From assembly GCF_900109465.1 (NCBI RefSeq), contig NZ_FOAZ01000009.1:124001-188000 (forward strand): DNA of 64,000 nucleotides. Reading direction: 5' to 3'. This DNA is from Streptacidiphilus jiangxiensis (GTDB taxonomy: Bacteria; Actinomycetota; Actinomycetes; Streptomycetales; Streptomycetaceae). Shown here in pieces: positions 1 to 64,000 of this stretch. The first letter of the stretch is position 1. Each line of letters begins with the position of its first letter. The notes under the pieces are model-generated. The model worked only from the letters and a program-made list of their open reading frames with translations. It was not told the DNA's origin and ran no database searches. The translations under genes were made by a program, and so were the position numbers.

Positions 1-8220: not shown

Positions 8221-9723
8221 ATGCAACTCGTGCACCGGGACCACCGCAGCCGCCGCACCCGCCCCGCGCGGCCGACCGGCTGTCGCACGCTGATCGTCGG
8301 CGCCGGCGACGCGGGCCGCACCCTCGCCCACGACCTGCTGGAGACACCGTCCTACGGCCTCGCGCCGTTCGGCTTCCTCGACGACGACCCGACCAAGCAC
8401 CGGGTCGACCGGCTCCCCGTTCTCGGACCGCTCGCGGCGCTCGCCGCCGTCGTCCAGGCCGAGGCAGTGGACGTGGTGATCGTCGCGATCCCCTCGCTGC
8501 CGCCGCTCGAACTCGCGGCGCTGCTGCGCCAGGCCGCCGACTCGGGCGCGCGGGTGCGCTACCTGCCGGCGTTCCACGCGGCCGTGCAGCGCGGCAGCCG
8601 TGCCGGGGACCTGTGGCAGGTCTCGCCCACGACGCTGCTCGGACGCGACGAGATCCACGTGGTCCGCGCCGCGACCCGGTCGGTGGTGGCGGGCCGCCGG
8701 GTGCTGGTGACCGGGGCGGGCGGCTCGATCGGCAGCGAGCTCTGCCGTCAGGTGCGCTCCTACCACCCCTCCGCGCTGTACATGCTGGACCACGACGAGT
8801 CCAACCTGCACCGCCTGCAGCTGGAGGTCACCGGCAGGGCCCTGCTCGACACCGACGAGCTGCTCGTCGCCGACATCCGCGACCGGGCCCGCCTCGACCA
8901 GATCTTCGCGACGCTCCGTCCCGAGGTGGTCTTCCACGCCGCCGCCCACAAGCACCTGCCGCTGCTGGAGCTGCACCCCTGCGAGGGCGTCAAGTCCAAC
9001 GTGATGGGCACCCAGCACCTCGTCGAGGCCGCCGTCACCCACGGCACCCGCCGCTTCGTGCTCATCTCCACCGACAAGGCCGCCTCCCCGACCTCGGTGC
9101 TCGGCGCCACCAAGCAGCTCGCCGAGCTGATCGTGCGCAGCCACGCGGGGGAGGGCACCAGCGTCGGCTCGGTCCGCTTCGGCAACGTGCTCGGCAGCCG
9201 CGGCTCGTTCCTGCACGTGATGGCCCACCAGATCGCCAACGACGAGCCGGTGACCATCACCGACCCCGAGGTCGACCGGTTCTTCATGACCGTCGAGGAG
9301 GCAGTCGGCCTGGTGCTGGAGGCGGCGGCCATGGCCGAGGCGGGAGAGACCTTCGTCCTGGACATGGGGGAGCCGGTGCGGATGGTCTCGCTCGTCGAGA
9401 ACTACGCCGCGCTCGTCGGCAAGCCCGACGTGCAGATCCGGTTCACCGGCCTGCGGCCCGGCGAGAAGCTCAACGAGACGCTGTTCGCCGAGGCCGAGGA
9501 GAACGTCCCGACCGCCCACCCGAGGATCTCCGCGACCCGCGGCGCCGTCCTGCCCGACAACCTCGACACCGGCCTGAAGGAGCTCTACGAAGCCGCGGGC
9601 CACAACGACAGTTGCGCGGTGCGGCGGCGGATGGCCGCCCTGGTGCCGGAGTACCGGCCGCCGCTGCTGACCGAGCCCGCCGCCCGTGACCTGCTCGACA
9701 CCCTGTGGCTGGACGACTTCTGA
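8221..9723 (+). CDS. CapD/FlaA1-like nucleotide-sugar dehydratase/epimerase
   Basis: 500 aa with SD GGAGGGACG before the ATG. Residues ~20-140 form a Rossmann-like CoA-binding-type domain (TLIVGAGDAGRT). An extended SDR domain follows with GAGGSIGSELCRQV, HAAAHKHLPLLE, STDKAASPTSVLGATK and GLRPGEKLNE. This is the soluble part of the CapD/PglF family of UDP-GlcNAc 4,6-dehydratases; the usual four N-terminal transmembrane helices are absent. The active-site Tyr is replaced by Met or Thr in membrane members, and the stretch here (SPTSVLGATK) matches that subgroup. It likely makes the ketosugar used by the aminotransferase at 4200-5465. The next ATG shares one base with its stop. Confidence 0.88.
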   Translation: MQLVHRDHRSRRTRPARPTGCRTLIVGAGDAGRTLAHDLLETPSYGLAPFGFLDDDPTKHRVDRLPVLGPLAALAAVVQAEAVDVVIVAIPSLPPLELAALLRQAADSGARVRYLPAFHAAVQRGSRAGDLWQVSPTTLLGRDEIHVVRAATRSVVAGRRVLVTGAGGSIGSELCRQVRSYHPSALYMLDHDESNLHRLQLEVTGRALLDTDELLVADIRDRARLDQIFATLRPEVVFHAAAHKHLPLLELHPCEGVKSNVMGTQHLVEAAVTHGTRRFVLISTDKAASPTSVLGATKQLAELIVRSHAGEGTSVGSVRFGNVLGSRGSFLHVMAHQIANDEPVTITDPEVDRFFMTVEEAVGLVLEAAAMAEAGETFVLDMGEPVRMVSLVENYAALVGKPDVQIRFTGLRPGEKLNETLFAEAEENVPTAHPRISATRGAVLPDNLDTGLKELYEAAGHNDSCAVRRRMAALVPEYRPPLLTEPAARDLLDTLWLDDF

Positions 9724-10700
9724 TGCGCGCCACACTCGTCCAGGCCGGGGAGCGGCTGGTGGTGTCCTGCGCCGAGCGCTGGGTCGCCCGCGTGCTCGCC
9801 GAGGCGTGCCCGGATGCCTGGCACCCGGTCGGCAGCACCGTCCCGGACATCGAGGTCTTCGTCTCCACCGAGCGCGCCCCGATGGACCTGACCGGCGCCG
9901 AACCCCTCACCCGCGGCGCCTGGCTGCGGCGCGGCGACGTGCTGCTGACCAACGCCGCCGGCAGCGGCTTCGACCTGGGTGTGCGCGTCGAGGGCGACCG
10001 GCTGCGGGTGGAGGCCCGCTGGCGGCCGCCGCTGCGCGAGCACGCCGCCGCCTACGCGCTGCGCTCCCGCTTCCACCTGCTGGCCCGTGCCGCGCTGGTG
10101 CAGTACCCGGCGCTGTGGTGGTCCGGCCGCCGCGGCCGCGCGCCGCTGCACGCCGCCGCCGTCACCGTCGGCGACGCCACCTGCCTGCTGGCCGGGCCCG
10201 GCGGCATCGGCCGCTCCACCCTGCTGCTGCAGGCCGTCGCCGCCGGCGAGCACGCCTGCTCGGACAACCTCTGCGTCAGCGACGGCGTCTGGACCCACGG
10301 ACTGGTCGAGCCGGTCCGCGTCGAGGGCGGCGGCGGACGCCGGATGGCCTACGGTCGCAGCGAACGCGCACTGCCCGGCCGAGTCGACGCGCTGCGCCCG
10401 GACCGGCTGGTGGTGCTGCGCCGCTCCAACGCCGCCTGGCCGGTCGTGAACCCGCTGGAGCCGACCGCCGCCGCCCGCGCGATCACCGCCGGCACCTACA
10501 TGGCCGGTGAACTGCGCCGCTACTGGGCCTTCGCGGCGGCCCTCGCGCTCGGCACCGGCATCGGCCCGAGCCATCCGGAGGTCGCCGAGACCTCCGCCGA
10601 GCTCGCCGCCCGGCTGCCTGCCTACGAGATCGTCCTCGGCGCCGCCCCCAGCGCGGGCCTGGCCGAACTGCTCTCCCATGCCTCGGCGGTGATGCTGTGA
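9723..10700 (+). CDS. P-loop protein resembling HPr kinase/phosphorylase C-terminal domain
   Basis: 325 aa from the ATG that shares one base with the preceding stop (TGATG). The N-terminal ~140 residues are unlike anything I recognise. A P-loop GPGGIGRST lies at about 158-166, after the strand ATCLLA and before CSDNLCVSDG, an arrangement like the HprK-fold proteins found in peptide and glycan biosynthesis loci. There is no HPr-like substrate gene here. It may phosphorylate a sugar, lipid or protein of this pathway; the substrate is unknown. The next gene overlaps by 4 bp. Confidence 0.6.
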   Translation: MRATLVQAGERLVVSCAERWVARVLAEACPDAWHPVGSTVPDIEVFVSTERAPMDLTGAEPLTRGAWLRRGDVLLTNAAGSGFDLGVRVEGDRLRVEARWRPPLREHAAAYALRSRFHLLARAALVQYPALWWSGRRGRAPLHAAAVTVGDATCLLAGPGGIGRSTLLLQAVAAGEHACSDNLCVSDGVWTHGLVEPVRVEGGGGRRMAYGRSERALPGRVDALRPDRLVVLRRSNAAWPVVNPLEPTAAARAITAGTYMAGELRRYWAFAAALALGTGIGPSHPEVAETSAELAARLPAYEIVLGAAPSAGLAELLSHASAVML

Positions 10701-11887
10701 ACAGGATGCGGGTTGCCACCGTGATCACCCGGATGCAGGCCGGGGCCGGCGTCGTCGCGCTGCGCGGCGCGCTCGCCCTGGACCCGCAGCGCTACCAGGT
10801 GACGTTCGTCGCCGGCAGCGGTGACCGGCTGCTCGACGAGGCGCGGGCAGCCGGGCTGGAGGTGCTCCTGGAACCGGCGCTGCGTTCGCCGATCGCGCCG
10901 CACCAGGACCTGCTCGCCCTCCACCGCCTCACCCGCCTGTTCGTCCGCCGCGGCTTCGACGTCGTGCACACCCACAGCTCCAAGGCCGGCGCGCTGGGAC
11001 GCGTCGCCGCCCACCGTGCCGGGGTGCCGCGCATCGTGCACACCTTCCACGGCTTCCCGTTCCACGAGTTCCAGTCGGCGCCGCGCCGCGAGGCCTACGT
11101 GCGCATCGAACGGCGCGTGGGACGGTTCACCGACGTCGCGCTGTGCGTCGGCACCGCCGTCTCCGTGGAGGCTGTGCGGCGCGGGCTGGTCGGGCCGGAA
11201 CGGGTGCGCACCATCGCCATCCCCGTGCCCGTCGGCGCGACCACCGTGACGCCGCAGACCCGCGCCCACGCCCGGCGCGCGCTCGGACTGACCGGTGCCG
11301 GGCCCGTCGTCGGCGCGGTCGGCCGCCTGTCCTACCAGAAGGCGCCTGAGGACTTCGTCGCCGCCCTCCTCGCCCTGCACCGGCCGGACGTGACCGGGGT
11401 GTGGATCGGCGGCGGCGAACTGGCCCACCGGATGCAGGAACTGGCCCGCGACGCCATGCCCCGGGCCCGGATCGTGCTCGCGGGCGAACGCGGCGACGTG
11501 CCCGAGCTGCTGCCCGCGTTCGACGTCTTCGCCCTGCCCAGCCGCTACGAAGGCCTTCCGGTCGCGATCTGCGAGGCCATGGTCTGCGGCGTCCCGGTCG
11601 TCGCCACCGCCGTCAACTCCGTGCCGGACGTCGTCTGCCCGGGTGAGTCCGGGCTGCTCGTCCCGCCCGAACGCCCCGACCTGTTCGCCCGCGCCGTCGC
11701 CCACCTGCTCGACCGGCCCGCCGACGCCGCCCGGATGGCCAAGGCCGCCCGCGCCCGCATCGACGACCGCTTCAGCGAACACGCCCTCGGCGAGACCCTG
11801 GCCGCCGCGTACAGCGACGGCGCGCCGTGGACCACACCCCACGACGCGCCGTCCCGGCCCGTCGGCCGTCACGCCGTCTTCCAGTAG
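10697..11887 (+). CDS. Glycosyltransferase family 4
   Basis: 396 aa with a GTG start overlapping the previous stop. It begins MRVATVITRMQAGAG, the usual GT4 acceptor-domain start, and has HTHSSKAGALGR, VHTFHGFPFH and the donor-site EX7E element in YEGLPVAICEAMVCGVPVVA. GT4 enzymes are retaining, metal-independent transferases working on the cytoplasmic face. It probably extends the undecaprenyl-linked oligosaccharide. An 11-bp gap holding AGGAGGGG separates it from the RtcB-like gene. Confidence 0.9.
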   Translation: MNRMRVATVITRMQAGAGVVALRGALALDPQRYQVTFVAGSGDRLLDEARAAGLEVLLEPALRSPIAPHQDLLALHRLTRLFVRRGFDVVHTHSSKAGALGRVAAHRAGVPRIVHTFHGFPFHEFQSAPRREAYVRIERRVGRFTDVALCVGTAVSVEAVRRGLVGPERVRTIAIPVPVGATTVTPQTRAHARRALGLTGAGPVVGAVGRLSYQKAPEDFVAALLALHRPDVTGVWIGGGELAHRMQELARDAMPRARIVLAGERGDVPELLPAFDVFALPSRYEGLPVAICEAMVCGVPVVATAVNSVPDVVCPGESGLLVPPERPDLFARAVAHLLDRPADAARMAKAARARIDDRFSEHALGETLAAAYSDGAPWTTPHDAPSRPVGRHAVFQ

Positions 11888-11898
11888 CAGGAGGGGAC

Positions 11899-13395
11899 AT
11901 GCGCATCGACGTGTTCTCCGCCCGTGCGGGCTCCGACCCCACGCGCCCGTTCACCGCCATCGGCCCGGACGAGGGCGCACCGGGCGCAGCCGCCGACGGC
12001 CTCACCGTCTTCGACAGCCCCGACGCCCGCGCCGATCCGGCGCTGCTGGCCCGACTGCGCGACGGCACCGCGACCGCCGATCTCGCCGCGCCGCCCGTGG
12101 TGCTGCCGGACTTCTGCCACAAGGAGAAGTCGGAGATGCCCTCCAGCATCGCCGTCGCCACCCGCGACGCCATCCGGCCCGCCCTGACCGACGCCGCCCT
12201 CAACTGCGGCATGGCGCTGGCCACGCTCGACATCCCGCGCCCGAGCCCCGCCGCCGTCACCGACTTCTACTGCCGCGTCCGCGAGCGCTACCCGAACCCG
12301 CCCGGCTGGCGCTTCGACCTCAGCCGTGAAGACGTCCTGCAGGCCGCTGTGACCGGCGCCGGCTTCGCGGCCGAACGCTACGGCATCGACCGCCACGACC
12401 TGGACCGCGTCGAGGAGTTCGGCGTGCTCCCGGTCGACCGGTTCGGCGGCGCCCGCCGCGCCCGGCGCGAACTGCCGTGGATCTGCGTGCAGCTGGCCCG
12501 GCTCCGGTTCGGCTCGATCGGCCCCAGTACGCACTTCCTGGAACTCCAGGAGGTCGAGGAGGTCTTCGAACCGGAGATCGCCGCCCGCCTCGGTCTGCAC
12601 CAGGGCCAGGTCACCCTTCAGTTCCACAACGGCGGCGGCGTCCTGACCAGCCAGATCGGCGAACTGTACGCGCGGCGCAAGGCCGCCTCGACACGGCTGC
12701 GTGCCCAGATGGCTGTGCAGAAGCCGCTCACGCACCTGCTGGCCGGCTCCCCGCTGCGTGCCCGGCAGCGCTACGAGGCCTACTTCACCGCCGGCTGCCC
12801 CTCCGTCGCCGCCGACTCCGACGAGGGCCGCCGCCTGATGCTGGCCCAGCGCCTCTCCATGAACTACGGCTTCGCCTACCGCCTGGCCACCTACGCGACG
12901 CTGCGCGCCTTCGCCACCGAGGCCTTCGGCGCTGACGCCTGCCTGCGCCTGGTCGTCGACTCGCCGCACAACTCCGTCTACGAGGAACAGATCGACGGCG
13001 CGCCCGCGTTCGTGCACCGCCACAACGCCGCCCGGGCCTGGACCCCCGAGCTGATGCGCGGCCACCCCGCGTTCGCGCAGACCGGCCAACCGCTGCTGGT
13101 TCCCGGCACCAACCGCACCTCCTCGTTCCTGTGCGTGCCCGCCCGGCAGGCCCGGCGCAGCCTCTACACCGCCTGTCACGGCACCGGCAGCATCATCAGC
13201 GCCTTCGCCCGCGACGGCCGCTCCGACGCCGACCCGTACGGCCGCCGCACCCTGCGCTACGGCTACAGCGACGCCGCTCCCCAGGAGATCCCGCAACTCG
13301 ACGACCTTGGCGTCGACGCCGCGCTGTCCATCCTCACCGGCAACGGTCTGGTCCGGCCGGTCGCCCGGCTGCGCCCCTTCGCGGTGCTGACATGA
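11899..13395 (+). CDS. Divergent RtcB-family (RNA 3'-phosphate ligase-like) protein
   Basis: 498 aa with SD AGGAGGGG. All RtcB blocks are present in order: VLPDF-HKEK near residue 80, NCGM with Cys103, FGSIGPSTHFLELQ with His212, LQFHNGG with His243, the helix RLSMNYGFAYRLA, DSPHNSVYEE with His357, PGTNRTSSFL, and ACHGTGS with His427. By eye against E. coli RtcB, the metal Cys and the three His are kept, and His427 matches the guanylated histidine (His337). The first metal Asp (DxGC) is Ala100, the RKGA lysine is His375 and the GAGR arginine is Ser431. Known RtcB ligates RNA ends using GTP and Mn. The setting, between a GT4 and an APH-like kinase gene, suggests a repurposed nucleotidyl-transfer enzyme. 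Its actual reaction is unknown. Confidence 0.85.
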   Translation: MRIDVFSARAGSDPTRPFTAIGPDEGAPGAAADGLTVFDSPDARADPALLARLRDGTATADLAAPPVVLPDFCHKEKSEMPSSIAVATRDAIRPALTDAALNCGMALATLDIPRPSPAAVTDFYCRVRERYPNPPGWRFDLSREDVLQAAVTGAGFAAERYGIDRHDLDRVEEFGVLPVDRFGGARRARRELPWICVQLARLRFGSIGPSTHFLELQEVEEVFEPEIAARLGLHQGQVTLQFHNGGGVLTSQIGELYARRKAASTRLRAQMAVQKPLTHLLAGSPLRARQRYEAYFTAGCPSVAADSDEGRRLMLAQRLSMNYGFAYRLATYATLRAFATEAFGADACLRLVVDSPHNSVYEEQIDGAPAFVHRHNAARAWTPELMRGHPAFAQTGQPLLVPGTNRTSSFLCVPARQARRSLYTACHGTGSIISAFARDGRSDADPYGRRTLRYGYSDAAPQEIPQLDDLGVDAALSILTGNGLVRPVARLRPFAVLT

Positions 13396-14759
13396 CGACC
13401 GAGCTGGCCCTGACCCCGGACCGCACCGGCGCTGTGACCTGGCAGGAGCTGCTCCCGCAGGGCCGCCGCTACGTCGCCCTGCCGTCCCGCGGCGATCCCG
13501 TCGTCGTCGCCCTCGACGACCGGCCCGTGCTGGAGTACCTGCGCACCTCGCTGCTCACGGTGCCCCCGCACAGCCGGCTGCCCGGGTGGTGCGTCAGCGC
13601 CGCGTGCGGTCTGCTGCGGCTGCCCCCCGCCTGGCGGCTGACACCCCATCTGGCGCCACCCCGGAGCGGGCCTGCTCCCGGCCCGGACCATCCCGACGAC
13701 GCCGCACCGGTGCCCGTCCTGCGCGGTCGGGACCGGGACCGTGCCGGGCAGCCGACGCCGGGCGCACTCGGCCCGGCCCTGGCGGACCTGCTGGCCGCAC
13801 ACGACGGCCGGATCCTCATGCTCCGCCACAGCCACGACCCCGACGCCAGCACCCTGCTGCTCCTGTTCGGCGCCGGCGAAGCCACGCCGCGCCTGGCCGT
13901 CAAACTCCCCGCCCGCCCCGGTGCCGCCGCCCGCGTGCTGGCCGAGGCCGACCGCCTGGACGCCCTGGCCGCCCTCCCGCTCGGACGCCTGCGCAGCACC
14001 GTGCCCGAGGTCGTCGAGCTGCTCGGCCACCCCGGCCAGCCCGCCCTGGTCACCACCGCCCAACCCGGCACCCCCATGCTGGTCGACTACCACCGCCGCG
14101 GGCACACCGCCCATCCCGAGACCGTCCGCGCCGACCTCGCCGCCGCCCAGGCCTGGCTTGCCGCCTTCCAGTCCGCGACGGCCGGCCGCCCGGCGCCCCT
14201 CGATCTGGCCCCCGGCGTGCTGGACGCCCTCGCCGAGCACGACAGCGCGCACCCGCGCCTGCAGCGGCTCGCGGTGCTGCGGCGCCGGCTGCGCCGGCAT
14301 CAGGCTCGCCAGGTCGCCGTGCACGGCGACTACTGGCCGGGCAACATCCTGCTGCGCGGCGGTACGGTCAGCGGCGTCGTCGACTGGGAGCGCTCGGCGC
14401 CCACCGGCAGCCCGATCCGGGACCCTGCCCGCCTCGTCCTCGGCTACTCCCAGTACCTCGACGGCCACACCCGCCCCGGCCACCGGATCCGCGGCCACCC
14501 CGGCCTCCTTGCCGGGGACCCCGCCGCGTGCGTCGCCTACGCCCTGGACGGGTCCGGCTGGTACCCGGACCTCGTCCGCGCCTCGCTCGAGCGCGCCCTC
14601 ACCCGCGCCGGCGTCCCGGCCCACTGTGCCCGCGACGCCGTCCTCGCCGAGACCGCCGCACTCGCGGCCGAGGCCACCGACCCGACCTACCGCGCACAGG
14701 TGCTGGCGGTCTTCGACCGCCTCAGCGAGGCAGGCCCCGGCGGGGGGGTGACGGCGTGA
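13392..14759 (+). CDS. Aminoglycoside phosphotransferase (APH)-fold kinase
   Basis: 455 aa with its ATG inside the stop of the RtcB-like gene (ATGA), so the two are translationally coupled. The C-terminal ~300 residues show the APH/choline-kinase core: HGDYWPGN at 311-318 (catalytic Asp and Asn) and VVDWE with the metal Asp near 331. The N-terminal ~140 residues are uncharacterised. APH-fold enzymes phosphorylate hydroxyl groups of small molecules or sugars. In this locus a glycan or lipid substrate is more likely than an antibiotic. A GTGA overlap links it to the next gene. Confidence 0.75.
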   Translation: MTTELALTPDRTGAVTWQELLPQGRRYVALPSRGDPVVVALDDRPVLEYLRTSLLTVPPHSRLPGWCVSAACGLLRLPPAWRLTPHLAPPRSGPAPGPDHPDDAAPVPVLRGRDRDRAGQPTPGALGPALADLLAAHDGRILMLRHSHDPDASTLLLLFGAGEATPRLAVKLPARPGAAARVLAEADRLDALAALPLGRLRSTVPEVVELLGHPGQPALVTTAQPGTPMLVDYHRRGHTAHPETVRADLAAAQAWLAAFQSATAGRPAPLDLAPGVLDALAEHDSAHPRLQRLAVLRRRLRRHQARQVAVHGDYWPGNILLRGGTVSGVVDWERSAPTGSPIRDPARLVLGYSQYLDGHTRPGHRIRGHPGLLAGDPAACVAYALDGSGWYPDLVRASLERALTRAGVPAHCARDAVLAETAALAAEATDPTYRAQVLAVFDRLSEAGPGGGVTA

Positions 14760-17700
14760 CGACGACTCTTCTGCCGCCGCGGACCGACCCCGGCCCCCGC
14801 CCCGAGCTCGCGCCCGAGCCGCTGCCCGCAGGGCCGCCACGGCGCGGGACCGCCGAACGGGCGGCCGTGGTGGCCGCGGCGCTGGCGATGGTGTTCCAGC
14901 CGATCCTGCAGCCGACCGGCCCCGGCCACACCTCGCCCGTCGACCTCTTCACCCTCGCCACGCTGCTGTTCACCGGCGTCTGGGCGGCCACCAGCGGACG
15001 CCGCCTCGGCGCGCCCTACGTGCTGCCGATGGCCCTGCTGATCATCGGCGGCGGCATCGCCGGACTCGCCGGGCCGCTGCCCGGCACCTCGCTGCTGCAG
15101 CTCGTCCAGGACCTGGTGCTGATCGCCTGGACCGCCGCCCTCTACAACCTCGGCCGCCGCCCGCACGTCCTCGGCACCCTGACGGCTGCGTTCGCCTACT
15201 CCGCGATCGGCTGGGCCGCCCTGCTCGACCTCGCCTCCGTGGCCCACATCAGCGCCATCGAGGGGATCTCCGAGGCCGACGGCAACCGCCTGCTGTTCAC
15301 CTTCGGCGACCCCAACTACGCCGCCGCGTACTGGGTCGTGGCCATCCTCGTCGTCTACGCCACCTGCAGGCCGCGCCGCCGTGCCGCGCGACTGGCCGGA
15401 TACACGCTGCTGCTGTGGGCGTTCGCCCTCTCGGAGTCCAACGGCGGGCTGCTGGAGCTGGTCATCGCCGTCGTCTTCGTCGCGGCCGTGCGGATGTGGC
15501 GCCGACACGGGCTGGTACCCGCCATCGCCATGGTCCTGGTCACCGCCGCGCTGCTGACGACGGCCCTGAACGCCGTGCCGCTCGGCACCGTGCAGAACTG
15601 GGCCGCGCAGTCCGGCCAGCCGCTGCTGGTCAACTCGATCGGCCGCAGCGACAACAGCACCTCGCAGCGCTCGACGCTGATCGCTGAGTCCATGCAGCTC
15701 TACTTCTCCGACGGCGTCCTCGGCAGCGGCCCGCGCACCACCAAGCAGCTGCTGACCGATCGCCAGTACCCCTACGCCAAGGAAGCCCACGACGACTACC
15801 TGGCGGCCCTGACCGAACGCGGCCCGCTCGGCGTGATCGGCATCGTGATGCTGGTCCTGGCGGGGTTCCTGCGCTCCAGCCGGGTCCTGCGCGCGCCTCC
15901 TGGCCGCGGTGCGTTCGGCACGCAGGTGCCTCGCCCGGCGGGCCTGGTCGCGGCGCTGCTGGCCATGGGCGTGGCGGGCGCGTACTACCAGGTGCTGCAC
16001 TTCCGGTTCGTCTGGATCCTGCTGGCCTTCGTCGCGGTCCTGGCCGCGGGGCCGGCGCGGGAGCTCGTCGCCGAGCGTGCGGGAGGCCTCGGCACGCTCG
16101 CACGCATCGGCCGCGGCCCCCTGCGGGGCGGCGAAGCCGGGCTGAGGACGCCGGGCGGTCCCGCGCGGTTCGACCCCGGCCCTGCCCGGGGCGGGGAGGC
16201 GGGGCTGTTTCCGCCCCGCACGGGCGCCGGCGACGCGGGCGGTCCTGCAGGGCTCGATCCCGGCCCTGTTCGGGGTGCCGAAGCCAGGCCGGGGGCGCCG
16301 GGCACGGGCGTCGGCGACCCGGGAGGTCCTGGAGGGCTCGACCCCGGCCCCGCTCGGGGCGGGGAGGCGGGCGCACGGCCGGGGAGCGGCGTCAGCCGCG
16401 GCAGTACCACGGGCGCGGGCCTCGGCGCGCCGGGCCGTGTGCCCCTCGGCGCCGCACCGTCCCCACCGGCGATCCGGCCGTCCGGCCCGCCGCAGGCGGC
16501 CGGTGGCCGAGGGAGTCGAGGTTCGGCGCGGCCCCCCGCCGGGACGACGCAGAGCCCGCGGGGCGGGACCGGCACCGCCGGACTCGGGCGGCGCAGCATG
16601 GCGACCAACCTGGCCGCGCAGGGTGCCGCGCTGCTGGTGGTGTCCGTCGCCAGCCTGCTCGTGGCGCGCCTGTCCGGCGCGGCGGTCCTCGGCGAGTACA
16701 CGCTGTTGCGGGTGCTGCCCTGGTTGGTCGGCGTCGTCGTCAGCTGCGGCCTGCCCGTCGCCTCCACCTACTTCCTCGCCGCCCGTCCGGACGACCGACG
16801 GCTGCGGCCCACCCTCACCCTCCTCGGCGTGGCGAGCGCCCTGCTCGGCACCGCGCTGTGGGTCGCCATGACACCCCTGCTGCAGCGCGCGCTCTTCTCG
16901 GCGCTGCCCAAGACGCTGATCGCGTTCATGGGGGTCACCGTCGCCACTCAGCTGCTCACCGTCTGGGCCAAGGCCTGCTGTCAGGGCCGTGCCGACATGC
17001 GCGGCGCGAACCTGGTGATCGTCTGCGAGGAACTGCTCTTCCTGCCCGCCTATGCCGGCGCGCTCGCCCTCGGGATGCGCGGCATCGAGGCCGTGGCGGC
17101 CGGCATGGTCGTCGGCGGCCTCGCCGCAACCGTCACGGGGCTCGCCCGGCTCGCGCTCACCGGCTTCGGACGCGACTGGGCCCGTCCCTCGCGCGACGTC
17201 GCGGGGGAGGTGCTGCGCTACGGCGCCAGGGGCCAACTCGGCAACGTGCTGATGCTGGTCAACCTGCGCCTCGACTTCGTCGTCCTGGGCGCCATCGCCG
17301 GGCCGGCGGTGCTGGGCGTCTACGCGGTGGCGTCGAAGTTCGCCGAGCTGATGCGCCTGCCCGCCGCCGCGCTGAACTACGTGCTGTATCCGCGCTTCGC
17401 CCGCGAGGAGCCCCGCGAGGCCGCCGCCGACGCCCGCCATCTGCTGCCGCGCGCCCTCCTCGGCACCCTGCTGCTGACGCCCGTCGTCGCGGGCGCCGCC
17501 GTGGTCGCTCTGCCCGTCCTGTACGGACGGGCGTTCCACGGCGCGGTGGTGCCCGCGCTGATCCTGCTGATCGGCCTCGCCGTCGAGGGCGCCGCCGCCG
17601 TCTCCTCCGCCTACCTGTGCGGGGCCGGCCGCCCCGGGGCGAACTCGCTCGGCATGGGCATGGGCGTCGTCATCACCGTGGTCCTCGACGTCCTGCTCAT

Positions 17701-17821
17701 CCCGCGCCACGGCGCCGTCGGCGCGGCCGTCGCGTCCAGCGCGGCCTACCTCGTCACCACCTGCATGCTCACCACGATCAGCCGCGCCGTCGCCCGGCGC
17801 GCGGACGAGAAGGAGGAGTGA
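14756..17821 (+). CDS. Fused Wzy-like O-antigen polymerase/ligase and Wzx-like flippase
   Basis: 1021 aa in one uninterrupted frame from the GTG overlapping the kinase stop. Residues ~30-440 are a polytopic Wzy/O-antigen-ligase domain (FGDPNYAAAYW, SESNGGLLEL, and a long loop before HDDYLAALTERGPLG). Residues ~441-614 are a Gly/Pro/Arg-rich linker made largely of 28-residue repeats. From Met615 (ATG at 16598) a Wzx/MATE-type polysaccharide flippase follows, with about 12 helices (GEYTLLRVLPW, ADMRGANLVI). These functions are normally separate proteins that polymerise and flip undecaprenyl-linked repeat units. A second start at Met615 could also yield a free flippase; no good SD is evident there. 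Confidence 0.85.
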   Translation: MTTTLLPPRTDPGPRPELAPEPLPAGPPRRGTAERAAVVAAALAMVFQPILQPTGPGHTSPVDLFTLATLLFTGVWAATSGRRLGAPYVLPMALLIIGGGIAGLAGPLPGTSLLQLVQDLVLIAWTAALYNLGRRPHVLGTLTAAFAYSAIGWAALLDLASVAHISAIEGISEADGNRLLFTFGDPNYAAAYWVVAILVVYATCRPRRRAARLAGYTLLLWAFALSESNGGLLELVIAVVFVAAVRMWRRHGLVPAIAMVLVTAALLTTALNAVPLGTVQNWAAQSGQPLLVNSIGRSDNSTSQRSTLIAESMQLYFSDGVLGSGPRTTKQLLTDRQYPYAKEAHDDYLAALTERGPLGVIGIVMLVLAGFLRSSRVLRAPPGRGAFGTQVPRPAGLVAALLAMGVAGAYYQVLHFRFVWILLAFVAVLAAGPARELVAERAGGLGTLARIGRGPLRGGEAGLRTPGGPARFDPGPARGGEAGLFPPRTGAGDAGGPAGLDPGPVRGAEARPGAPGTGVGDPGGPGGLDPGPARGGEAGARPGSGVSRGSTTGAGLGAPGRVPLGAAPSPPAIRPSGPPQAAGGRGSRGSARPPAGTTQSPRGGTGTAGLGRRSMATNLAAQGAALLVVSVASLLVARLSGAAVLGEYTLLRVLPWLVGVVVSCGLPVASTYFLAARPDDRRLRPTLTLLGVASALLGTALWVAMTPLLQRALFSALPKTLIAFMGVTVATQLLTVWAKACCQGRADMRGANLVIVCEELLFLPAYAGALALGMRGIEAVAAGMVVGGLAATVTGLARLALTGFGRDWARPSRDVAGEVLRYGARGQLGNVLMLVNLRLDFVVLGAIAGPAVLGVYAVASKFAELMRLPAAALNYVLYPRFAREEPREAAADARHLLPRALLGTLLLTPVVAGAAVVALPVLYGRAFHGAVVPALILLIGLAVEGAAAVSSAYLCGAGRPGANSLGMGMGVVITVVLDVLLIPRHGAVGAAVASSAAYLVTTCMLTTISRAVARRADEKEE
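16105..16380 (+). repeat. 84-bp tandem repeat encoding the Wzy-Wzx linker
   Basis: Copies begin at 16154, 16238 and 16322, exactly 84 bp apart. A partial copy lies just upstream, from about 16105. Each encodes 28 residues of the form GGP-x-x-(L/F)DPGP-x-RG-x-EA. The unit is a multiple of three, so copy-number change stays in frame. Confidence 0.85.
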
Positions 17822-17824
17822 CCG

Positions 17825-18544
17825 ATGGCCGCCTCCACCGTTCCCGAGCCCCGGCTTCCCCACCGGGGCGCCGCCACGCTCCGGCCCACCGTGCGGGCTC
17901 CGGCCGCCACCGCCGGGGAGATCCGCCAGGACACCTGGCGGCGCCGCGGTGTGGACCTCGTGGTCGCCTTCGTGCTGCTCGTCGTGCTGTCGCCGTTCCT
18001 GCTGCTCGGCGTGCTCGTCGTGGAGCTCACCAGCCGCGGACCGGCGATCTACCGGCAGCAGCGGGTCGGCCGCTTCGGCGAGCCGTTCACCATCTGGAAG
18101 CTGCGCACCATGGTCGCCGACGCCGACCGCGCCGGTCCTGCCGTCGGCGGCAGCACCGATCCGCGGATCACCGCCGTCGGCCACTGGCTGCGCGAGACCC
18201 GGCTCGACGAACTACCGCAGCTGGTGAACCTGTTGTGCGGTGACATGACGCTGATCGGGTCGCGCCCCGAGGTGGAGCGCTTCCTGCGCTTCTACACGCC
18301 GCGCGAACGGGAGATCCTGCGCACCCGACCCGGCGTCCTCGGCCCCGGCGCGCTCTACGGCGCCGGCTGCACCGAGGAGCTGTGCACGGTCGCCGACCCG
18401 GACGCCTGGTACGCGGCCCACCAGCTGCACCCGAAACTCGCCCTCGACCTCGCCTACCTGGCGGACCGTCGCCTGCGCACCGACCTCGGGCTGCTGCTGC
18501 GGACCGCGGCGGTCGTGCTCGGCAGGACGCTTCGCACGCCCTGA
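17825..18544 (+). CDS. Polyprenyl-phosphate sugar-1-phosphate transferase (PglC/WcaJ-type initiating enzyme)
   Basis: 239 aa, 3 bp after the fusion gene, with GGAGGAG upstream. It has a single membrane hairpin (VVAFVLLVVLSPFLLLGVLVV) followed by the catalytic core: RVGRFGEPFTIWKLRTM, RLDELPQLVNLL and GDMTLIGSRPEVE. This short form lacks the multi-helix N-terminus of WbaP. It transfers a sugar-1-phosphate to undecaprenyl phosphate at the inner membrane face and so starts the glycan repeat unit. Its last 91 bp overlap the 3' end of the oppositely oriented secreted-protein gene. Confidence 0.92.
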   Translation: MAASTVPEPRLPHRGAATLRPTVRAPAATAGEIRQDTWRRRGVDLVVAFVLLVVLSPFLLLGVLVVELTSRGPAIYRQQRVGRFGEPFTIWKLRTMVADADRAGPAVGGSTDPRITAVGHWLRETRLDELPQLVNLLCGDMTLIGSRPEVERFLRFYTPREREILRTRPGVLGPGALYGAGCTEELCTVADPDAWYAAHQLHPKLALDLAYLADRRLRTDLGLLLRTAAVVLGRTLRTP

Positions 18545-19503
18545 GCCCCGGCGGCCCCGGCGACGAGGGACGGCGCGGGCTGCGCGGTCCCCGACGCGTT
18601 GTGCTGGGCGAACACCGCACGCAGCGCGGCCGGTGCGTTCACCAGCGTGGTGTCGTTCTTCTGCGTCCCCCAGCTGTACGCCTGGTCGAAGACCGGATCG
18701 GGGACGAACTGCCGCCACACGGCCATCATCTGCGCCGCCTGGTCCGGCGTCGGCAGCAGCCAGGGAGCGCCCTCGTCGTCCCGCCACCCGCCGCCCCCGA
18801 AGGCCTGGTAGACCGGGACCACGGAGGAGAGCGGCCAGCCGACGGCCTGGGCCGCCTGCAGGAAGGTGCTGATCTGGTTGAGATCGCAGCCGTGCAGTTC
18901 GGCGCGGCACGGGTACGGGTCGATACCGACCAGGTCGATGTGGGTGTTGGACGGGCTGTAGAAGTCGCCGCGGTTCACGTAGGAGGGTGCGGCGGCCATG
19001 CCGAGGTCCATCATCAGGAAGAAGGTGTGCCGGCCGGGGGAGTGCTGGTGCAGGTAGTCGCTCTCCGCGGCCAGGTTGCCCGCCGGACACTCCGGCTTCC
19101 ACCGGCCGTTCGGGTCCGGCTCGTCCATCAGGTAGTAGCCGAACACCTTGGGGGAGTCCAGGTAGGGCTGGACCGCGTTCTCGAACGCCGGCGTGACCCC
19201 GTCGCACCGGCCCACCCAGATCAGCGCCTTGACGCCGCTGGGCAGCGCGTCCAGCTCCGCCGTGGTGGCGACCTCGGCCAGGTTGAAGCCCAACGCTCCC
19301 GGACCGAAGCCCAGAGCCGCGTCGAAGTTGGTGTTCGACGCCTCGTGCAGGGTCACCGTGCCGGGCCTGGCCGCGGGCGGCGTCGTGGTGGGGGTGCCGA
19401 TCTGGACCGGATCGCTCACCGAGGCGGTCTGGACCATCAGCACGAGCAGGGCGGCGGCGACGGCGGTCAGCGAGGCACGCCCTGCGAGGGCGGTGCCCTG
19501 CAT
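18454..19503 (-). CDS. Secreted putative glycoside-hydrolase-like protein
   Basis: 349 aa. The ATG at 19503 is chosen because GGAGG lies 7 bp upstream; the GTG two codons earlier would abut the SD. A signal peptide is visible (Arg near residue 10, then a hydrophobic Ala/Leu/Val run ending about residue 27). The mature protein looks like a TIM-barrel: VKALIWVGRCDG, VFGYYLMDEPDP with an Asp-Glu at a strand end, and HIDLVGIDPYPC. I recognise no exact family. As the last gene of the glycan locus it may trim or modify the polymer outside the cell. The C-terminal Arg-rich tail lies inside the sugar-transferase gene. Confidence 0.65.
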   Translation of the reverse strand: MQGTALAGRASLTAVAAALLVLMVQTASVSDPVQIGTPTTTPPAARPGTVTLHEASNTNFDAALGFGPGALGFNLAEVATTAELDALPSGVKALIWVGRCDGVTPAFENAVQPYLDSPKVFGYYLMDEPDPNGRWKPECPAGNLAAESDYLHQHSPGRHTFFLMMDLGMAAAPSYVNRGDFYSPSNTHIDLVGIDPYPCRAELHGCDLNQISTFLQAAQAVGWPLSSVVPVYQAFGGGGWRDDEGAPWLLPTPDQAAQMMAVWRQFVPDPVFDQAYSWGTQKNDTTLVNAPAALRAVFAQHNASGTAQPAPSLVAGAAGAQGVRSVLPSTTAAVRSSSPRSVRRRRSAR

Positions 19504-19615
19504 GAGCACACCTCCAAGGACGGGAGCAGGCGGCCCGGCGCGGCGCCGGGCGCCACGTCAGAACCCCTGCGATCCCAGGCTAGGACGGGATCGGGCCGGG
19601 GCCCTACGGTGTTTG

Positions 19616-19633
19616 ACGCAGGGCCGCCTGCGT
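19616..19633. promoter_or_regulatory. Inverted repeat ACGCAGG-GCCG-CCTGCGT upstream of a regulator gene
   Basis: Perfect 7-bp arms around GCCG, 70 bp before the NarL-type regulator. Further CCTGCG elements lie at about 19566 and 19650. A protein-binding site (possibly autoregulatory) is one reading; it sits in the 199-bp divergent promoter region between 18454-19503 and 19703-20377. Confidence 0.4.
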
Positions 19634-19702
19634 AGCTCCCAGTAGGGGCGCCTGCGACGTTCGACGCTGGTGGCGGCCGTCCGTGCGACCGAGCCTTGAT
19701 CC

Positions 19703-20377
19703 ATGACCAGCAGCGACAACGCCACCCTCGTCCGTGTCCTGGTAGCGGACCGTCACCGTACCGTCGGCGAGGCCCTTGCGCTGGGGTTGCGCCGGGCCGG
19801 GCTGGCCGCGGAGCCGGCCACCGGCAGCGAGGAGGCCCGACGGATCGCCGCCTCGCGGGTGGACGTCGCCCTGCTCGACGTGGGCCTGCTCGCCGAGGAT
19901 CTGCCGGCGGGCCTGCGGGACTGGGTCGGCCGTGCCGACGTCCCCGTCGTGCTGCTGGGCGACGACGAGCAGGTGGGTCAGGACGACCCGTCCCTGTTGT
20001 GCGCGGCGGTCCGGGCAGGGGTCCGGGGCTGGGTCCCGCGCAGCTGCCCGCTGCCGGAGCTGCTGGTCGTCCTGGACGGCGTGCGGCGCGGGGACACCTG
20101 GATCCCGCCGCGCCTGCTCACCGCGGTGCTGCGGGAACTGTCCCGGGCCCGCGGCGAGTTGGACGAGGGCGCACGCCTGGCCGCGGCGCTGACCCCGCGC
20201 GAGCTGGAGGTTCTCGGCTTCCTCTGCGCGGGCCTGACCCGCTGCGCGATCGCCGAGCAGCTCTTCGTCTCACCCCGCACGGTCCGTACCCACGTGCAGA
20301 ACATCCTCGCCAAGCTGGACGTCCACTCCTCGCTCGCCGCGGTCGCCCTGGCCCGCCGAGCGGGCCTGGCCCCGTGA
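19703..20377 (+). CDS. NarL/LuxR-type response regulator with atypical receiver
   Basis: 224 aa. The receiver (about 8-125) keeps a candidate phosphoacceptor in ALLDVGL. The acidic pair that binds Mg is reduced to VLVADRH (Arg in place of one Asp), and the conserved Lys loop reads GWVPRS (Arg for Lys). The C-terminal LuxR helix-turn-helix is intact (LTPRELEVLGFLC ... SPRTVRTHVQNILAKL). No sensor kinase gene is adjacent. It is convergent with a second, related regulator and shares its terminator. Confidence 0.85.
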   Translation: MTSSDNATLVRVLVADRHRTVGEALALGLRRAGLAAEPATGSEEARRIAASRVDVALLDVGLLAEDLPAGLRDWVGRADVPVVLLGDDEQVGQDDPSLLCAAVRAGVRGWVPRSCPLPELLVVLDGVRRGDTWIPPRLLTAVLRELSRARGELDEGARLAAALTPRELEVLGFLCAGLTRCAIAEQLFVSPRTVRTHVQNILAKLDVHSSLAAVALARRAGLAP

Positions 20378-20427
20378 GTCGCCCCCTCCAGGGGTGCCGG
20401 TTCCCCGCGCACCTGGAGGGGGCGACT
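20377..20427. terminator. Bidirectional terminator between convergent regulators
   Basis: A perfect 16-bp stem AGTCGCCCCCTCCAGG/CCTGGAGGGGGCGACT (20377-20392 with 20412-20427) around a 19-nt loop. It starts at the last base of one regulator gene and ends 6 bp before the other. There is no U-tract, as is common in streptomycetes. Confidence 0.85.
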
Positions 20428-20432
20428 GAGCC

Positions 20433-21152
20433 TCACTGTCTGACCAAGCCGGCCTTGTGAGCCATCGCGACGGCTTCCAGACGTGAGTGCACGCCCAGCT
20501 TGTCCAGCACGTTCTGGACGTGCGTCCGTGCCGTGTTCGAGGCCATGCCGAGGACGCGCGCCATCTCGGCGGTGCCGTCGCCCTCGGTGAGGCGTTCCAG
20601 GACCTGGCGTTCGCGCTGGGTGAGCCACCGCAGGGGATCGTCCTGCTCGGTGCGTTCGCGCCTCAGGTGGCGCAGGGTGTCGCGGCTCAGGGCGGGTGTC
20701 AGCACCAACTCGCCGTGCAGGATGCGACCCAGGGCCTGTTCGATCGCGTCGATGCTCTGGTCCTTGGTCAGGTAGCCGACCGCTCCGGCCTCGATCGCGG
20801 CAGCGACGGACGCCGGCTCGGCGTCGGTGGAGAGAACCAGGACCCGGACCGCGCGTGCCTCGGCGTGCAGCCGGCCGATCAGGTCCAGCGCGGAACCGTC
20901 GGCGAGGTGGAGTTCCGTCAGGCACACCGCGGGCTGGAACTCCAGGGCGGTGCGCAGCACTTCCGCGCAGGTGGTGGCGGTGGCGCGGACGTGGAAGCCG
21001 CGGTCGGCGAGGGCCAGGGCGAGCGCGTCCAGCAGCAGCCGGTGCCCGTCGCCGAGCACGAGCGGCGTCGGCGGGTCGGTTCCTTCCTGCGGGTCGGGCG
21101 GTGCCTGGTTGGGGAGTTGGAGGGTGCTCCAGGGGGACATCGGGGTAGTCAT
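20433..21152 (-). CDS. NarL/LuxR-type response regulator with Glu in place of the phosphoacceptor Asp
   Basis: 239 aa from the ATG at 21152, with GCGAGG about 10 bp upstream. The receiver spans about 30-150. Where NarL proteins have LLDL, this one has LTEL, so the phosphorylated Asp is Glu. The acidic pair is GD, while the TKD loop is retained (GYLTKDQS). The LuxR-type DNA-binding domain is complete (LTQRERQVLERL ... NTARTHVQNVLDKL). A Glu at this site often mimics the active state, so it may act without a kinase. It is convergent with the regulator at 19703-20377. Confidence 0.85.
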   Translation of the reverse strand: MTTPMSPWSTLQLPNQAPPDPQEGTDPPTPLVLGDGHRLLLDALALALADRGFHVRATATTCAEVLRTALEFQPAVCLTELHLADGSALDLIGRLHAEARAVRVLVLSTDAEPASVAAAIEAGAVGYLTKDQSIDAIEQALGRILHGELVLTPALSRDTLRHLRRERTEQDDPLRWLTQRERQVLERLTEGDGTAEMARVLGMASNTARTHVQNVLDKLGVHSRLEAVAMAHKAGLVRQ

Positions 21153-21647
21153 GGACAGTTGCCTCGCAAGGCACGGGGCTTCACCCGGAGAAGGGGTGTC
21201 GCCCAGGAACGACAAGGGGGCCCGGCCGCCGGGTGGCGGGGACCTGCCCTGCAGGATGAAGGAGAAGGGGCCGACGGGCTGCGACGGCGGGCTCGAAGCC
21301 CACTCTCGTCACCGCAACCGAAGAGCGCCGGTCGCTCTCAGACGCTCTCGGCGTCGACCACCACGGCTGGCGGCCTCCAGACCCTCATCAACAGCCTCAA
21401 TAGCCCCACGAGGAAAGCACTGCCAGGTGGCTCAGCATTCCCGCTCGCGCGGGCGGGTGTCAAGGTATTTTGCTCTGCTTTGTCAAGACTTTGCTTATAT
21501 GTCCGATATGCCGTAATCGGTTGACACGGCCACTACGCCGGCCGCGTGAACGTGAACCCGGACTGCCCTACAGCGCTGGTGCCCGTCCCGCGCGGGGCTT
21601 GTACTGGCCCAGACGGAACCCAGATCGACCGGAAGACGGGCGGCACC
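21153..21647. other. 495-bp non-coding region with an AT-rich island
   Basis: Divergent upstream region of the regulator at 20433-21152 and the secreted protein at 21648. The stretch about 21465-21525 is unusually AT-rich for this genome (GGTATTTTGCTCTGC, CTTTGCTTATATG). It includes a TTGACA at about 21520 that could be a -35 element; I could not pair it with a convincing -10. No gene is supported here. Confidence 0.5.
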
Positions 21648-23372
21648 ATGGCGAGACTGCGACTGACCCTCCGTTGGATCCTCGTCGTGGCCCTCGCCTT
21701 GCTGGGGTTCGCGGCCGTCCCGACCCAGGCGCAGGCGGCGCCCGGCTACGTGCAGGGGACGGCGTTCACCACCTCCAGTCGCGTCGCCTCCCTCTCGGTG
21801 AGCCTCACCGGCGCCGTCGGGTCGGGGCACCTGCTGGTCGGGTGGTTCGCCGAGTACAACGCCGCCGGCCAGGTCCGCGTCTCCGACAACGTCAACGGCG
21901 CCTGGACCCGCGCACCGGGCTCGACCGCCTTCCAGAACGACTCCGGTGACATCGCGCTCTACTACGTGCAGAACGCCAAGGCCTCGAGCGGCCTGACCGT
22001 GACGATGACCGCGAGCGCCCCCGCGTACTTCCAGGGCTCGCTGGCCGAGTACGCGGGTGTCGCCATTGCCGGACCGCTGGACCAGGTCCTCTCCAGCCGC
22101 GGCGTCGGCACCGTCGTCGACACCGGTGCGACCCCGTCCGTCCCGAGCGGCGAGCTGGTCTTTTCCGCGCTGATCACCGGTGGCAACCCGGGCAGCGTCA
22201 CGCCGGGCACGAGCGGCGGCCTCGCCTACACGGCCCGCAACCACACCGCCTCCGGCTCCGCCTTCGAGGAGGACATCGCCTCGGGCGCGGCCGGCGCCCA
22301 GCACGGCACCGCGACCCTGGGGTCCTCCACCGACTGGTACGCGGTCGTCGCGACCTTCCGACCGACCACCGTGGACATCCTGCCGCCGACCGTGCCGCAG
22401 AACCTGCACGCCACCAGCATCGCCGCCGGCAGCGTCAGCCTCGCCTGGTCCGCGTCCACCGACGACGTCGCGGTGACCGGCTACACCGTGTACCGCAACG
22501 GCGCCGTCCTGGCGACGACCGGCGCGAGCACCACCAGCTACACCGATCCGACCGTCGCCGCGAACACCGCCTACAGCTACACCGTCGACGCCTTCGACGG
22601 CGCGGGTCTGCACTCCGCCCAGTCCGCACCGGTCCAACTGACCACCCCGGCGGCCTCGCCCTCGTTCGTCCAGGGCGCGGCCAACTCGCCCGGCACCCGC
22701 ACCACCACGGCGACCCTGACGCTGACCTCGCCGGTGACGGCGGGGCACCTGCTGGTCGGCTGGTTCGCCCAGTACGACGCGCCGGGCCAGGTGCAGGTCT
22801 CCGACAACGTCAACGGCGCCTGGACCCGCGCGCCCCAGTCCGAGCACTTCACCAACGGCGGCGGCGACATCGCCCTCTACTACGTCCAGAACGCCAAGGC
22901 GGCCCCCTCCCTGACCGTCACCCTGTCCGCCTCGGCGGCCACCTACCTGCCCGGCGCGCTCGCGGAGTACTCCGACGTCGCGGCCACCGGATCGCTGGAC
23001 CAGATGGCCGTCGGCGAGGGCAACAGCACCACCGTCGACTCCGGTTCCACCCCGGCCGCCGTCGGCGGCGAGCTGGTGGTGGCGGGTCTGATCACCGGAG
23101 GCCAGCCGCTCACCGTCACCCCCGGCAGCAGCCAGGGCGTGCCCTACACCCTCCAGGTCTTCAACGGCAGCCGGTCCACCGACATCGCCGGCATCCTCTC
23201 CAGCGCGGCGGGCCCGCAGAACGCGCGCTTCACGCTCGCCAACGGCAGCGACTGGTACGCCGTCGCCGCCACCTTCCACCCCGACCCGCCGGCCGGGCAC
23301 GGCGTCAGCGGCAGCGCCCACGGAAAGGGGCAGGGACACGGCGCGCCGCAGCACGCACGGAGTCGGCGATGA
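21648..23372 (+). CDS. Secreted internally duplicated protein with central fibronectin type III domain
   Basis: 574 aa from the ATG at 21648 (GGAAGACGGG upstream). A signal peptide is clear (RLRLTLRW, hydrophobic core, AQA cut near residue 30). Residues ~33-243 and ~339-545 are two copies of the same all-beta domain. Both contain GHLLVGWFA, VSDNVNGAWTRAP and GDIALYYVQNAKA. Between them lies a fibronectin type III domain (about 246-336: VPQNLHATS, SLAWSAS, TGYTVYRNG). The tail is Gly/His/Arg-rich. The duplicated unit looks like a carbohydrate-binding or adhesion module, but I cannot name the family. Translationally coupled (ATGA) to the methyltransferase gene. Confidence 0.8.
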   Translation: MARLRLTLRWILVVALALLGFAAVPTQAQAAPGYVQGTAFTTSSRVASLSVSLTGAVGSGHLLVGWFAEYNAAGQVRVSDNVNGAWTRAPGSTAFQNDSGDIALYYVQNAKASSGLTVTMTASAPAYFQGSLAEYAGVAIAGPLDQVLSSRGVGTVVDTGATPSVPSGELVFSALITGGNPGSVTPGTSGGLAYTARNHTASGSAFEEDIASGAAGAQHGTATLGSSTDWYAVVATFRPTTVDILPPTVPQNLHATSIAAGSVSLAWSASTDDVAVTGYTVYRNGAVLATTGASTTSYTDPTVAANTAYSYTVDAFDGAGLHSAQSAPVQLTTPAASPSFVQGAANSPGTRTTTATLTLTSPVTAGHLLVGWFAQYDAPGQVQVSDNVNGAWTRAPQSEHFTNGGGDIALYYVQNAKAAPSLTVTLSASAATYLPGALAEYSDVAATGSLDQMAVGEGNSTTVDSGSTPAAVGGELVVAGLITGGQPLTVTPGSSQGVPYTLQVFNGSRSTDIAGILSSAAGPQNARFTLANGSDWYAVAATFHPDPPAGHGVSGSAHGKGQGHGAPQHARSRR

Positions 23373-24163
23373 CGCGTGACCCGCTCCCGCCCGGGATCGA
23401 CCCCGGGCGGCCCAGCATCGCGCGGGTCTACGACTTCTTCCTAGGCGGCACGCATCACGTCGAGGCGGACCGCGAGGTGGCCCGCAGGATCGCCGACGTG
23501 ATGCCGGACTTCCCGACGGTCGTCCGCCACAACCGCGCGTTCGTCCGACGCGCGGTGCGGTACCTCCTGGACGAGGGGGTGCGGCAGTTCGTCGATCTCG
23601 GCTCCGGCCTGGCCACGGCAGGCGCGGTGCACCTGGTCGCCCAGGAGTTCGGCGCCGATGCCAGGGTCCTGTACGTGGACAGCGACCCGACGGTCGCCGC
23701 CGACAACCGGTCGCTCGTCCCGGCGGCGACGGCCGGTTCCGTCGCCGCGGACCTGCGCGACCCCGCCTCCGTCCTGGACTGCGCCGAGGCGCGCCGCCTG
23801 CTCGACCTGGACCGGCCCACCGCCTTGCTGATGATCGCGGTGCTCCACTTCGTGCCCCACCGCGACGACCCGGCCGGCGTCGTGGCCGGCTACCGCGAGG
23901 CCGTTGCCTCGGGCAGCTTCGTGGCGCTCACCCACGCCGAGGACGCCTCCCGGGTCCCCGGCACCTTCGAGGCGGCCCGCCTCTACTCCCAGGACGTGGC
24001 GCAGATCCACCTGCGCAGCCGCACCGAGATCGCCGACATGCTGCGCGGCTGGGAGCTCGTCGCCCCCGGCCTCGTGGCCACCCCGGCGTGGCGTCCCGAT
24101 CCGGAGGTCGTCACGCCGCCCACCCGCCTCAACGGCCTGGCGGCCGTGGGCCGCAAGCCGTAG
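23369..24163 (+). CDS. DUF574-type SAM-dependent methyltransferase (Methyltransf_19 family)
   Basis: 264 aa with its ATG inside the previous stop. Family hallmarks are the N-terminal GRPSIARVYDFFLGGTHH and the SAM site QFVDLGSGLATAGAVH, with DSDP at the second strand. These proteins are abundant in streptomycetes and mostly of unknown substrate. The coupling to a secreted protein gene is unusual for an intracellular enzyme. Confidence 0.88.
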   Translation: MTRDPLPPGIDPGRPSIARVYDFFLGGTHHVEADREVARRIADVMPDFPTVVRHNRAFVRRAVRYLLDEGVRQFVDLGSGLATAGAVHLVAQEFGADARVLYVDSDPTVAADNRSLVPAATAGSVAADLRDPASVLDCAEARRLLDLDRPTALLMIAVLHFVPHRDDPAGVVAGYREAVASGSFVALTHAEDASRVPGTFEAARLYSQDVAQIHLRSRTEIADMLRGWELVAPGLVATPAWRPDPEVVTPPTRLNGLAAVGRKP

Positions 24164-24206
24164 CCGTAGGCGTGGCCCCGGTCAGGGGGAGCTTCGGGCG
24201 GGGGGC

Positions 24207-24626
24207 TCAGGCGCGGCCGGGGAAGAAGATCTTGATCTCGCGTTCGGCGGCGTCCACGCAGTCCGAGGCGTGGATCAGGTTCTCCTGGACGTGGCTGGCG
24301 TAGTCGCCCCGGATCGTGCCGGGTCCCGCCTGGAGCGGGTTGGTGCGACCGGCCAACAGGCGGACGCCCTCGACGACGCTCTCGCCCTCGACCATCACGG
24401 CGATCGAGGGCCCGGAGGACATGAAGTCCACCAACTCCCCGTAGAACGGCTTGTCGAGGTGTTCGGCGTAGTGCTGCTCCAACGTGGCGGCGTCCAACGT
24501 GCGCAGCTCCAGGGCGGTGATCCGCCAGTGCGCCTTGCGCTCGATCCGGGAGAGGATCTCGCCGACCAGGCCCCGGGCCACGGCGTCGGGCTTGAGCAGG
24601 ACCAGGGTGCGCTGCGGAGAGGACAT
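24207..24626 (-). CDS. ndk: Nucleoside-diphosphate kinase
   Basis: 139 aa, the normal family length, from the ATG at 24626 with GAGGAG upstream. It begins with the TLVLLKPDAV strand. The phosphocarrier is His119 in NLIHASD, and the nucleotide-binding segment is RTNPLQAGPGTIRGDYA. It exchanges the gamma-phosphate between NTPs and NDPs in the cytoplasm. The C-terminus ends IKIFFPGRA. The gene stands alone. Confidence 0.96.
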   Translation of the reverse strand: MSSPQRTLVLLKPDAVARGLVGEILSRIERKAHWRITALELRTLDAATLEQHYAEHLDKPFYGELVDFMSSGPSIAVMVEGESVVEGVRLLAGRTNPLQAGPGTIRGDYASHVQENLIHASDCVDAAEREIKIFFPGRA

Positions 24627-24802
24627 CGAACCAACTCCTCGTGTTCGGCGGGGCGACATCTGCAGGCTAGAACGCCCAATCGCCTTTGTCTGCAAGGCCG
24701 AACGTCCTCGCCCGCAGGACGGAGGGCCCCGGTATCCTGTCCGCCTTGCCCGTGTGAACCATCGGTGTCACCATGGGTTCAGAAATAGGACGGGAGAGAA
24801 AC

Positions 24803-26014
24803 GTGGAGCCAGCAGGCTGGGGCGGAACGCTCGCCGCGGGCGCGGCGGTGGCAGGTGTCGCGGCGGGAGCCGCGTGGCTCTGGCGGCACCAGGGCGACCT
24901 TGCCACGTCGCGCCCGCTCAACGAGTGGACGTTCACCCACATGTCGGCGCTGATGCCGACCGCCACCGTCGCTCGCCCGCCGGACCCGAGGCCGCTGCGC
25001 CACGCGCCCCGCCCGCTCGAGGTCACCTACGCGCACGCCGGACGCGAGCGCACCCTCGCGGACCTGCACGCCGCCACGCACACGACGGGCTTCGCCGTGC
25101 TGCACCGCGGGGAGTTGGTGCACGAGTGCTATCCCGGCCGCTTCGCCTCACCCGAGGCGCGCTTCCAGCTGTTCTCGCTGACCAAGTCGGTCACCTCGAT
25201 GCTCGTCGGCATCGCCCTGCACGACGGGGTTCTGGCCGGCGTCGACGACACCGCGGTCTCCCATCTGCCCCACCTCGCCGGCACCGCCTACGACGGCCCG
25301 ACAGTCGCGGACCTCCTGCACATGAGCAGCGGGGTCGAGTTCACCGAGGACTACGCCGATCCGCAGGCCGCCTTCGCCCGCTTCGAGCGCGCGGTCACCG
25401 GCGGCGGATCGGTCCTGCAGGTACTGCGTTCCCTGCCGCGCGCGGCCGAGCCCGGCACGGTGTTCAACTACTCGACGCTCGACTCCCAGGTGCTCGGCTG
25501 GGTCCTGGAGGCGGCGACCGGCCGGACGCTCGCCGACTACGCCGCCGAGCGGCTCTGGCATCCGATCGGCGCGGAGCGCGACGCCTACTACTTCCTCACG
25601 CGCGGCCGCCCCCGCACCGCCCTCGGCGGCGGCTCGCTCAACGCCTCCGTGCGCGACCTCGCCCGGCTCGGCCTGCTGATGGCCCGCGGCGGCGCCCTGG
25701 ACGGCGAGCAGATCGTGCCCGCCGCGTGGGTCGACCGCAGCCGCGGCACGGACCTGCCCCACCTCGCCGTCGGCGCGCTCGGCGCGACGACGCCCGCGCA
25801 CTACGGCTACGCCAACCAGTGGTGGACCGTGGCGGGTCCGGAGCGCGGCTTCACCGGCCTGGGCATCCACGGCCAGTACCTCTGGGTCGATCCGGAGGCG
25901 GACGTGGTGGTCGTCAAGACGAGCGCCTGGCCCGTCGCGGACGACCCCGAGCGTGACGCCGAGACCGTCGCCGCGTTGCGCGCCGTGGTCGCCCACCTGC
26001 GGTCGGAGGCCTGA
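24803..26014 (+). CDS. Beta-lactamase-family serine hydrolase, membrane-anchored
   Basis: 403 aa from the GTG at 24803, which has GGGAGAG about 7 bp upstream. An ATG at 24773 has no SD and would add ten residues. An N-terminal hydrophobic Gly/Ala segment (about 5-28) suggests an uncleaved anchor or signal. The class C/esterase core shows SLTKS (SxxK nucleophile, from FQLFSLTKSVTSM) and FNYSTLDSQVLGWV (Tyr motif with Thr rather than Asn). It resembles esterase EstB and 6-aminohexanoate-dimer hydrolase-like proteins. The substrate is unknown. Confidence 0.85.
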   Translation: MEPAGWGGTLAAGAAVAGVAAGAAWLWRHQGDLATSRPLNEWTFTHMSALMPTATVARPPDPRPLRHAPRPLEVTYAHAGRERTLADLHAATHTTGFAVLHRGELVHECYPGRFASPEARFQLFSLTKSVTSMLVGIALHDGVLAGVDDTAVSHLPHLAGTAYDGPTVADLLHMSSGVEFTEDYADPQAAFARFERAVTGGGSVLQVLRSLPRAAEPGTVFNYSTLDSQVLGWVLEAATGRTLADYAAERLWHPIGAERDAYYFLTRGRPRTALGGGSLNASVRDLARLGLLMARGGALDGEQIVPAAWVDRSRGTDLPHLAVGALGATTPAHYGYANQWWTVAGPERGFTGLGIHGQYLWVDPEADVVVVKTSAWPVADDPERDAETVAALRAVVAHLRSEA

Positions 26015-26061
26015 GCGGCCCGGGCGAACAGCCGCGTGGCGGCCGTCGGCAGGCCGATAGG

Positions 26062-26787
26062 ATGGCCGCCATGACGCAGAGCGGGACGGAAGCCGCGCCG
26101 AAGGCGAAGCCCCGGCGCGGACGGCCGCCGTCCACGTCCCTGAACCAGACGCTGATCCTGGACACCGCGCTCGCCATCGTCGAGAGCGAGGGCCCCGACG
26201 CGCTGACGCTGCGTCGGCTCGGCGCGGACCTGGGCGCCAACCACACGGCCGTGCTGCGGCACTTCTCCGGCAAGGACGAAATCCTGCTGGGGCTCGCCGA
26301 GCGGCTGATCCAGGAGGCCATGGACGGCTTCGTGCCGGCCGAGTCGTGGCGGCAGACGCTGGAGTCGCTGGCCCGCCGCGTGCGGGCGGCGTGCCTGGCC
26401 CACCCCCAGGTGGCCGTGCTGGTGGCCACCCGCGTCTCCCGGCGCGGCGCCGAGTTCCACGGCGCGGACGTGGTCATCGGCGCCCTGCGCGAGGCCGGCT
26501 TCGCCGACCGGGACGCGGCCCGCTACTACCGTTCCCTGGTCGACACGGCCATGGCGCTGTCCGCGTACGAGGCGGCATTCGCCGCGCTGGACAGCCAGTC
26601 CCAGGAGGGCGACCGGATGGCCTGGCGCCGCGAGTACCTGGCGGTCTCCCCGGCGCAGTACCCCAACCTTGCCGCGGTGGCCCCGTTCCTGGCCGAGGCG
26701 GACGCGGACGATCAGTTCGAGACGACCCTCGCCCTGATCCTCGACGCAGTCGCCGCCCGCGCGATCACGCTCCGCCCGGCGACCTGA
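26062..26787 (+). CDS. TetR-family transcriptional regulator
   Basis: 241 aa. A basic PRRGRPP leader is followed by an N-terminal HTH with the recognition-helix pattern GANHTAVLRHFSGKDEILLGL. The C-terminal ~150 residues form the helical ligand domain. A second in-frame ATG lies 9 bp downstream. It directly follows the serine hydrolase by 47 bp and may regulate it or itself; no operator was recognised. Confidence 0.88.
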   Translation: MAAMTQSGTEAAPKAKPRRGRPPSTSLNQTLILDTALAIVESEGPDALTLRRLGADLGANHTAVLRHFSGKDEILLGLAERLIQEAMDGFVPAESWRQTLESLARRVRAACLAHPQVAVLVATRVSRRGAEFHGADVVIGALREAGFADRDAARYYRSLVDTAMALSAYEAAFAALDSQSQEGDRMAWRREYLAVSPAQYPNLAAVAPFLAEADADDQFETTLALILDAVAARAITLRPAT

Positions 26788-26802
26788 GGCGCCCTCGTTA
26801 CG

Positions 26803-27267
26803 TCAGTACTCGCCCTTGATCACGAAGAAGGAGCCGCGGATCTCGCCGGCCAGCTTCGACTTCTGGCGTGCGAACTTGAAGCGGGTCGACAGCTCCTCGG
26901 GCACCTCCATGCCCTGCGAGAGCTTGAACCCGACCGCGCGCTTCTTGCCGTCCTCGAGGCCGTACATCACGTTGATCGACAGGCCGGACTCGTAGAACAC
27001 GTACGCCATCCGCAGGCCGTCCACCTCGAAGGAGGTGACCTCCAGTGCGGGGGAGGCGATGGCGATGTCGCGCTCCTCGGCGAGGATGCGCGTCACCCAC
27101 TCCAGCACCTGCGGGGCCTCGGCGGCCGGGGTGACGGTGAAGACGTGGTCGTACTTGTTCTTGTAGTACCTCGCCTCGTTGGCCCGCAGGCCCGCAAGGG
27201 CCTCCGCGACCGGGGAGGACTCCAGCCCGACGGTGGACACGTTCACGAAGTCGACGGCGTACGGCAT
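26803..27267 (-). CDS. Conserved actinobacterial hypothetical protein
   Basis: 154 aa from the ATG at 27267 with GGAGGACG upstream. It begins MPYAVDFVNVSTVGLESS and ends GSFFVIKGEY. It has no signal peptide or membrane segment, mixed alpha/beta character, and a Lys/Arg-rich ARQKSKLAGEIRG element near the end. It resembles a streptomycete-conserved hypothetical family I know only by appearance. Convergent with the TetR gene. Confidence 0.75.
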   Translation of the reverse strand: MPYAVDFVNVSTVGLESSPVAEALAGLRANEARYYKNKYDHVFTVTPAAEAPQVLEWVTRILAEERDIAIASPALEVTSFEVDGLRMAYVFYESGLSINVMYGLEDGKKRAVGFKLSQGMEVPEELSTRFKFARQKSKLAGEIRGSFFVIKGEY

Positions 27268-27388
27268 TCGTCCTCCTGCCTGATGACGATTCATCGCACA
27301 TCCTCGCAGAGGGCCGTTCGCCGGGCATCTCTTCCGCTTCGAGGTCCCCTGACAGAGGATGTCAGTGGACCTGGGTGATCGTGGGGAC

Positions 27389-27919
27389 ATGACCACGCAG
27401 ACGACGAACCCGCCGGTCGACGACGGCCGCCACGACTTCGACTTCCTTGCCGGCACCTGGCGGGTCCACCACCGCAAGCTGGCCGACATGACCGATCCCA
27501 CCTGCGAGGAGTGGGTCGAGTTCGAGGGCGTCCAGTGGATGCGCCAGACCCTCGGGGGCCTTGGCAACGTGGACAACCTGAGGGTCGAGTCGATGCCCAA
27601 CGGCCGGTCCTTCGAGGGGATGTCCGTCCGGCTGTTCGATGTCGAGGCCGGACTGTGGCGGATCTGGTGGGCCTCGACCGCCGCACCCGGCCATCTGGAC
27701 TCCCCGGTCTCCGGACGCTGGAACGGCAAGCGCGGTGACTTCCATGGCGCGGACGTGGTGAACGGCACGCCGGTCTCGGTCCGCTTCGAGTGGACCGTGG
27801 AGGACGGCGACACCGCGCGGTGGGAGCAGTTCTTCTCCTTCGACGAGGGCAGCACGTGGGTGCACAACTGGCGCATGTCCTTCACCCGCCTGGACGGTGA
27901 CACAGCGCCCCTGGCATAA
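27389..27919 (+). CDS. DUF1579-like hypothetical protein (calycin-type)
   Basis: 176 aa from the ATG at 27389 (GTGGGGAC upstream). The opening HDFDFLAGTWRVHHRKL is typical of DUF1579-like beta-barrel proteins of about this length. Alternating Trp-rich strands follow (GLWRIWWAS, VRFEWTVEDG, WEQFFSFD). It likely binds a small hydrophobic molecule; there is no catalytic motif. Confidence 0.7.
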   Translation: MTTQTTNPPVDDGRHDFDFLAGTWRVHHRKLADMTDPTCEEWVEFEGVQWMRQTLGGLGNVDNLRVESMPNGRSFEGMSVRLFDVEAGLWRIWWASTAAPGHLDSPVSGRWNGKRGDFHGADVVNGTPVSVRFEWTVEDGDTARWEQFFSFDEGSTWVHNWRMSFTRLDGDTAPLA

Positions 27920-27957
27920 GGTCGTCCCGATCGCACGGACGGCGTGGGGTGGGGGCG

Positions 27958-28776
27958 ATGACCGTGCAGCAGACGGCTTTCGACGCGGCGGAGCGTCGGA
28001 TGTGGGGCGGACGCGCCGACGCGTACGCGGGCAGCTTCGCCCGGCTGTGCGCCCACACGGTCCCGCACCTGCTCGACGCCGCGGCGGTGGGCGCCGGCAC
28101 CCGTGTCCTCGACGTAGGCACCGGGACGGGAGCCGTCGCCGCGGCCGCCTGCGAGCGTGGCGCGCGGGTCACCGCGATCGACGCGGAGCCCGGCATGGTC
28201 GCGCTGGCACGCCGCGCCGCCCCCGCGGCCGAGGTCCACACCGCCGTCCTGCCGTCGTTGCCCTTCGCCGACGGCGCCTTCGACGCGGCCGTCGCCAACT
28301 TCGTGCTCAACCACGTCGGCCGTCCACGGGACGCGCTCGCCGAGCTGCGCCGTGTGGTGCGGCCGGGCGGCCGGATCGGCCTGACGATCTGGTGCGCCCC
28401 CGGCGCCCCTGGCCAGGAGCTGCTCGGTCGGGCCATGGAGGCGGCCGGCGCCGTCAGGCCGGCCCACCTGGCGCCGCTCGCCGCCGAGGACGACTTCCCG
28501 CGCACCCCCGACGGCCTCACCGGCCTGCTCGACGCTGCCGGCCTGCGCGGGCCGACCAGCAGCACACTCGCCTGGGACCACCGGGCCGCGCCGGACGAGT
28601 GGTGGAGCGGACCTGCCGCCGGAGTGGCCTCCATCGGGCAGCTGCTGGTGAGTCAGCCCGCACCGGTCCGGGCGGAGGCGAGGCGGCACTACGACCTGCT
28701 GTGCCGGGAGTATCTGGGCGACGACGGCCGCCTGGTCCTCCCGCACAGGGCCCTGCTGGCCACGGCCCGCCGCTGA
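27958..28776 (+). CDS. Class I SAM-dependent methyltransferase
   Basis: 272 aa from the ATG at 27958 (GGTGGGGG upstream; a GTG three codons earlier is possible). The SAM motifs are VLDVGTGTGAVA, AIDAEPGMV and LRRVVRPGGRIGLTIW, the UbiE/Methyltransf_11 pattern. The substrate is unknown. It follows the DUF1579-like gene by 38 bp and could be co-transcribed with it. Confidence 0.85.
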   Translation: MTVQQTAFDAAERRMWGGRADAYAGSFARLCAHTVPHLLDAAAVGAGTRVLDVGTGTGAVAAAACERGARVTAIDAEPGMVALARRAAPAAEVHTAVLPSLPFADGAFDAAVANFVLNHVGRPRDALAELRRVVRPGGRIGLTIWCAPGAPGQELLGRAMEAAGAVRPAHLAPLAAEDDFPRTPDGLTGLLDAAGLRGPTSSTLAWDHRAAPDEWWSGPAAGVASIGQLLVSQPAPVRAEARRHYDLLCREYLGDDGRLVLPHRALLATARR

Positions 28777-28786
28777 CCCGGCGGGG

Positions 28787-29101
28787 TCAGGGGGAGGGCC
28801 AGCCCCGGGCGACGGCGTCGAGATGGGCGTCGAGGTCGGCCAGGTCCGGCTGGTCGAACACGGCCTGGTCCGCGGTCCATTCGTGGTGGTCGCGCTGGTA
28901 GGCGGCGACCACGTCGTTCAGCGACGCGCCCGTGCAGCGGGCGATGTCCACGATGTCCTCCGGGTCCAGCCCGGTGGTGCGGGCGGTGGTACTCCAGCAC
29001 CACAGCAACGCCTCGGGGATGTCCCGGTCGACGACGCCGTTGTCCCGTGCCTGCTGCTCGATCCACCGGGTGAAACCGGTGCGCCAGGTGTGGTCGCTCA
29101 T
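28787..29101 (-). CDS. Small acidic hypothetical protein
   Basis: 104 aa from the ATG at 29101 (GATCGACGCGGCCC upstream, a weak SD). It is Asp/Trp-rich and soluble, starting MSDHTWRTGFTRW, with ALLWCWSTTARTTG in the middle. No known motif was recognised. Convergent with the methyltransferase gene, 10 bp away. Confidence 0.6.
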   Translation of the reverse strand: MSDHTWRTGFTRWIEQQARDNGVVDRDIPEALLWCWSTTARTTGLDPEDIVDIARCTGASLNDVVAAYQRDHHEWTADQAVFDQPDLADLDAHLDAVARGWPSP

Positions 29102-29338
29102 GGGCCGCGTCGATCCCCTTCCATCTCGGCGTCGTCCCGATGTTGCTACCCCGTCGGAGCCCACACGTGCCCTCCGCGGGCCTCGCCGCGGTGACCGCCG
29201 TGTGAACTTTCGATGTGCGCCGCACCCGGCCGCGGATCTTTACGGGATCTGAAGCAGATCCGAATCCTCGTTTCACGTTCGCCTGCTCACACTGGAGAGC
29301 GAAGGCCCCGAGTCCGGCAGTCCGGTGAGGAGAGCGAC

Positions 29339-29647
29339 GTGTCCGCCATCCACCCCTCCCGATCCCCCCGTTCGCCCGACCCCTTCGGCCGCCGCGACGC
29401 CGGGCTGCACCACGTGCGCGCCATGACGCGCTGGACGATCGTCGGCTCCGCCGCCGCGGCGCTCGTGCTGGGCCTCGGCTACGCGCACGCCCTGCCGGAC
29501 CTCGCCGCGCTCCTCCCCGCCCACGGTTCCGGCGGTGGTGGCGGTGGCGGGTTCACGGAGCATCCCGGCGCCGGCTCCGGGGGAGTCCAGGCCCCGGGCC
29601 TCCCAGGTGGCCAGGGCGGCAGCCACACCACGACCGGATCCTCCTGA
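29339..29647 (+). CDS. Small single-pass membrane or exported protein with Gly-rich tail
   Basis: 102 aa from the GTG at 29339 with GAGGAG 6 bp upstream. An N-terminal Ser/Pro/Arg-rich stretch is followed by one hydrophobic helix (about 37-55: TIVGSAAAALVLGLG). The tail has a seven-Gly run and ends GGSHTTTGSS. Function is unknown; it looks like a small membrane accessory protein. Confidence 0.6.
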   Translation: MSAIHPSRSPRSPDPFGRRDAGLHHVRAMTRWTIVGSAAAALVLGLGYAHALPDLAALLPAHGSGGGGGGGFTEHPGAGSGGVQAPGLPGGQGGSHTTTGSS

Positions 29648-29693
29648 CGCCACCCCGCCGACCTGCTGAAACGTCCCTGTTAGCCTGGGCGGC

Positions 29694-30962
29694 ATGATCA
29701 GGGGCGGAGCCGGGGACGACACAGCCGGCGAGCCGACCGCCCGCGCGCAGCGCGCCCTGATCGTCGGCAGCTTCGTCAGCAGGGTCGGCAACGGCCTCTT
29801 CAACACCGCCGCGATCCTCTACTTCACGCTCGTCGTCCACCTGCCGGCCACCCAGGTCGGCGCGGGACTGACGATCGCCGGCCTCGGCGGCCTGCTGGCC
29901 GGCATCCCGGCAGGCAACCTCGCCGACCGGTACGGGCCGCGCACCGTCTGGCTCACGGCCCTCGCGCTGCAGGCCGTCACCATGGCGGCCTTCGTCACCC
30001 TCCACAGCTGGCTCGCGTTCACCCTCGTCGCCACCCTGGACCGGCTCGCCGCCACGGCGAGCGGCGCCGCGGGGGGCGCCGTCGTCGCGCGGGCGGGCGG
30101 CGAACGTCCCGCCGCCTTCCGGGCCCGGCTGCGCACCTTCGTCAACCTCGGCGTCGTCGTGGGCACCCTCGGCGCGGCCGTCGCCATTCAGATCGGCACG
30201 CGCACCGCCTACACCGCGCTGATCCTCGCCAACGCCGCCAGCTTCGCCTGCGCCGGCTTGATCGCGCTCCGCGGCGTCCCGAACTACCGGCCCCTGCCCC
30301 GGCCCGCGGAACACCGCCGCTGGTCCGTCCTGGCCGACCGCCCCTACGTGTCGTTCGTCGCCCTCTACAGCGCCATGGGTCTGCAGTACCAGACGGTCTC
30401 GCTGCTGCTGCCGATCTGGCTCACCGCCCACACCGACGCGCCGCGCTGGACGGTGGCCGCGCTCTACGCCGTCAACAGCGGCGTCTGCGTGCTGCTGCAG
30501 AGCCGGCTCGGCGCCAGGGTCGAGACCCCGGGGCAGGGCGGGCGCGCCTTCCGCCTGGCCGGCCTCCTCTTCCTGGTGAGTTGTCCGCTCATGGCGCTGA
30601 CCGCCGACGTGCCCGCGTGGGTCGCACCGGTCCTCGCCGTGCTGGCCGTCTGCGTGCACAGCGTCGGCGAGGTGTGGGAGTCCTCCGGCGGCTTCACGCT
30701 CGCCTTCACCCTCGCGCCCGAGCATGCGCAGGGCCAGTACCAGGGCCTGTTCGGTATCGGCTTCGACGCCGGTCAGGCCCTCGCCCCGCTGCTGCTGACG
30801 GGCGTGGTCCTGGCGCTGGGGCAGCCGGGCTGGCTGCTGCTCGGCGCCTTCCTCGCCGGTGTGGGTGCGGCGGGACCCCCGGTCGCCGCCTGGGCCGAGC
30901 GCAGCCGCGCCGCCGACGCGCGGCCGGAACCGGTGGGCACGCCGGAGCAGGCCGGAGCCTGA
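29694..30962 (+). CDS. Major facilitator superfamily transporter
   Basis: 422 aa with about 12 hydrophobic helices. The MFS loop-2/3 motif GNLADRYGPRTVWL is present, and SFVSRVGNGLFNTA begins helix 1. It resembles actinobacterial drug-efflux or metabolite exporters of the MFS_1 group. Its end (GCCTGAGCCGG repeated at about 30955-30985) carries a small tandem duplication including the stop codon. It stands alone. Confidence 0.88.
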   Translation: MIRGGAGDDTAGEPTARAQRALIVGSFVSRVGNGLFNTAAILYFTLVVHLPATQVGAGLTIAGLGGLLAGIPAGNLADRYGPRTVWLTALALQAVTMAAFVTLHSWLAFTLVATLDRLAATASGAAGGAVVARAGGERPAAFRARLRTFVNLGVVVGTLGAAVAIQIGTRTAYTALILANAASFACAGLIALRGVPNYRPLPRPAEHRRWSVLADRPYVSFVALYSAMGLQYQTVSLLLPIWLTAHTDAPRWTVAALYAVNSGVCVLLQSRLGARVETPGQGGRAFRLAGLLFLVSCPLMALTADVPAWVAPVLAVLAVCVHSVGEVWESSGGFTLAFTLAPEHAQGQYQGLFGIGFDAGQALAPLLLTGVVLALGQPGWLLLGAFLAGVGAAGPPVAAWAERSRAADARPEPVGTPEQAGA

Positions 30963-31118
30963 GCCGGCCTGAGCCTGAGCCGGACGGCACCGGGTCGCGA
31001 GCGGCGGGGCCGCGCGGGTGGTGTTGCCGGACGTCGTGGTGCGGCGTGGCGCTGTGCGCGCGGGGGTGCCGCTTTGATGAACGAGGGATCAGCCGTCGTC
31101 GTCAGGAGGCCAGGGCGC

Positions 31119-31727
31119 ATGACCCCCACCCCGCATCGGCTGCTGCTCGCGCGCCACGGCCTGACCGAGTGGGCCCTGACCGGCCGCCACACCGGCCGCA
31201 CCGACATCCCGCTGCTCCCCAAGGGCCGTCAGCGGGCTCGGCTGCTCGGACAGCGCCTGCACCGGCCCCCGTGGGACGACCTGCCGCACGCCCAGATCCG
31301 CACCAGCCCGCTGCTGCGCGCCCGCCAGACCTGCGACCAGGCCGGTTTCGGCGACCGCGCCACCGACTGGGACCTGCTGGTGGAGGTCGACTACGGCGAC
31401 TACGAGGGCCTGACCACCGACCAGATCCACCAGCAACGCCCCGACTGGCAGTTGTGGCGCGACGGCACGCCTGGCGGCGAGACCCTGGCCGAGATCTCCG
31501 ACCGCGCCGACGCCGTCGTCGCCTGGTCGCGTGCCGCGGCCACGGACGTGCTGGTCTTCGCCCACGCCCACTTCCTGCGCGCGGTCGCCGCCCGCTGGCT
31601 CGGCAACGACGTCTCCTTCGCCGCCCGACTGGAACTCTCCCCGGCCTCCCTGTCCGTCCTCGGCTGGGAACACGGCCAACCCACCCTGGCCCACTGGAAC
31701 GACAACAGCCACACCGAAGGCAGCTGA
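31119..31727 (+). CDS. Histidine phosphatase (phosphoglycerate mutase-like)
   Basis: 202 aa from the ATG at 31119 with AGGAGG 9 bp upstream. The nucleophile motif [10 protein letters not shown] is near the start, EVDYGDYEG follows at the acid position, and the second His lies in [11 protein letters not shown]. The length matches small acid or sugar phosphatases and alpha-ribazole-phosphatase-like enzymes, not glycolytic mutase. The substrate is unknown. Confidence 0.87.
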
Positions 31728-31737
31728 CCGAGGCCCC

Positions 31738-32736
31738 TCACGGGCGGCAGGTGACCAGGGCGAGCGCCTGCTTCAGGTTGTACTCGGCGATCTCCTGCAT
31801 GAAGGCCCGGTCGGGGAAGTCCCCGTCGAGCAGCCGCAGCGGACCCGCGACGAGGGAGAGGCGCATCGCGAGCATGTAGAGGGCGAGCCGGTCGGGATCG
31901 AGACCGGGTCGGTCAAGCGCGTCGTACCGCTCGCGAAAGCGGATCCGCAGGAACACGTGCTCCCACTCGACGTCGAAGGACATCACGCCCTCGATGTCGA
32001 TGAGGACCGGGTGCCCGTCGGCGTCGATCAGCACGTGGTCCGGACCGAGCTCCCCGTGGATCACGCCGTACTCCGTGCGCGGGGCGACCCGCCCGGCGAG
32101 CTCCCGCAGTCGGTCGCGCAGCGCCCCGGCGGCCGACGCCATCCGGTCGTCGCGGACGGCGGCCTCGTCCAGATCCGCCAGGGCGCGGCCCAGGACCACC
32201 TGCTCGCAGGAGGTCCCGCTCACCGGGCCCCCGCGTTCGAGCACGTCGAGCCGGCCGTAGCGCGGGCCGCGCTGCCGGTGCATCACGTGCAGCATCTCAG
32301 CGAGCTCACCCAGAGCCGCCGTCCCCTTGACGGGGTCGCTCGTCAGCAGCTCCTCGAGCGTGCCCCGGCCGGCGTCCTCGACGACGGCGACGTCCGCCTC
32401 GTACCTCGTCCGGCTGTCGTCGGCCAGCACCACCCGCGGCACCCGCACCCCCAGCCCGTCCAACCGCCGCTGCGCCGCCAGGAACGGCACCAGCCCGGAC
32501 GCGGGTGCGAACGGACTGTCGGCGTCCTGCCCAGCCCCCTCCGGCCAGAAGTTCTCAGCCTCGGCCCAGCGGTAGACGATCACGCTCGTGGCCTCCGCCG
32601 AGCCGTCGACGTGGACCCGGTAGACACCCTTCTTACTCCCCCCACGCAGGCGGTCCACGCCCACGACCCGGGATCCGGTGCCCAATGCGTCCCGGGCAAG
32701 TGCTGACAGCTCTTCGGTCTCCGCGAAACGGCGCAT
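31738..32736 (-). CDS. APH-fold kinase-like protein with altered catalytic motif
   Basis: 332 aa. The APH C-lobe is recognisable: YGVIHGELGPDHVLI stands where kinases have HGD-x4-N, and VLIDIEGVMSFDVEWEH where they have the metal Asp. The catalytic Asp is Glu and the Asn is His, so activity may be altered or lost. The N-lobe has a Gly-rich loop (RLRGGSKKGVYRV). Convergent with the histidine phosphatase, 10 bp apart. Confidence 0.75.
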   Translation of the reverse strand: MRRFAETEELSALARDALGTGSRVVGVDRLRGGSKKGVYRVHVDGSAEATSVIVYRWAEAENFWPEGAGQDADSPFAPASGLVPFLAAQRRLDGLGVRVPRVVLADDSRTRYEADVAVVEDAGRGTLEELLTSDPVKGTAALGELAEMLHVMHRQRGPRYGRLDVLERGGPVSGTSCEQVVLGRALADLDEAAVRDDRMASAAGALRDRLRELAGRVAPRTEYGVIHGELGPDHVLIDADGHPVLIDIEGVMSFDVEWEHVFLRIRFRERYDALDRPGLDPDRLALYMLAMRLSLVAGPLRLLDGDFPDRAFMQEIAEYNLKQALALVTCRP

Positions 32737-32749
32737 CCGCCGAGCCTAC

Positions 32750-33226
32750 TCACACGCCCGGTTCACAGGCTTGGTCGACGATCTCGACCTCGTCCGGTCT
32801 GGGGAACGGCATCATGTCCCAGCCCCAGGGCCAGCCATGGTCCGACACTCCCTCCTCGGACTCGGGCGCGAGGCGGCGGGGGATGCGGAGCGTCCACCAG
32901 GGGGCCACCCTCAGCTCCTGTTCGGGCCAGGCGACGGTGGCGGCGCGGAAGCGGTCGTCGAGCGCGTCGAGCATCGGCTGACGCATCTCCCGCACCCGCG
33001 CGGGCAGCAGCGGCCAGACTTGCCCGAGGGTGGTGCGGCACCACCGGTCGTGGCTGAACTCCGCTGCGCACCAGCCGTAGCCGACCTCGACCTCAGCGAC
33101 CAGCCCGGCCCACGCATGCAGCAGCGAGTTGAGTGTCCGCCCGGTACCGTCGACCCTGCGCCGCGTGACCTCCCCGACGGCCGCCTGCACCGCTTCGTAC
33201 TCCTCGCCGGTCAGGGAAGGGTCCAT
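32750..33226 (-). CDS. Hypothetical protein
   Basis: 158 aa, 13 bp upstream of the APH-like gene and co-oriented with it. It is soluble and Trp-rich (VAPWWTLRIPRRL, HGWPWGWDMMPF) with no family recognised. It may be expressed together with its neighbour. Confidence 0.6.
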   Translation of the reverse strand: MDPSLTGEEYEAVQAAVGEVTRRRVDGTGRTLNSLLHAWAGLVAEVEVGYGWCAAEFSHDRWCRTTLGQVWPLLPARVREMRQPMLDALDDRFRAATVAWPEQELRVAPWWTLRIPRRLAPESEEGVSDHGWPWGWDMMPFPRPDEVEIVDQACEPGV

Positions 33227-33304
33227 GCGGACGAGTGTTCCAGCCCTCCGGCGCGTCCGCTATCGTCTTCTGGCTTCGCCGGAGCCGCCGGAGCCGGGGG
33301 AGCG

Positions 33305-33808
33305 ATGAAGACGGGGGCAAGGGTGGGCAAGGACGATCTGTATCCGAAGAACGGCTACATGGCCGGATACCGGGACGGGAGCGCGTCGAGTCGGGCGAAG
33401 CAGGCCTACGCCCGTTGGGCGATGCTGGGGCTCTGCCTCTTCGCCATCGGCTTCGGGATCCCCGCCGTCATGGAGGGCTGGGCCGTCGCGCACGGCGCCG
33501 GCACCGCAGGACGCTTCACCGTGAGTCAGGTCGGCGGCTGCGGCAAGAACTGCGAGTACGTCGGCGACTTCACACCCACGGGCGCGAACTCGCCGACGGA
33601 GATCGGCATGAGACCGATGGCCGGCTTCGACCTGCGCCAGGTCGGCGACAGCGCGCCCGCCGTCTCCTACGACGGCGAGGTGTTCCCGCGGGGAGGCGGG
33701 GACGCCTGGTTGCGGGCGCTGGGACTGCTGCTCGCGGGTGTCGTCGGGCTGGGGCTCTGGATCTGGCGCATGATCTGGCGGCGCCGGCACCGGACCTGGC
33801 TCAGTTAG
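33305..33808 (+). CDS. DUF3592-like small membrane protein
   Basis: 167 aa from the ATG at 33305 (GGGGGAGCG upstream). One helix lies near 39-60 (WAMLGLCLFAIGFGIPAV) and a second near 138-158. Between them is a ~75-residue exported domain with a Cys pair (GGCGKNCEY). The pattern fits DUF3592-like proteins. Its stop overlaps the convergent membrane protein's stop by 4 bp. Confidence 0.6.
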   Translation: MKTGARVGKDDLYPKNGYMAGYRDGSASSRAKQAYARWAMLGLCLFAIGFGIPAVMEGWAVAHGAGTAGRFTVSQVGGCGKNCEYVGDFTPTGANSPTEIGMRPMAGFDLRQVGDSAPAVSYDGEVFPRGGGDAWLRALGLLLAGVVGLGLWIWRMIWRRRHRTWLS

Positions 33809-34263
33809 ACGAGTTGTTCCGGAGTCTGACCGGCTGCTGACGGCGGCGCGGCGAGAGCCCGATGCAACGGGATGGCGGTGGCCAGGACGAATACACCGAA
33901 CAGTGTGATCGGCAGCAGCCCGAACGGGGCAAGGTAGTCGAGCGGATGACGCACCACGTTGCCGGCCTGGGTCCACCAGTTACCGAACGCATCGGCCGAT
34001 ATCGCGAATGCCGCCAACGGAGGCGCGGCCGGACTCGCCCGGACGGTGAGCACGACGGCCAACACGTCGAGTGCCAGCATCGCGTGGAACACCACCTGGA
34101 TCGGTACAGGGGCACGGCTGAAGGCGTGTATCCCTCCGGTGCACAAGGAGTACGCGTGCGAGCAGGTGCCCTCCCCGAAGCCCACGACGTAACCGGCTGC
34201 GACCCAGCGCGCGCGACGGGAGGCTCGCCCCCCGCGCCACGCACGCAAGAACCTGTCCGACAT
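33805..34263 (-). CDS. Hypothetical polytopic membrane protein
   Basis: 152 aa with a basic N-terminus (RAWRGGRASRRARW) and about four hydrophobic segments. Two Cys lie in the first loop (CSHAYSLCTGG). No family recognised. Convergent with 33305-33808. Confidence 0.55.
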   Translation of the reverse strand: MSDRFLRAWRGGRASRRARWVAAGYVVGFGEGTCSHAYSLCTGGIHAFSRAPVPIQVVFHAMLALDVLAVVLTVRASPAAPPLAAFAISADAFGNWWTQAGNVVRHPLDYLAPFGLLPITLFGVFVLATAIPLHRALAAPPSAAGQTPEQLV

Positions 34264-34346
34264 GTTCCCCCCACCTGCCCCAGCAGCCAGGCTACAGAAC
34301 CGTGTTGGCGGTAACGGACGGTTCTTGGCGGCGGGGCGCCACTTGA

Positions 34347-34952
34347 TCAGTCAGCAGGGCGTTCCTGTTGCAGGCCGAGATAGGTCCAGGTCACTCCCGG
34401 CCGGGCATGCGGGTCCTCGCGCTGGGCGAGGTGAAGGACTTCGAGGCCGTGCTTGCGGGCAAGCTCGATGGTCTCTTGCGCGGTGACGGCGAACATACGA
34501 CGACCAGCGGGGACGGGTCCGTGGCGGAGCGAGAGAATCACCCGACCCCGCTCGGCGAGGAGTCCGGCGAGGGTGGTCATGGCGTCCGCGCGCTGCTGTT
34601 CGTCCAGGTGCATCCAGACCGCGGTCAACAGGATCAGATCGAATCGGCGCTGCTCTGCCGTCAGACTCGGCAGGTCCGGGAGGGCGTCGGAAAGCCACTC
34701 GATGCTCTGACCGGCGTGGACGGCTTGTCCGAGCTCGCGCAGCTCGGTCGTGGGTTCCGCCGCCACGACCCGGTGCCCCTGCGCGGCGAGAGCCGCGGCG
34801 TCGCGCCCGCTCCCCGCCCCGACATCCAGAACCGAGCCAGGCTCCGCTGGGAAGAGGTGCAGCACCTCACGGTGGACTTCGGTGAAGGTCACGCTCTCGT
34901 ACTGGTCGGCCAAGGCTTCAGCGGCCTCGCCGTATCCGGCGGTGCTGTCCAT
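34347..34952 (-). CDS. Class I SAM-dependent methyltransferase
   Basis: 201 aa from the ATG at 34952 (MDSTAGYGEAAEALADQYE, a common start in this group). The frame is open further upstream, and a GTG about 42 bp earlier is an alternative. SAM motifs are SVLDVGAGSGRDAAALA, VAAEPTTEL and DLILLTAVWMHLD. The substrate is unknown. Confidence 0.75.
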   Translation of the reverse strand: MDSTAGYGEAAEALADQYESVTFTEVHREVLHLFPAEPGSVLDVGAGSGRDAAALAAQGHRVVAAEPTTELRELGQAVHAGQSIEWLSDALPDLPSLTAEQRRFDLILLTAVWMHLDEQQRADAMTTLAGLLAERGRVILSLRHGPVPAGRRMFAVTAQETIELARKHGLEVLHLAQREDPHARPGVTWTYLGLQQERPAD

Positions 34953-35160
34953 GGCACGGAGTTGGTCGTCAGGGGTCTGGCTGATCACAACGGTGGACCC
35001 TATGCCCCTGCGTTCGCACGGCGCCAGCATGGAGGCCCTGGGCCGAGGCCAGCAAAGATCGTCGGACCACCGGATCTGAGTACGCATACTCATGCGGAGC
35101 AAGGCCGAACGCCGCCAAGCTGCGGGCGGCCATCGAAACACCGCAGCTCAGGAGGCATGA

Positions 35161-35739
35161 ATGCGCCGAAATCCGGCGTCGGATCACCTCGGCTCCAGCC
35201 CGACAACAACACCCACCCTCATCACGTCCGCAGCGGCCATCCTGGGTGCTGTGCTGGCCGGCTGCAGCGCCGCACCGTCCCAGCCCGCCCCCGAGTCACC
35301 CCCGACGCCGGTCACCTCCGTCTCGACGTCGGCGACGCGCGCCGCGCTGAACTCGCGGGCACAGGCCGCAGAGCAGGTCCAGCAGGCGCTGGGCGCCCGA
35401 ATCACCCTCGACGAGGAACGCTACGGCTCGGGAACCGGCTCGCCCTGCTCAACCTCCTCCGCCACGTTGTTCACCGCACGGTGCGGACAGGTCGCTGCGG
35501 CTGTCGACACCGACGCCGCGCTGGCGCTCTCCGCCATCAAGGGACGGGTCGGCTTCGCGACACTGAGCAGGACCGCTCGGGCTCTCCTGGTGGACGCGCG
35601 CAGCTACCGGAACCTCGGCTGTGACGGGAATCCGGCTGCCGACGCCACCCGGCACGCGTGCCTGGCACCCTCCGCGGCCCTCGCCCAAGCCTTCCCTGAT
35701 CTGCGGGACGGGATCAACCTCGCCTTGAGGGGCCAGTGA
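35161..35739 (+). CDS. Putative lipoprotein
   Basis: 192 aa with a strong SD (AGGAGG). A hydrophobic segment ends in the lipobox AVLAGCSAAP (Cys at about residue 35), followed by a Ser/Pro/Thr-rich linker and a globular domain with four Cys. The N-region before the hydrophobic core is long for a lipoprotein. It is coupled to the next gene by a GTGA overlap. Confidence 0.65.
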   Translation: MRRNPASDHLGSSPTTTPTLITSAAAILGAVLAGCSAAPSQPAPESPPTPVTSVSTSATRAALNSRAQAAEQVQQALGARITLDEERYGSGTGSPCSTSSATLFTARCGQVAAAVDTDAALALSAIKGRVGFATLSRTARALLVDARSYRNLGCDGNPAADATRHACLAPSAALAQAFPDLRDGINLALRGQ

Positions 35740-36539
35740 CCACGCCACCCCGTCCGACCACGGCAGCGCCTTCGCCAGTCCCGTCCCAGACTGCGGCACG
35801 GTCCGGAATCGGCTGTCTGGTGGCCGCGTTGGCAGTCTGCGCCATCACGGTCGGCAGCCTGATGTGGGCGTGGCAGTCGCTCCGCGACCGGGTCAACCCG
35901 CCCGGACCCAACGTGTCAGCCCTCGCGACGTCCGCGCCGGTTGTCGCGGCCGACCAGAACGCCGCCGCGCAGGTGGAGACCGAACTCACCCGCGTCCGAC
36001 ACCTGTTGCCATGGATACGCCCCGTGACACAAGGCGTCCAGGACACCTGCGCTGCACAGGAGATCGACGCCACCTCCATCGGCAGCTGGCCGACCTGGAC
36101 CCCGGTGCAGTGTCTGCGGACAGTCGTCTGGTTCGGAAGCTTCAACGGTCCGCTCCCTGCCGCTTTGAACCGCCTCGACGCAACAATGGAGCGCGCCGGG
36201 ATGCAGCCGGACGGCACCGCGATCAACCAGCTCCTCACGAGCGATCACACGCAGACCCCCGCGCTGAACTTCGCCTTCGGCGACTACCGTGACCAGAACT
36301 GGACCGTCGACCTCACCGTGGACGCGCCGCCCGACCTGCGCCAGGCCCTCCTGAGCAACCCGGACCTGCTGATCTCAACCAGCCCCCTGTCCGCACCGCC
36401 GAGCACGTTCACGCGCACGTACCGGCCGGTGCAGACCAGCGAGCTGACAGCCAAGGTGACGCCGCCCGACTACGTGGTCGGTGTACGCCTCAGGCTCGGG
36501 TACTACCAGCAGTCGCCGACAGCGGCGGCTTCGCCGTGA
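35736..36539 (+). CDS. Hypothetical membrane-anchored protein
   Basis: 267 aa with a GTG start inside the lipoprotein's stop. One helix near residues 24-46 (GCLVAALAVCAITVGSLMWAW) anchors a ~215-residue exported domain. The pairing suggests the two act together at the cell surface. Function unknown. Convergent with the methyltransferase gene, 3 bp apart. Confidence 0.6.
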   Translation: MTTPPRPTTAAPSPVPSQTAARSGIGCLVAALAVCAITVGSLMWAWQSLRDRVNPPGPNVSALATSAPVVAADQNAAAQVETELTRVRHLLPWIRPVTQGVQDTCAAQEIDATSIGSWPTWTPVQCLRTVVWFGSFNGPLPAALNRLDATMERAGMQPDGTAINQLLTSDHTQTPALNFAFGDYRDQNWTVDLTVDAPPDLRQALLSNPDLLISTSPLSAPPSTFTRTYRPVQTSELTAKVTPPDYVVGVRLRLGYYQQSPTAAASP

Positions 36540-36542
36540 CAT

Positions 36543-37316
36543 CTACGCGCCCAGGACACCTGAGCGCTGGTCCGCCTGCAGGACGAAGAACAGGAAGCAG
36601 AGGAAGCGTTCCTTGAAGTCGGGGAACAGGTCGCGGCCGGCAGGGTCGGCGTCCGGTTCGCTGATGACCGTGATGCGGAAGCCGGCTGCGGTGAAGGCGT
36701 CGGTCATCGCGTGCAGCGGCCGGTTCCAGAAGCGCAGTTGGGCGGTTTCGCCGCCCATCGTCCACTCCTCGATCCGGTCGTAGGTGGCGAAGTAGTCGGT
36801 CTTGTTCCCGGCCAGGTACTCGCTGCCGTGGACGGCGAAGGGGTGGTCGACGGACATGATCAGCCGGCCGCCGGGCTTGAGGACGCGTCGCACCTCGCTC
36901 AACGCGGGCCCCCAGTCCTCCAGGTAGTGGAACACCAGGGAGGCGACGACGTCGTCGAACGAGTCGTCGGGGTAGGGGAGGGGGCTCCCCAGGTCGGCCA
37001 CCCGGAGGTCGGCGTCCTCGCCGAGCCGACGCCGGGCCAGCTCCAGCATCCCGGCGCTCGCATCGAAGCCGCTGACCGTCGCGCCACGCTCACGCAGCGC
37101 CGCGAACAGCGGCCCGGAACCGCACCCGGCATCCAGGATCCGCCGCCCGGCCACGTCCCCGGCGAGCGCCAGCATCGCGGGACGCTCGTAGTAGGCGTTG
37201 ACGAGGCTGGTCTCGTTCCCGCTCGAGTACGCCTCGGCGATGCTGTCGTAGTCGTTGACCGTCGCCGTGGCGGCGCCCGTGTGGCTCTCGTGCGTCCGGT
37301 GATCGTCTGAAGTCAT
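36543..37316 (-). CDS. Class I SAM-dependent methyltransferase, third gene of the uxaC operon
   Basis: 257 aa, ATG at 37316 inside the stop of the fructuronate-reductase-like gene (ATGA), so it is translationally coupled to uronate genes. SAM motifs: RILDAGCGSGPLFAAL, GFDASAGML, SEVRRVLKPGGRLIMSVDHPF. This is the UbiE/Methyltransf_11 group. A methyltransferase is not part of known uronate breakdown. It might methylate a sugar acid such as a uronate carboxyl, or simply be hitchhiking. Confidence 0.83.
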   Translation of the reverse strand: MTSDDHRTHESHTGAATATVNDYDSIAEAYSSGNETSLVNAYYERPAMLALAGDVAGRRILDAGCGSGPLFAALRERGATVSGFDASAGMLELARRRLGEDADLRVADLGSPLPYPDDSFDDVVASLVFHYLEDWGPALSEVRRVLKPGGRLIMSVDHPFAVHGSEYLAGNKTDYFATYDRIEEWTMGGETAQLRFWNRPLHAMTDAFTAAGFRITVISEPDADPAGRDLFPDFKERFLCFLFFVLQADQRSGVLGA

Positions 37317-38749
37317 GGTGCGGGAGACGTGGTCCGCCGCCGGTTCGGTTCCTGGCCGAACCATCGCGCTGATCGGACCAGGCTCGCGGCCAGCTCCGCC
37401 ACGGCGGAGGCAAGCTCGGCGTCGGTTCCCAGCTCCGGAGCGAGGAAGGTGAGCACGGCCCGTGCCGCCTCCGGAAGCGGACCGGACGCGAGGGCCGGGT
37501 CCACGTTCGGGTCGCGGAGCGGCGCGCCGTGGCCGCGCAGGTGCAGGAGCCAGGCGGCGAGGACGGTGGTGGCGCCGGTCGGCAGGCGGCCCGCGGCGCG
37601 CTCGGCGCGGAGGGTCGGCAGGATGCGGACGGGGAGCTTCTGGGAGCCGTCCGCGGCGATCTGGGCGAGGGCGTGGCGCAGGCGGGGGTTGGCGAAGCGC
37701 GCCAGCAACCGTTCCTGGTAGGCCGCCAGTTCGGACGGCGGCAGCGTGAGGCGGGCGGAGGCCTCGCGCCACCACGCGAGCAGTGGGTCGCGGCACCCGG
37801 GATCGGCGACCGCCTCGGCGACGGTGGCGTGACCGCGCAGCGGGCCGAGGTAGGCGAGGAGCGAGTGGGCGCCGTTCAGGAGCCAGAGCTTGCGCTGCTC
37901 GTACGGGGTCACGTCGGGGACGAAGTGTGCTCCGGCGTCCTCCCAGCGCGGGCGCCCGGCCGGGAACGTGCCCGCGAGCACCCACTCGGTGAACGGCTCC
38001 GTCACCACCGGCGCCGCGTCGGCCCGGCCGGTCGCCTCGGCGACCTCGTCCAGGTCGGCCGGCTCCGTGGCGGGGGTGATCCGGTCGACCATCGTCGTCA
38101 CCCAGCAGGCGTGCCCTGCGGCCTCGGCCAACTCGGGCCGACCCGTGGCCGAGGCCAGCTCGGCGACCACGTGGGCCAGCGCCTCGCCGTTGCCCGGCAG
38201 GTTGTCGCACGGCACGACGGCGACGAGCCCGCCGCCCGCCCGCAGGCGCGCGGCGAGGCCGGACAGGACGCGCCCGGCGGCGGTGGTGACCGGACCGGTG
38301 CCGCTGCGGAGCGCGGCGATGTCGGCCGCGACGTCGGCGCGGTCGGTGTCGAGGCCGCCGTCGGGGCGGCGGGTCCAGCCGGCCTCGGTGACGGTGAGGG
38401 TGACCACCGCCAACGCGGGGTCGCGCCAGTGGCGCAGCCATGCCTCGTGGTCGCCGCCCGCGTGGGCGGCGCTGAGCGCACCCACCACCTCGTGCCGGTC
38501 CCCGTCCGGGCCCCGGGTCAGCAGGGTGTAAAGGCCCTGCTGGGCCGTCAGCTTCTCGGCGAGGCCCGCGCTGCGTCCGGTGAACGCCGCGATGCCCCAC
38601 TCCTCCGCGTCGCCGGCGTGCTCGGTGTACCAGGCCTGGTGGGCGCGGAAGAAGTTGCCGAGCCCGAGGTGCAGGATCCGGACGGGCGCGGCCGGGCGGC
38701 CGTCACCCGCCGACCGGGAGAGCGGGGGCAAGGAGTCGACGGCGGTCAC
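37313..38749 (-). CDS. uxuB: Mannitol dehydrogenase-family oxidoreductase, probable fructuronate reductase
   Basis: 478 aa with a GTG start (38749) overlapping the uxaC stop by 4 bp. The NAD site is near the N-terminus (ILHLGLGNFFRAHQAW). The family catalytic region is VVPCDNLPGNGEAL, and KLWLLNGAHSLLAYLG carries the polyol-dehydrogenase Lys/Asn/His. With uxaC next to it, reduction of D-fructuronate to D-mannonate (or tagaturonate to altronate) is the likely reaction. Mannitol or arabinitol oxidation is the alternative. Confidence 0.8.
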   Translation of the reverse strand: MTAVDSLPPLSRSAGDGRPAAPVRILHLGLGNFFRAHQAWYTEHAGDAEEWGIAAFTGRSAGLAEKLTAQQGLYTLLTRGPDGDRHEVVGALSAAHAGGDHEAWLRHWRDPALAVVTLTVTEAGWTRRPDGGLDTDRADVAADIAALRSGTGPVTTAAGRVLSGLAARLRAGGGLVAVVPCDNLPGNGEALAHVVAELASATGRPELAEAAGHACWVTTMVDRITPATEPADLDEVAEATGRADAAPVVTEPFTEWVLAGTFPAGRPRWEDAGAHFVPDVTPYEQRKLWLLNGAHSLLAYLGPLRGHATVAEAVADPGCRDPLLAWWREASARLTLPPSELAAYQERLLARFANPRLRHALAQIAADGSQKLPVRILPTLRAERAAGRLPTGATTVLAAWLLHLRGHGAPLRDPNVDPALASGPLPEAARAVLTFLAPELGTDAELASAVAELAASLVRSARWFGQEPNRRRTTSPAP

Positions 38750-40185
38750 AGCTTGAACGCCCTTCGCGGGTTGTCGGTCACCAGCTCGGCGGCCGTCTCG
38801 AACGCCTCGTCCTCCTCGAGCCGGTGCTCGGCGACCAGCTCCGCCAGCACCCCGCAGTCCAGGCGGCGGGACATGTCGTGGCGCGCCGGGATCGAGCAGA
38901 AGGCGCGGGTGTCGTCGACGAAGCCGGAGGTGCGGGTGAAGCCCGCCGTCTCCGTCACCGCGCGGCGGTAGCGGCGGATCGCGTCGGGGGAGTCGAGGAA
39001 CCACCACGGCGCGCCCGCGTAGACGGACGGGTAGAAGCCCGCCAGCGGCGCGATCTCGCGGGAGAAGACCGTCTCGTCCAGGGTGAACAGCACCAGCTGG
39101 AACCCGTCCGCGGTGCCGTAGCGCTCCAGCAGCGGCCGCAGCGCCGTCGTGAACTCCGCCCGCAGCGGGATGTCGTGGCCGGTGTCCGGGCCGAACCGCT
39201 CGAACGTCGGGGCGTGGTGGTTGCGGGCGACCGCGGGGTGGAGCGTCATCACCAGCCCGTCCTCGCACGACATCCGGGCCATCTCCAGCAGAAGGTGGCG
39301 GCGCAGCGCCGTGCACGCCCCGTCGCTGGCCTCGCCCGCCAGCGCCGCGACGAACAGGTGCGCGGCCTCGGCGGGTTCCAGGGGGTCGGTGCGGACGTCG
39401 GCGTGGCTGTGGTCGGCGGAGGTGGCGCCGTGCTCGACGAAGTAGCGGCGCCGGGACGCCAGTGCGTGCAGGAAGCCGTCGAGGGTGCTGGTGTCCGTGT
39501 CGGCGGCCTCGCCCAGTCGGGTGACGTCCTGCGCCCAACCGGGGCGGCCGGGTTCGAGGTAGCGGTCGGGGCGGAAGGTGGGCACGACCCGTCCCTGCCA
39601 GGTCGGGTCGGCGGCCAGCGCCCGGTGCGCGGCGAGGTCGTCGCAGGGGTCGTCGGTGGTCGCCAGCACCTCGATGCCGAAGCGGCGGAACAGCGCGCGC
39701 GGCCGATATTCCTCCCGCGTGAGGCGGTCGGCGACCTGGTCGTAGATCCGGTCGGCGCTGTCCGGGCCCGGCCGCTCGGTGACGCCGAAGATCTCCGCGA
39801 GCTCCGACTCCAGCCAGTACCGCACGGGCGTGCCGCGGTAGACCGCCCAGTGCTCGCACAGCCGCCGCCACACCGCCCGCGCCTGGTCCTCGGTCAGCGG
39901 ACCGGCGCCCACGCCGAGGTCGGCCAGCGGTACGCCGCTCGCGTGCAGCAGCCGGGTGACGTAGTGGTCGGGGGTGATCAGCAGCGCCGCCGGGTCGGCG
40001 AAGGGCTCGTCGTCCAGCAGCAGACGCGGGTCGACGTGCCCGTGCGGGGAGAGGATCGGCAGCTCCCGGACGCTCTCGTAGAGCCGCCGGGCGAGCGCGC
40101 GCACGCCCGGGTCCGGCGGCAGCAGCCGGTGCGGGTGCGGTCGCAGCGGGACGGGACGGGCGGGGGCGGCTGACAGGGCGGACAT
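38746..40185 (-). CDS. uxaC: Uronate isomerase
   Basis: 479 aa, near the family norm, from the ATG at 40185. The amidohydrolase-fold metal site is in ILSPHGHVDPRLLL (His48, His50). Other family blocks are VLATTDDPCDDLAAHRAL, HGATSADHSH and FVDDTRAFCSIPARHDMSRR. It converts D-glucuronate to D-fructuronate or D-galacturonate to D-tagaturonate. It is the first gene of a three-gene operon and divergent from larA across 99 bp holding an operator. Confidence 0.92.
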   Translation of the reverse strand: MSALSAAPARPVPLRPHPHRLLPPDPGVRALARRLYESVRELPILSPHGHVDPRLLLDDEPFADPAALLITPDHYVTRLLHASGVPLADLGVGAGPLTEDQARAVWRRLCEHWAVYRGTPVRYWLESELAEIFGVTERPGPDSADRIYDQVADRLTREEYRPRALFRRFGIEVLATTDDPCDDLAAHRALAADPTWQGRVVPTFRPDRYLEPGRPGWAQDVTRLGEAADTDTSTLDGFLHALASRRRYFVEHGATSADHSHADVRTDPLEPAEAAHLFVAALAGEASDGACTALRRHLLLEMARMSCEDGLVMTLHPAVARNHHAPTFERFGPDTGHDIPLRAEFTTALRPLLERYGTADGFQLVLFTLDETVFSREIAPLAGFYPSVYAGAPWWFLDSPDAIRRYRRAVTETAGFTRTSGFVDDTRAFCSIPARHDMSRRLDCGVLAELVAEHRLEEDEAFETAAELVTDNPRRAFKL

Positions 40186-40216
40186 GCTGCGGAGTCTCGA
40201 CCCGGCGCGCGGGCCT

Positions 40217-40230
40217 GGCAATCGGTTGCC
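40217..40230. promoter_or_regulatory. Putative LacI-type operator GGCAATCGGTTGCC
   Basis: Arms GGCAA/TTGCC around four bases, in the divergent uxaC-larA promoter region. The same arms and spacing recur at 44909 upstream of larE. An additional half-site AGTTGCCG lies at about 40234. Such short palindromes are typical of LacI-family operators, and a LacI gene is in the cluster. Confidence 0.6.
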
Positions 40231-40284
40231 GCCAGTTGCCGTAGCGCCTTGCGGCGGCACGGGGTCCGTGGTGCGCTGCTGCCC

Positions 40285-41568
40285 ATGAGCGTCGACACCC
40301 CGCCCCTGCAGCGTGCCGCCGTGCTCGGCGGTCCCGGCGTCCGGCTCGACGCGGAGCAGGTGCGCGCGTTCGTCGCCGAGCGGCTGCGCGCCGAGGACCT
40401 GGACGGCCGCAGCGTCTGCGTCGTCGTCCCCGACGGCACCCGCAGCTGCCCGCTGCCGCTGCTGCTCGACGCCGTCCACGGCGCCTTGCACGGACGGGTG
40501 AGCCGGCTGACGGTCCTGATCGCGCTCGGGACCCACGCCGCGATGGGCGAGCGCGAGCTCGCCGCGCACCTCGGCTACGACGAGGGCCGCCTCGCGGAGC
40601 GCTATCCCGGCACCACGGTGCTCAACCACGCCTGGTGGGACCCGGACACCTTCGCGAGCGTGGGGATGGTCGGCGCCGAGCGGGTCGCGGAGCTTTCCGG
40701 TGGGCTGCTGCGGCAGGAGGTCGACGTGCGTCTCAACCGCGCCGTCGTCGAGCACGACGTCGCGCTCGTCGTCGGTCCGGTCTTCCCGCACGAGGTGGTC
40801 GGCTTCTCCGGCGGCAACAAGTACTTCTTCCCCGGCGTCGCCGGGGCCGAGATCATCGACCTGTCCCACTGGCTCGGCGCGCTCATCACCAGTGCCGAGA
40901 TCATCGGCACCCGCGGCATCACACCCGTCCGCGCGCTCATCAACGAGGCCGCGCAGCTGATCCCGGCCCGCCGACTGGCCCTGTGCCTGGTCGTCGAGTC
41001 CGGCACGGGCGCCCTGCACGCCGCCGCCTACGGCACCCCCGAGGACGCCTGGGCAGCGGCGGCGGACGTCTCCGCGGAGACGCACGTGCGCTACCTGGAC
41101 GCGCCGGTGCGCCGCGTGCTGTCGGTGATGCCGGAGAAGTACCAGGACATCTGGACCGCCGCCAAGGGCTTCTACAAGCTGGAGCCCGTCGTCGCCGACG
41201 GCGGCGAGGTCATCCTCTACGCCCCTCACGTCACCCGGATCTCCGAGATGCACCCGGAGATCGAGGAGATCGGCTACCACTGCCGCGACTGGTTCACCGG
41301 CCAGTGGGACCGCTTCGAGCACCTGCACTGGGGCGTGCTGGCCCACTCCACCCACCTGCGCGGCGCCGGCACCTGGGATCCGCAGCACGGCGAGCGTTGC
41401 CGGGTCACGGTCACCCTGGCCACCGGCATCCCCGAGGACGTCGTGCGCGCCGCCAACCTCAACCACCTCGACCCGGCCGCGGTCGACCTCGACGCCTACC
41501 GAGCCGACCCCGACACCTTCGTGGTGCCGCAGGCCGGTGAGGTCCTCTACCGGCTGCGGAGCAGCTGA
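40285..41568 (+). CDS. larA: LarA-family nickel-pincer racemase/epimerase
   Basis: 427 aa from the ATG at 40285; no clear SD, so it may be near-leaderless. Key LarA residues are present at the same spacings as in Lactiplantibacillus LarA (H174, K184, H200): His169 in [11 protein letters not shown], Lys179 in GGNKYFFPG (the lysine bound to the pincer cofactor) and His195 in DLSHWLG. PDGTR and ALGTH lie in the N-terminal domain. LarA homologues move hydride at C2 of alpha-hydroxy acids: lactate, malate and, in some, gluconate. Here the partner genes handle uronates, so an aldonate 2-epimerase such as D-mannonate/D-gluconate is likelier than lactate racemase. Confidence 0.9.
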
Positions 41569-41570
41569 GG

Positions 41571-43097
<1,527 letters not shown>

Positions 43098-43107
43098 GCC
43101 CCGTCGC

Positions 43108-43791
43108 TCAGGCCTGCGGCGCCGCGATCTGGGCCGCGAGGTGGCCCGCGCCGTAGCCGTTGTCGATGTTGACCACCGCCACGCCGGGGGAGCAGGCGTT
43201 GAGCATCGACAGCAGCGGCGCGACCCCGCCGAACGCCGCCCCGTAGCCCACGGAGGTCGGGACGGCCACGACCGGCGCCGACACCAGCCCCGCCACGACG
43301 CTCGGCAGCGCCCCGTCCATCCCTGCCGCGACGACGAGCACGCGGGCCCGGCGCAGCAGGTCCAGTCGGGCCAGCACGCGGTGCAGGCCCGCGACGCCCA
43401 CGTCGACCACCAGCTCGGTGGCGCGGCCCAGGTGAAGCGCGGTCAGCTGTGCCTCGCGGGCGACGGGCAGGTCCGAGGTGCCCGCCGCCAGGACGACCAC
43501 GAGGCCGCCGGAGGGCTCCGGTGGCAGTGGCGGCCAGGCCAGCAGGCGGGCGTCGGTGTCGTGGCGGGCATCCGGCAGCTCGGCGAGCACGGCACGGGCG
43601 AGCTCGGGCGCCGCCCGGGTGAAGAGGGTCGGTGCGGCCCGTTCGGCGACGGCGGCGGCGATCGCGCGGACCTGGTCCGGCGTCTTGCCCTCGCAGTAGA
43701 CCGCCTCCGGATAGCCACGGCGGGCCGCCCGGTCGTGGTCGAGGTGGGCGAAGTCCTCCAGTGCTGCGGGCGGCGTCCAGCGGTCAGTCAC
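43108..43791 (-). CDS. larB: Nickel-pincer cofactor carboxylase/hydrolase LarB
   Basis: 227 aa with a GTG start at 43791, overlapping the larE stop by 8 bp. The C-terminal PurE-like domain is clear: VVVLAAGTSDLPVAREA, VVDVGVAGLHRVL, VVAAGMDGALPSVVAGL and PTSVGYGAAFGG. The early block YPEAVYCEGKTPDQV is the LarB signature. LarB carboxylates the pyridinium ring of nicotinic acid adenine dinucleotide and cleaves AMP, giving P2CMN, the first step of the cofactor. Convergent with larC. Confidence 0.95.
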   Translation of the reverse strand: MTDRWTPPAALEDFAHLDHDRAARRGYPEAVYCEGKTPDQVRAIAAAVAERAAPTLFTRAAPELARAVLAELPDARHDTDARLLAWPPLPPEPSGGLVVVLAAGTSDLPVAREAQLTALHLGRATELVVDVGVAGLHRVLARLDLLRRARVLVVAAGMDGALPSVVAGLVSAPVVAVPTSVGYGAAFGGVAPLLSMLNACSPGVAVVNIDNGYGAGHLAAQIAAPQA

Positions 43792-44797
43792 GGGTCGTCA
43801 CCTCTCCGGCGCGCGGTGCCTCGGTCGTCGGTACGTTGGTGCGCGCTGCCTGGACCGACGGTACCTCGGCCGCCCTTGCCTCGGCGCCCGCTGCCTGGGC
43901 CGACGGTGCCTGGGCCGCCCTCACCTCGGCGCGCGGCGTCTCGCCCGGCCGCACCTCGACCAGCGGCAGCGTGAACGCACCGGACTGGATGCCCGCCAGG
44001 TCCAGGGCGACCATCCGGAAACCTGCCCCGCGCACCGCCGCAAGCAACGGCTCGCGCAGCGGTCCCGCCGCGCGGGCGAGGTCCTCCACAGGCAGCTCGA
44101 CGCGGGCCACCTCGCCGTGGTGCCGCACCCGGCCGTCGCCGAAGCCGAGCGCACGCAAGGCGTGTTCGGCCTGCTCGACCTGGGCCAGCTTGGCCGGGGT
44201 GACCTCCTCGAAGTGCGGGATCCGCGAGGCCAGGCAGGGTGCGGCCGGCTTGTCCGCGCAGGGCAGCGCGAGAGCGCGGGCGATCCGTCGGACCTGCGCC
44301 TTGTCGATCCCCGCGTCCGCGAGGGGACGCAGCACCGCGTGCAGGGTCGCCGCGCGGCTGCCGGGCCGGTCCGGGCGCAGCACGTCGTCGGCGTTCTCGC
44401 CGTAGGCGACGGCGGCGAGACCGTGCGCGGCGGCCACGGACTCCGAGATCCGGGTGAACAGCTCGTTCTTGCAGTGGAAGCAGCGGTCCGGGCCGTTGGC
44501 CCGGTAGGCGGGCAGCTCGCCCTCGGCGGTCTCCACCTCCACCAGACGGGCGCCCAGGTGCGCGGCGACACGGTGCGCCCCGGCTCGCTCGTCCGAGGCC
44601 AGGCTCGGCGAGACACCGAGCACCGCCACGACCTTGTCGCGTCCGAGCGCGCGGAGCGCCAGGGCCAGCAGGACGGAGGAGTCCACACCGCCGGAGAAGG
44701 CCACCCCGAGCGGCGCGCACCCGCGCAGCAGCGCGGTCACCCGTTCCTCGGCCCGCGCCTCCGCACCGGACAGGGCGGCTGTCAGGGGGTCGGTCAC
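43784..44797 (-). CDS. larE: ATP-dependent sulfur transferase LarE
   Basis: 337 aa. PP-loop SGGVDSS at 35-41; GRDKVVAVLGVSPSLA follows. Cys106 and Cys109 form RCFHCK, and Cys180 and Cys188 lie in LPCADKPAAPCLASR. Cys188 probably matches the sacrificial cysteine of Lactiplantibacillus LarE. LarE adenylates the pincer carboxylates and installs sulfur. The last ~55 residues are an Ala-rich tail with a 15-residue repeat (AEVRAAQAPSAQAAG / AEARAAEVPSVQAAR) outside the family's normal fold. First gene of the larE-larB pair. Confidence 0.94.
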   Translation of the reverse strand: MTDPLTAALSGAEARAEERVTALLRGCAPLGVAFSGGVDSSVLLALALRALGRDKVVAVLGVSPSLASDERAGAHRVAAHLGARLVEVETAEGELPAYRANGPDRCFHCKNELFTRISESVAAAHGLAAVAYGENADDVLRPDRPGSRAATLHAVLRPLADAGIDKAQVRRIARALALPCADKPAAPCLASRIPHFEEVTPAKLAQVEQAEHALRALGFGDGRVRHHGEVARVELPVEDLARAAGPLREPLLAAVRGAGFRMVALDLAGIQSGAFTLPLVEVRPGETPRAEVRAAQAPSAQAAGAEARAAEVPSVQAARTNVPTTEAPRAGEVTTRD

Positions 44798-44908
44798 CTG
44801 CTACCTCCTCGACGCACAGGCACACGCGCACATGGGCCCACGCGCACACGCGCCCAAAGCACCGGATCGGCGCCTGTGCGCGACTCTAGGCCGCGCCGCC
44901 ACCGGGCC

Positions 44909-44922
44909 GGCAACCTGTTGCC
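44909..44922. promoter_or_regulatory. Putative LacI-type operator GGCAACCTGTTGCC upstream of larE
   Basis: Same GGCAA-N4-TTGCC pattern as at 40217, here extended by one C/G pair to 16 bp. It sits 112 bp before the larE start, between lacI and larE. A related half-site GTGTTGTC follows at about 44925. Confidence 0.6.
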
Positions 44923-44960
44923 GCGTGTTGTCGTGCGCTTGTGGCCGCTTCCGGCCGACG

Positions 44961-45971
44961 TCAGTCGGCGTGTCGGCGGCGTGCCGCCGTGGACGCGCGG
45001 ACGACGAGCTGTGTCGGCAGCGTCAGCACGGGCTGCGCACGCAGCGGTTCGCGGTCGAGCTGGCGGTGCAGCTCCAGGAACGCCTGCGAGCCGATGGCCC
45101 GCAACGGCGCGGCGACGGTGGTCAGCGGGGGTGTGCAGATGTCCGCGCCGAAGATGTTGTCGAAGCCCACCACGCTCGTCTGCCCGGGCACGTCGACCCC
45201 CGCCTCGGCGAGGCCGCGCAGCAGGCCGATCGCCAGCAGGTCGTTGTAGGCGACGACGGCGGTGGGCCGGGCGCGCAGCAACTCCGCCGTGGCGGCGAGC
45301 CCGCCCGAGACGGTGGGTGCGGGGGAGCCGACCCGGGTGACCTTCAGGCCGTGCTCCGGGCCGAGGTCCAGCAGCGCGCGCCAGCGCCGCCCGTCCGCCC
45401 AGGACGCGGCCGGGCCGGCGACGTAGGTGACCGCGTGGTGGCCCAGCTCCCGCAGGTGGGCGAGTGCGCTGCGGACCCCCGCCTCGGTGTCGGCCACGAC
45501 GCAGCGGCTGCCGGGGACGATCCGGTTCAGCACCACCAGGGGCCGCTGCTTGGCGATCGCCCGGATCGCCCGGTCCGAGCTCCGCGAGCTGGCCAGCACC
45601 ATCCCGTCGACGCCGGGCAGCAGCCGCTCCAGGGCGGTGCGCTCGTGCTCCTCCGACTCCTGTGCGTCGGCCAGCAGCATCGTGTACCCGGCGCGGGCCG
45701 CCGCCTCCTCGACGCCGCGGATGATGCCGAAGTGCACGGGATTGGTCACATCCGAGACGATCAGCCCGACAGCGCCCGTCCGTCCGCTCTGCCGCGCCCG
45801 CGTGAGCGGGTTCGCCCGGTAACCCAGCTCGCCGGCCGCCGCGTGCACCCGCGCGGCCGTCTCCGCGCCCACCCGCCCGGGCCGCGAGAACGCCCGCGAC
45901 ACCGTCGACGGCGCCACGCCCGCCAGCCGGGCCACGTCGTAGATGGTCGGTGCACGCCCTTCCTCGCTCAC
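44961..45971 (-). CDS. LacI-family transcriptional regulator of the uronate/lar cluster
   Basis: 336 aa. The HTH reads TIYDVARLAGVAPSTVSRAFS, with hinge RANPLTRARQSGRT. The periplasmic-binding-protein-like effector domain follows (GLIVSDVTNPVHFGIIRGVEEAA ... SVVGFDNIFGADICTPPLTTV). It is co-oriented with larE, 163 bp upstream of it. It probably binds the two GGCAA-N4-TTGCC sites and is released by a uronate or aldonate. The effector is inferred from context only. Confidence 0.92.
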   Translation of the reverse strand: MSEEGRAPTIYDVARLAGVAPSTVSRAFSRPGRVGAETAARVHAAAGELGYRANPLTRARQSGRTGAVGLIVSDVTNPVHFGIIRGVEEAAARAGYTMLLADAQESEEHERTALERLLPGVDGMVLASSRSSDRAIRAIAKQRPLVVLNRIVPGSRCVVADTEAGVRSALAHLRELGHHAVTYVAGPAASWADGRRWRALLDLGPEHGLKVTRVGSPAPTVSGGLAATAELLRARPTAVVAYNDLLAIGLLRGLAEAGVDVPGQTSVVGFDNIFGADICTPPLTTVAAPLRAIGSQAFLELHRQLDREPLRAQPVLTLPTQLVVRASTAARRRHAD

Positions 45972-45980
45972 CCCCGCATG

Positions 45981-47057
45981 CTAAGCCCGGCCCGACGACC
46001 CCGGCCCGGCCACCAGCTCCGGCCCGACTCCGCGGGGCGCCGGGGCCGGGGTCTCGCTCTCGGCGCGGATGATGATCTTGCCGGTGTGGTGGCCGCGGAG
46101 CATGCCGAGGAAGGCGTGGACGAGGTGCTCGAAGCCGTCGACGACGGTGGTGTCCTCCACCAGACGGCCGCTCTGCAGGTGGGGGACCGCGAAGGCGTGA
46201 AGCTCGTCCTGGAGGTCGCGGTAGTTGCTGACGAGGAAGCCCTCCATGCGGAGGCTCTTCTCCACCAGGTCGGCGTGGTCGAAGCGGGGTGGCGGGGCGT
46301 CCGGGGTGTTGTACTGGCTGATCGTGCCGATGCGGACGATGCGGCCGAACTCGCGGAGCGCGCCCACCGCCGCGGACAGCTGCTCGCCGCCGACGTTGTC
46401 GACGAAGACGTCGATGCCGTCCGGGGCGGCCTCGGCGAGCAGGTCGGCGGTGGGGCCGTCGTGGTAGTCGAAGGCCGCGTCGTAGCCCACCTCGCCGGTG
46501 AGGTGGGCGACCTTCGCCGCGGAGCCGGCGCTGCCGACAAGGCGTCCCGCGCCGAGCAGGCGGGCGAAGCGGCCGGTGGCGGTGCCGACGCCGCCGGCGG
46601 CGCCGGAGACGAAGAGGTCGTCGCCCTCGCGCAGGCGGGCGATGCGGGTCAGGCCGACGTAGGCGGTCAGGCCCGTGCCGCCCAGGATGCTGAGGAACGC
46701 GGTCAGCGGGACGCCGTCGAACCGGGGCAGGCGGCGGATCTCCGCAGGAGAGACGACCGCGTGCGTGCGCCAGCCCTGGCGGTGGAGGACGATCTCGCCC
46801 TCGGGCAGCTCCGGCGTGCGCGAGGCGACCACGCGTCCGAGCGTGCGGCCCTCCAACGGGGTGTGGAGCGCGAAGCCGCCTGGGGCGTCGTCCATCATCT
46901 CGCGGTGGTACGGGTCGACGGACCAGTAGAGGTTCTCCACCAGGGCGGTGCCGGAGGCGGGTGCGGGGAGGGCGGACTCGACGACGGCGAAGTGATCGGT
47001 GGTGGGGAAGCCGTACGGGCGGGCGGTCTGGTGGACGGTGAGCGCGGTGTCGTTCAT
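45981..47057 (-). CDS. NADPH-dependent MDR-family oxidoreductase (CurA/leukotriene-reductase-like)
   Basis: 358 aa from the ATG at 47057. It is a zinc-free medium-chain dehydrogenase/reductase: early NLYWSVDPYHREMM, then the NADP fold LFVSGAAGGVGTATGRFA, VDVFVDNVGGEQL and GRIVRIGTISQYN. Such enzymes reduce enone double bonds. The last ~20 residues form a Pro-rich tail not typical of the family. It is divergent from a LysR regulator, and its stop is 9 bp upstream of the lacI start. Confidence 0.87.
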   Translation of the reverse strand: MNDTALTVHQTARPYGFPTTDHFAVVESALPAPASGTALVENLYWSVDPYHREMMDDAPGGFALHTPLEGRTLGRVVASRTPELPEGEIVLHRQGWRTHAVVSPAEIRRLPRFDGVPLTAFLSILGGTGLTAYVGLTRIARLREGDDLFVSGAAGGVGTATGRFARLLGAGRLVGSAGSAAKVAHLTGEVGYDAAFDYHDGPTADLLAEAAPDGIDVFVDNVGGEQLSAAVGALREFGRIVRIGTISQYNTPDAPPPRFDHADLVEKSLRMEGFLVSNYRDLQDELHAFAVPHLQSGRLVEDTTVVDGFEHLVHAFLGMLRGHHTGKIIIRAESETPAPAPRGVGPELVAGPGSSGRA

Positions 47058-47103
47058 GCGGGGACGGTAGGACGGGAATGCGTTCCCCCGGCAGCGGGTT
47101 GCG

Positions 47104-47146
47104 CTCATATGACGCACCGTTCCATGAGCAGTCCTCATACCGTGAG
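47104..47146. promoter_or_regulatory. Putative LysR-regulator binding region with repeated CTCAT/ATGAG
   Basis: CTCAT (47104), ATGAG (47124), CTCAT (47134) and TGAG (47143) alternate in the 100-bp divergent promoter. The CTCA-N5-TGAG palindrome lies just before the LysR start. Such spaced inverted repeats fit LysR-type autoregulation. Confidence 0.45.
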
Positions 47147-47157
47147 GTGAGCGCCCT

Positions 47158-48087
47158 GTGGCCCGCACGACCGAAGGCGATCTCGCCCCCCACGAGCTGC
47201 GGATCCTGGTGGCGGTCGCCGATTCCGGCGGCTTCTCGTCCGCCGCGCAGGCGCTGGGGCTGACCCAGTCCGCGGTCTCCCACTCGGTGCGCGGCAGCGA
47301 GGGCAAGATCGGCGTGGTGCTCTTCGAGCGCGGGCGCGGCGGGGCCCGTCCCACTCCGGCGGGGGAGAAGGCGGTGACGCACGCGCGCCGCGTCCTGCGG
47401 CTGCTGGACGTGCTCGCCGCCGAGGCGCGCGGGGCGGCCCGGGCAGCTGGGGCGGACGGCGTCGGGCCGGAGGCGGCGGGTCCGCTGCGGATCGCAGCGT
47501 TCCGCAGTGCGGCGCTGCACCTGCTGCCACCGGTGCTGCAGCGGCTGCGCGCCCGGTGTCCGGGGATCGAGCCGCAGGTGCGGATCGTGCGCGAGGTCGG
47601 GCGCGGGACGGCGGGCGAGGTGGCCGACGGACGGGCGGACATCGCCCTCGCGACCTTGGACGGCTCCACGCCGCTGCCGGCGGGGGTGGTGGCGCACGGG
47701 CTGCTGGAGGAGGAATACGCGCTGGTGCACCCGGCAGGTCGTGGCGACCCGCGATCCCTCCCGCTGGTCGACTGGGTCGAGAACTGCGGGTCGTACACGC
47801 GCGCCTGGTGGGCTGCGCAGGACTGGATCCCGAAGGCGACGGTCGAGGCCGAGGACGACGGAGCGGTGCTCTCGCTTGTGAGCAGTGGTCACGGAATGGC
47901 GATCATGCCCGCGCTCTCCCTGATGGGAGCACCGCACTCGGTCGAGATCACCGATCTCGGTCCGGAGCGGCCGACCCGCCGCATCGGATACGTCACCACC
48001 CCTGAGCTGGCAGGTTCTGCCGTCGTCCGGGCTCTGGTGCGAGAACTGCGGGCTGTTGGTACGCGGTCGACCGCTGTGGCGCGCTGA
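47158..48087 (+). CDS. LysR-family transcriptional regulator
   Basis: 309 aa with a GTG start (GAGGTGAG upstream). The N-terminal winged HTH reads LRILVAVADSGGFSSAAQALGLTQSAVSHSV, with ARPTPAGEKAV closing it. The effector domain follows (PLRIAAFRSAALHLLPPVLQRL). It probably controls the divergent oxidoreductase gene, as is usual for this arrangement. Confidence 0.92.
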   Translation: MARTTEGDLAPHELRILVAVADSGGFSSAAQALGLTQSAVSHSVRGSEGKIGVVLFERGRGGARPTPAGEKAVTHARRVLRLLDVLAAEARGAARAAGADGVGPEAAGPLRIAAFRSAALHLLPPVLQRLRARCPGIEPQVRIVREVGRGTAGEVADGRADIALATLDGSTPLPAGVVAHGLLEEEYALVHPAGRGDPRSLPLVDWVENCGSYTRAWWAAQDWIPKATVEAEDDGAVLSLVSSGHGMAIMPALSLMGAPHSVEITDLGPERPTRRIGYVTTPELAGSAVVRALVRELRAVGTRSTAVAR

Positions 48088-48280
48088 CCCCTGGCGTGCG
48101 GTGAAATCGGCCTGACATCGCGTCGACACCGAATTGACACTGATCCACCATCACACCCACCCGTCCGGCCGGGTGCCGCGGGGCGCGGTGGGCCCGGGCC
48201 CAAGTCGGATTTGCGTGGACAGGAGCGCTCAAATCGTCTGCGAACCGGCTGCGTTGGGGTGCGAATGAGCCAGGGGCCGG

Positions 48281-48296
48281 TTGCATGTGCATGCAA
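48281..48296. promoter_or_regulatory. Palindrome TTGCATG-TG-CATGCAA in the 316-bp region before the binding-protein gene
   Basis: 7-bp perfect arms, 108 bp before the start of the solute-binding protein at 48404. It is AT-richer than its surroundings. The rest of the 48088-48403 gap shows no gene or other clear element. An operator is the simplest reading; a GntR- or TetR-type site would fit the symmetry. Confidence 0.5.
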
Positions 48297-48403
48297 GCGG
48301 TATGGGAGGCTGCCACATCACGATCTTCGCGAGCCTGTGGACGCCCTGTGCCGGGGTGCCGCAGGGCGTCGCTGCACAGCCGACCAGGGAGATACGGAAC
48401 ACC

Positions 48404-50038
48404 ATGTCAGCAGTCAAGCGGCTGGCAGCACTGAGCTGCGTAGGCCTGATCGCCACCACCACCGGGTGCGGCTCCTCGAAGCAGGGTTCCTCCGTGGCGG
48501 GGGCTCCCAACGTGGTCATCAAGGTGGGCTCGGCCAACGCGTACTCCACCCTCGACCCGGCGCAGGCCTACGACATCGGCGCGTGGGACCTCTACTACAA
48601 CATCTACCAGGGTCTGATGACCTACCCGCCCGGCTCGAACACCCCGGCCGAGGACGCGGCCCAGAAGTGCGGCTACACCGACACGACCGACGAGACGTAC
48701 AAGTGCGTCCTGCGCCCGAACATGAAGTTCTCCAACGGTGACCCGCTGAACGCCGCCGCGGTGAAGTTCTCGATCGACCGCGTCATCGCGATCGCCGACG
48801 CCCAGGGCCCGTCCCCGATCCTGAGCTCCACCATCAAGTCGGTGGAGACCCAGGGCGACAGCACGGTCGTCTTCCACCTGAAGGTCCCGGACGCCACCAT
48901 GCCGGCCCGTCTCGCCTCCGGCGTCGCGTCGATCATCGACCCGAAGACGCTGCAGGCGAACAAGGAGGCGGCGACGGACGACACCAACGTCGTCGGCTCC
49001 GGCCGCTACATGATCGACTCGGTCAGCTTCACCGGCTCGGGCGCCAACAAGCAGCCCAGCGAGGTCAAGCTCTCGCTGAACCCCAACTACCAGGGTGCCG
49101 CCTCGCCCCCGCGCAACTCGGGCATCGACCTGAAGTACTACGCGGACCAGACCGGCACCAAGAAGGCGCTGGACAGCCAGGACGTCGACGCGGTCATCGC
49201 CGACCTCAGCGCCGACGACGTCGTCGCCATGCAGCAGAACCAGCAGCTCGGTACGGGCCTGCAGGTGGACTCGGGCCCGGGCGGTGGTATCCACATGCTG
49301 GCCCTGAACACCGTCGCCGGCCCCTTCACCAACCCGGCGCTGCGCAAGGCGGTGGCCGAGCTGGTCGACCGGAACGCGATCGTCTCCCAGGCGTTCAACC
49401 ACACCGTCAACCCGGCCTACACGATCCTCCCCGCGGGGATCACCGACGCGACCAACAGCTTCGCCAACACCTTCGGCCGGCAGGCCTGGACCGCCACCAA
49501 GGTCAAGGAGCAGCTGAAGAAGGCCGGGGTGACCCTCCCGGTCACCATCACCTACTCCTACTACAGCAGGGGTGACCAGGCCATCACCAAGGAAGCCCAG
49601 CTGCTCCAGCAGGAGCTGGAGCAGGACGGCCTGTTCAAGGTCTCGCTGAAGGACTACATGACGCACGGCAAGCTGGCGGCCGCGCTGCTGAACGTCAAGA
49701 AGCCCATCTTCGACATGTACTCGCTGACCTGGTACTCCGACTACCTCGACCCCGACGACTACGTGAACCCGCTGATCGGGAAGCGCAACATCGTCTTCAA
49801 CGGTTACGCCGTGTCGCAGAGCCTGATCGCCAAGGCCCTGGGGAAGAGCCCGCGCCTGCAGGCCCAGGGTGACTACACGACGATCCAGAACGACGTGGCC
49901 GACTACGTGCCGCTGATCCCGCTGTGGGAGAGCAGCCAGTTCGCCGCCACCCAGGCGGACGTCACCGGCGTGCCGCTGACGATGGACAGCTCGGGCAACC
50001 CGCGCTGGTGGATGATCGGCAAGAACGGCACCTCCTGA
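48404..50038 (+). CDS. Oligopeptide-type ABC transporter substrate-binding lipoprotein (SBP_bac_5)
   Basis: 544 aa from the ATG at 48404 (AGGGAG upstream). The lipobox is IATTTGCGSS, with Cys at about residue 22. Family blocks follow: STLDPAQAYDIGAWDLYYNIYQGL, VLRPNMKFSNGDPLNAAAVKFSIDRV and ALNTVAGPFTNPALRKAVAELVDR. It captures oligopeptides or similar solutes for a Dpp/Opp-type importer. No permease or ATPase gene is adjacent, so it is an orphan or shares a transporter encoded elsewhere. Codon use is strongly biased, suggesting high expression. A strong terminator follows. Confidence 0.9.
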   Translation: MSAVKRLAALSCVGLIATTTGCGSSKQGSSVAGAPNVVIKVGSANAYSTLDPAQAYDIGAWDLYYNIYQGLMTYPPGSNTPAEDAAQKCGYTDTTDETYKCVLRPNMKFSNGDPLNAAAVKFSIDRVIAIADAQGPSPILSSTIKSVETQGDSTVVFHLKVPDATMPARLASGVASIIDPKTLQANKEAATDDTNVVGSGRYMIDSVSFTGSGANKQPSEVKLSLNPNYQGAASPPRNSGIDLKYYADQTGTKKALDSQDVDAVIADLSADDVVAMQQNQQLGTGLQVDSGPGGGIHMLALNTVAGPFTNPALRKAVAELVDRNAIVSQAFNHTVNPAYTILPAGITDATNSFANTFGRQAWTATKVKEQLKKAGVTLPVTITYSYYSRGDQAITKEAQLLQQELEQDGLFKVSLKDYMTHGKLAAALLNVKKPIFDMYSLTWYSDYLDPDDYVNPLIGKRNIVFNGYAVSQSLIAKALGKSPRLQAQGDYTTIQNDVADYVPLIPLWESSQFAATQADVTGVPLTMDSSGNPRWWMIGKNGTS

Positions 50039-50051
50039 TTTCTCAGGGCAC

Positions 50052-50090
50052 CGCGCGACCCCGGCAGGGCAACCCTGCCGGGGTCGCGCG
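50052..50090 (+). terminator. Strong hairpin terminator after the binding-protein gene
   Basis: Perfect 18-bp stem CGCGCGACCCCGGCAGGG with its complement (50073-50090) around a 3-nt CAA loop, 13 bp after the stop. It lacks a U-tract. Confidence 0.9.
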
Positions 50091-50101
50091 CGTTCCGGCC
50101 C

Positions 50102-50129
50102 GGTCAGGCCGTCATGGTCAGGCCGTCAT
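50102..50129. repeat. Tandem 14-bp duplication at the end of the GNAT gene
   Basis: GGTCAGGCCGTCAT occurs twice (50102-50115, 50116-50129). The second copy carries the gene's last codons and stop (read on the minus strand as ATGACGGCCTGA). Confidence 0.85.
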
Positions 50130-50690
50130 GGAGAAGCGCCGGCACACGTGGACGCGGGCGAACTCGCCCCGCAGCCTCTCCTCCTGGGCCAAGGGCGCGT
50201 GCAGGAACGCGCGGACCGGCCGCAGGTCCGCACCGGCCGTGACGACGGCGCGCTGCGGCTCGGCGGGATCGGTGTACAGGTCGGCGTAGACGTGCAGGTA
50301 GTGGTCGCTCTCGGCGAAGCCCACCGACCGGTACCAGGCGAGGGTCGGCTCGTGGTCCCGGGTCCAGGCGTCCAGCACGTCCGCCCCGGCGGCGCGCACC
50401 CGCGCGCGGGTCTCCTGCAGCAGCCGCGTGCCCAGCCCCCGGCGCTGGTGGTCGGGGTGGATCGCAACGGTGTCGATCGTCGCGAGGCCGCCCTCGATGC
50501 CGGTGTCCATGATGCCGACGACGTGGTCGTCCCCGTCGACCACGACCAGCTCCGGCCCGGGCGCCGCGATCGCGGGCTTGGTCCGCTCGACGGCGTCGAA
50601 GTACGGGGTGCTCAGGAAGGACAGGACCCTGCAGCGCAGCCAGGAGTTCTCGTCGTCAGCGGTGTACGTGCGAAGCGTGTAGGTCGTCAA
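50118..50690 (-). CDS. GNAT-family N-acetyltransferase
   Basis: 190 aa. The start is a TTG at 50690 with AGAGGA about 9 bp upstream. Motif A is VAIHPDHQRRGLGTRLLQE (acetyl-CoA pyrophosphate loop). VVDGDDHVVGIMDT and EPTLAWYRSVGFAESDHY are the flanking strands. The C-terminal ~45 residues extend beyond the minimal fold. The acceptor is unknown. Confidence 0.87.
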   Translation of the reverse strand: MTTYTLRTYTADDENSWLRCRVLSFLSTPYFDAVERTKPAIAAPGPELVVVDGDDHVVGIMDTGIEGGLATIDTVAIHPDHQRRGLGTRLLQETRARVRAAGADVLDAWTRDHEPTLAWYRSVGFAESDHYLHVYADLYTDPAEPQRAVVTAGADLRPVRAFLHAPLAQEERLRGEFARVHVCRRFSMTA

Positions 50691-50825
50691 AGTCGTGATC
50701 CTCTGCAGGCGTGACGGTGGGCGTACGGCGGCTGCGAGGAGAGGTGATCACGTCCTTGATTCTGAAGGGCTCATGCCAGCCCGACAACCGATTTGCGTGG
50801 TGTCGAGCGGGCAGGCCGGACCGCG

Positions 50826-51794
50826 TCAGGTCCTTGCTGTGCCGGGGTTGGGTGTCGGGTGGTCGCGGTACCAGTCGCGCCAGATGAGCTTGTAGACGCG
50901 GGTCAGGCGCGGGATGTCGCGCAGGCCGGGGATGAACGGCAGGAGCAGGAGCAGGGCGCTGAGCAGGGCCATGGTGCCCCAGACCAGGGCGTCGGCGTTG
51001 GTCGAGCTCTTGTAGGGCTGGACCTGGTACCAGAACGTGTACAGCCACAGCCAGGCCTGGCCCGGGTAGTTGCCGGTCTCGTTCATCATGCCCCACTGGT
51101 CGCCGCCCAGGTGCTGGGTCCGGGCCTGGTCCTGGAGGTAGGAGCCGTCGGCGAGGAAGAGCAGGGCGCGGGTGTAGTCGGTCTGGAAGTAGTGCCCCTC
51201 GGCCAGGAGTTGGGCGTCCAGCGTGCCGGACTGACCGAGCTGCAGCAGCCGGGCGGTGAGGACCGGGACGGGGCCGTAGTCACCTGCGGCGACCTTGGCG
51301 GGATCGCCGTTCGGCGCCTTGCCGAGCGCGTCGGAGTAGGCGCCGGTCCACTTCGTCTGCTGGTCCGCGGAGGCGGCGTTCCACCGGGCCAGGGCGGCGG
51401 TGACGGCGGCCGGCTCCGGGGTCTGCCGCAGTGGCTGGAGCACGAAGTCGTTGGCGGTGTCGATGGGGTGCTTGACGCCCGCCCACGTTTGCAGCGGGAG
51501 CGGGCCGAGCTTCTGGCCGTCGGCGGCGGTGTTGTACGGCGGCCCGTACTGCGCGGTGGCGCTGGTGCCGCCGAGCTCGGTCACCGCCGTGGCGGTGAAG
51601 TCCGCCGGGTCGGCCTGCGACCAGGTGGCGACGGTGACGGGCTTCTCGTCGGGGGAGGAGAACACGGCCGCGAGGCCGAAGGTGAGCAGGGTGACCGCGA
51701 TGACGGCGATCACGGCCTCCTTGACCAGGTCGTAGGGCCGGGTCGGGAAGGCGTGGCTGTCCGGGGTCTGCTCGCGGGTGCGTCCGCGCTTCAC
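50826..51794 (-). CDS. Membrane protein partner of the b6-type cytochrome b
   Basis: 322 aa from the GTG at 51794, overlapping the cytochrome b stop by 4 bp. An N-terminal helix (about 27-45) is followed by a ~210-residue exported domain, then one or two helices near 265-290 (LVWGTMALLSALLLLLPFIPGL) and a basic cytoplasmic tail. No heme CxxCH motif, no Rieske motif and no Cys ligands are visible. It may act as the large exported subunit of a cytochrome b complex. The family is not recognised. Confidence 0.65.
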   Translation of the reverse strand: MKRGRTREQTPDSHAFPTRPYDLVKEAVIAVIAVTLLTFGLAAVFSSPDEKPVTVATWSQADPADFTATAVTELGGTSATAQYGPPYNTAADGQKLGPLPLQTWAGVKHPIDTANDFVLQPLRQTPEPAAVTAALARWNAASADQQTKWTGAYSDALGKAPNGDPAKVAAGDYGPVPVLTARLLQLGQSGTLDAQLLAEGHYFQTDYTRALLFLADGSYLQDQARTQHLGGDQWGMMNETGNYPGQAWLWLYTFWYQVQPYKSSTNADALVWGTMALLSALLLLLPFIPGLRDIPRLTRVYKLIWRDWYRDHPTPNPGTART

Positions 51795-52474
51795 GGCCGG
51801 TCCTCCTTCTCGCTCGTGTTCTCGTCCTCGGGCGGGACGGCGCCGATCGGCGGGACGATGCCGCGCCGGCGGACCAGCACCAGGTGCCAGACCGTCAGCA
51901 CACCGATCGCTGCGGGCAGCAGCACGATGTGCCACATGAGCATCTGGCCGAAGTCCATGACGTTGAAGTACGCGCCGATGCCGACGGAGTTGAGGCCGTC
52001 CTTGGCCTGGGTGGAGATCCACTGCGAGTCGAGGTTCTGCTGGGCCAGGTAGCCGGTGAAGGCCGTGCCGATCGAGGCAAGGAAGGCGACCACACCGGTC
52101 ATCCAGGTCATCGCGCGCTTGCCGCGCCACGCGGCCATGAAGAACTTGCCCCACAGGTGGATCACCATGAAGGCGAGGAACAGCTCGACGCTCCACAGGT
52201 GCATGCTGTTGACGTAGTGGCCGAGCGAGGACAGGTGCCACCACTGCGGGCCCTTCAGCGCCAGCACGCAGCCGGTGCCGATCACGACGGCGAGCGCGGC
52301 GACGGTGAGCACGCCGAACAGGTAGATCCACGAGGACATGTAGGCGGGCTGGCTGTCCGGGAGCAGCCGGTCCGGTGGGAGCTCACGCAGTGCCCGGCGG
52401 CGCAGCGCGCCGGTCCAGTTGTGCGTGTCCAGGTGCTCGGCGAGGTGCTCAGTGGGGTGCTCGGTGGCGCTCAT
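51791..52474 (-). CDS. Cytochrome b N-terminal-domain protein (b6-type)
   Basis: 227 aa from the ATG at 52474, which overlaps the small membrane protein's stop by 4 bp. Four helices are present. Heme-ligand His pairs are visible: MHLWSVELFLAFMVIH (14 apart) in helix 2 and MWHIVLLPAAIGVLTVWH (15 apart) in helix 4. The 14/15 spacing is that of cytochrome b6. The usual GYSLPW element is replaced by GYLAQQ. It should carry two b hemes and pass electrons across the membrane. No Rieske or c-type partner is encoded nearby. Confidence 0.88.
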   Translation of the reverse strand: MSATEHPTEHLAEHLDTHNWTGALRRRALRELPPDRLLPDSQPAYMSSWIYLFGVLTVAALAVVIGTGCVLALKGPQWWHLSSLGHYVNSMHLWSVELFLAFMVIHLWGKFFMAAWRGKRAMTWMTGVVAFLASIGTAFTGYLAQQNLDSQWISTQAKDGLNSVGIGAYFNVMDFGQMLMWHIVLLPAAIGVLTVWHLVLVRRRGIVPPIGAVPPEDENTSEKEDRP

Positions 52475-52659
52475 CTGCGGCCTCGCTTCCGGGGGAAGGG
52501 CAGCAGGATCGCCGCGACGAACGCGATCAGCATCAGGCCGATGACCACCAGGTTGGCCACGGATATCTGGATCACGCCCCAGTGCAGGTAGTGGCCGGGG
52601 CCGTTCAGGTCGATGGGCGCGGCGAGCAGCCGCGCCGGGAGGGGCGGGAGGGTGAGCAT
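52471..52659 (-). CDS. Small single-pass membrane protein upstream of cytochrome b
   Basis: 62 aa from the ATG at 52659 with GAGGTGATCCC upstream. One helix (about 31-53, ISVANLVVIGLMLIAFVAAILL) ends in a basic PFPRKRGRR tail. The ATGA overlap with cytochrome b shows coupling. It is probably a small subunit or assembly factor of the cytochrome complex. It is short enough to be missed by gene callers. Confidence 0.75.
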   Translation of the reverse strand: MLTLPPLPARLLAAPIDLNGPGHYLHWGVIQISVANLVVIGLMLIAFVAAILLPFPRKRGRR

Positions 52660-52694
52660 GGGATCACCTCGTCGAGGACCGGAGGGCGGGGGCG

Positions 52695-53564
52695 TCAGGC
52701 GTGCGGGACGATCGCGACGGCGCTGTGGCCGTAGTGGATCGCCGCATGGGCGGCGGGGCCGATCGCGGAGACGGCGCGGTGCCGGCGCCGGCCGAGGACG
52801 AGCAGCGCGGCGTGTTCGGCCTCGTCGACCAGGACGTGCGCGGCGCTGCCGGTGCGCACGTCGAAGTGCAGCTTGACGTCGGGGTACTTCTCCGCGAGCG
52901 GCTCGACCAGCGTGCGCAGCTTCTCGGTCACGTCCGCGCGCACGGCCGTGCGCTCGGCCTCGCCGGGCGGGATCGGGCCGAGGGCCCACCAGAACGACGG
53001 CAGCCACGCGTGCACGATGCGCAGCGCCGTCCGGCGTCGCTCGGCCTCGGCCAGTGCGAACTCGACGACGGGGGCGGTGTCCTGGCCTACCTCGTCCTGG
53101 CCTACCTCGAGGCCGAGGACGACACCGTGGCGCGGCAGGCGCGGGTCGGCGTGGTCGCGGACCAGCACCACGGGGTGCTCGGCGCGGGCCGCCACGGACA
53201 GGGCCGTCGAGCCGAGCAGTAGGCCGGCGAAGCCGCCGGTGCCGCGCGAGCCGAGGACGAGGGTGTTGCCGCGTTCGGCCGCGTGCAGCAGCTGGGTCGG
53301 CGCCTCACCCCCCAGCAGCTCGTAGTCGACCTGGAGGCCGAGGTGCCGGGTGCGCAGGTCCTCGACGGTGCGGGTGAGCAGGTCGACGGCCTCGTTCTGG
53401 AGTTGCACGTAGGCGTCGGGCACGGGCGTGCCCTCGCGGTGCGGCCAGTGGGCCAGGACGAGGCGCAGCGGGGCTCCGGTCATCGTGGCCTCGGTCGCGG
53501 CCCATTCGGCGGCGGCCAGGCTGGGCTTGGAGCCGTCGAAGCCGACGATCAGGGGGAGTGCCAT
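52695..53564 (-). CDS. Tandem-domain universal stress protein
   Basis: 289 aa, ATG at 53564 (GGAAAGGACC upstream). The first UspA domain (about 1-135) has PLIVGFDGSKPS and the ATP-binding loop VLGSRGTGGFAGLLLGSTA. The second (about 148-289) is more divergent, with LVLGRRRHRAVSAIG in place of the Gly loop. Two-domain proteins of this kind are hallmark members of the DosR dormancy regulon of mycobacteria. It lies 38 bp after the GNAT-CoA-ligase gene and probably shares its promoter. Confidence 0.92.
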   Translation of the reverse strand: MALPLIVGFDGSKPSLAAAEWAATEATMTGAPLRLVLAHWPHREGTPVPDAYVQLQNEAVDLLTRTVEDLRTRHLGLQVDYELLGGEAPTQLLHAAERGNTLVLGSRGTGGFAGLLLGSTALSVAARAEHPVVLVRDHADPRLPRHGVVLGLEVGQDEVGQDTAPVVEFALAEAERRRTALRIVHAWLPSFWWALGPIPPGEAERTAVRADVTEKLRTLVEPLAEKYPDVKLHFDVRTGSAAHVLVDEAEHAALLVLGRRRHRAVSAIGPAAHAAIHYGHSAVAIVPHA

Positions 53565-53602
53565 GGCAACGGTCCTTTCCGTGGGAGAGCGGTGGGCGGG
53601 GG

Positions 53603-56353
53603 TCAGGCGGGCTCGCCGGGGGCGTCGGGAAGGCGGCGCAGACGGCGCAGGTAGGGGTCGGGGGTGCGACGTGGTTCGAGGCGGATCCGGGCGTCGACGC
53701 AGACGGCTCCGTCAGGGCCGCAGATCAGTGGGTTGAGGTCGGCCTCGGCGAGCTGCGGGAGGTCGGCGGCTATCCGGCCGAGGCGGGCCAGCAGGTCCGC
53801 CAGGCGCTCCAGGTCGACACCCGGGTTGCCGCGGTAGCCGAACAGCAGCGGCGTGGTGCGCAGCGAGGTGATCATCGCGTCGGTGTCGGCGTCGGTGAGG
53901 GGCGCGAGTCGGGCGGTGCGGTCGTCGAGCAGGTCGGCGGTGGTGCCGCCCGCGCCGAAGACGACCAGCGGGCCGAAGACCGGGTCCTGGACGACGCCCG
54001 CCAGCAGCTCCATGCCGGCCGGCTGGCGGGCCTGGACGAGCACGCCGTCCAGACGCTCGCCGAAGCGCGCGACGAAGTCCGCATACACGGCGCGGACCCG
54101 GTCCGGCTCGGCGGCGGTGATCCGCACGGCGCCGAGGTCGCTCTTGTGGACCTGGCCGGGCCAGTGGGCCTTCAGGACGACCTCGCCACCGACGCCGGTT
54201 CGGGCGAGCACGGCGGCGGCTTGGACGACCGCCTCCTCGCCGTCGCACCAGATCGCGTCCGCCATCGGCAGGCCGTAGCAGGCCAGCAGTCGGGCGACGA
54301 GGGGCGGTTCGAGCCAGCCGCCGTCCGGGTGCTGGGAGAGGTGGCGCTCCACCAGGGCGGCGGCGTCCGTCGGGCGGCAGCCGGGCGTCTCCCGCTCGGT
54401 CGAGAGCGGCTGGGCGAGCCAGCGCGAGCGGCGCAGCGCCTGCGCCAAGGCGCGGGCGGCCGACTGCGCGTCGGCGTAGGCGGGAATCCGGGCGCCGTCG
54501 GCGCAGGTGAGGAGGCGGACCGGTTCGCGCTGGTCCAGCAGCACGACGGCGACGGGACGGGTCCGGCGGCCGGACTCGGCCAGCAGGGGCGCCAGCGCCT
54601 CCTCGGCGCTCTGCCCGGCGCCGAGTGCCGTCGGTGCCAGACAGAGCAGCACGGCCTCGACCGCGCCGCTCTCGGCGAGCGCGTCCACGGCGGCGACCAG
54701 GGTCTCGGCCGGCACGGCGGCGGTCGCGTCGACGGGGTTGGCCGTGGCGGCTCCCTCGGGGAGCAGCTCCCCGAGCCGCAGGGCCAGCGGGGCGGGCAGC
54801 TCGGGGACGGTCAGGCCGTGGTCGGTGCAGGCGTCGGCGGCGAGGACACCGATGCCGCCCGCGTTGGAGACCACCGCGACGGTTCCGGTCACCCCGGGCA
54901 GCGGCTGGGAGTCCATCAGGGCCGCGGTCTCCACGAGTTCGGCGACGGAGCGGGTCGCGGTGATACCGGCCTGGGTGAACAGCGCCTGCCGGGTGACGGT
55001 CGGGGTGGCGGCTGCGGCGGTGTGCGAGGCGGCGCCCCGTCGGCCCGCCACCGAGCGGCCCGCGTCGACGGTGAGGATCGGCATGCTGTGGGCGACCCGA
55101 CGCGCGGTGCGGGAGAAGGCGCGCGGGCTGCCGAAGGACTCCAGGTGCAGCAGGGCGAGCCTGGTCCGGCCGTCCTGCTCCCACCACTGGAGCAGGTCGT
55201 TGCCGCTCACGTCGTACTTGTCGCCGAGTGAGACGAAGTCGGACACGCCGATTCCCAGCGCGTCGAGGTGCTCCATCAGTGCGATCCCGACGCCGCCGGA
55301 CTGGACGGCGACCCCCGCGCCGCCCGGCTTGGGCGCCGCGCGCCCGAACTCGGCGTCGAGGCTGGTGCCGGGGTCGGTGACGGCCAGGCCCAGGCAGTTG
55401 GGGCCGACCAGGCGCATGCTGTGGCGGCGGCAGGCGCGCAGCAGGCGGGTGGACTGGGTGCGGGACAGGCCGGCGGTGAGCACCACCAGGGCCCGCACGC
55501 CCCGCCCGCCGCACTCCTCGGCCACCGTGGCGACCTGGTTGGCGGGAACGGCGAGGACGGCGAGGTCGGGGGTGCCGGGGAGGGCGTCGAGGGAGGGGAA
55601 GCAGAGCAGCCCCTCGATCTGCCCGGCGTGCGGGTTGACCGGCCAGAGCGAGCCGGTGAAGCCGCCGTCGCGGATCTTCAGCAGCAGGCTGTGCCCGACC
55701 GTGCCGGGCCGGCGCGAGACGCCGACGACGGCGACGGAGCGCGGCCGCAGCAGCGGCCGCAGGCTGGCGACGTCGGCTCGGCTGCCGCGCGACTCGACGG
55801 CGTCGAGATAGGGCGCGGCCGTCTCGTCGAGGACGGCCTCGATGCGCACCTGGGCGTCGGCCCAGTGGCGGTCGGTGGCCAGGCCCAGGTCGGTGAAGAC
55901 CTTGTGCATGGCGTGGTTGTCGGCGAGCGCGTCGGCGACCAGGACCGTGACGCCCTGGGCCCGGGCGGCGTGCACCAGGTGTTCGATCAGCAGCGTCGCC
56001 ACGCCACGGTGGTGCCAGTCGTCCGCGACGGCGACGGCGAGCTCGGCCCGGCCGGGGTTGTCGGTCTCGGCCTCGCACTCCACCACGCCCACCAGCCGCC
56101 CGCCGTCCGGACCGAACGCGCCGAGCGCGACGAACCCCGGCCGGGGCCCGGCGCACAGCCGGTCGGCCGTCAGTTCCGGGGCGCGGCGGCTGTAGCCGAA
56201 GAAGCGCAGCCGCTGGTTCTCCGGCGACATCCGACGGGCGTGCAGGTCGGTGACCGCGTCGTGGTCGCCCCGGGCGAGCGGGCGGATCGTGACGACGGTG
56301 CCGTCGGCGAGCAACGCCTCGGCGCTGCGCGGGAGTTCGTGTGACGTGACCAT
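53603..56353 (-). CDS. Fusion of GNAT acetyltransferase with NDP-forming acyl-CoA synthetase (Pat-like)
   Basis: 916 aa. Residues ~20-190 form a GNAT domain (ELAVAVADDWHHRGVATLLIEHL). The NDP-forming acyl-CoA synthetase domains follow: CoA-binding (PRSVAVVGVSRRPGTVGHSLL), the ligase domain (VAVQSGGVGIALMEHL; VAVVSNAGGIGVLAADA) and a C-terminal ATP-grasp (VVLKAHWPGQVHKSDLGAVRI). The usual His of acetyl-CoA synthetase is not obvious, as in protein-acetyltransferase relatives. In E. coli Pat the GNAT is at the C-terminus; here it is at the N-terminus. Likely a protein acetyltransferase acting in the stress response. Paired GGGCCGTTCGG boxes lie upstream. Confidence 0.9.
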   Translation of the reverse strand: MVTSHELPRSAEALLADGTVVTIRPLARGDHDAVTDLHARRMSPENQRLRFFGYSRRAPELTADRLCAGPRPGFVALGAFGPDGGRLVGVVECEAETDNPGRAELAVAVADDWHHRGVATLLIEHLVHAARAQGVTVLVADALADNHAMHKVFTDLGLATDRHWADAQVRIEAVLDETAAPYLDAVESRGSRADVASLRPLLRPRSVAVVGVSRRPGTVGHSLLLKIRDGGFTGSLWPVNPHAGQIEGLLCFPSLDALPGTPDLAVLAVPANQVATVAEECGGRGVRALVVLTAGLSRTQSTRLLRACRRHSMRLVGPNCLGLAVTDPGTSLDAEFGRAAPKPGGAGVAVQSGGVGIALMEHLDALGIGVSDFVSLGDKYDVSGNDLLQWWEQDGRTRLALLHLESFGSPRAFSRTARRVAHSMPILTVDAGRSVAGRRGAASHTAAAATPTVTRQALFTQAGITATRSVAELVETAALMDSQPLPGVTGTVAVVSNAGGIGVLAADACTDHGLTVPELPAPLALRLGELLPEGAATANPVDATAAVPAETLVAAVDALAESGAVEAVLLCLAPTALGAGQSAEEALAPLLAESGRRTRPVAVVLLDQREPVRLLTCADGARIPAYADAQSAARALAQALRRSRWLAQPLSTERETPGCRPTDAAALVERHLSQHPDGGWLEPPLVARLLACYGLPMADAIWCDGEEAVVQAAAVLARTGVGGEVVLKAHWPGQVHKSDLGAVRITAAEPDRVRAVYADFVARFGERLDGVLVQARQPAGMELLAGVVQDPVFGPLVVFGAGGTTADLLDDRTARLAPLTDADTDAMITSLRTTPLLFGYRGNPGVDLERLADLLARLGRIAADLPQLAEADLNPLICGPDGAVCVDARIRLEPRRTPDPYLRRLRRLPDAPGEPA

Positions 56354-56431
56354 CGTGCGCCGCCTAGGGGTGAGAGCCGGTTGGTGCCCGGGGACGACAG
56401 CACTCTGCTCCGTCGCGAGCGCCGTCCTGGA

Positions 56432-56466
56432 GGGCCGTTCGGCCCCGGGGCGGGGCCGTTCGGGCT
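56432..56466. promoter_or_regulatory. Paired dormancy-type boxes upstream of the GNAT-CoA-ligase operon
   Basis: GGGCCGTTCGGCCC (56432-56445) and GGGCCGTTCGGGCT (56453-56466), 21 bp apart start to start, about two helical turns. They lie 80-113 bp before the operon start. Confidence 0.6.
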
Positions 56467-57446
56467 CAGTACAGGGAGCCGGCCGCCGTCGCCCGCGGCG
56501 TCGGCGGTCCGTCGGGTCCGTAGCCGAGGCGGACGATCATCTGGACGTGCTCGGGTCCGCTGCGCGGGTCGCGCAGCATCCAGCGCAGGTCCGGCCATTC
56601 GATCGCCTGGTGCAGCATCGACGCCCGGACCTGGTCCCGGGTGGCCAGCAGCAGCACGTGCTGCAGCGCGAGGCCGGTACGCAGCCAGTCGGCGCAGCGG
56701 TCGTGCGGGGTGGAGAGGACGGCCAGTTGCGGGTAGCGCTCGAAGGGCTGAGCGGGCAGCTGCGTCGGCGGCCTCAGGCCGGAGAAGTCCCGCATCGGCA
56801 GGTGCCCGGTCGCGTCCTGCGGACCGAGGGCCTCGGGCGGGATGCCGAAGCCGGCCTCGGCACGCGGCCGGATCCACGCGCGGCTCTCGTCGCGGCGGGC
56901 CTGGTCCGTCATGGTGCGGACCTCGGCCTCGCGCGTGAGCGCGAGCAGGCGCCGGGCCTCGTCGACGTCGGGCAGGTGGAGCACGGTGCCTTCGGCGAGC
57001 GCCGCGTCGACGAGCTCGGCGCGCAGGGCCGGGGGGATCGGCTGCGGGGAGAACGGTTGACGGCTGGTGTGGCGGCGCCAGATCTGGTCGTAGAGCTCGG
57101 GCGCGCGGGTGGTCCCGGCCGTGGGGGAGCGGCCGGCCAGGCGGACGGAGGCGAGCAGTTGGGGCTCGTGCGGGTCCGGCAGCAGCCGAAGGACGGGCTC
57201 CCAACCGCGGTGCGCGACGGCCAGCCGCAGGTTGAACGCGGCGGCGCCGACGGAGACGTGCAGCCCGCGCCCCTCGGGGTCCTCGGCCCGCAGCTCGCGG
57301 TCGAGGGCGGCCCGGATCTCCACGGTGTGGGTCCGCGGCTCCAGGCGGAACCGCCACGGCTGGGTGTTGTGCATGGACGGCGCGGCGACGGCGGCGGAGA
57401 CGAGCTCCTCCAGGACGGCGGCGTCGAGGGCGGCGGCGGTGGTCAT
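56466..57446 (-). CDS. Acg-type nitroreductase-like protein
   Basis: 326 aa from the ATG at 57446. The FMN-binding start reads AAVAAPSMHNTQPWRF, the signature of the Acg/Rv2032 group, with ELYDQIWRRHTSRQPF and LFQH-type helix LALQHVLLLATRDQV later. Acg proteins are DosR-regulated flavin-binding proteins thought to sequester FMN. The last box pair of the promoter at 56453-56466 abuts its stop codon. Confidence 0.85.
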   Translation of the reverse strand: MTTAAALDAAVLEELVSAAVAAPSMHNTQPWRFRLEPRTHTVEIRAALDRELRAEDPEGRGLHVSVGAAAFNLRLAVAHRGWEPVLRLLPDPHEPQLLASVRLAGRSPTAGTTRAPELYDQIWRRHTSRQPFSPQPIPPALRAELVDAALAEGTVLHLPDVDEARRLLALTREAEVRTMTDQARRDESRAWIRPRAEAGFGIPPEALGPQDATGHLPMRDFSGLRPPTQLPAQPFERYPQLAVLSTPHDRCADWLRTGLALQHVLLLATRDQVRASMLHQAIEWPDLRWMLRDPRSGPEHVQMIVRLGYGPDGPPTPRATAAGSLY

Positions 57447-57523
57447 GACGCGCTCCAGCGGCTGAGGAGGCGGCGGGACCACCGCCTTTCTCCGAGCCTG
57501 CGCGCCCCGGCGCACCCGGCGGA

Positions 57524-57559
57524 GGGCCGCCCGGGGTCTCGCGCGCGGCCGAACGGCCC
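57524..57559. promoter_or_regulatory. Paired dormancy-type boxes upstream of the nitroreductase
   Basis: GGGCCGCCCGGGGT (57524-57537, weak) and CGGCCGAACGGCCC (57546-57559), 22 bp apart. They lie in the divergent region 57447-57782. A further GC-rich half-site (GTCGGCCC) is at about 57604. The rest of this region shows no gene. Confidence 0.5.
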
Positions 57560-57782
57560 TACCTCGGTGGAACCACGGCGGCTCGGGGACCGTCGCCGCG
57601 ACGGTCGGCCCGCGGTCCCGGCGCGGGGCCCCGCCCGGCCCTTCTGGCGGGGGTGACGGCGGGGGGAGAGACTGGGGAGTGAGCCCGTCCCCCGCACAGG
57701 AGGGACGCTCGTCGAGCCTGACCGCCGACCGGCGTCGGGCCCGAACTCGTCGGAAGGGATGCACGGTCCTTCGGAGGCCGAC

Positions 57783-57854
57783 ATGAACCACCCCTGGCTG
57801 GACGAGGTGCCGGCCGCCCGAGCGGGCGGTCGCACCACGAAGGAGTCCCCATGA
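57783..57854 (+). CDS. Possible 23-residue small ORF ahead of the DUF6325 gene
   Basis: An ATG with SD GGAGG at 5 bp spacing starts MNHPWLDEVPAARAGGR and stops inside the next gene's ATG (ATGA overlap at 57851-57854). The overlap and SD suggest it is translated and coupled to the next gene, possibly as a leader. An in-frame ATG at 57759 would give 31 residues. Its Pro/Arg content matches background coding bias too closely to be sure. Confidence 0.4.
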   Translation: MNHPWLDEVPAARAGGRTTKESP

Positions 57855-58300
57855 GCGAAACCGAAAGCCTGGAAGAGCTGGGGCCGATCGACTACATCGT
57901 GGTCGAGTTCCCCGGAAGCCACATGACCGGTGAGGGGATGCCGCTCCTCGCCGACCTCGTGGACCGCGGCATCATCCGCATCCTCGACCTGGCCTTCTTC
58001 CGCAAGGACGAGGACGGCACCGTCACCGGAATCGAGATCGCCCAGTTGGACCCGGACGGCTCCCTCGGCCTCGCGGTCTTCGAGGGCAGCACCTCCGGTC
58101 TGCTGGGCGACGACGACCTCCAGGAGGCGGCCGCCGCCCTGGAGCCGGGCAACTCCGCCGGTCTGCTCGTCTACGAGAACCGCTGGGCCGGGCCGTTCGC
58201 GGCCGCGCTCCGCCGTGGCGGCGCGCAGTTGGTGGCGAGCGGCCGGATCCCGGTGCAGGCGATCCTCGCCTCCATCGAGGCCGAGTCCGAGGCAGCGTGA
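57851..58300 (+). CDS. DUF6325/DUF1269-like stress protein
   Basis: 149 aa with AAGGAGTCCCC upstream. It begins MSETESLEELGPIDYIVVEFPGS and contains GIIRILDLAFFRKDEDGTV and LLVYENRWAGPFAAALRRGG, a pattern of small proteins paired with SHOCT-domain genes in actinobacteria. No catalytic motif. It forms a pair with the SHOCT gene 24 bp downstream. Confidence 0.85.
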   Translation: MSETESLEELGPIDYIVVEFPGSHMTGEGMPLLADLVDRGIIRILDLAFFRKDEDGTVTGIEIAQLDPDGSLGLAVFEGSTSGLLGDDDLQEAAAALEPGNSAGLLVYENRWAGPFAAALRRGGAQLVASGRIPVQAILASIEAESEAA

Positions 58301-58324
58301 GCAGCAGCGCTTAGGAGAGAAGCC

Positions 58325-58657
58325 ATGCCAGGTCTCATCCGTGGGGTCGCCCGTACCGCGGTCGTCGCGGGGACCGCGACCGCCGTGTCCAACCGGGTGT
58401 CCCGTCGGCAGGCGGGCCGCTGGGCCAGCCAGGGCGAGCCCGCCCCCGCCTACATGCAGCAGGCCCCGCCGCCACAGCAGCCCGCGCCGGCCTACGCACC
58501 GCCGCCGCCCCCGCCCCCGCCGGCTCCGGCAGCGGCACCGGCCGACACGATGGATAACAAGATCACGCAGCTCCAGCAGCTCGGCGAGCTGAAGGAACAG
58601 GGCGTGCTCACCCAGGCCGAGTTCGAGGCACAGAAGGCCCGCGTCCTCGCGTCCTGA
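58325..58657 (+). CDS. SHOCT-domain protein
   Basis: 110 aa (AGGAGAG upstream). A basic N-terminal helix (GVARTAVVAGTATAVSNRVSR) is followed by a Pro/Ala-rich linker including a nine-Pro run. A C-terminal SHOCT domain ends the protein (LQQLGELKEQGVLTQAEFEAQKARVL). SHOCT domains mediate oligomerisation or protein contacts. It pairs with the DUF6325-like gene. Confidence 0.88.
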   Translation: MPGLIRGVARTAVVAGTATAVSNRVSRRQAGRWASQGEPAPAYMQQAPPPQQPAPAYAPPPPPPPPAPAAAPADTMDNKITQLQQLGELKEQGVLTQAEFEAQKARVLAS

Positions 58658-58690
58658 GGTCCTCACGTCCTGAGGTCCTCACGTCCTGAG
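58651..58690. repeat. 16-bp tandem repeat over the SHOCT gene stop
   Basis: GTCCTGAGGTCCTCAC occurs twice (58651-58666, 58667-58682) plus an 8-bp partial copy. The first copy contains the gene's stop codon. Confidence 0.9.
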
Positions 58691-58775
58691 ACAGCGCGGC
58701 TGTCACCGGCCCGGATGACGGTCGGCGGCGGTCGCGCTGCGCGGTCGGGCCGGTGGTGCGGCCTTGCGAGGGCGG

Positions 58776-61154
58776 TCACCCCGTCCAGGACCAGCCTGCG
58801 ACCTCCGGGAGGTCCGTGCCGTGAGCCCGGATCCAGGCGGCGTGGCGGGTGCGGGCGTCCGCCATGCGCTGACGCACCGAGGCCGCTCGGGCGGCGAGGC
58901 CCGGAACGCGGTCGACGACGTCCATGACGAGCCGGTAGCGGTCCAGGTCGTTGCGGACGACCATGTCGAACGGCGTGGTCGTCGTCCCCGACTCCTTGTA
59001 GCCGCGCACGTGCAGCTGCGCGTGGACGGCGCGCCGGTAGGCGAGGCGGTGGATCAGCCAGGGGTAGCCGTGGTAGCCGAAGATCACCGGCTTGTCGCGG
59101 GTGAAGACCGCGTCGAACTCGGCGTCCGTGAGCCCGTGCGGGTGCTCCCCGGCGGGCATCAGCCGGGCCAGGTCGACGACGTTCACCACGCGCACGGCCA
59201 GCTCCGGCAGCTCGTGGCGCAGCAACTGCGCGGCGGCCAGCACCTCCTGGGTCGGCACGTCGCCCGCGCAGGCCAGCACCACGTCCGGCTCGCGGTCACC
59301 GCGCTCGGTGCCCGCCCACTCCCAGATGCCGAGCCCCCGTGCGCAGTGGGCGCGGGCCTCGTCCAGGCTCAGCCAGTCGAAGCACGGCTGCTTGCCCGCC
59401 ACCACGACGTTGACGTAGTCGCAGCTGCTCAGGACGTGCTCCGCCACGCTCAGCAGCGTGTTGGCGTCCGGCGGGAAGTAGACCCGCACGGCCTCCGGGC
59501 TCTTGTTCAGGACGTGGTCGACGAAGCCGGGGTCCTGGTGCGAGAAGCCGTTGTGGTCCTGGCGCCACACGTGCGAGGTGAGCAGGTAGTTGAGCGACGC
59601 GATCGGCGCCCGCCACGGGATGGCGCGGGTGGTGCGAAGCCACTTGATGTGCTGGTTGACCATGGAGTCGACGATGTGGACGAACGCCTCGTAGCAGGAG
59701 AACAGGCCGTGGCGGCCGGTCAGCAGGTAGCCCTCCAACCAGCCCTGGCACAGGTGCTCGGAGAGCACCTCCATCACCCGTCCGTCGTGGGCCAGGTGCT
59801 CGTCCACCGGCAGGACCTCCGCCTGCCAGGCCTTGCCGGTCGCGTCGTAGACGGCCTGGAGCCGGTTGGACGCGGTCTCGTCCGGGCCGACCAGCCGGAA
59901 GTCGCGGCGCTGGGCGGTGTCCGCCATGACCTGGGCCAGGTACTCGCCCAGCACGCGGGTCGGCTCGTGCAGCGTCGTGCCGGGCTTGTCGACGGGGACG
60001 GCGAACCTCTCCAGCGCGCGCAGCGGCAGGTCGCGCCGGAGCAGGCCGCCGTTGGCGTGCGGGTTGGCACCCAGACGGCGATCCCCGACGGGGATCCGGG
60101 CGAGGACGGCCGGCCGCGGCCGGCCCTCGGCGTCGAACAGCTCCTCCGGGCGGTAGGAGCGCAGCCACGCCTCCAACTGCCGCAGGTGCTCGGGGTTCTC
60201 CCGGACCTGGTCCAGCGGCACCTGGTGGGCGCGCCACGTCCCCTCGACCGGCACCCCGTCCACCACCGCCGGGCCGGTCCAGCCCTTGGGCGTGCGCAGG
60301 ACGATCATCGGCCAGCGGGGTCGCTCGGTCGAGCCGTCGACGCGGGCGGCGCGCTGCGCTTCGGCGATCGCGTCCAGCGCCTGGTCGAGGGCCGCGGCCA
60401 TCGCGCGGTGCACGGTGGCGGGGTCGTCGCCGGTGACGTGGATCGGGGTGTGACCGTAGCCGCGCAGCAGCGCGTCGAGTTCGGCCTCGGGCAGGCGGGA
60501 CAGGACGGTCGGGTTGGCGATCTTGTAGCCGTTCAGGTGCAGGATCGGCAGCACCGCGCCGTCGTGGACCGGATCGAGGAACTTGTCGGAGTGCCAGGAC
60601 GCGGCCAGTGGCCCGGTCTCCGCCTCGCCGTCGCCGACGACGCAGGCCACGACCAGGCCCGGGTTGTCGAACGCGGCGCCGTAGGCGTGGGCGAGCGCGT
60701 AGCCGAGCTCGCCGCCCTCGTGGATCGAACCCGGCGTCTCCGGTGCGACGTGGGACGGGACCCCGCCGGGAAAGGAGAACTGCCGGAACAGCCGCGCCAT
60801 CCCCGCCCCGTCCCGGGTGACGCTCGGGTAGTGCTCGGTGTAGCTGCCGTCCAGCCAGGAGCAGGCCAGCACGGCCGGCCCGCCGTGCCCGGGGCCCCAC
60901 ACGCACAGCGCGTCCAGGTCACGGTCGCGGATCACCCGGTTCAGGTGGGTGTGCACCAGGTTGAGGCCGGGGGAGGTGCCCCAGTGGCCGAGGAGCCTGG
61001 GCTTGATGTGCTCGGGGCGCAACGGCTCGCGCAGCAGCGGGTTGTCCATCAGGTAGATCTGTCCGACGGCCAGGTAGTTCGCGGCGCGCCAGTGGGCGTC
61101 GAGGTCGGCCAGGTCGTCCTCGGTCAGTGCGCCAGTGGTCAGCGATGCGCTCAT
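58776..61154 (-). CDS. xfp: Xylulose-5-phosphate/fructose-6-phosphate phosphoketolase
   Basis: 792 aa from the ATG at 61154 (GGAGGGGAACC upstream). The TPP-binding region is [18 protein letters not shown] (174-190). Family blocks include [38 protein letters not shown] and [15 protein letters not shown]. It splits xylulose-5-phosphate or fructose-6-phosphate into acetyl phosphate and a shorter sugar phosphate, giving ATP or acetyl-CoA under low oxygen. It is divergent from the Rv1733c-like gene, sharing a region with two boxes. Confidence 0.96.
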
Positions 61155-61245
61155 GGATCGGTTCCCCTCCGGGCGTGCGGGCGTGCGGGCGACGGCGTCG
61201 TCCCGTCCACCGTCCACGCTGACGGCCGGGCGTGCCGGTCGGACA

Positions 61246-61290
61246 GGGCCGACCGGCCCACAGTCCCGGACAGGCAGGGCCGTTCGGCGG
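61246..61290. promoter_or_regulatory. Paired dormancy-type boxes between phosphoketolase and the Rv1733c-like gene
   Basis: GGGCCGACCGGCCC (61246-61259) and GGGCCGTTCGGCGG (61277-61290), 31 bp apart (about three helical turns). They lie in the divergent region between 61154 and 61388. Confidence 0.6.
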
Positions 61291-61387
61291 CGGGACCGGG
61301 CCCGCCCGGTCCTGCCGGGCGCGGCCTAGGAGCGGAAGTCTGAATTCCGCGAGGAACCCACGAGGAACCCACGAGGAGGCGAGACCC

Positions 61388-62002
61388 GTGGCAACGCCCG
61401 CAGCCGCACCCCGTCCGTCCGTCCCCGCCCCGAGGCGCTCCCGTCTCGCCCTGGCCCGGGCCCGCCACCGCAGCCTGCTGCGGCGCCGGACCGACCGCCG
61501 GCGATCGGCGGTGGTGGAGCTCCAGGTGCTGGCGTGCCTCGCGGCAGCCGCGCTCTGCGCGCTGCTCGGGCTGTCGGTCTACCAGCACGGTCAGGCCCAC
61601 TCCCTGCAGCAGGCCCGGCAGCTGCGTCCGGTGCAGGCCAGGCTCGTCGGCGCACCCTACGCGTCCGGCGTCGGCGGCTACCTGGCACAGGTCAGCTGGA
61701 CGGCTCCCGGCGGCAAGGCCCGGCAGGGCGTCGCGGCCGTACCCGCCGCGGACCAGGTCGGCGACCGGACCCCGATCTGGCTCGACGCGAGCGGTGACCC
61801 GGCGGCCGCGCCCGCCTCATCGCAGGACAACGCGGGCACCGCCGTGCTGACCGGCCTGCTGACCCTCGTCTGTGCCTGGAGCGTTGTCGTCGCTGCCGGA
61901 GCCGTCGCCCGCACCCGCCTGGACCGCTCGGACGAGCGCGCCTGGGCGAGCGAGTGGCAGGTCTACGAGCCGCTGTGGACGCGCGGCGCAGGTGACAGGT
62001 GA
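61388..62002 (+). CDS. Rv1733c-like membrane protein
   Basis: 204 aa from the GTG at 61388 with GAGGAGGCGAG upstream. A very basic N-terminus is followed by a helix near 47-66, an exported domain of ~80 residues (ARLVGAPYASGV, QVSWTAPGGKARQG), and a second helix near 151-175. Domain order and length match Rv1733c, a DosR-induced mycobacterial antigen. The function of the family is unknown. Confidence 0.78.
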   Translation: MATPAAAPRPSVPAPRRSRLALARARHRSLLRRRTDRRRSAVVELQVLACLAAAALCALLGLSVYQHGQAHSLQQARQLRPVQARLVGAPYASGVGGYLAQVSWTAPGGKARQGVAAVPAADQVGDRTPIWLDASGDPAAAPASSQDNAGTAVLTGLLTLVCAWSVVVAAGAVARTRLDRSDERAWASEWQVYEPLWTRGAGDR

Positions 62003-62005
62003 GCA

Positions 62006-62060
62006 GGGCCGTTCGGCCCCGCAGCAGGGACGCCCCGGCCCAAGCCGGGCCGTTCGTCTG
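62006..62060. promoter_or_regulatory. Dormancy-type boxes upstream of the beta-CASP hydrolase
   Basis: GGGCCGTTCGGCCC (62006-62019) and a degenerate GGGCCGTTCGTCTG (62047-62060), 41 bp apart. They precede the gene at 62123. Confidence 0.55.
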
Positions 62061-62122
62061 CGCGGAGAATGGGAACACCGACCCCTGACGCGGCCACTTC
62101 GGCCCCGGAAGCAGGTGATCCC

Positions 62123-63562
62123 ATGAGCGGCGCACTTCCCGACGCCTCGGTCGCCCCCACCCCGACACCCCGGCCGGGGCTGCTGACCTTCCTCGGCGGC
62201 GTCGGCACCGTCACGGGCAGCAAGTACCTGGTGGAGACCGACCACGCCCGGGCGCTCGTCGACTGCGGGCTCTTCCAGGGCCAGGCCGAACTGCGGCGCC
62301 GCAACTGGCGTCCGCTGCCGCTGGACCCGCGCGACGTCGAGGCCGTGGTGGTCACCCACGCCCACCTCGACCATACCGGCTACCTGCCCCGCCTGGTCCG
62401 CGACGGCTTCCACGGCACCGTCTACTGCACCCCCGACACGGCCCGCCTGGCCGAGCTGGTCCTGCGCGACAGCGCCCACCTGATGGAGGAGGAGGCGCTG
62501 CACGCCAACCGCGGGGGCTGGTCCAAGCACCGCCCCGCCGAGCCCCTCTACACCCAGAAGGACGCCGAGCAGGTGCTCGCCCGGATCCGCACCGTCGAGA
62601 TCGGCGCCGACACCGAGATCGCGCCGGGCACCGTGCTGCGCCTGCACCACGGCGGGCACATCCTGGGTTCCAGTTGGGCCCACCTGACCCTGGAGGACGG
62701 CGGCACCATCGCCTTCAGCGGGGACCTCGGCCGCCAGGTCCACCCGCTGCTGCTGCCACCCGAGCCGTTCTCCGGCGCCGACGTGCTGCTGGTCGAGTCG
62801 ACCTACGGCAACCGCCACCACGACGACGCGATCTCCCGGGACGTCTTCGCCGCCGCCCTCACCCGCACCCTCGCCCGCGGCGGCAACGTGCTGATCCCCT
62901 CCTTCGCGGTCGACCGTACCGAGGTCGTGCTGCACGAACTGGCCGAGCTGCGCCGCACCGGCGTGCTGCCGGCCCATGTCCCCGTCTATGTGGACAGCCC
63001 GATGGCGCTGCGCGCGCTGAAGATCTACCAGGACGCCTTCGACCGGCGCTCGCCGCAGCTGCGGCCCGAACTGCTCGACGACCCGCAACGCGCGCTCGAC
63101 CCCGAGCCGTTCACCGCCGCGCGCACCCCCGAGGAGTCGGCCGCCATCCAGCACAGCCCCGTTCCGGGCATCATCGTCTCCGCCTCCGGCATGGCCACCG
63201 GCGGGCGCGTCGTCCACCACCTGCGCCGCATGCTGCCGGACCCGCGCAACACCGTCCTGGTCGTCGGCTTCGCCGCGCGGGGCACCCGCGCCCGCGACCT
63301 GGTCGAGGGCGCCCGCACGCTGAAGATGTTCGGCACCTACGTGCCCGTGCGTGCGGAGGTCGTGGACGTGCCGGGCTTCTCCGCGCACGCCGACGCCGAC
63401 GAGGTGCTCGCCTGGATGCGCGGCACCGTCGAGCCGCCGCACGCCGTCTTCGTCGTCCACGGCGAGCCCGAGGGATCCGAGCGGCTGCGTGACCGGATCC
63501 ACGGCGAGCTCGGCTGGAACGCCGTGGTGCCGCGCTCCGGCGAGCGGGTGCTGATCCGCTGA
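62123..63562 (+). CDS. Beta-CASP metallo-beta-lactamase-fold hydrolase
   Basis: 479 aa from the ATG at 62123 (CAGGTGATCCC upstream). The metal motif HAHLDH is at 79-84. FSGDLGRQ, the beta-CASP segments ([25 protein letters not shown]) and the RMMBL-type [10 protein letters not shown] follow. Family members are RNA exo- or endonucleases (CPSF/YSH1-like) or of unknown role. In the dormancy island it may process RNA under stress. Promoter boxes lie upstream. Confidence 0.92.
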
Positions 63563-63587
63563 ACGGGCGCGACGACGCCACGGATCG

Positions 63588-63601
63588 GGGCCGGTCGGCC
63601 C
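63588..63601. promoter_or_regulatory. Dormancy-type box upstream of the CBS-domain gene
   Basis: GGGCCGGTCGGCCC, 95 bp before the CBS-domain gene. It is a single site; I saw no clear partner. Confidence 0.5.
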
Positions 63602-63695
63602 AGCGGGACGGACCTCGCGGCCCACGCCCCGGCGACCGACCCCGGCGCACCGTGGAAGCAGGAACCCGCTTCGGATCCGGAAGGAGGAACAGGCC

Positions 63696-64000
63696 ATGAC
63701 CGGCACCGTGAACCGGACCGCTGCCCGTGAGGGCACGACGCCACCCCGCACGTCCGTCCCCAGGCACCGCCTGGTCGGTGAGCTGATGACGCGCCAGGTC
63801 TACGCGATCGAGCCCGACGCCGACTTCAGGGCCGCCCTCGCGGCGCTGCGCGAGACCGGCCACCAGGACCTGCCGGTCGTCGACGGGCAGGGCCGCGCCA
63901 TGGGCATCGTCTGCGCGCCCGACCTGCTCGCCAAGCTCGCCGCGACCGCGCTGCCGCAGCCGTCCGTCTTCGAGACCCGCCGCACCCGCGACATCCGCCG
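63696..64000 (+). CDS. CBS-domain protein, 5' part
   Basis: The first 101 codons, running off the right edge. Strong SD AAGGAGG. After a short Arg/Thr-rich leader, a CBS motif begins: VGELMTRQVYAIEPDADFRAALAAL, then HQDLPVVDGQGRAMGIVCAPDLL. CBS pairs bind adenine nucleotides and sense energy state. CBS proteins are regular members of dormancy regulons (for example mycobacterial Hrp1). Confidence 0.85.
   Translation, partial: MTGTVNRTAAREGTTPPRTSVPRHRLVGELMTRQVYAIEPDADFRAALAALRETGHQDLPVVDGQGRAMGIVCAPDLLAKLAATALPQPSVFETRRTRDIR

Follow-up and report, generated by a model that had tools for sequence, protein, structure and literature searches.

How can a bacterium that seems equipped to turn glucuronate into mannonate dispose of that mannonate when its genome holds no recognised mannonate dehydratase? 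The question is raised by a locus within a 64,000-nt stretch of actinomycete DNA (hereafter the window), in which uxaC and an uxuB-like reductase gene face larA and larC, with larB, larE and a lacI gene alongside. We consider it likely that this is a LacI-linked glucuronate cluster in which a nickel-pincer-nucleotide (NPN) enzyme of the LarA superfamily replaces mannonate dehydratase. Its features are the following.

37313..38749, minus strand: uxuB-like fructuronate reductase (D-mannonate oxidoreductase) of the mannitol dehydrogenase family (PF01232/PF08125), 4-bp overlap with uxaC
38746..40185, minus strand: uxaC, glucuronate isomerase (NCBIfam NF002794; PDB 2Q01)
40186..40284, no strand: 99-bp intergenic region, the gap between divergent uxaC and larA
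40216..40231, no strand: predicted LacI-type palindromic operator, TGGCAATCGGTTGCCG, one mismatch to TGGCAAYCGRTTGCCA
40285..41568, plus strand: larA homologue, predicted NPN D-mannonate/D-gluconate 2-epimerase (GntE), from 4NAR similarity, signature residues and tree
41571..43097, plus strand: larC, nickel insertion for the NPN cofactor, LarC1 and LarC2 in a single frame (TIGR00299, NF052512)
43108..43791, minus strand: larB, NPN cofactor biosynthesis (NF033503)
43784..44797, minus strand: larE, sulfur transferase of NPN biosynthesis, 8-bp overlap with larB (TIGR00268)
44908..44923, no strand: weaker operator-like palindrome CGGCAACCTGTTGCCG upstream of larE-larB, three mismatches to the consensus
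44961..45971, minus strand: LacI-family regulator, presumed cluster repressor (PF00356, PF13377)

The earlier note on this DNA had named the same genes in the same arrangement, and all are there with open reading frames. Its range began too early, at 36543, as positions 36543-37316 hold a SAM methyltransferase gene. This gene overlaps uxuB by 4 bp and was rejected as a member of the system, since none of 80 related actinobacterial loci matched it at E 1e-20. These loci are the best 80 of at least 503 confirmed larA matches, so that the set leans to close relatives.

How would such a cluster work? UxaC would convert D-glucuronate to D-fructuronate, and the UxuB-like reductase would convert this to D-mannonate. 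LarB, LarE and LarC would make the NPN cofactor that charges LarA, which would then invert C2 of D-mannonate by transient hydride transfer to give D-gluconate. A gluconokinase, encoded elsewhere in this genome and within the cluster in some relatives, would form 6-phosphogluconate for the pentose phosphate pathway. The in vivo substrate, the nickel dependence and the uptake route are all presumptive parts of this scheme.

Most of the enzymes can be assigned with curated models. UxaC scores 547 bits against the glucuronate isomerase model (cut-off 387) and matches the uronate isomerase structure 2Q01 (E 4.6e-122). All three members of the NPN cofactor set exceed their curated cut-offs: LarB with 275 bits (cut-off 175), LarE with 267 (cut-off 150), and LarC with 201 for TIGR00299 (cut-off 90) and 135 for NF052512 (cut-off 50), its two parts being joined by a 109-residue linker of Glu, Pro and Ser. 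The reductase reaches neither the fructuronate reductase model NF011611 (229 bits, cut-off 603), which counts against the proposal, nor the D-arabinitol 4-dehydrogenase model (248 bits, cut-off 600). Compared with three E. coli proteins it is nearest to UxuB (38% identity, 232 bits), ahead of YdfI (218) and UxaB (122), and on this basis, though the curated cut-off is missed, it presumably works like UxuB.

Which reaction does LarA catalyse? It is the sole LarA match in the genome. Among solved structures it matches 4NAR from Thermotoga maritima, which we take to be TM0440/GntE2, with 223 bits, while five other matches give at most 36.4 (2YJG 36.4). All seven catalytic or NPN-contacting residues (D72, R75, H108, H174, K184, H200, K298) are kept, as they are in all of the best 80 relatives. 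The protein also carries a GntE signature of E170, V171, W196/W290 and A293, our matching of published helix labels to these columns being presumptive; E, V and W recur in all of the best 80 relatives and A in 79. LarA homologue groups 18–20 are described by E then V/S in a loop, W, and A/V (PMC7583248). In a tree, an actinobacterial clade that includes the window protein and four Corynebacterium proteins other than C. glutamicum GntE1 (support 91/81) is joined to 4NAR and one further protein with moderate support (93/82). Judged by its sequence, LarA is nearer to GntE2 than to lactate or malate racemases, and the earlier proposal of a mannonate/gluconate epimerase is borne out computationally by the 4NAR similarity, the GntE-type residues and the tree. 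The model for LarAH group 18, a putative hexonate epimerase, was rejected as a label (NF052594, 153.6 bits, cut-off 500).

Could LarA nevertheless be a plain lactate or malate racemase whose position beside uronate genes is accidental? Its homologues are automatically named nickel-dependent lactate racemase, but the lactate model NF033504 gives 65.5 bits against a cut-off of 460 and the malate model 92.5 against 500, the lactate-type F175/F176 pair is replaced by E/V, and the linkage to uxaC and uxuB recurs across many genera. We regard this reading as extremely improbable and the automatic name as misleading for many of these actinomycete proteins.

If LarA is an epimerase of mannonate, are there other outlets in the genome? 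A search of all 9.5 Mb, suggested by the earlier note together with its statement that uxuA is missing, upheld that statement: UxuA (PF03786) has no match genome-wide, whereas the same search was positive in 5 of 14 control genomes. Nor does the genome hold an UxaA-family protein, and its best match to ManD reaches 60.6 bits against a cut-off of 430. The suggested gluconate kinase was found outside the cluster: a TIGR01313 gluconokinase (gntK) above cut-off, adjoining a gluconate-permease-like gene. With no other outlet recognised in the genome, the LarA route may be the sole one for mannonate. Absence of any KDG route is a different claim and is not supported, since a KDPG/KHG-aldolase-family protein (135.6 bits) is encoded elsewhere; this protein and enolase-superfamily matches below cut-off make an unrecognised dehydratase route conceivable.

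The related loci offer a comparative view. Stretches of up to 8 kb per side were fetched around larA (flanks shorter than 7.9 kb in 21 of the best 80), and each neighbour family took its name from a single representative and was then traced in other loci by tblastn. Among the best 80, uxaC lies near larA in 42 and uxuB in 46; the frequency of uxaC argues that the arrangement is not due to chance. The uxaC-larA neighbourhood spans 18 named genera plus MAGs, the two genes are divergent with a gap below 600 bp in 34 of the best 80, and a similar LacI gene is found in 40. Beta-glucuronidase (UidA) accompanies larA in 22 of the best 80, a gluconokinase-like FGGY kinase in 16 and 6-phosphogluconate dehydrogenase (Gnd) in 16, with uxaC, uxuB, kinase and gnd together in nine. 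Entry of gluconate into the pentose phosphate route, as earlier proposed, gains support from the genome's gluconokinase and from the linked kinase and Gnd in relatives. A different reductase in three loci was rejected: L109 has a uxuB match truncated at the edge of its stretch, and the stretches of L110 and L111 stop within uxaC.

Some comparisons with the relatives count against the proposal. The window holds no glucuronidase or glucuronide transporter resembling those of the relatives. In 38 of the best 80 loci, nine of them with a shortened flank, no uxaC is found in the fetched stretch. UxaC is absent altogether from 9 of the 37 genomes behind these loci; in the other 28, 30 UxaC loci were fetched, of which four are more than 60% identical to the UxaC of the window and the rest 49–56%, three further matches being left out of this comparison. 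In Kribbella-type loci without a nearby uxaC, the common neighbours look like lineage synteny. The larA loci of Streptomyces niger, violens and ochraceiscleroticus have LutB-like and sugar-transporter-like neighbours in genomes without UxaC, and lie outside the present explanation.

The neighbours also bear on whether LarA acts on another hexonate or aldarate, either glucarate/mannarate, as its discoverers suggested for C. glutamicum GntE1 of group 19 (PMC7583248), or altronate/allonate formed from galacturonate by UxaC and the reductase. UxaC does act on galacturonate too (PMC6353982). Against this stand the closer similarity of the reductase to UxuB than to UxaB, the beta-glucuronidase genes, Gnd and the gluconokinase-like kinase, which make sense only once gluconate or 6-phosphogluconate has been formed, and the lack of uronate dehydrogenase among the named recurrent neighbours of larA. 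Altogether we find this reading very unlikely.

Across genomes, UxaC is present in 70 of 79 larA-bearing genomes and in 29 of 396 from a sample of the phylum. UxuA above 400 bits occurs in none of 44 UxaC-positive genomes with this LarA and in 6 of 26 without it; the Fisher tests on such co-occurrence counts treat related genomes as independent. A clean split by UxuA holds only in part. Ten of the 26 genomes without this LarA also lack both dehydratase families, so that a missing UxuA is by itself little evidence, and among genomes with uxaC-linked larA, 3 of 41 have weak UxuA-family and 9 of 41 UxaA-family matches, which again counts against the proposal. One of the ten, G121, encodes a LarA protein placed with 4NAR in the tree. 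It is the combination of a GntE-like LarA, missing dehydratases, a gluconokinase, recurrent neighbours and a common operator motif that computationally favours the route from glucuronate through fructuronate and mannonate to gluconate, as the earlier note had it.

The main rival to this order of steps places the kinase first: mannonate would be phosphorylated and LarA would convert 6-phospho-D-mannonate to 6-phosphogluconate. Extracts of Lactobacillus suebicus form 6-phosphomannonate and 6-phosphogluconate from mannonate and no gluconate (PMC6978723). The KM values for mannonate, 120 mM for GntE1 and 17 mM for GntE2 (PMC7583248), point the same way; that of GntE1 led its discoverers to doubt mannonate as the native substrate and speaks against our reading. 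For the one linked FGGY kinase tested, the closest solved relative is a gluconate kinase, but the protein reaches 372 bits against a curated gluconokinase cut-off of 648, and might thus act on mannonate. Conversely, the cluster in the window has no kinase gene, and the genome's gluconokinase lies beside a permease-like gene for gluconate. In genome G347 a TIGR01313 gluconokinase and an uxuB-like gene directly adjoin larA. This gluconokinase is above cut-off in 26 of 44 UxaC-positive genomes with this LarA versus 4 of 26 without, at most 43 candidates being scored per genome, so that misses may occur. Finally, free mannonate is turned over by GntE2, whose E, W, T and K residues are those of the window LarA. 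We therefore judge the kinase-first order unlikely. Its fuller form, in which the native substrate is 6-phospho-D-mannonate, the family provides the missing 6-phosphomannonate 2-epimerase and nickel is strictly required for growth on glucuronate or glucuronides, appears about as unlikely. Free mannonate is the substrate we prefer.

How does this cluster relate to known systems? Mannonate-gluconate epimerisation has been proven in vitro for several LarA homologues, including GntE1 of C. glutamicum and, in 2020, GntE2 of T. maritima (PMC7583248), and the Thermotoga route was, according to papers citing them, proposed by Rodionova et al. 2012. Enzyme type and route are hence already known, and the idea is not new. 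In Thermotoga, GntE2 (LarAH20) is reported to belong to an operon aldH-pelB-gnd-uxaRED-gntEK, which, like the proposed route, combines the epimerase with reductase, gluconokinase and Gnd. Thermotoga reportedly differs in having UxuA and a kdgA-kdgK-uxuB-uxuA operon, whereas the present genome lacks both UxuA and the UxaA family, and in being fed by pectin or galacturonate, whereas actinobacterial relatives carry beta-glucuronidase. GntE1 (LarAH19) is likewise actinobacterial, from a group described with uronic-acid gene context (PMC7583248). The four other Corynebacterium homologues share the clade of the window LarA; counting against the proposal, neither uxaC nor uxuB is matched within about 9 kb of larA in Corynebacterium doosanense. 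With the canonical UxaC-UxuB-UxuA-KdgK-KdgA pathway the first two steps are in common, while here UxuA is absent and no dehydratase is recognised. The L. suebicus route also joins the isomerase route to 6-phosphogluconate, but phosphorylates first, and its epimerase is known as an activity of extracts (PMC6978723).

What is new is the actinobacterial form: LacI-linked, glucuronide-fed in relatives, and without another recognised mannonate outlet in this genome. This bears on which compound the enzymes of the GntE1 group turn over in nature: neighbours, missing dehydratases and operator motif point to mannonate/gluconate. On this reading, nickel should be a requirement for growth on glucuronides in some aerobic actinomycetes. 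A hybrid route of a related kind has been described as redox-neutral as far as ribulose-5-phosphate (PMC6978723), and such a route may interest metabolic engineers.

Regulation sets the two forms apart as well, the Thermotoga regulator being reported as the GntR-type UxaR and the linked regulator here being LacI-type. The operator motif occurs in 22 of the best 80 related loci, with 38 sites versus 2 in reversed sequences, and is found repeatedly in the gap between uxaC and larA as well as ahead of lacI, uidA and gnd. As the consensus was derived from uxaC-larA gaps and then scanned, the scan was in part bound to find it in those gaps; the sites ahead of the other three genes and of the larE in the window are less affected. 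The cluster LacI presumably binds this motif in response to some effector. The window has four matches at up to three mismatches versus 0.47 expected, two of which (9819 and 55866) are distant from the cluster. In the site at 44908..44923 the 7-bp arms are self-complementary.

The cluster is read here as a route from glucuronate through fructuronate and mannonate to gluconate, with LarA as the predicted C2 epimerase, and on a computational basis this glucuronate-to-gluconate reading is well supported. Coordinates and curated models confirm the arrangement proposed in the earlier note, in which uxaC and a reductase gene face larA, with larC, larB, larE and lacI completing the set. The surrounding genome is that of an actinomycete (9.54 Mb, 99.99% complete), and the genes are laid out as follows.

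37313–38749, minus strand: mannitol-dehydrogenase-family reductase (UxuB-like), overlapping uxaC by 4 bp
38746–40185, minus strand: uxaC, confirmed by a curated model
40285–41568, plus strand: larA, facing uxaC across 99 bp
41571–43097, plus strand: larC, 2 bp from larA, confirmed by a curated model
minus strand: larB and larE, with an 8-bp mutual overlap, both confirmed by curated models
163 bp upstream of larE: lacI

By curated cut-offs the identity of the reductase is less certain than that of UxaC, LarB, LarC and LarE. Compared with three E. coli proteins it is nearest to UxuB (38%, 232 bits), followed by YdfI (218 bits) and UxaB (122 bits). The UxuB-like genes of 46 related loci, among the best 80 of 503, have UxuB (37) or YdfI (9) as their best match of the three. 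The last 4 bp of uxuB also belong to a SAM-dependent methyltransferase gene (36543–37316), which may therefore be co-transcribed but is without match in these best 80 of 503 loci. Beyond the lacI side lie a LysR regulator (47158–48087) and a family-5 ABC solute-binding protein (SBP_bac_5, 48281–50038). The LarC1 and LarC2 parts of LarC are separated by a linker of 109 residues (residues 237–345, window 42279–42602) that consists almost wholly of Glu (53), Pro (35) and Ser (20) and is encoded by a tandem repeat of an 18-bp unit in 17 copies.

What kind of enzyme is this LarA? The genome contains no other match of this type, and the top-scoring solved structure for this LarA is Thermotoga maritima 4NAR (223 bits), which we take to be TM0440, the LarA homologue named GntE2. 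The other five solved matches, at most 36.4 bits, are lactate or malate racemases or broad-range LarA proteins; 2YJG is presumably the malate racemase Mar2. Seven catalytic or cofactor residues are present in the window LarA and in all of the best 80 of 503 relatives. Where lactate racemase carries a pair of Phe residues in a loop, Glu and Val stand here, matching the description of LarA groups 18–20 in PMC7583248. A 35-protein tree places the window LarA in an actinobacterial clade with four Corynebacterium proteins (30 rows, support 91/81), which joins the T. maritima protein and one further relative (93/82); since both forks lie below the starred level of the tool and the outgroup branches are long, this support is moderate. 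Assignments by NCBIfam model as lactate racemase (65.5 bits, cut-off 460), malate racemase (92.5, cut-off 500) or group-18 hexonate epimerase (153.6, cut-off 500) were rejected.

For the gene context we compared 80 related loci from genome contigs, the best 80 of 503 confirmed matches. The recurrent neighbour families, each named from one representative, include glucuronate isomerase and beta-glucuronidase. Also recurrent are an NADP 6-phosphogluconate dehydrogenase, which clears its cut-off of 413 at 737 bits, a glucuronide-type transporter, which at 488 bits stays under 528, and an FGGY kinase. For this kinase the best model is gluconokinase at 372 bits (cut-off 648), and the solved protein most like it is a gluconate kinase (281 bits, against 158 for the next). 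Among these best 80 of 503 loci, UxaC occurs in 42, the UxuB-like reductase in 46 and both in 38; UidA is found in 22, a UidB-like protein in 11, Gnd and the FGGY kinase in 16 each, LacI in 40 and at least one of larB, larC and larE in 36. Divergent uxaC and larA lie within 600 bp in 34 of the 80, and none of the 80 carries an E. coli UxuA-like gene at E 1e-10. UxaC, UxuB, LarA, kinase and Gnd come together in nine loci of the same set (L032, L042, L054, L065, L068, L076, L087, L091 and L097), six of which also have UidA. In genome G302, uxaC, uidA, reductase and larA are all on the same strand.

Palindromes in the uxaC–larA gaps yield the consensus TGGCAAYCGRTTGCCA. Allowing up to two mismatches, it occurs at 38 sites spread over 22 of the best 80 of 503 loci, against 2 when those sequences are reversed; the gene start closest to the site is that of uxaC in 17 cases, lacI in 11, uidA in three and gnd in two. 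At up to three mismatches the window holds four matches, against 0.47 expected, and none of 100 shuffles reached four.

40216: operator-like site, one mismatch to the consensus
44908, before larE: weaker operator-like site, three mismatches
9819 and 55866, outside the cluster: three-mismatch matches

We infer that the LacI protein of the cluster binds this motif.

The genome-wide check for uxuA and a gluconate kinase proposed in the earlier note agrees with the route. Across the whole genome there are no matches to the dehydratase UxuA (PF03786) or the UxaA family (PF04295, which we assume also covers galactarate dehydratases), and no ManD over cut-off, the best of four model matches reaching 60.6 bits against 430. 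A TIGR01313 gluconokinase over cut-off is encoded elsewhere in the genome. Its neighbouring open reading frames read as a regulator of FadR/GntR type and a protein resembling gluconate permease; regulator and permease are named from their translations rather than by family search. A KDPG/KHG-aldolase-family protein (135.6 bits) is also present elsewhere, so that this step gives no ground against the lower KDG route.

Does the pattern hold across genomes? Of the 79 genomes with larA, 70 also encode UxaC (42 near larA, and 28 of the 37 others), as against 29 of 396 in the phylum sample. Of 30 UxaC loci compared from these 28 genomes, with three further matches left out, four are more than 60% identical to the window UxaC; the others, 49–56% identical, may belong to another pathway. 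We then set UxaC-bearing genomes with this LarA (n=44: 41 loci genomes plus genomes G000, G013 and G302, leaving out locus L044) against 26 without it. UxuA above 400 bits occurs in 0/44 versus 6/26, any UxuA-family match in 3/44 versus 7/26, either dehydratase family in 10/44 versus 16/26, and a TIGR01313 gluconokinase over cut-off in 26/44 versus 4/26, counts for which, as for those of UxaC above, P-values are only a guide because related genomes are not independent. With linked FGGY kinases counted in, a gene of gluconokinase type is present in 30 of the 41 genomes where larA is linked to uxaC, and none was seen in the other 11. Seven larA genomes without nearby uxaC gave one weak UxuA-family match (93.6 bits).

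A mannonate-to-gluconate route was proposed for T. maritima by Rodionova et al. 2012, as relayed by citing papers. PMC3750489 describes a UxaR-controlled operon of this species that contains gnd, gntE and gntK, besides a separate kdgA-kdgK-uxuB-uxuA operon. According to PMC7583248, mannonate is epimerised in vitro by GntE1, the Corynebacterium glutamicum LarA homologue (KM 120 mM), and by GntE2 (17 mM); its authors noted the uronic-acid gene context of the GntE1 group and suggested another substrate, for example glucarate. Two further LarA homologues with mannonate–gluconate activity were described in 2024 (PMC11770544); the literature covered also comprises PMC6978723, PMC6353982 and PMC7953866. 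Among the papers listed, a partial coverage with subscription papers mostly outside it, none describes the actinobacterial pathway in its title or first abstract lines. For the actinobacterial GntE group the present results point to interconversion of mannonate and gluconate as the native reaction, a question open in print, and predict that growth on glucuronides would be nickel-dependent.

Some larA-related loci of other genomes differ. In L109, L110, L111, L092 and L098 larA is accompanied by an oxidoreductase of the Gfo/Idh/MocA type and an AP_endonuc_2 protein resembling xylose isomerase. The uxuB match after uxaC in L109 is truncated by the end of the stretch compared, and the stretches of L110 and L111 stop inside uxaC. 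Streptomyces niger, violens and ochraceiscleroticus (L034, L035, L037) have LarA at 80–81% and lar cofactor genes, with no UxaC in their genomes, and their LarA may have a different substrate; among the neighbours in L035 are lactate-oxidation proteins of LutB type, a regulator of the IclR family and a protein resembling sugar transporters. A uxuB-like gene lies beside or near larA in L105 and L108 (Mycobacterium sp. GA-1199 and IS-1590), L041, L072 and genome G347, none of whose genomes gave a UxaC match. In G347 a TIGR01313 gluconokinase gene (178 bits) and the uxuB-like gene adjoin larA on the opposite strand. These five may use reductase and epimerase without UxaC, for example on imported fructuronate.
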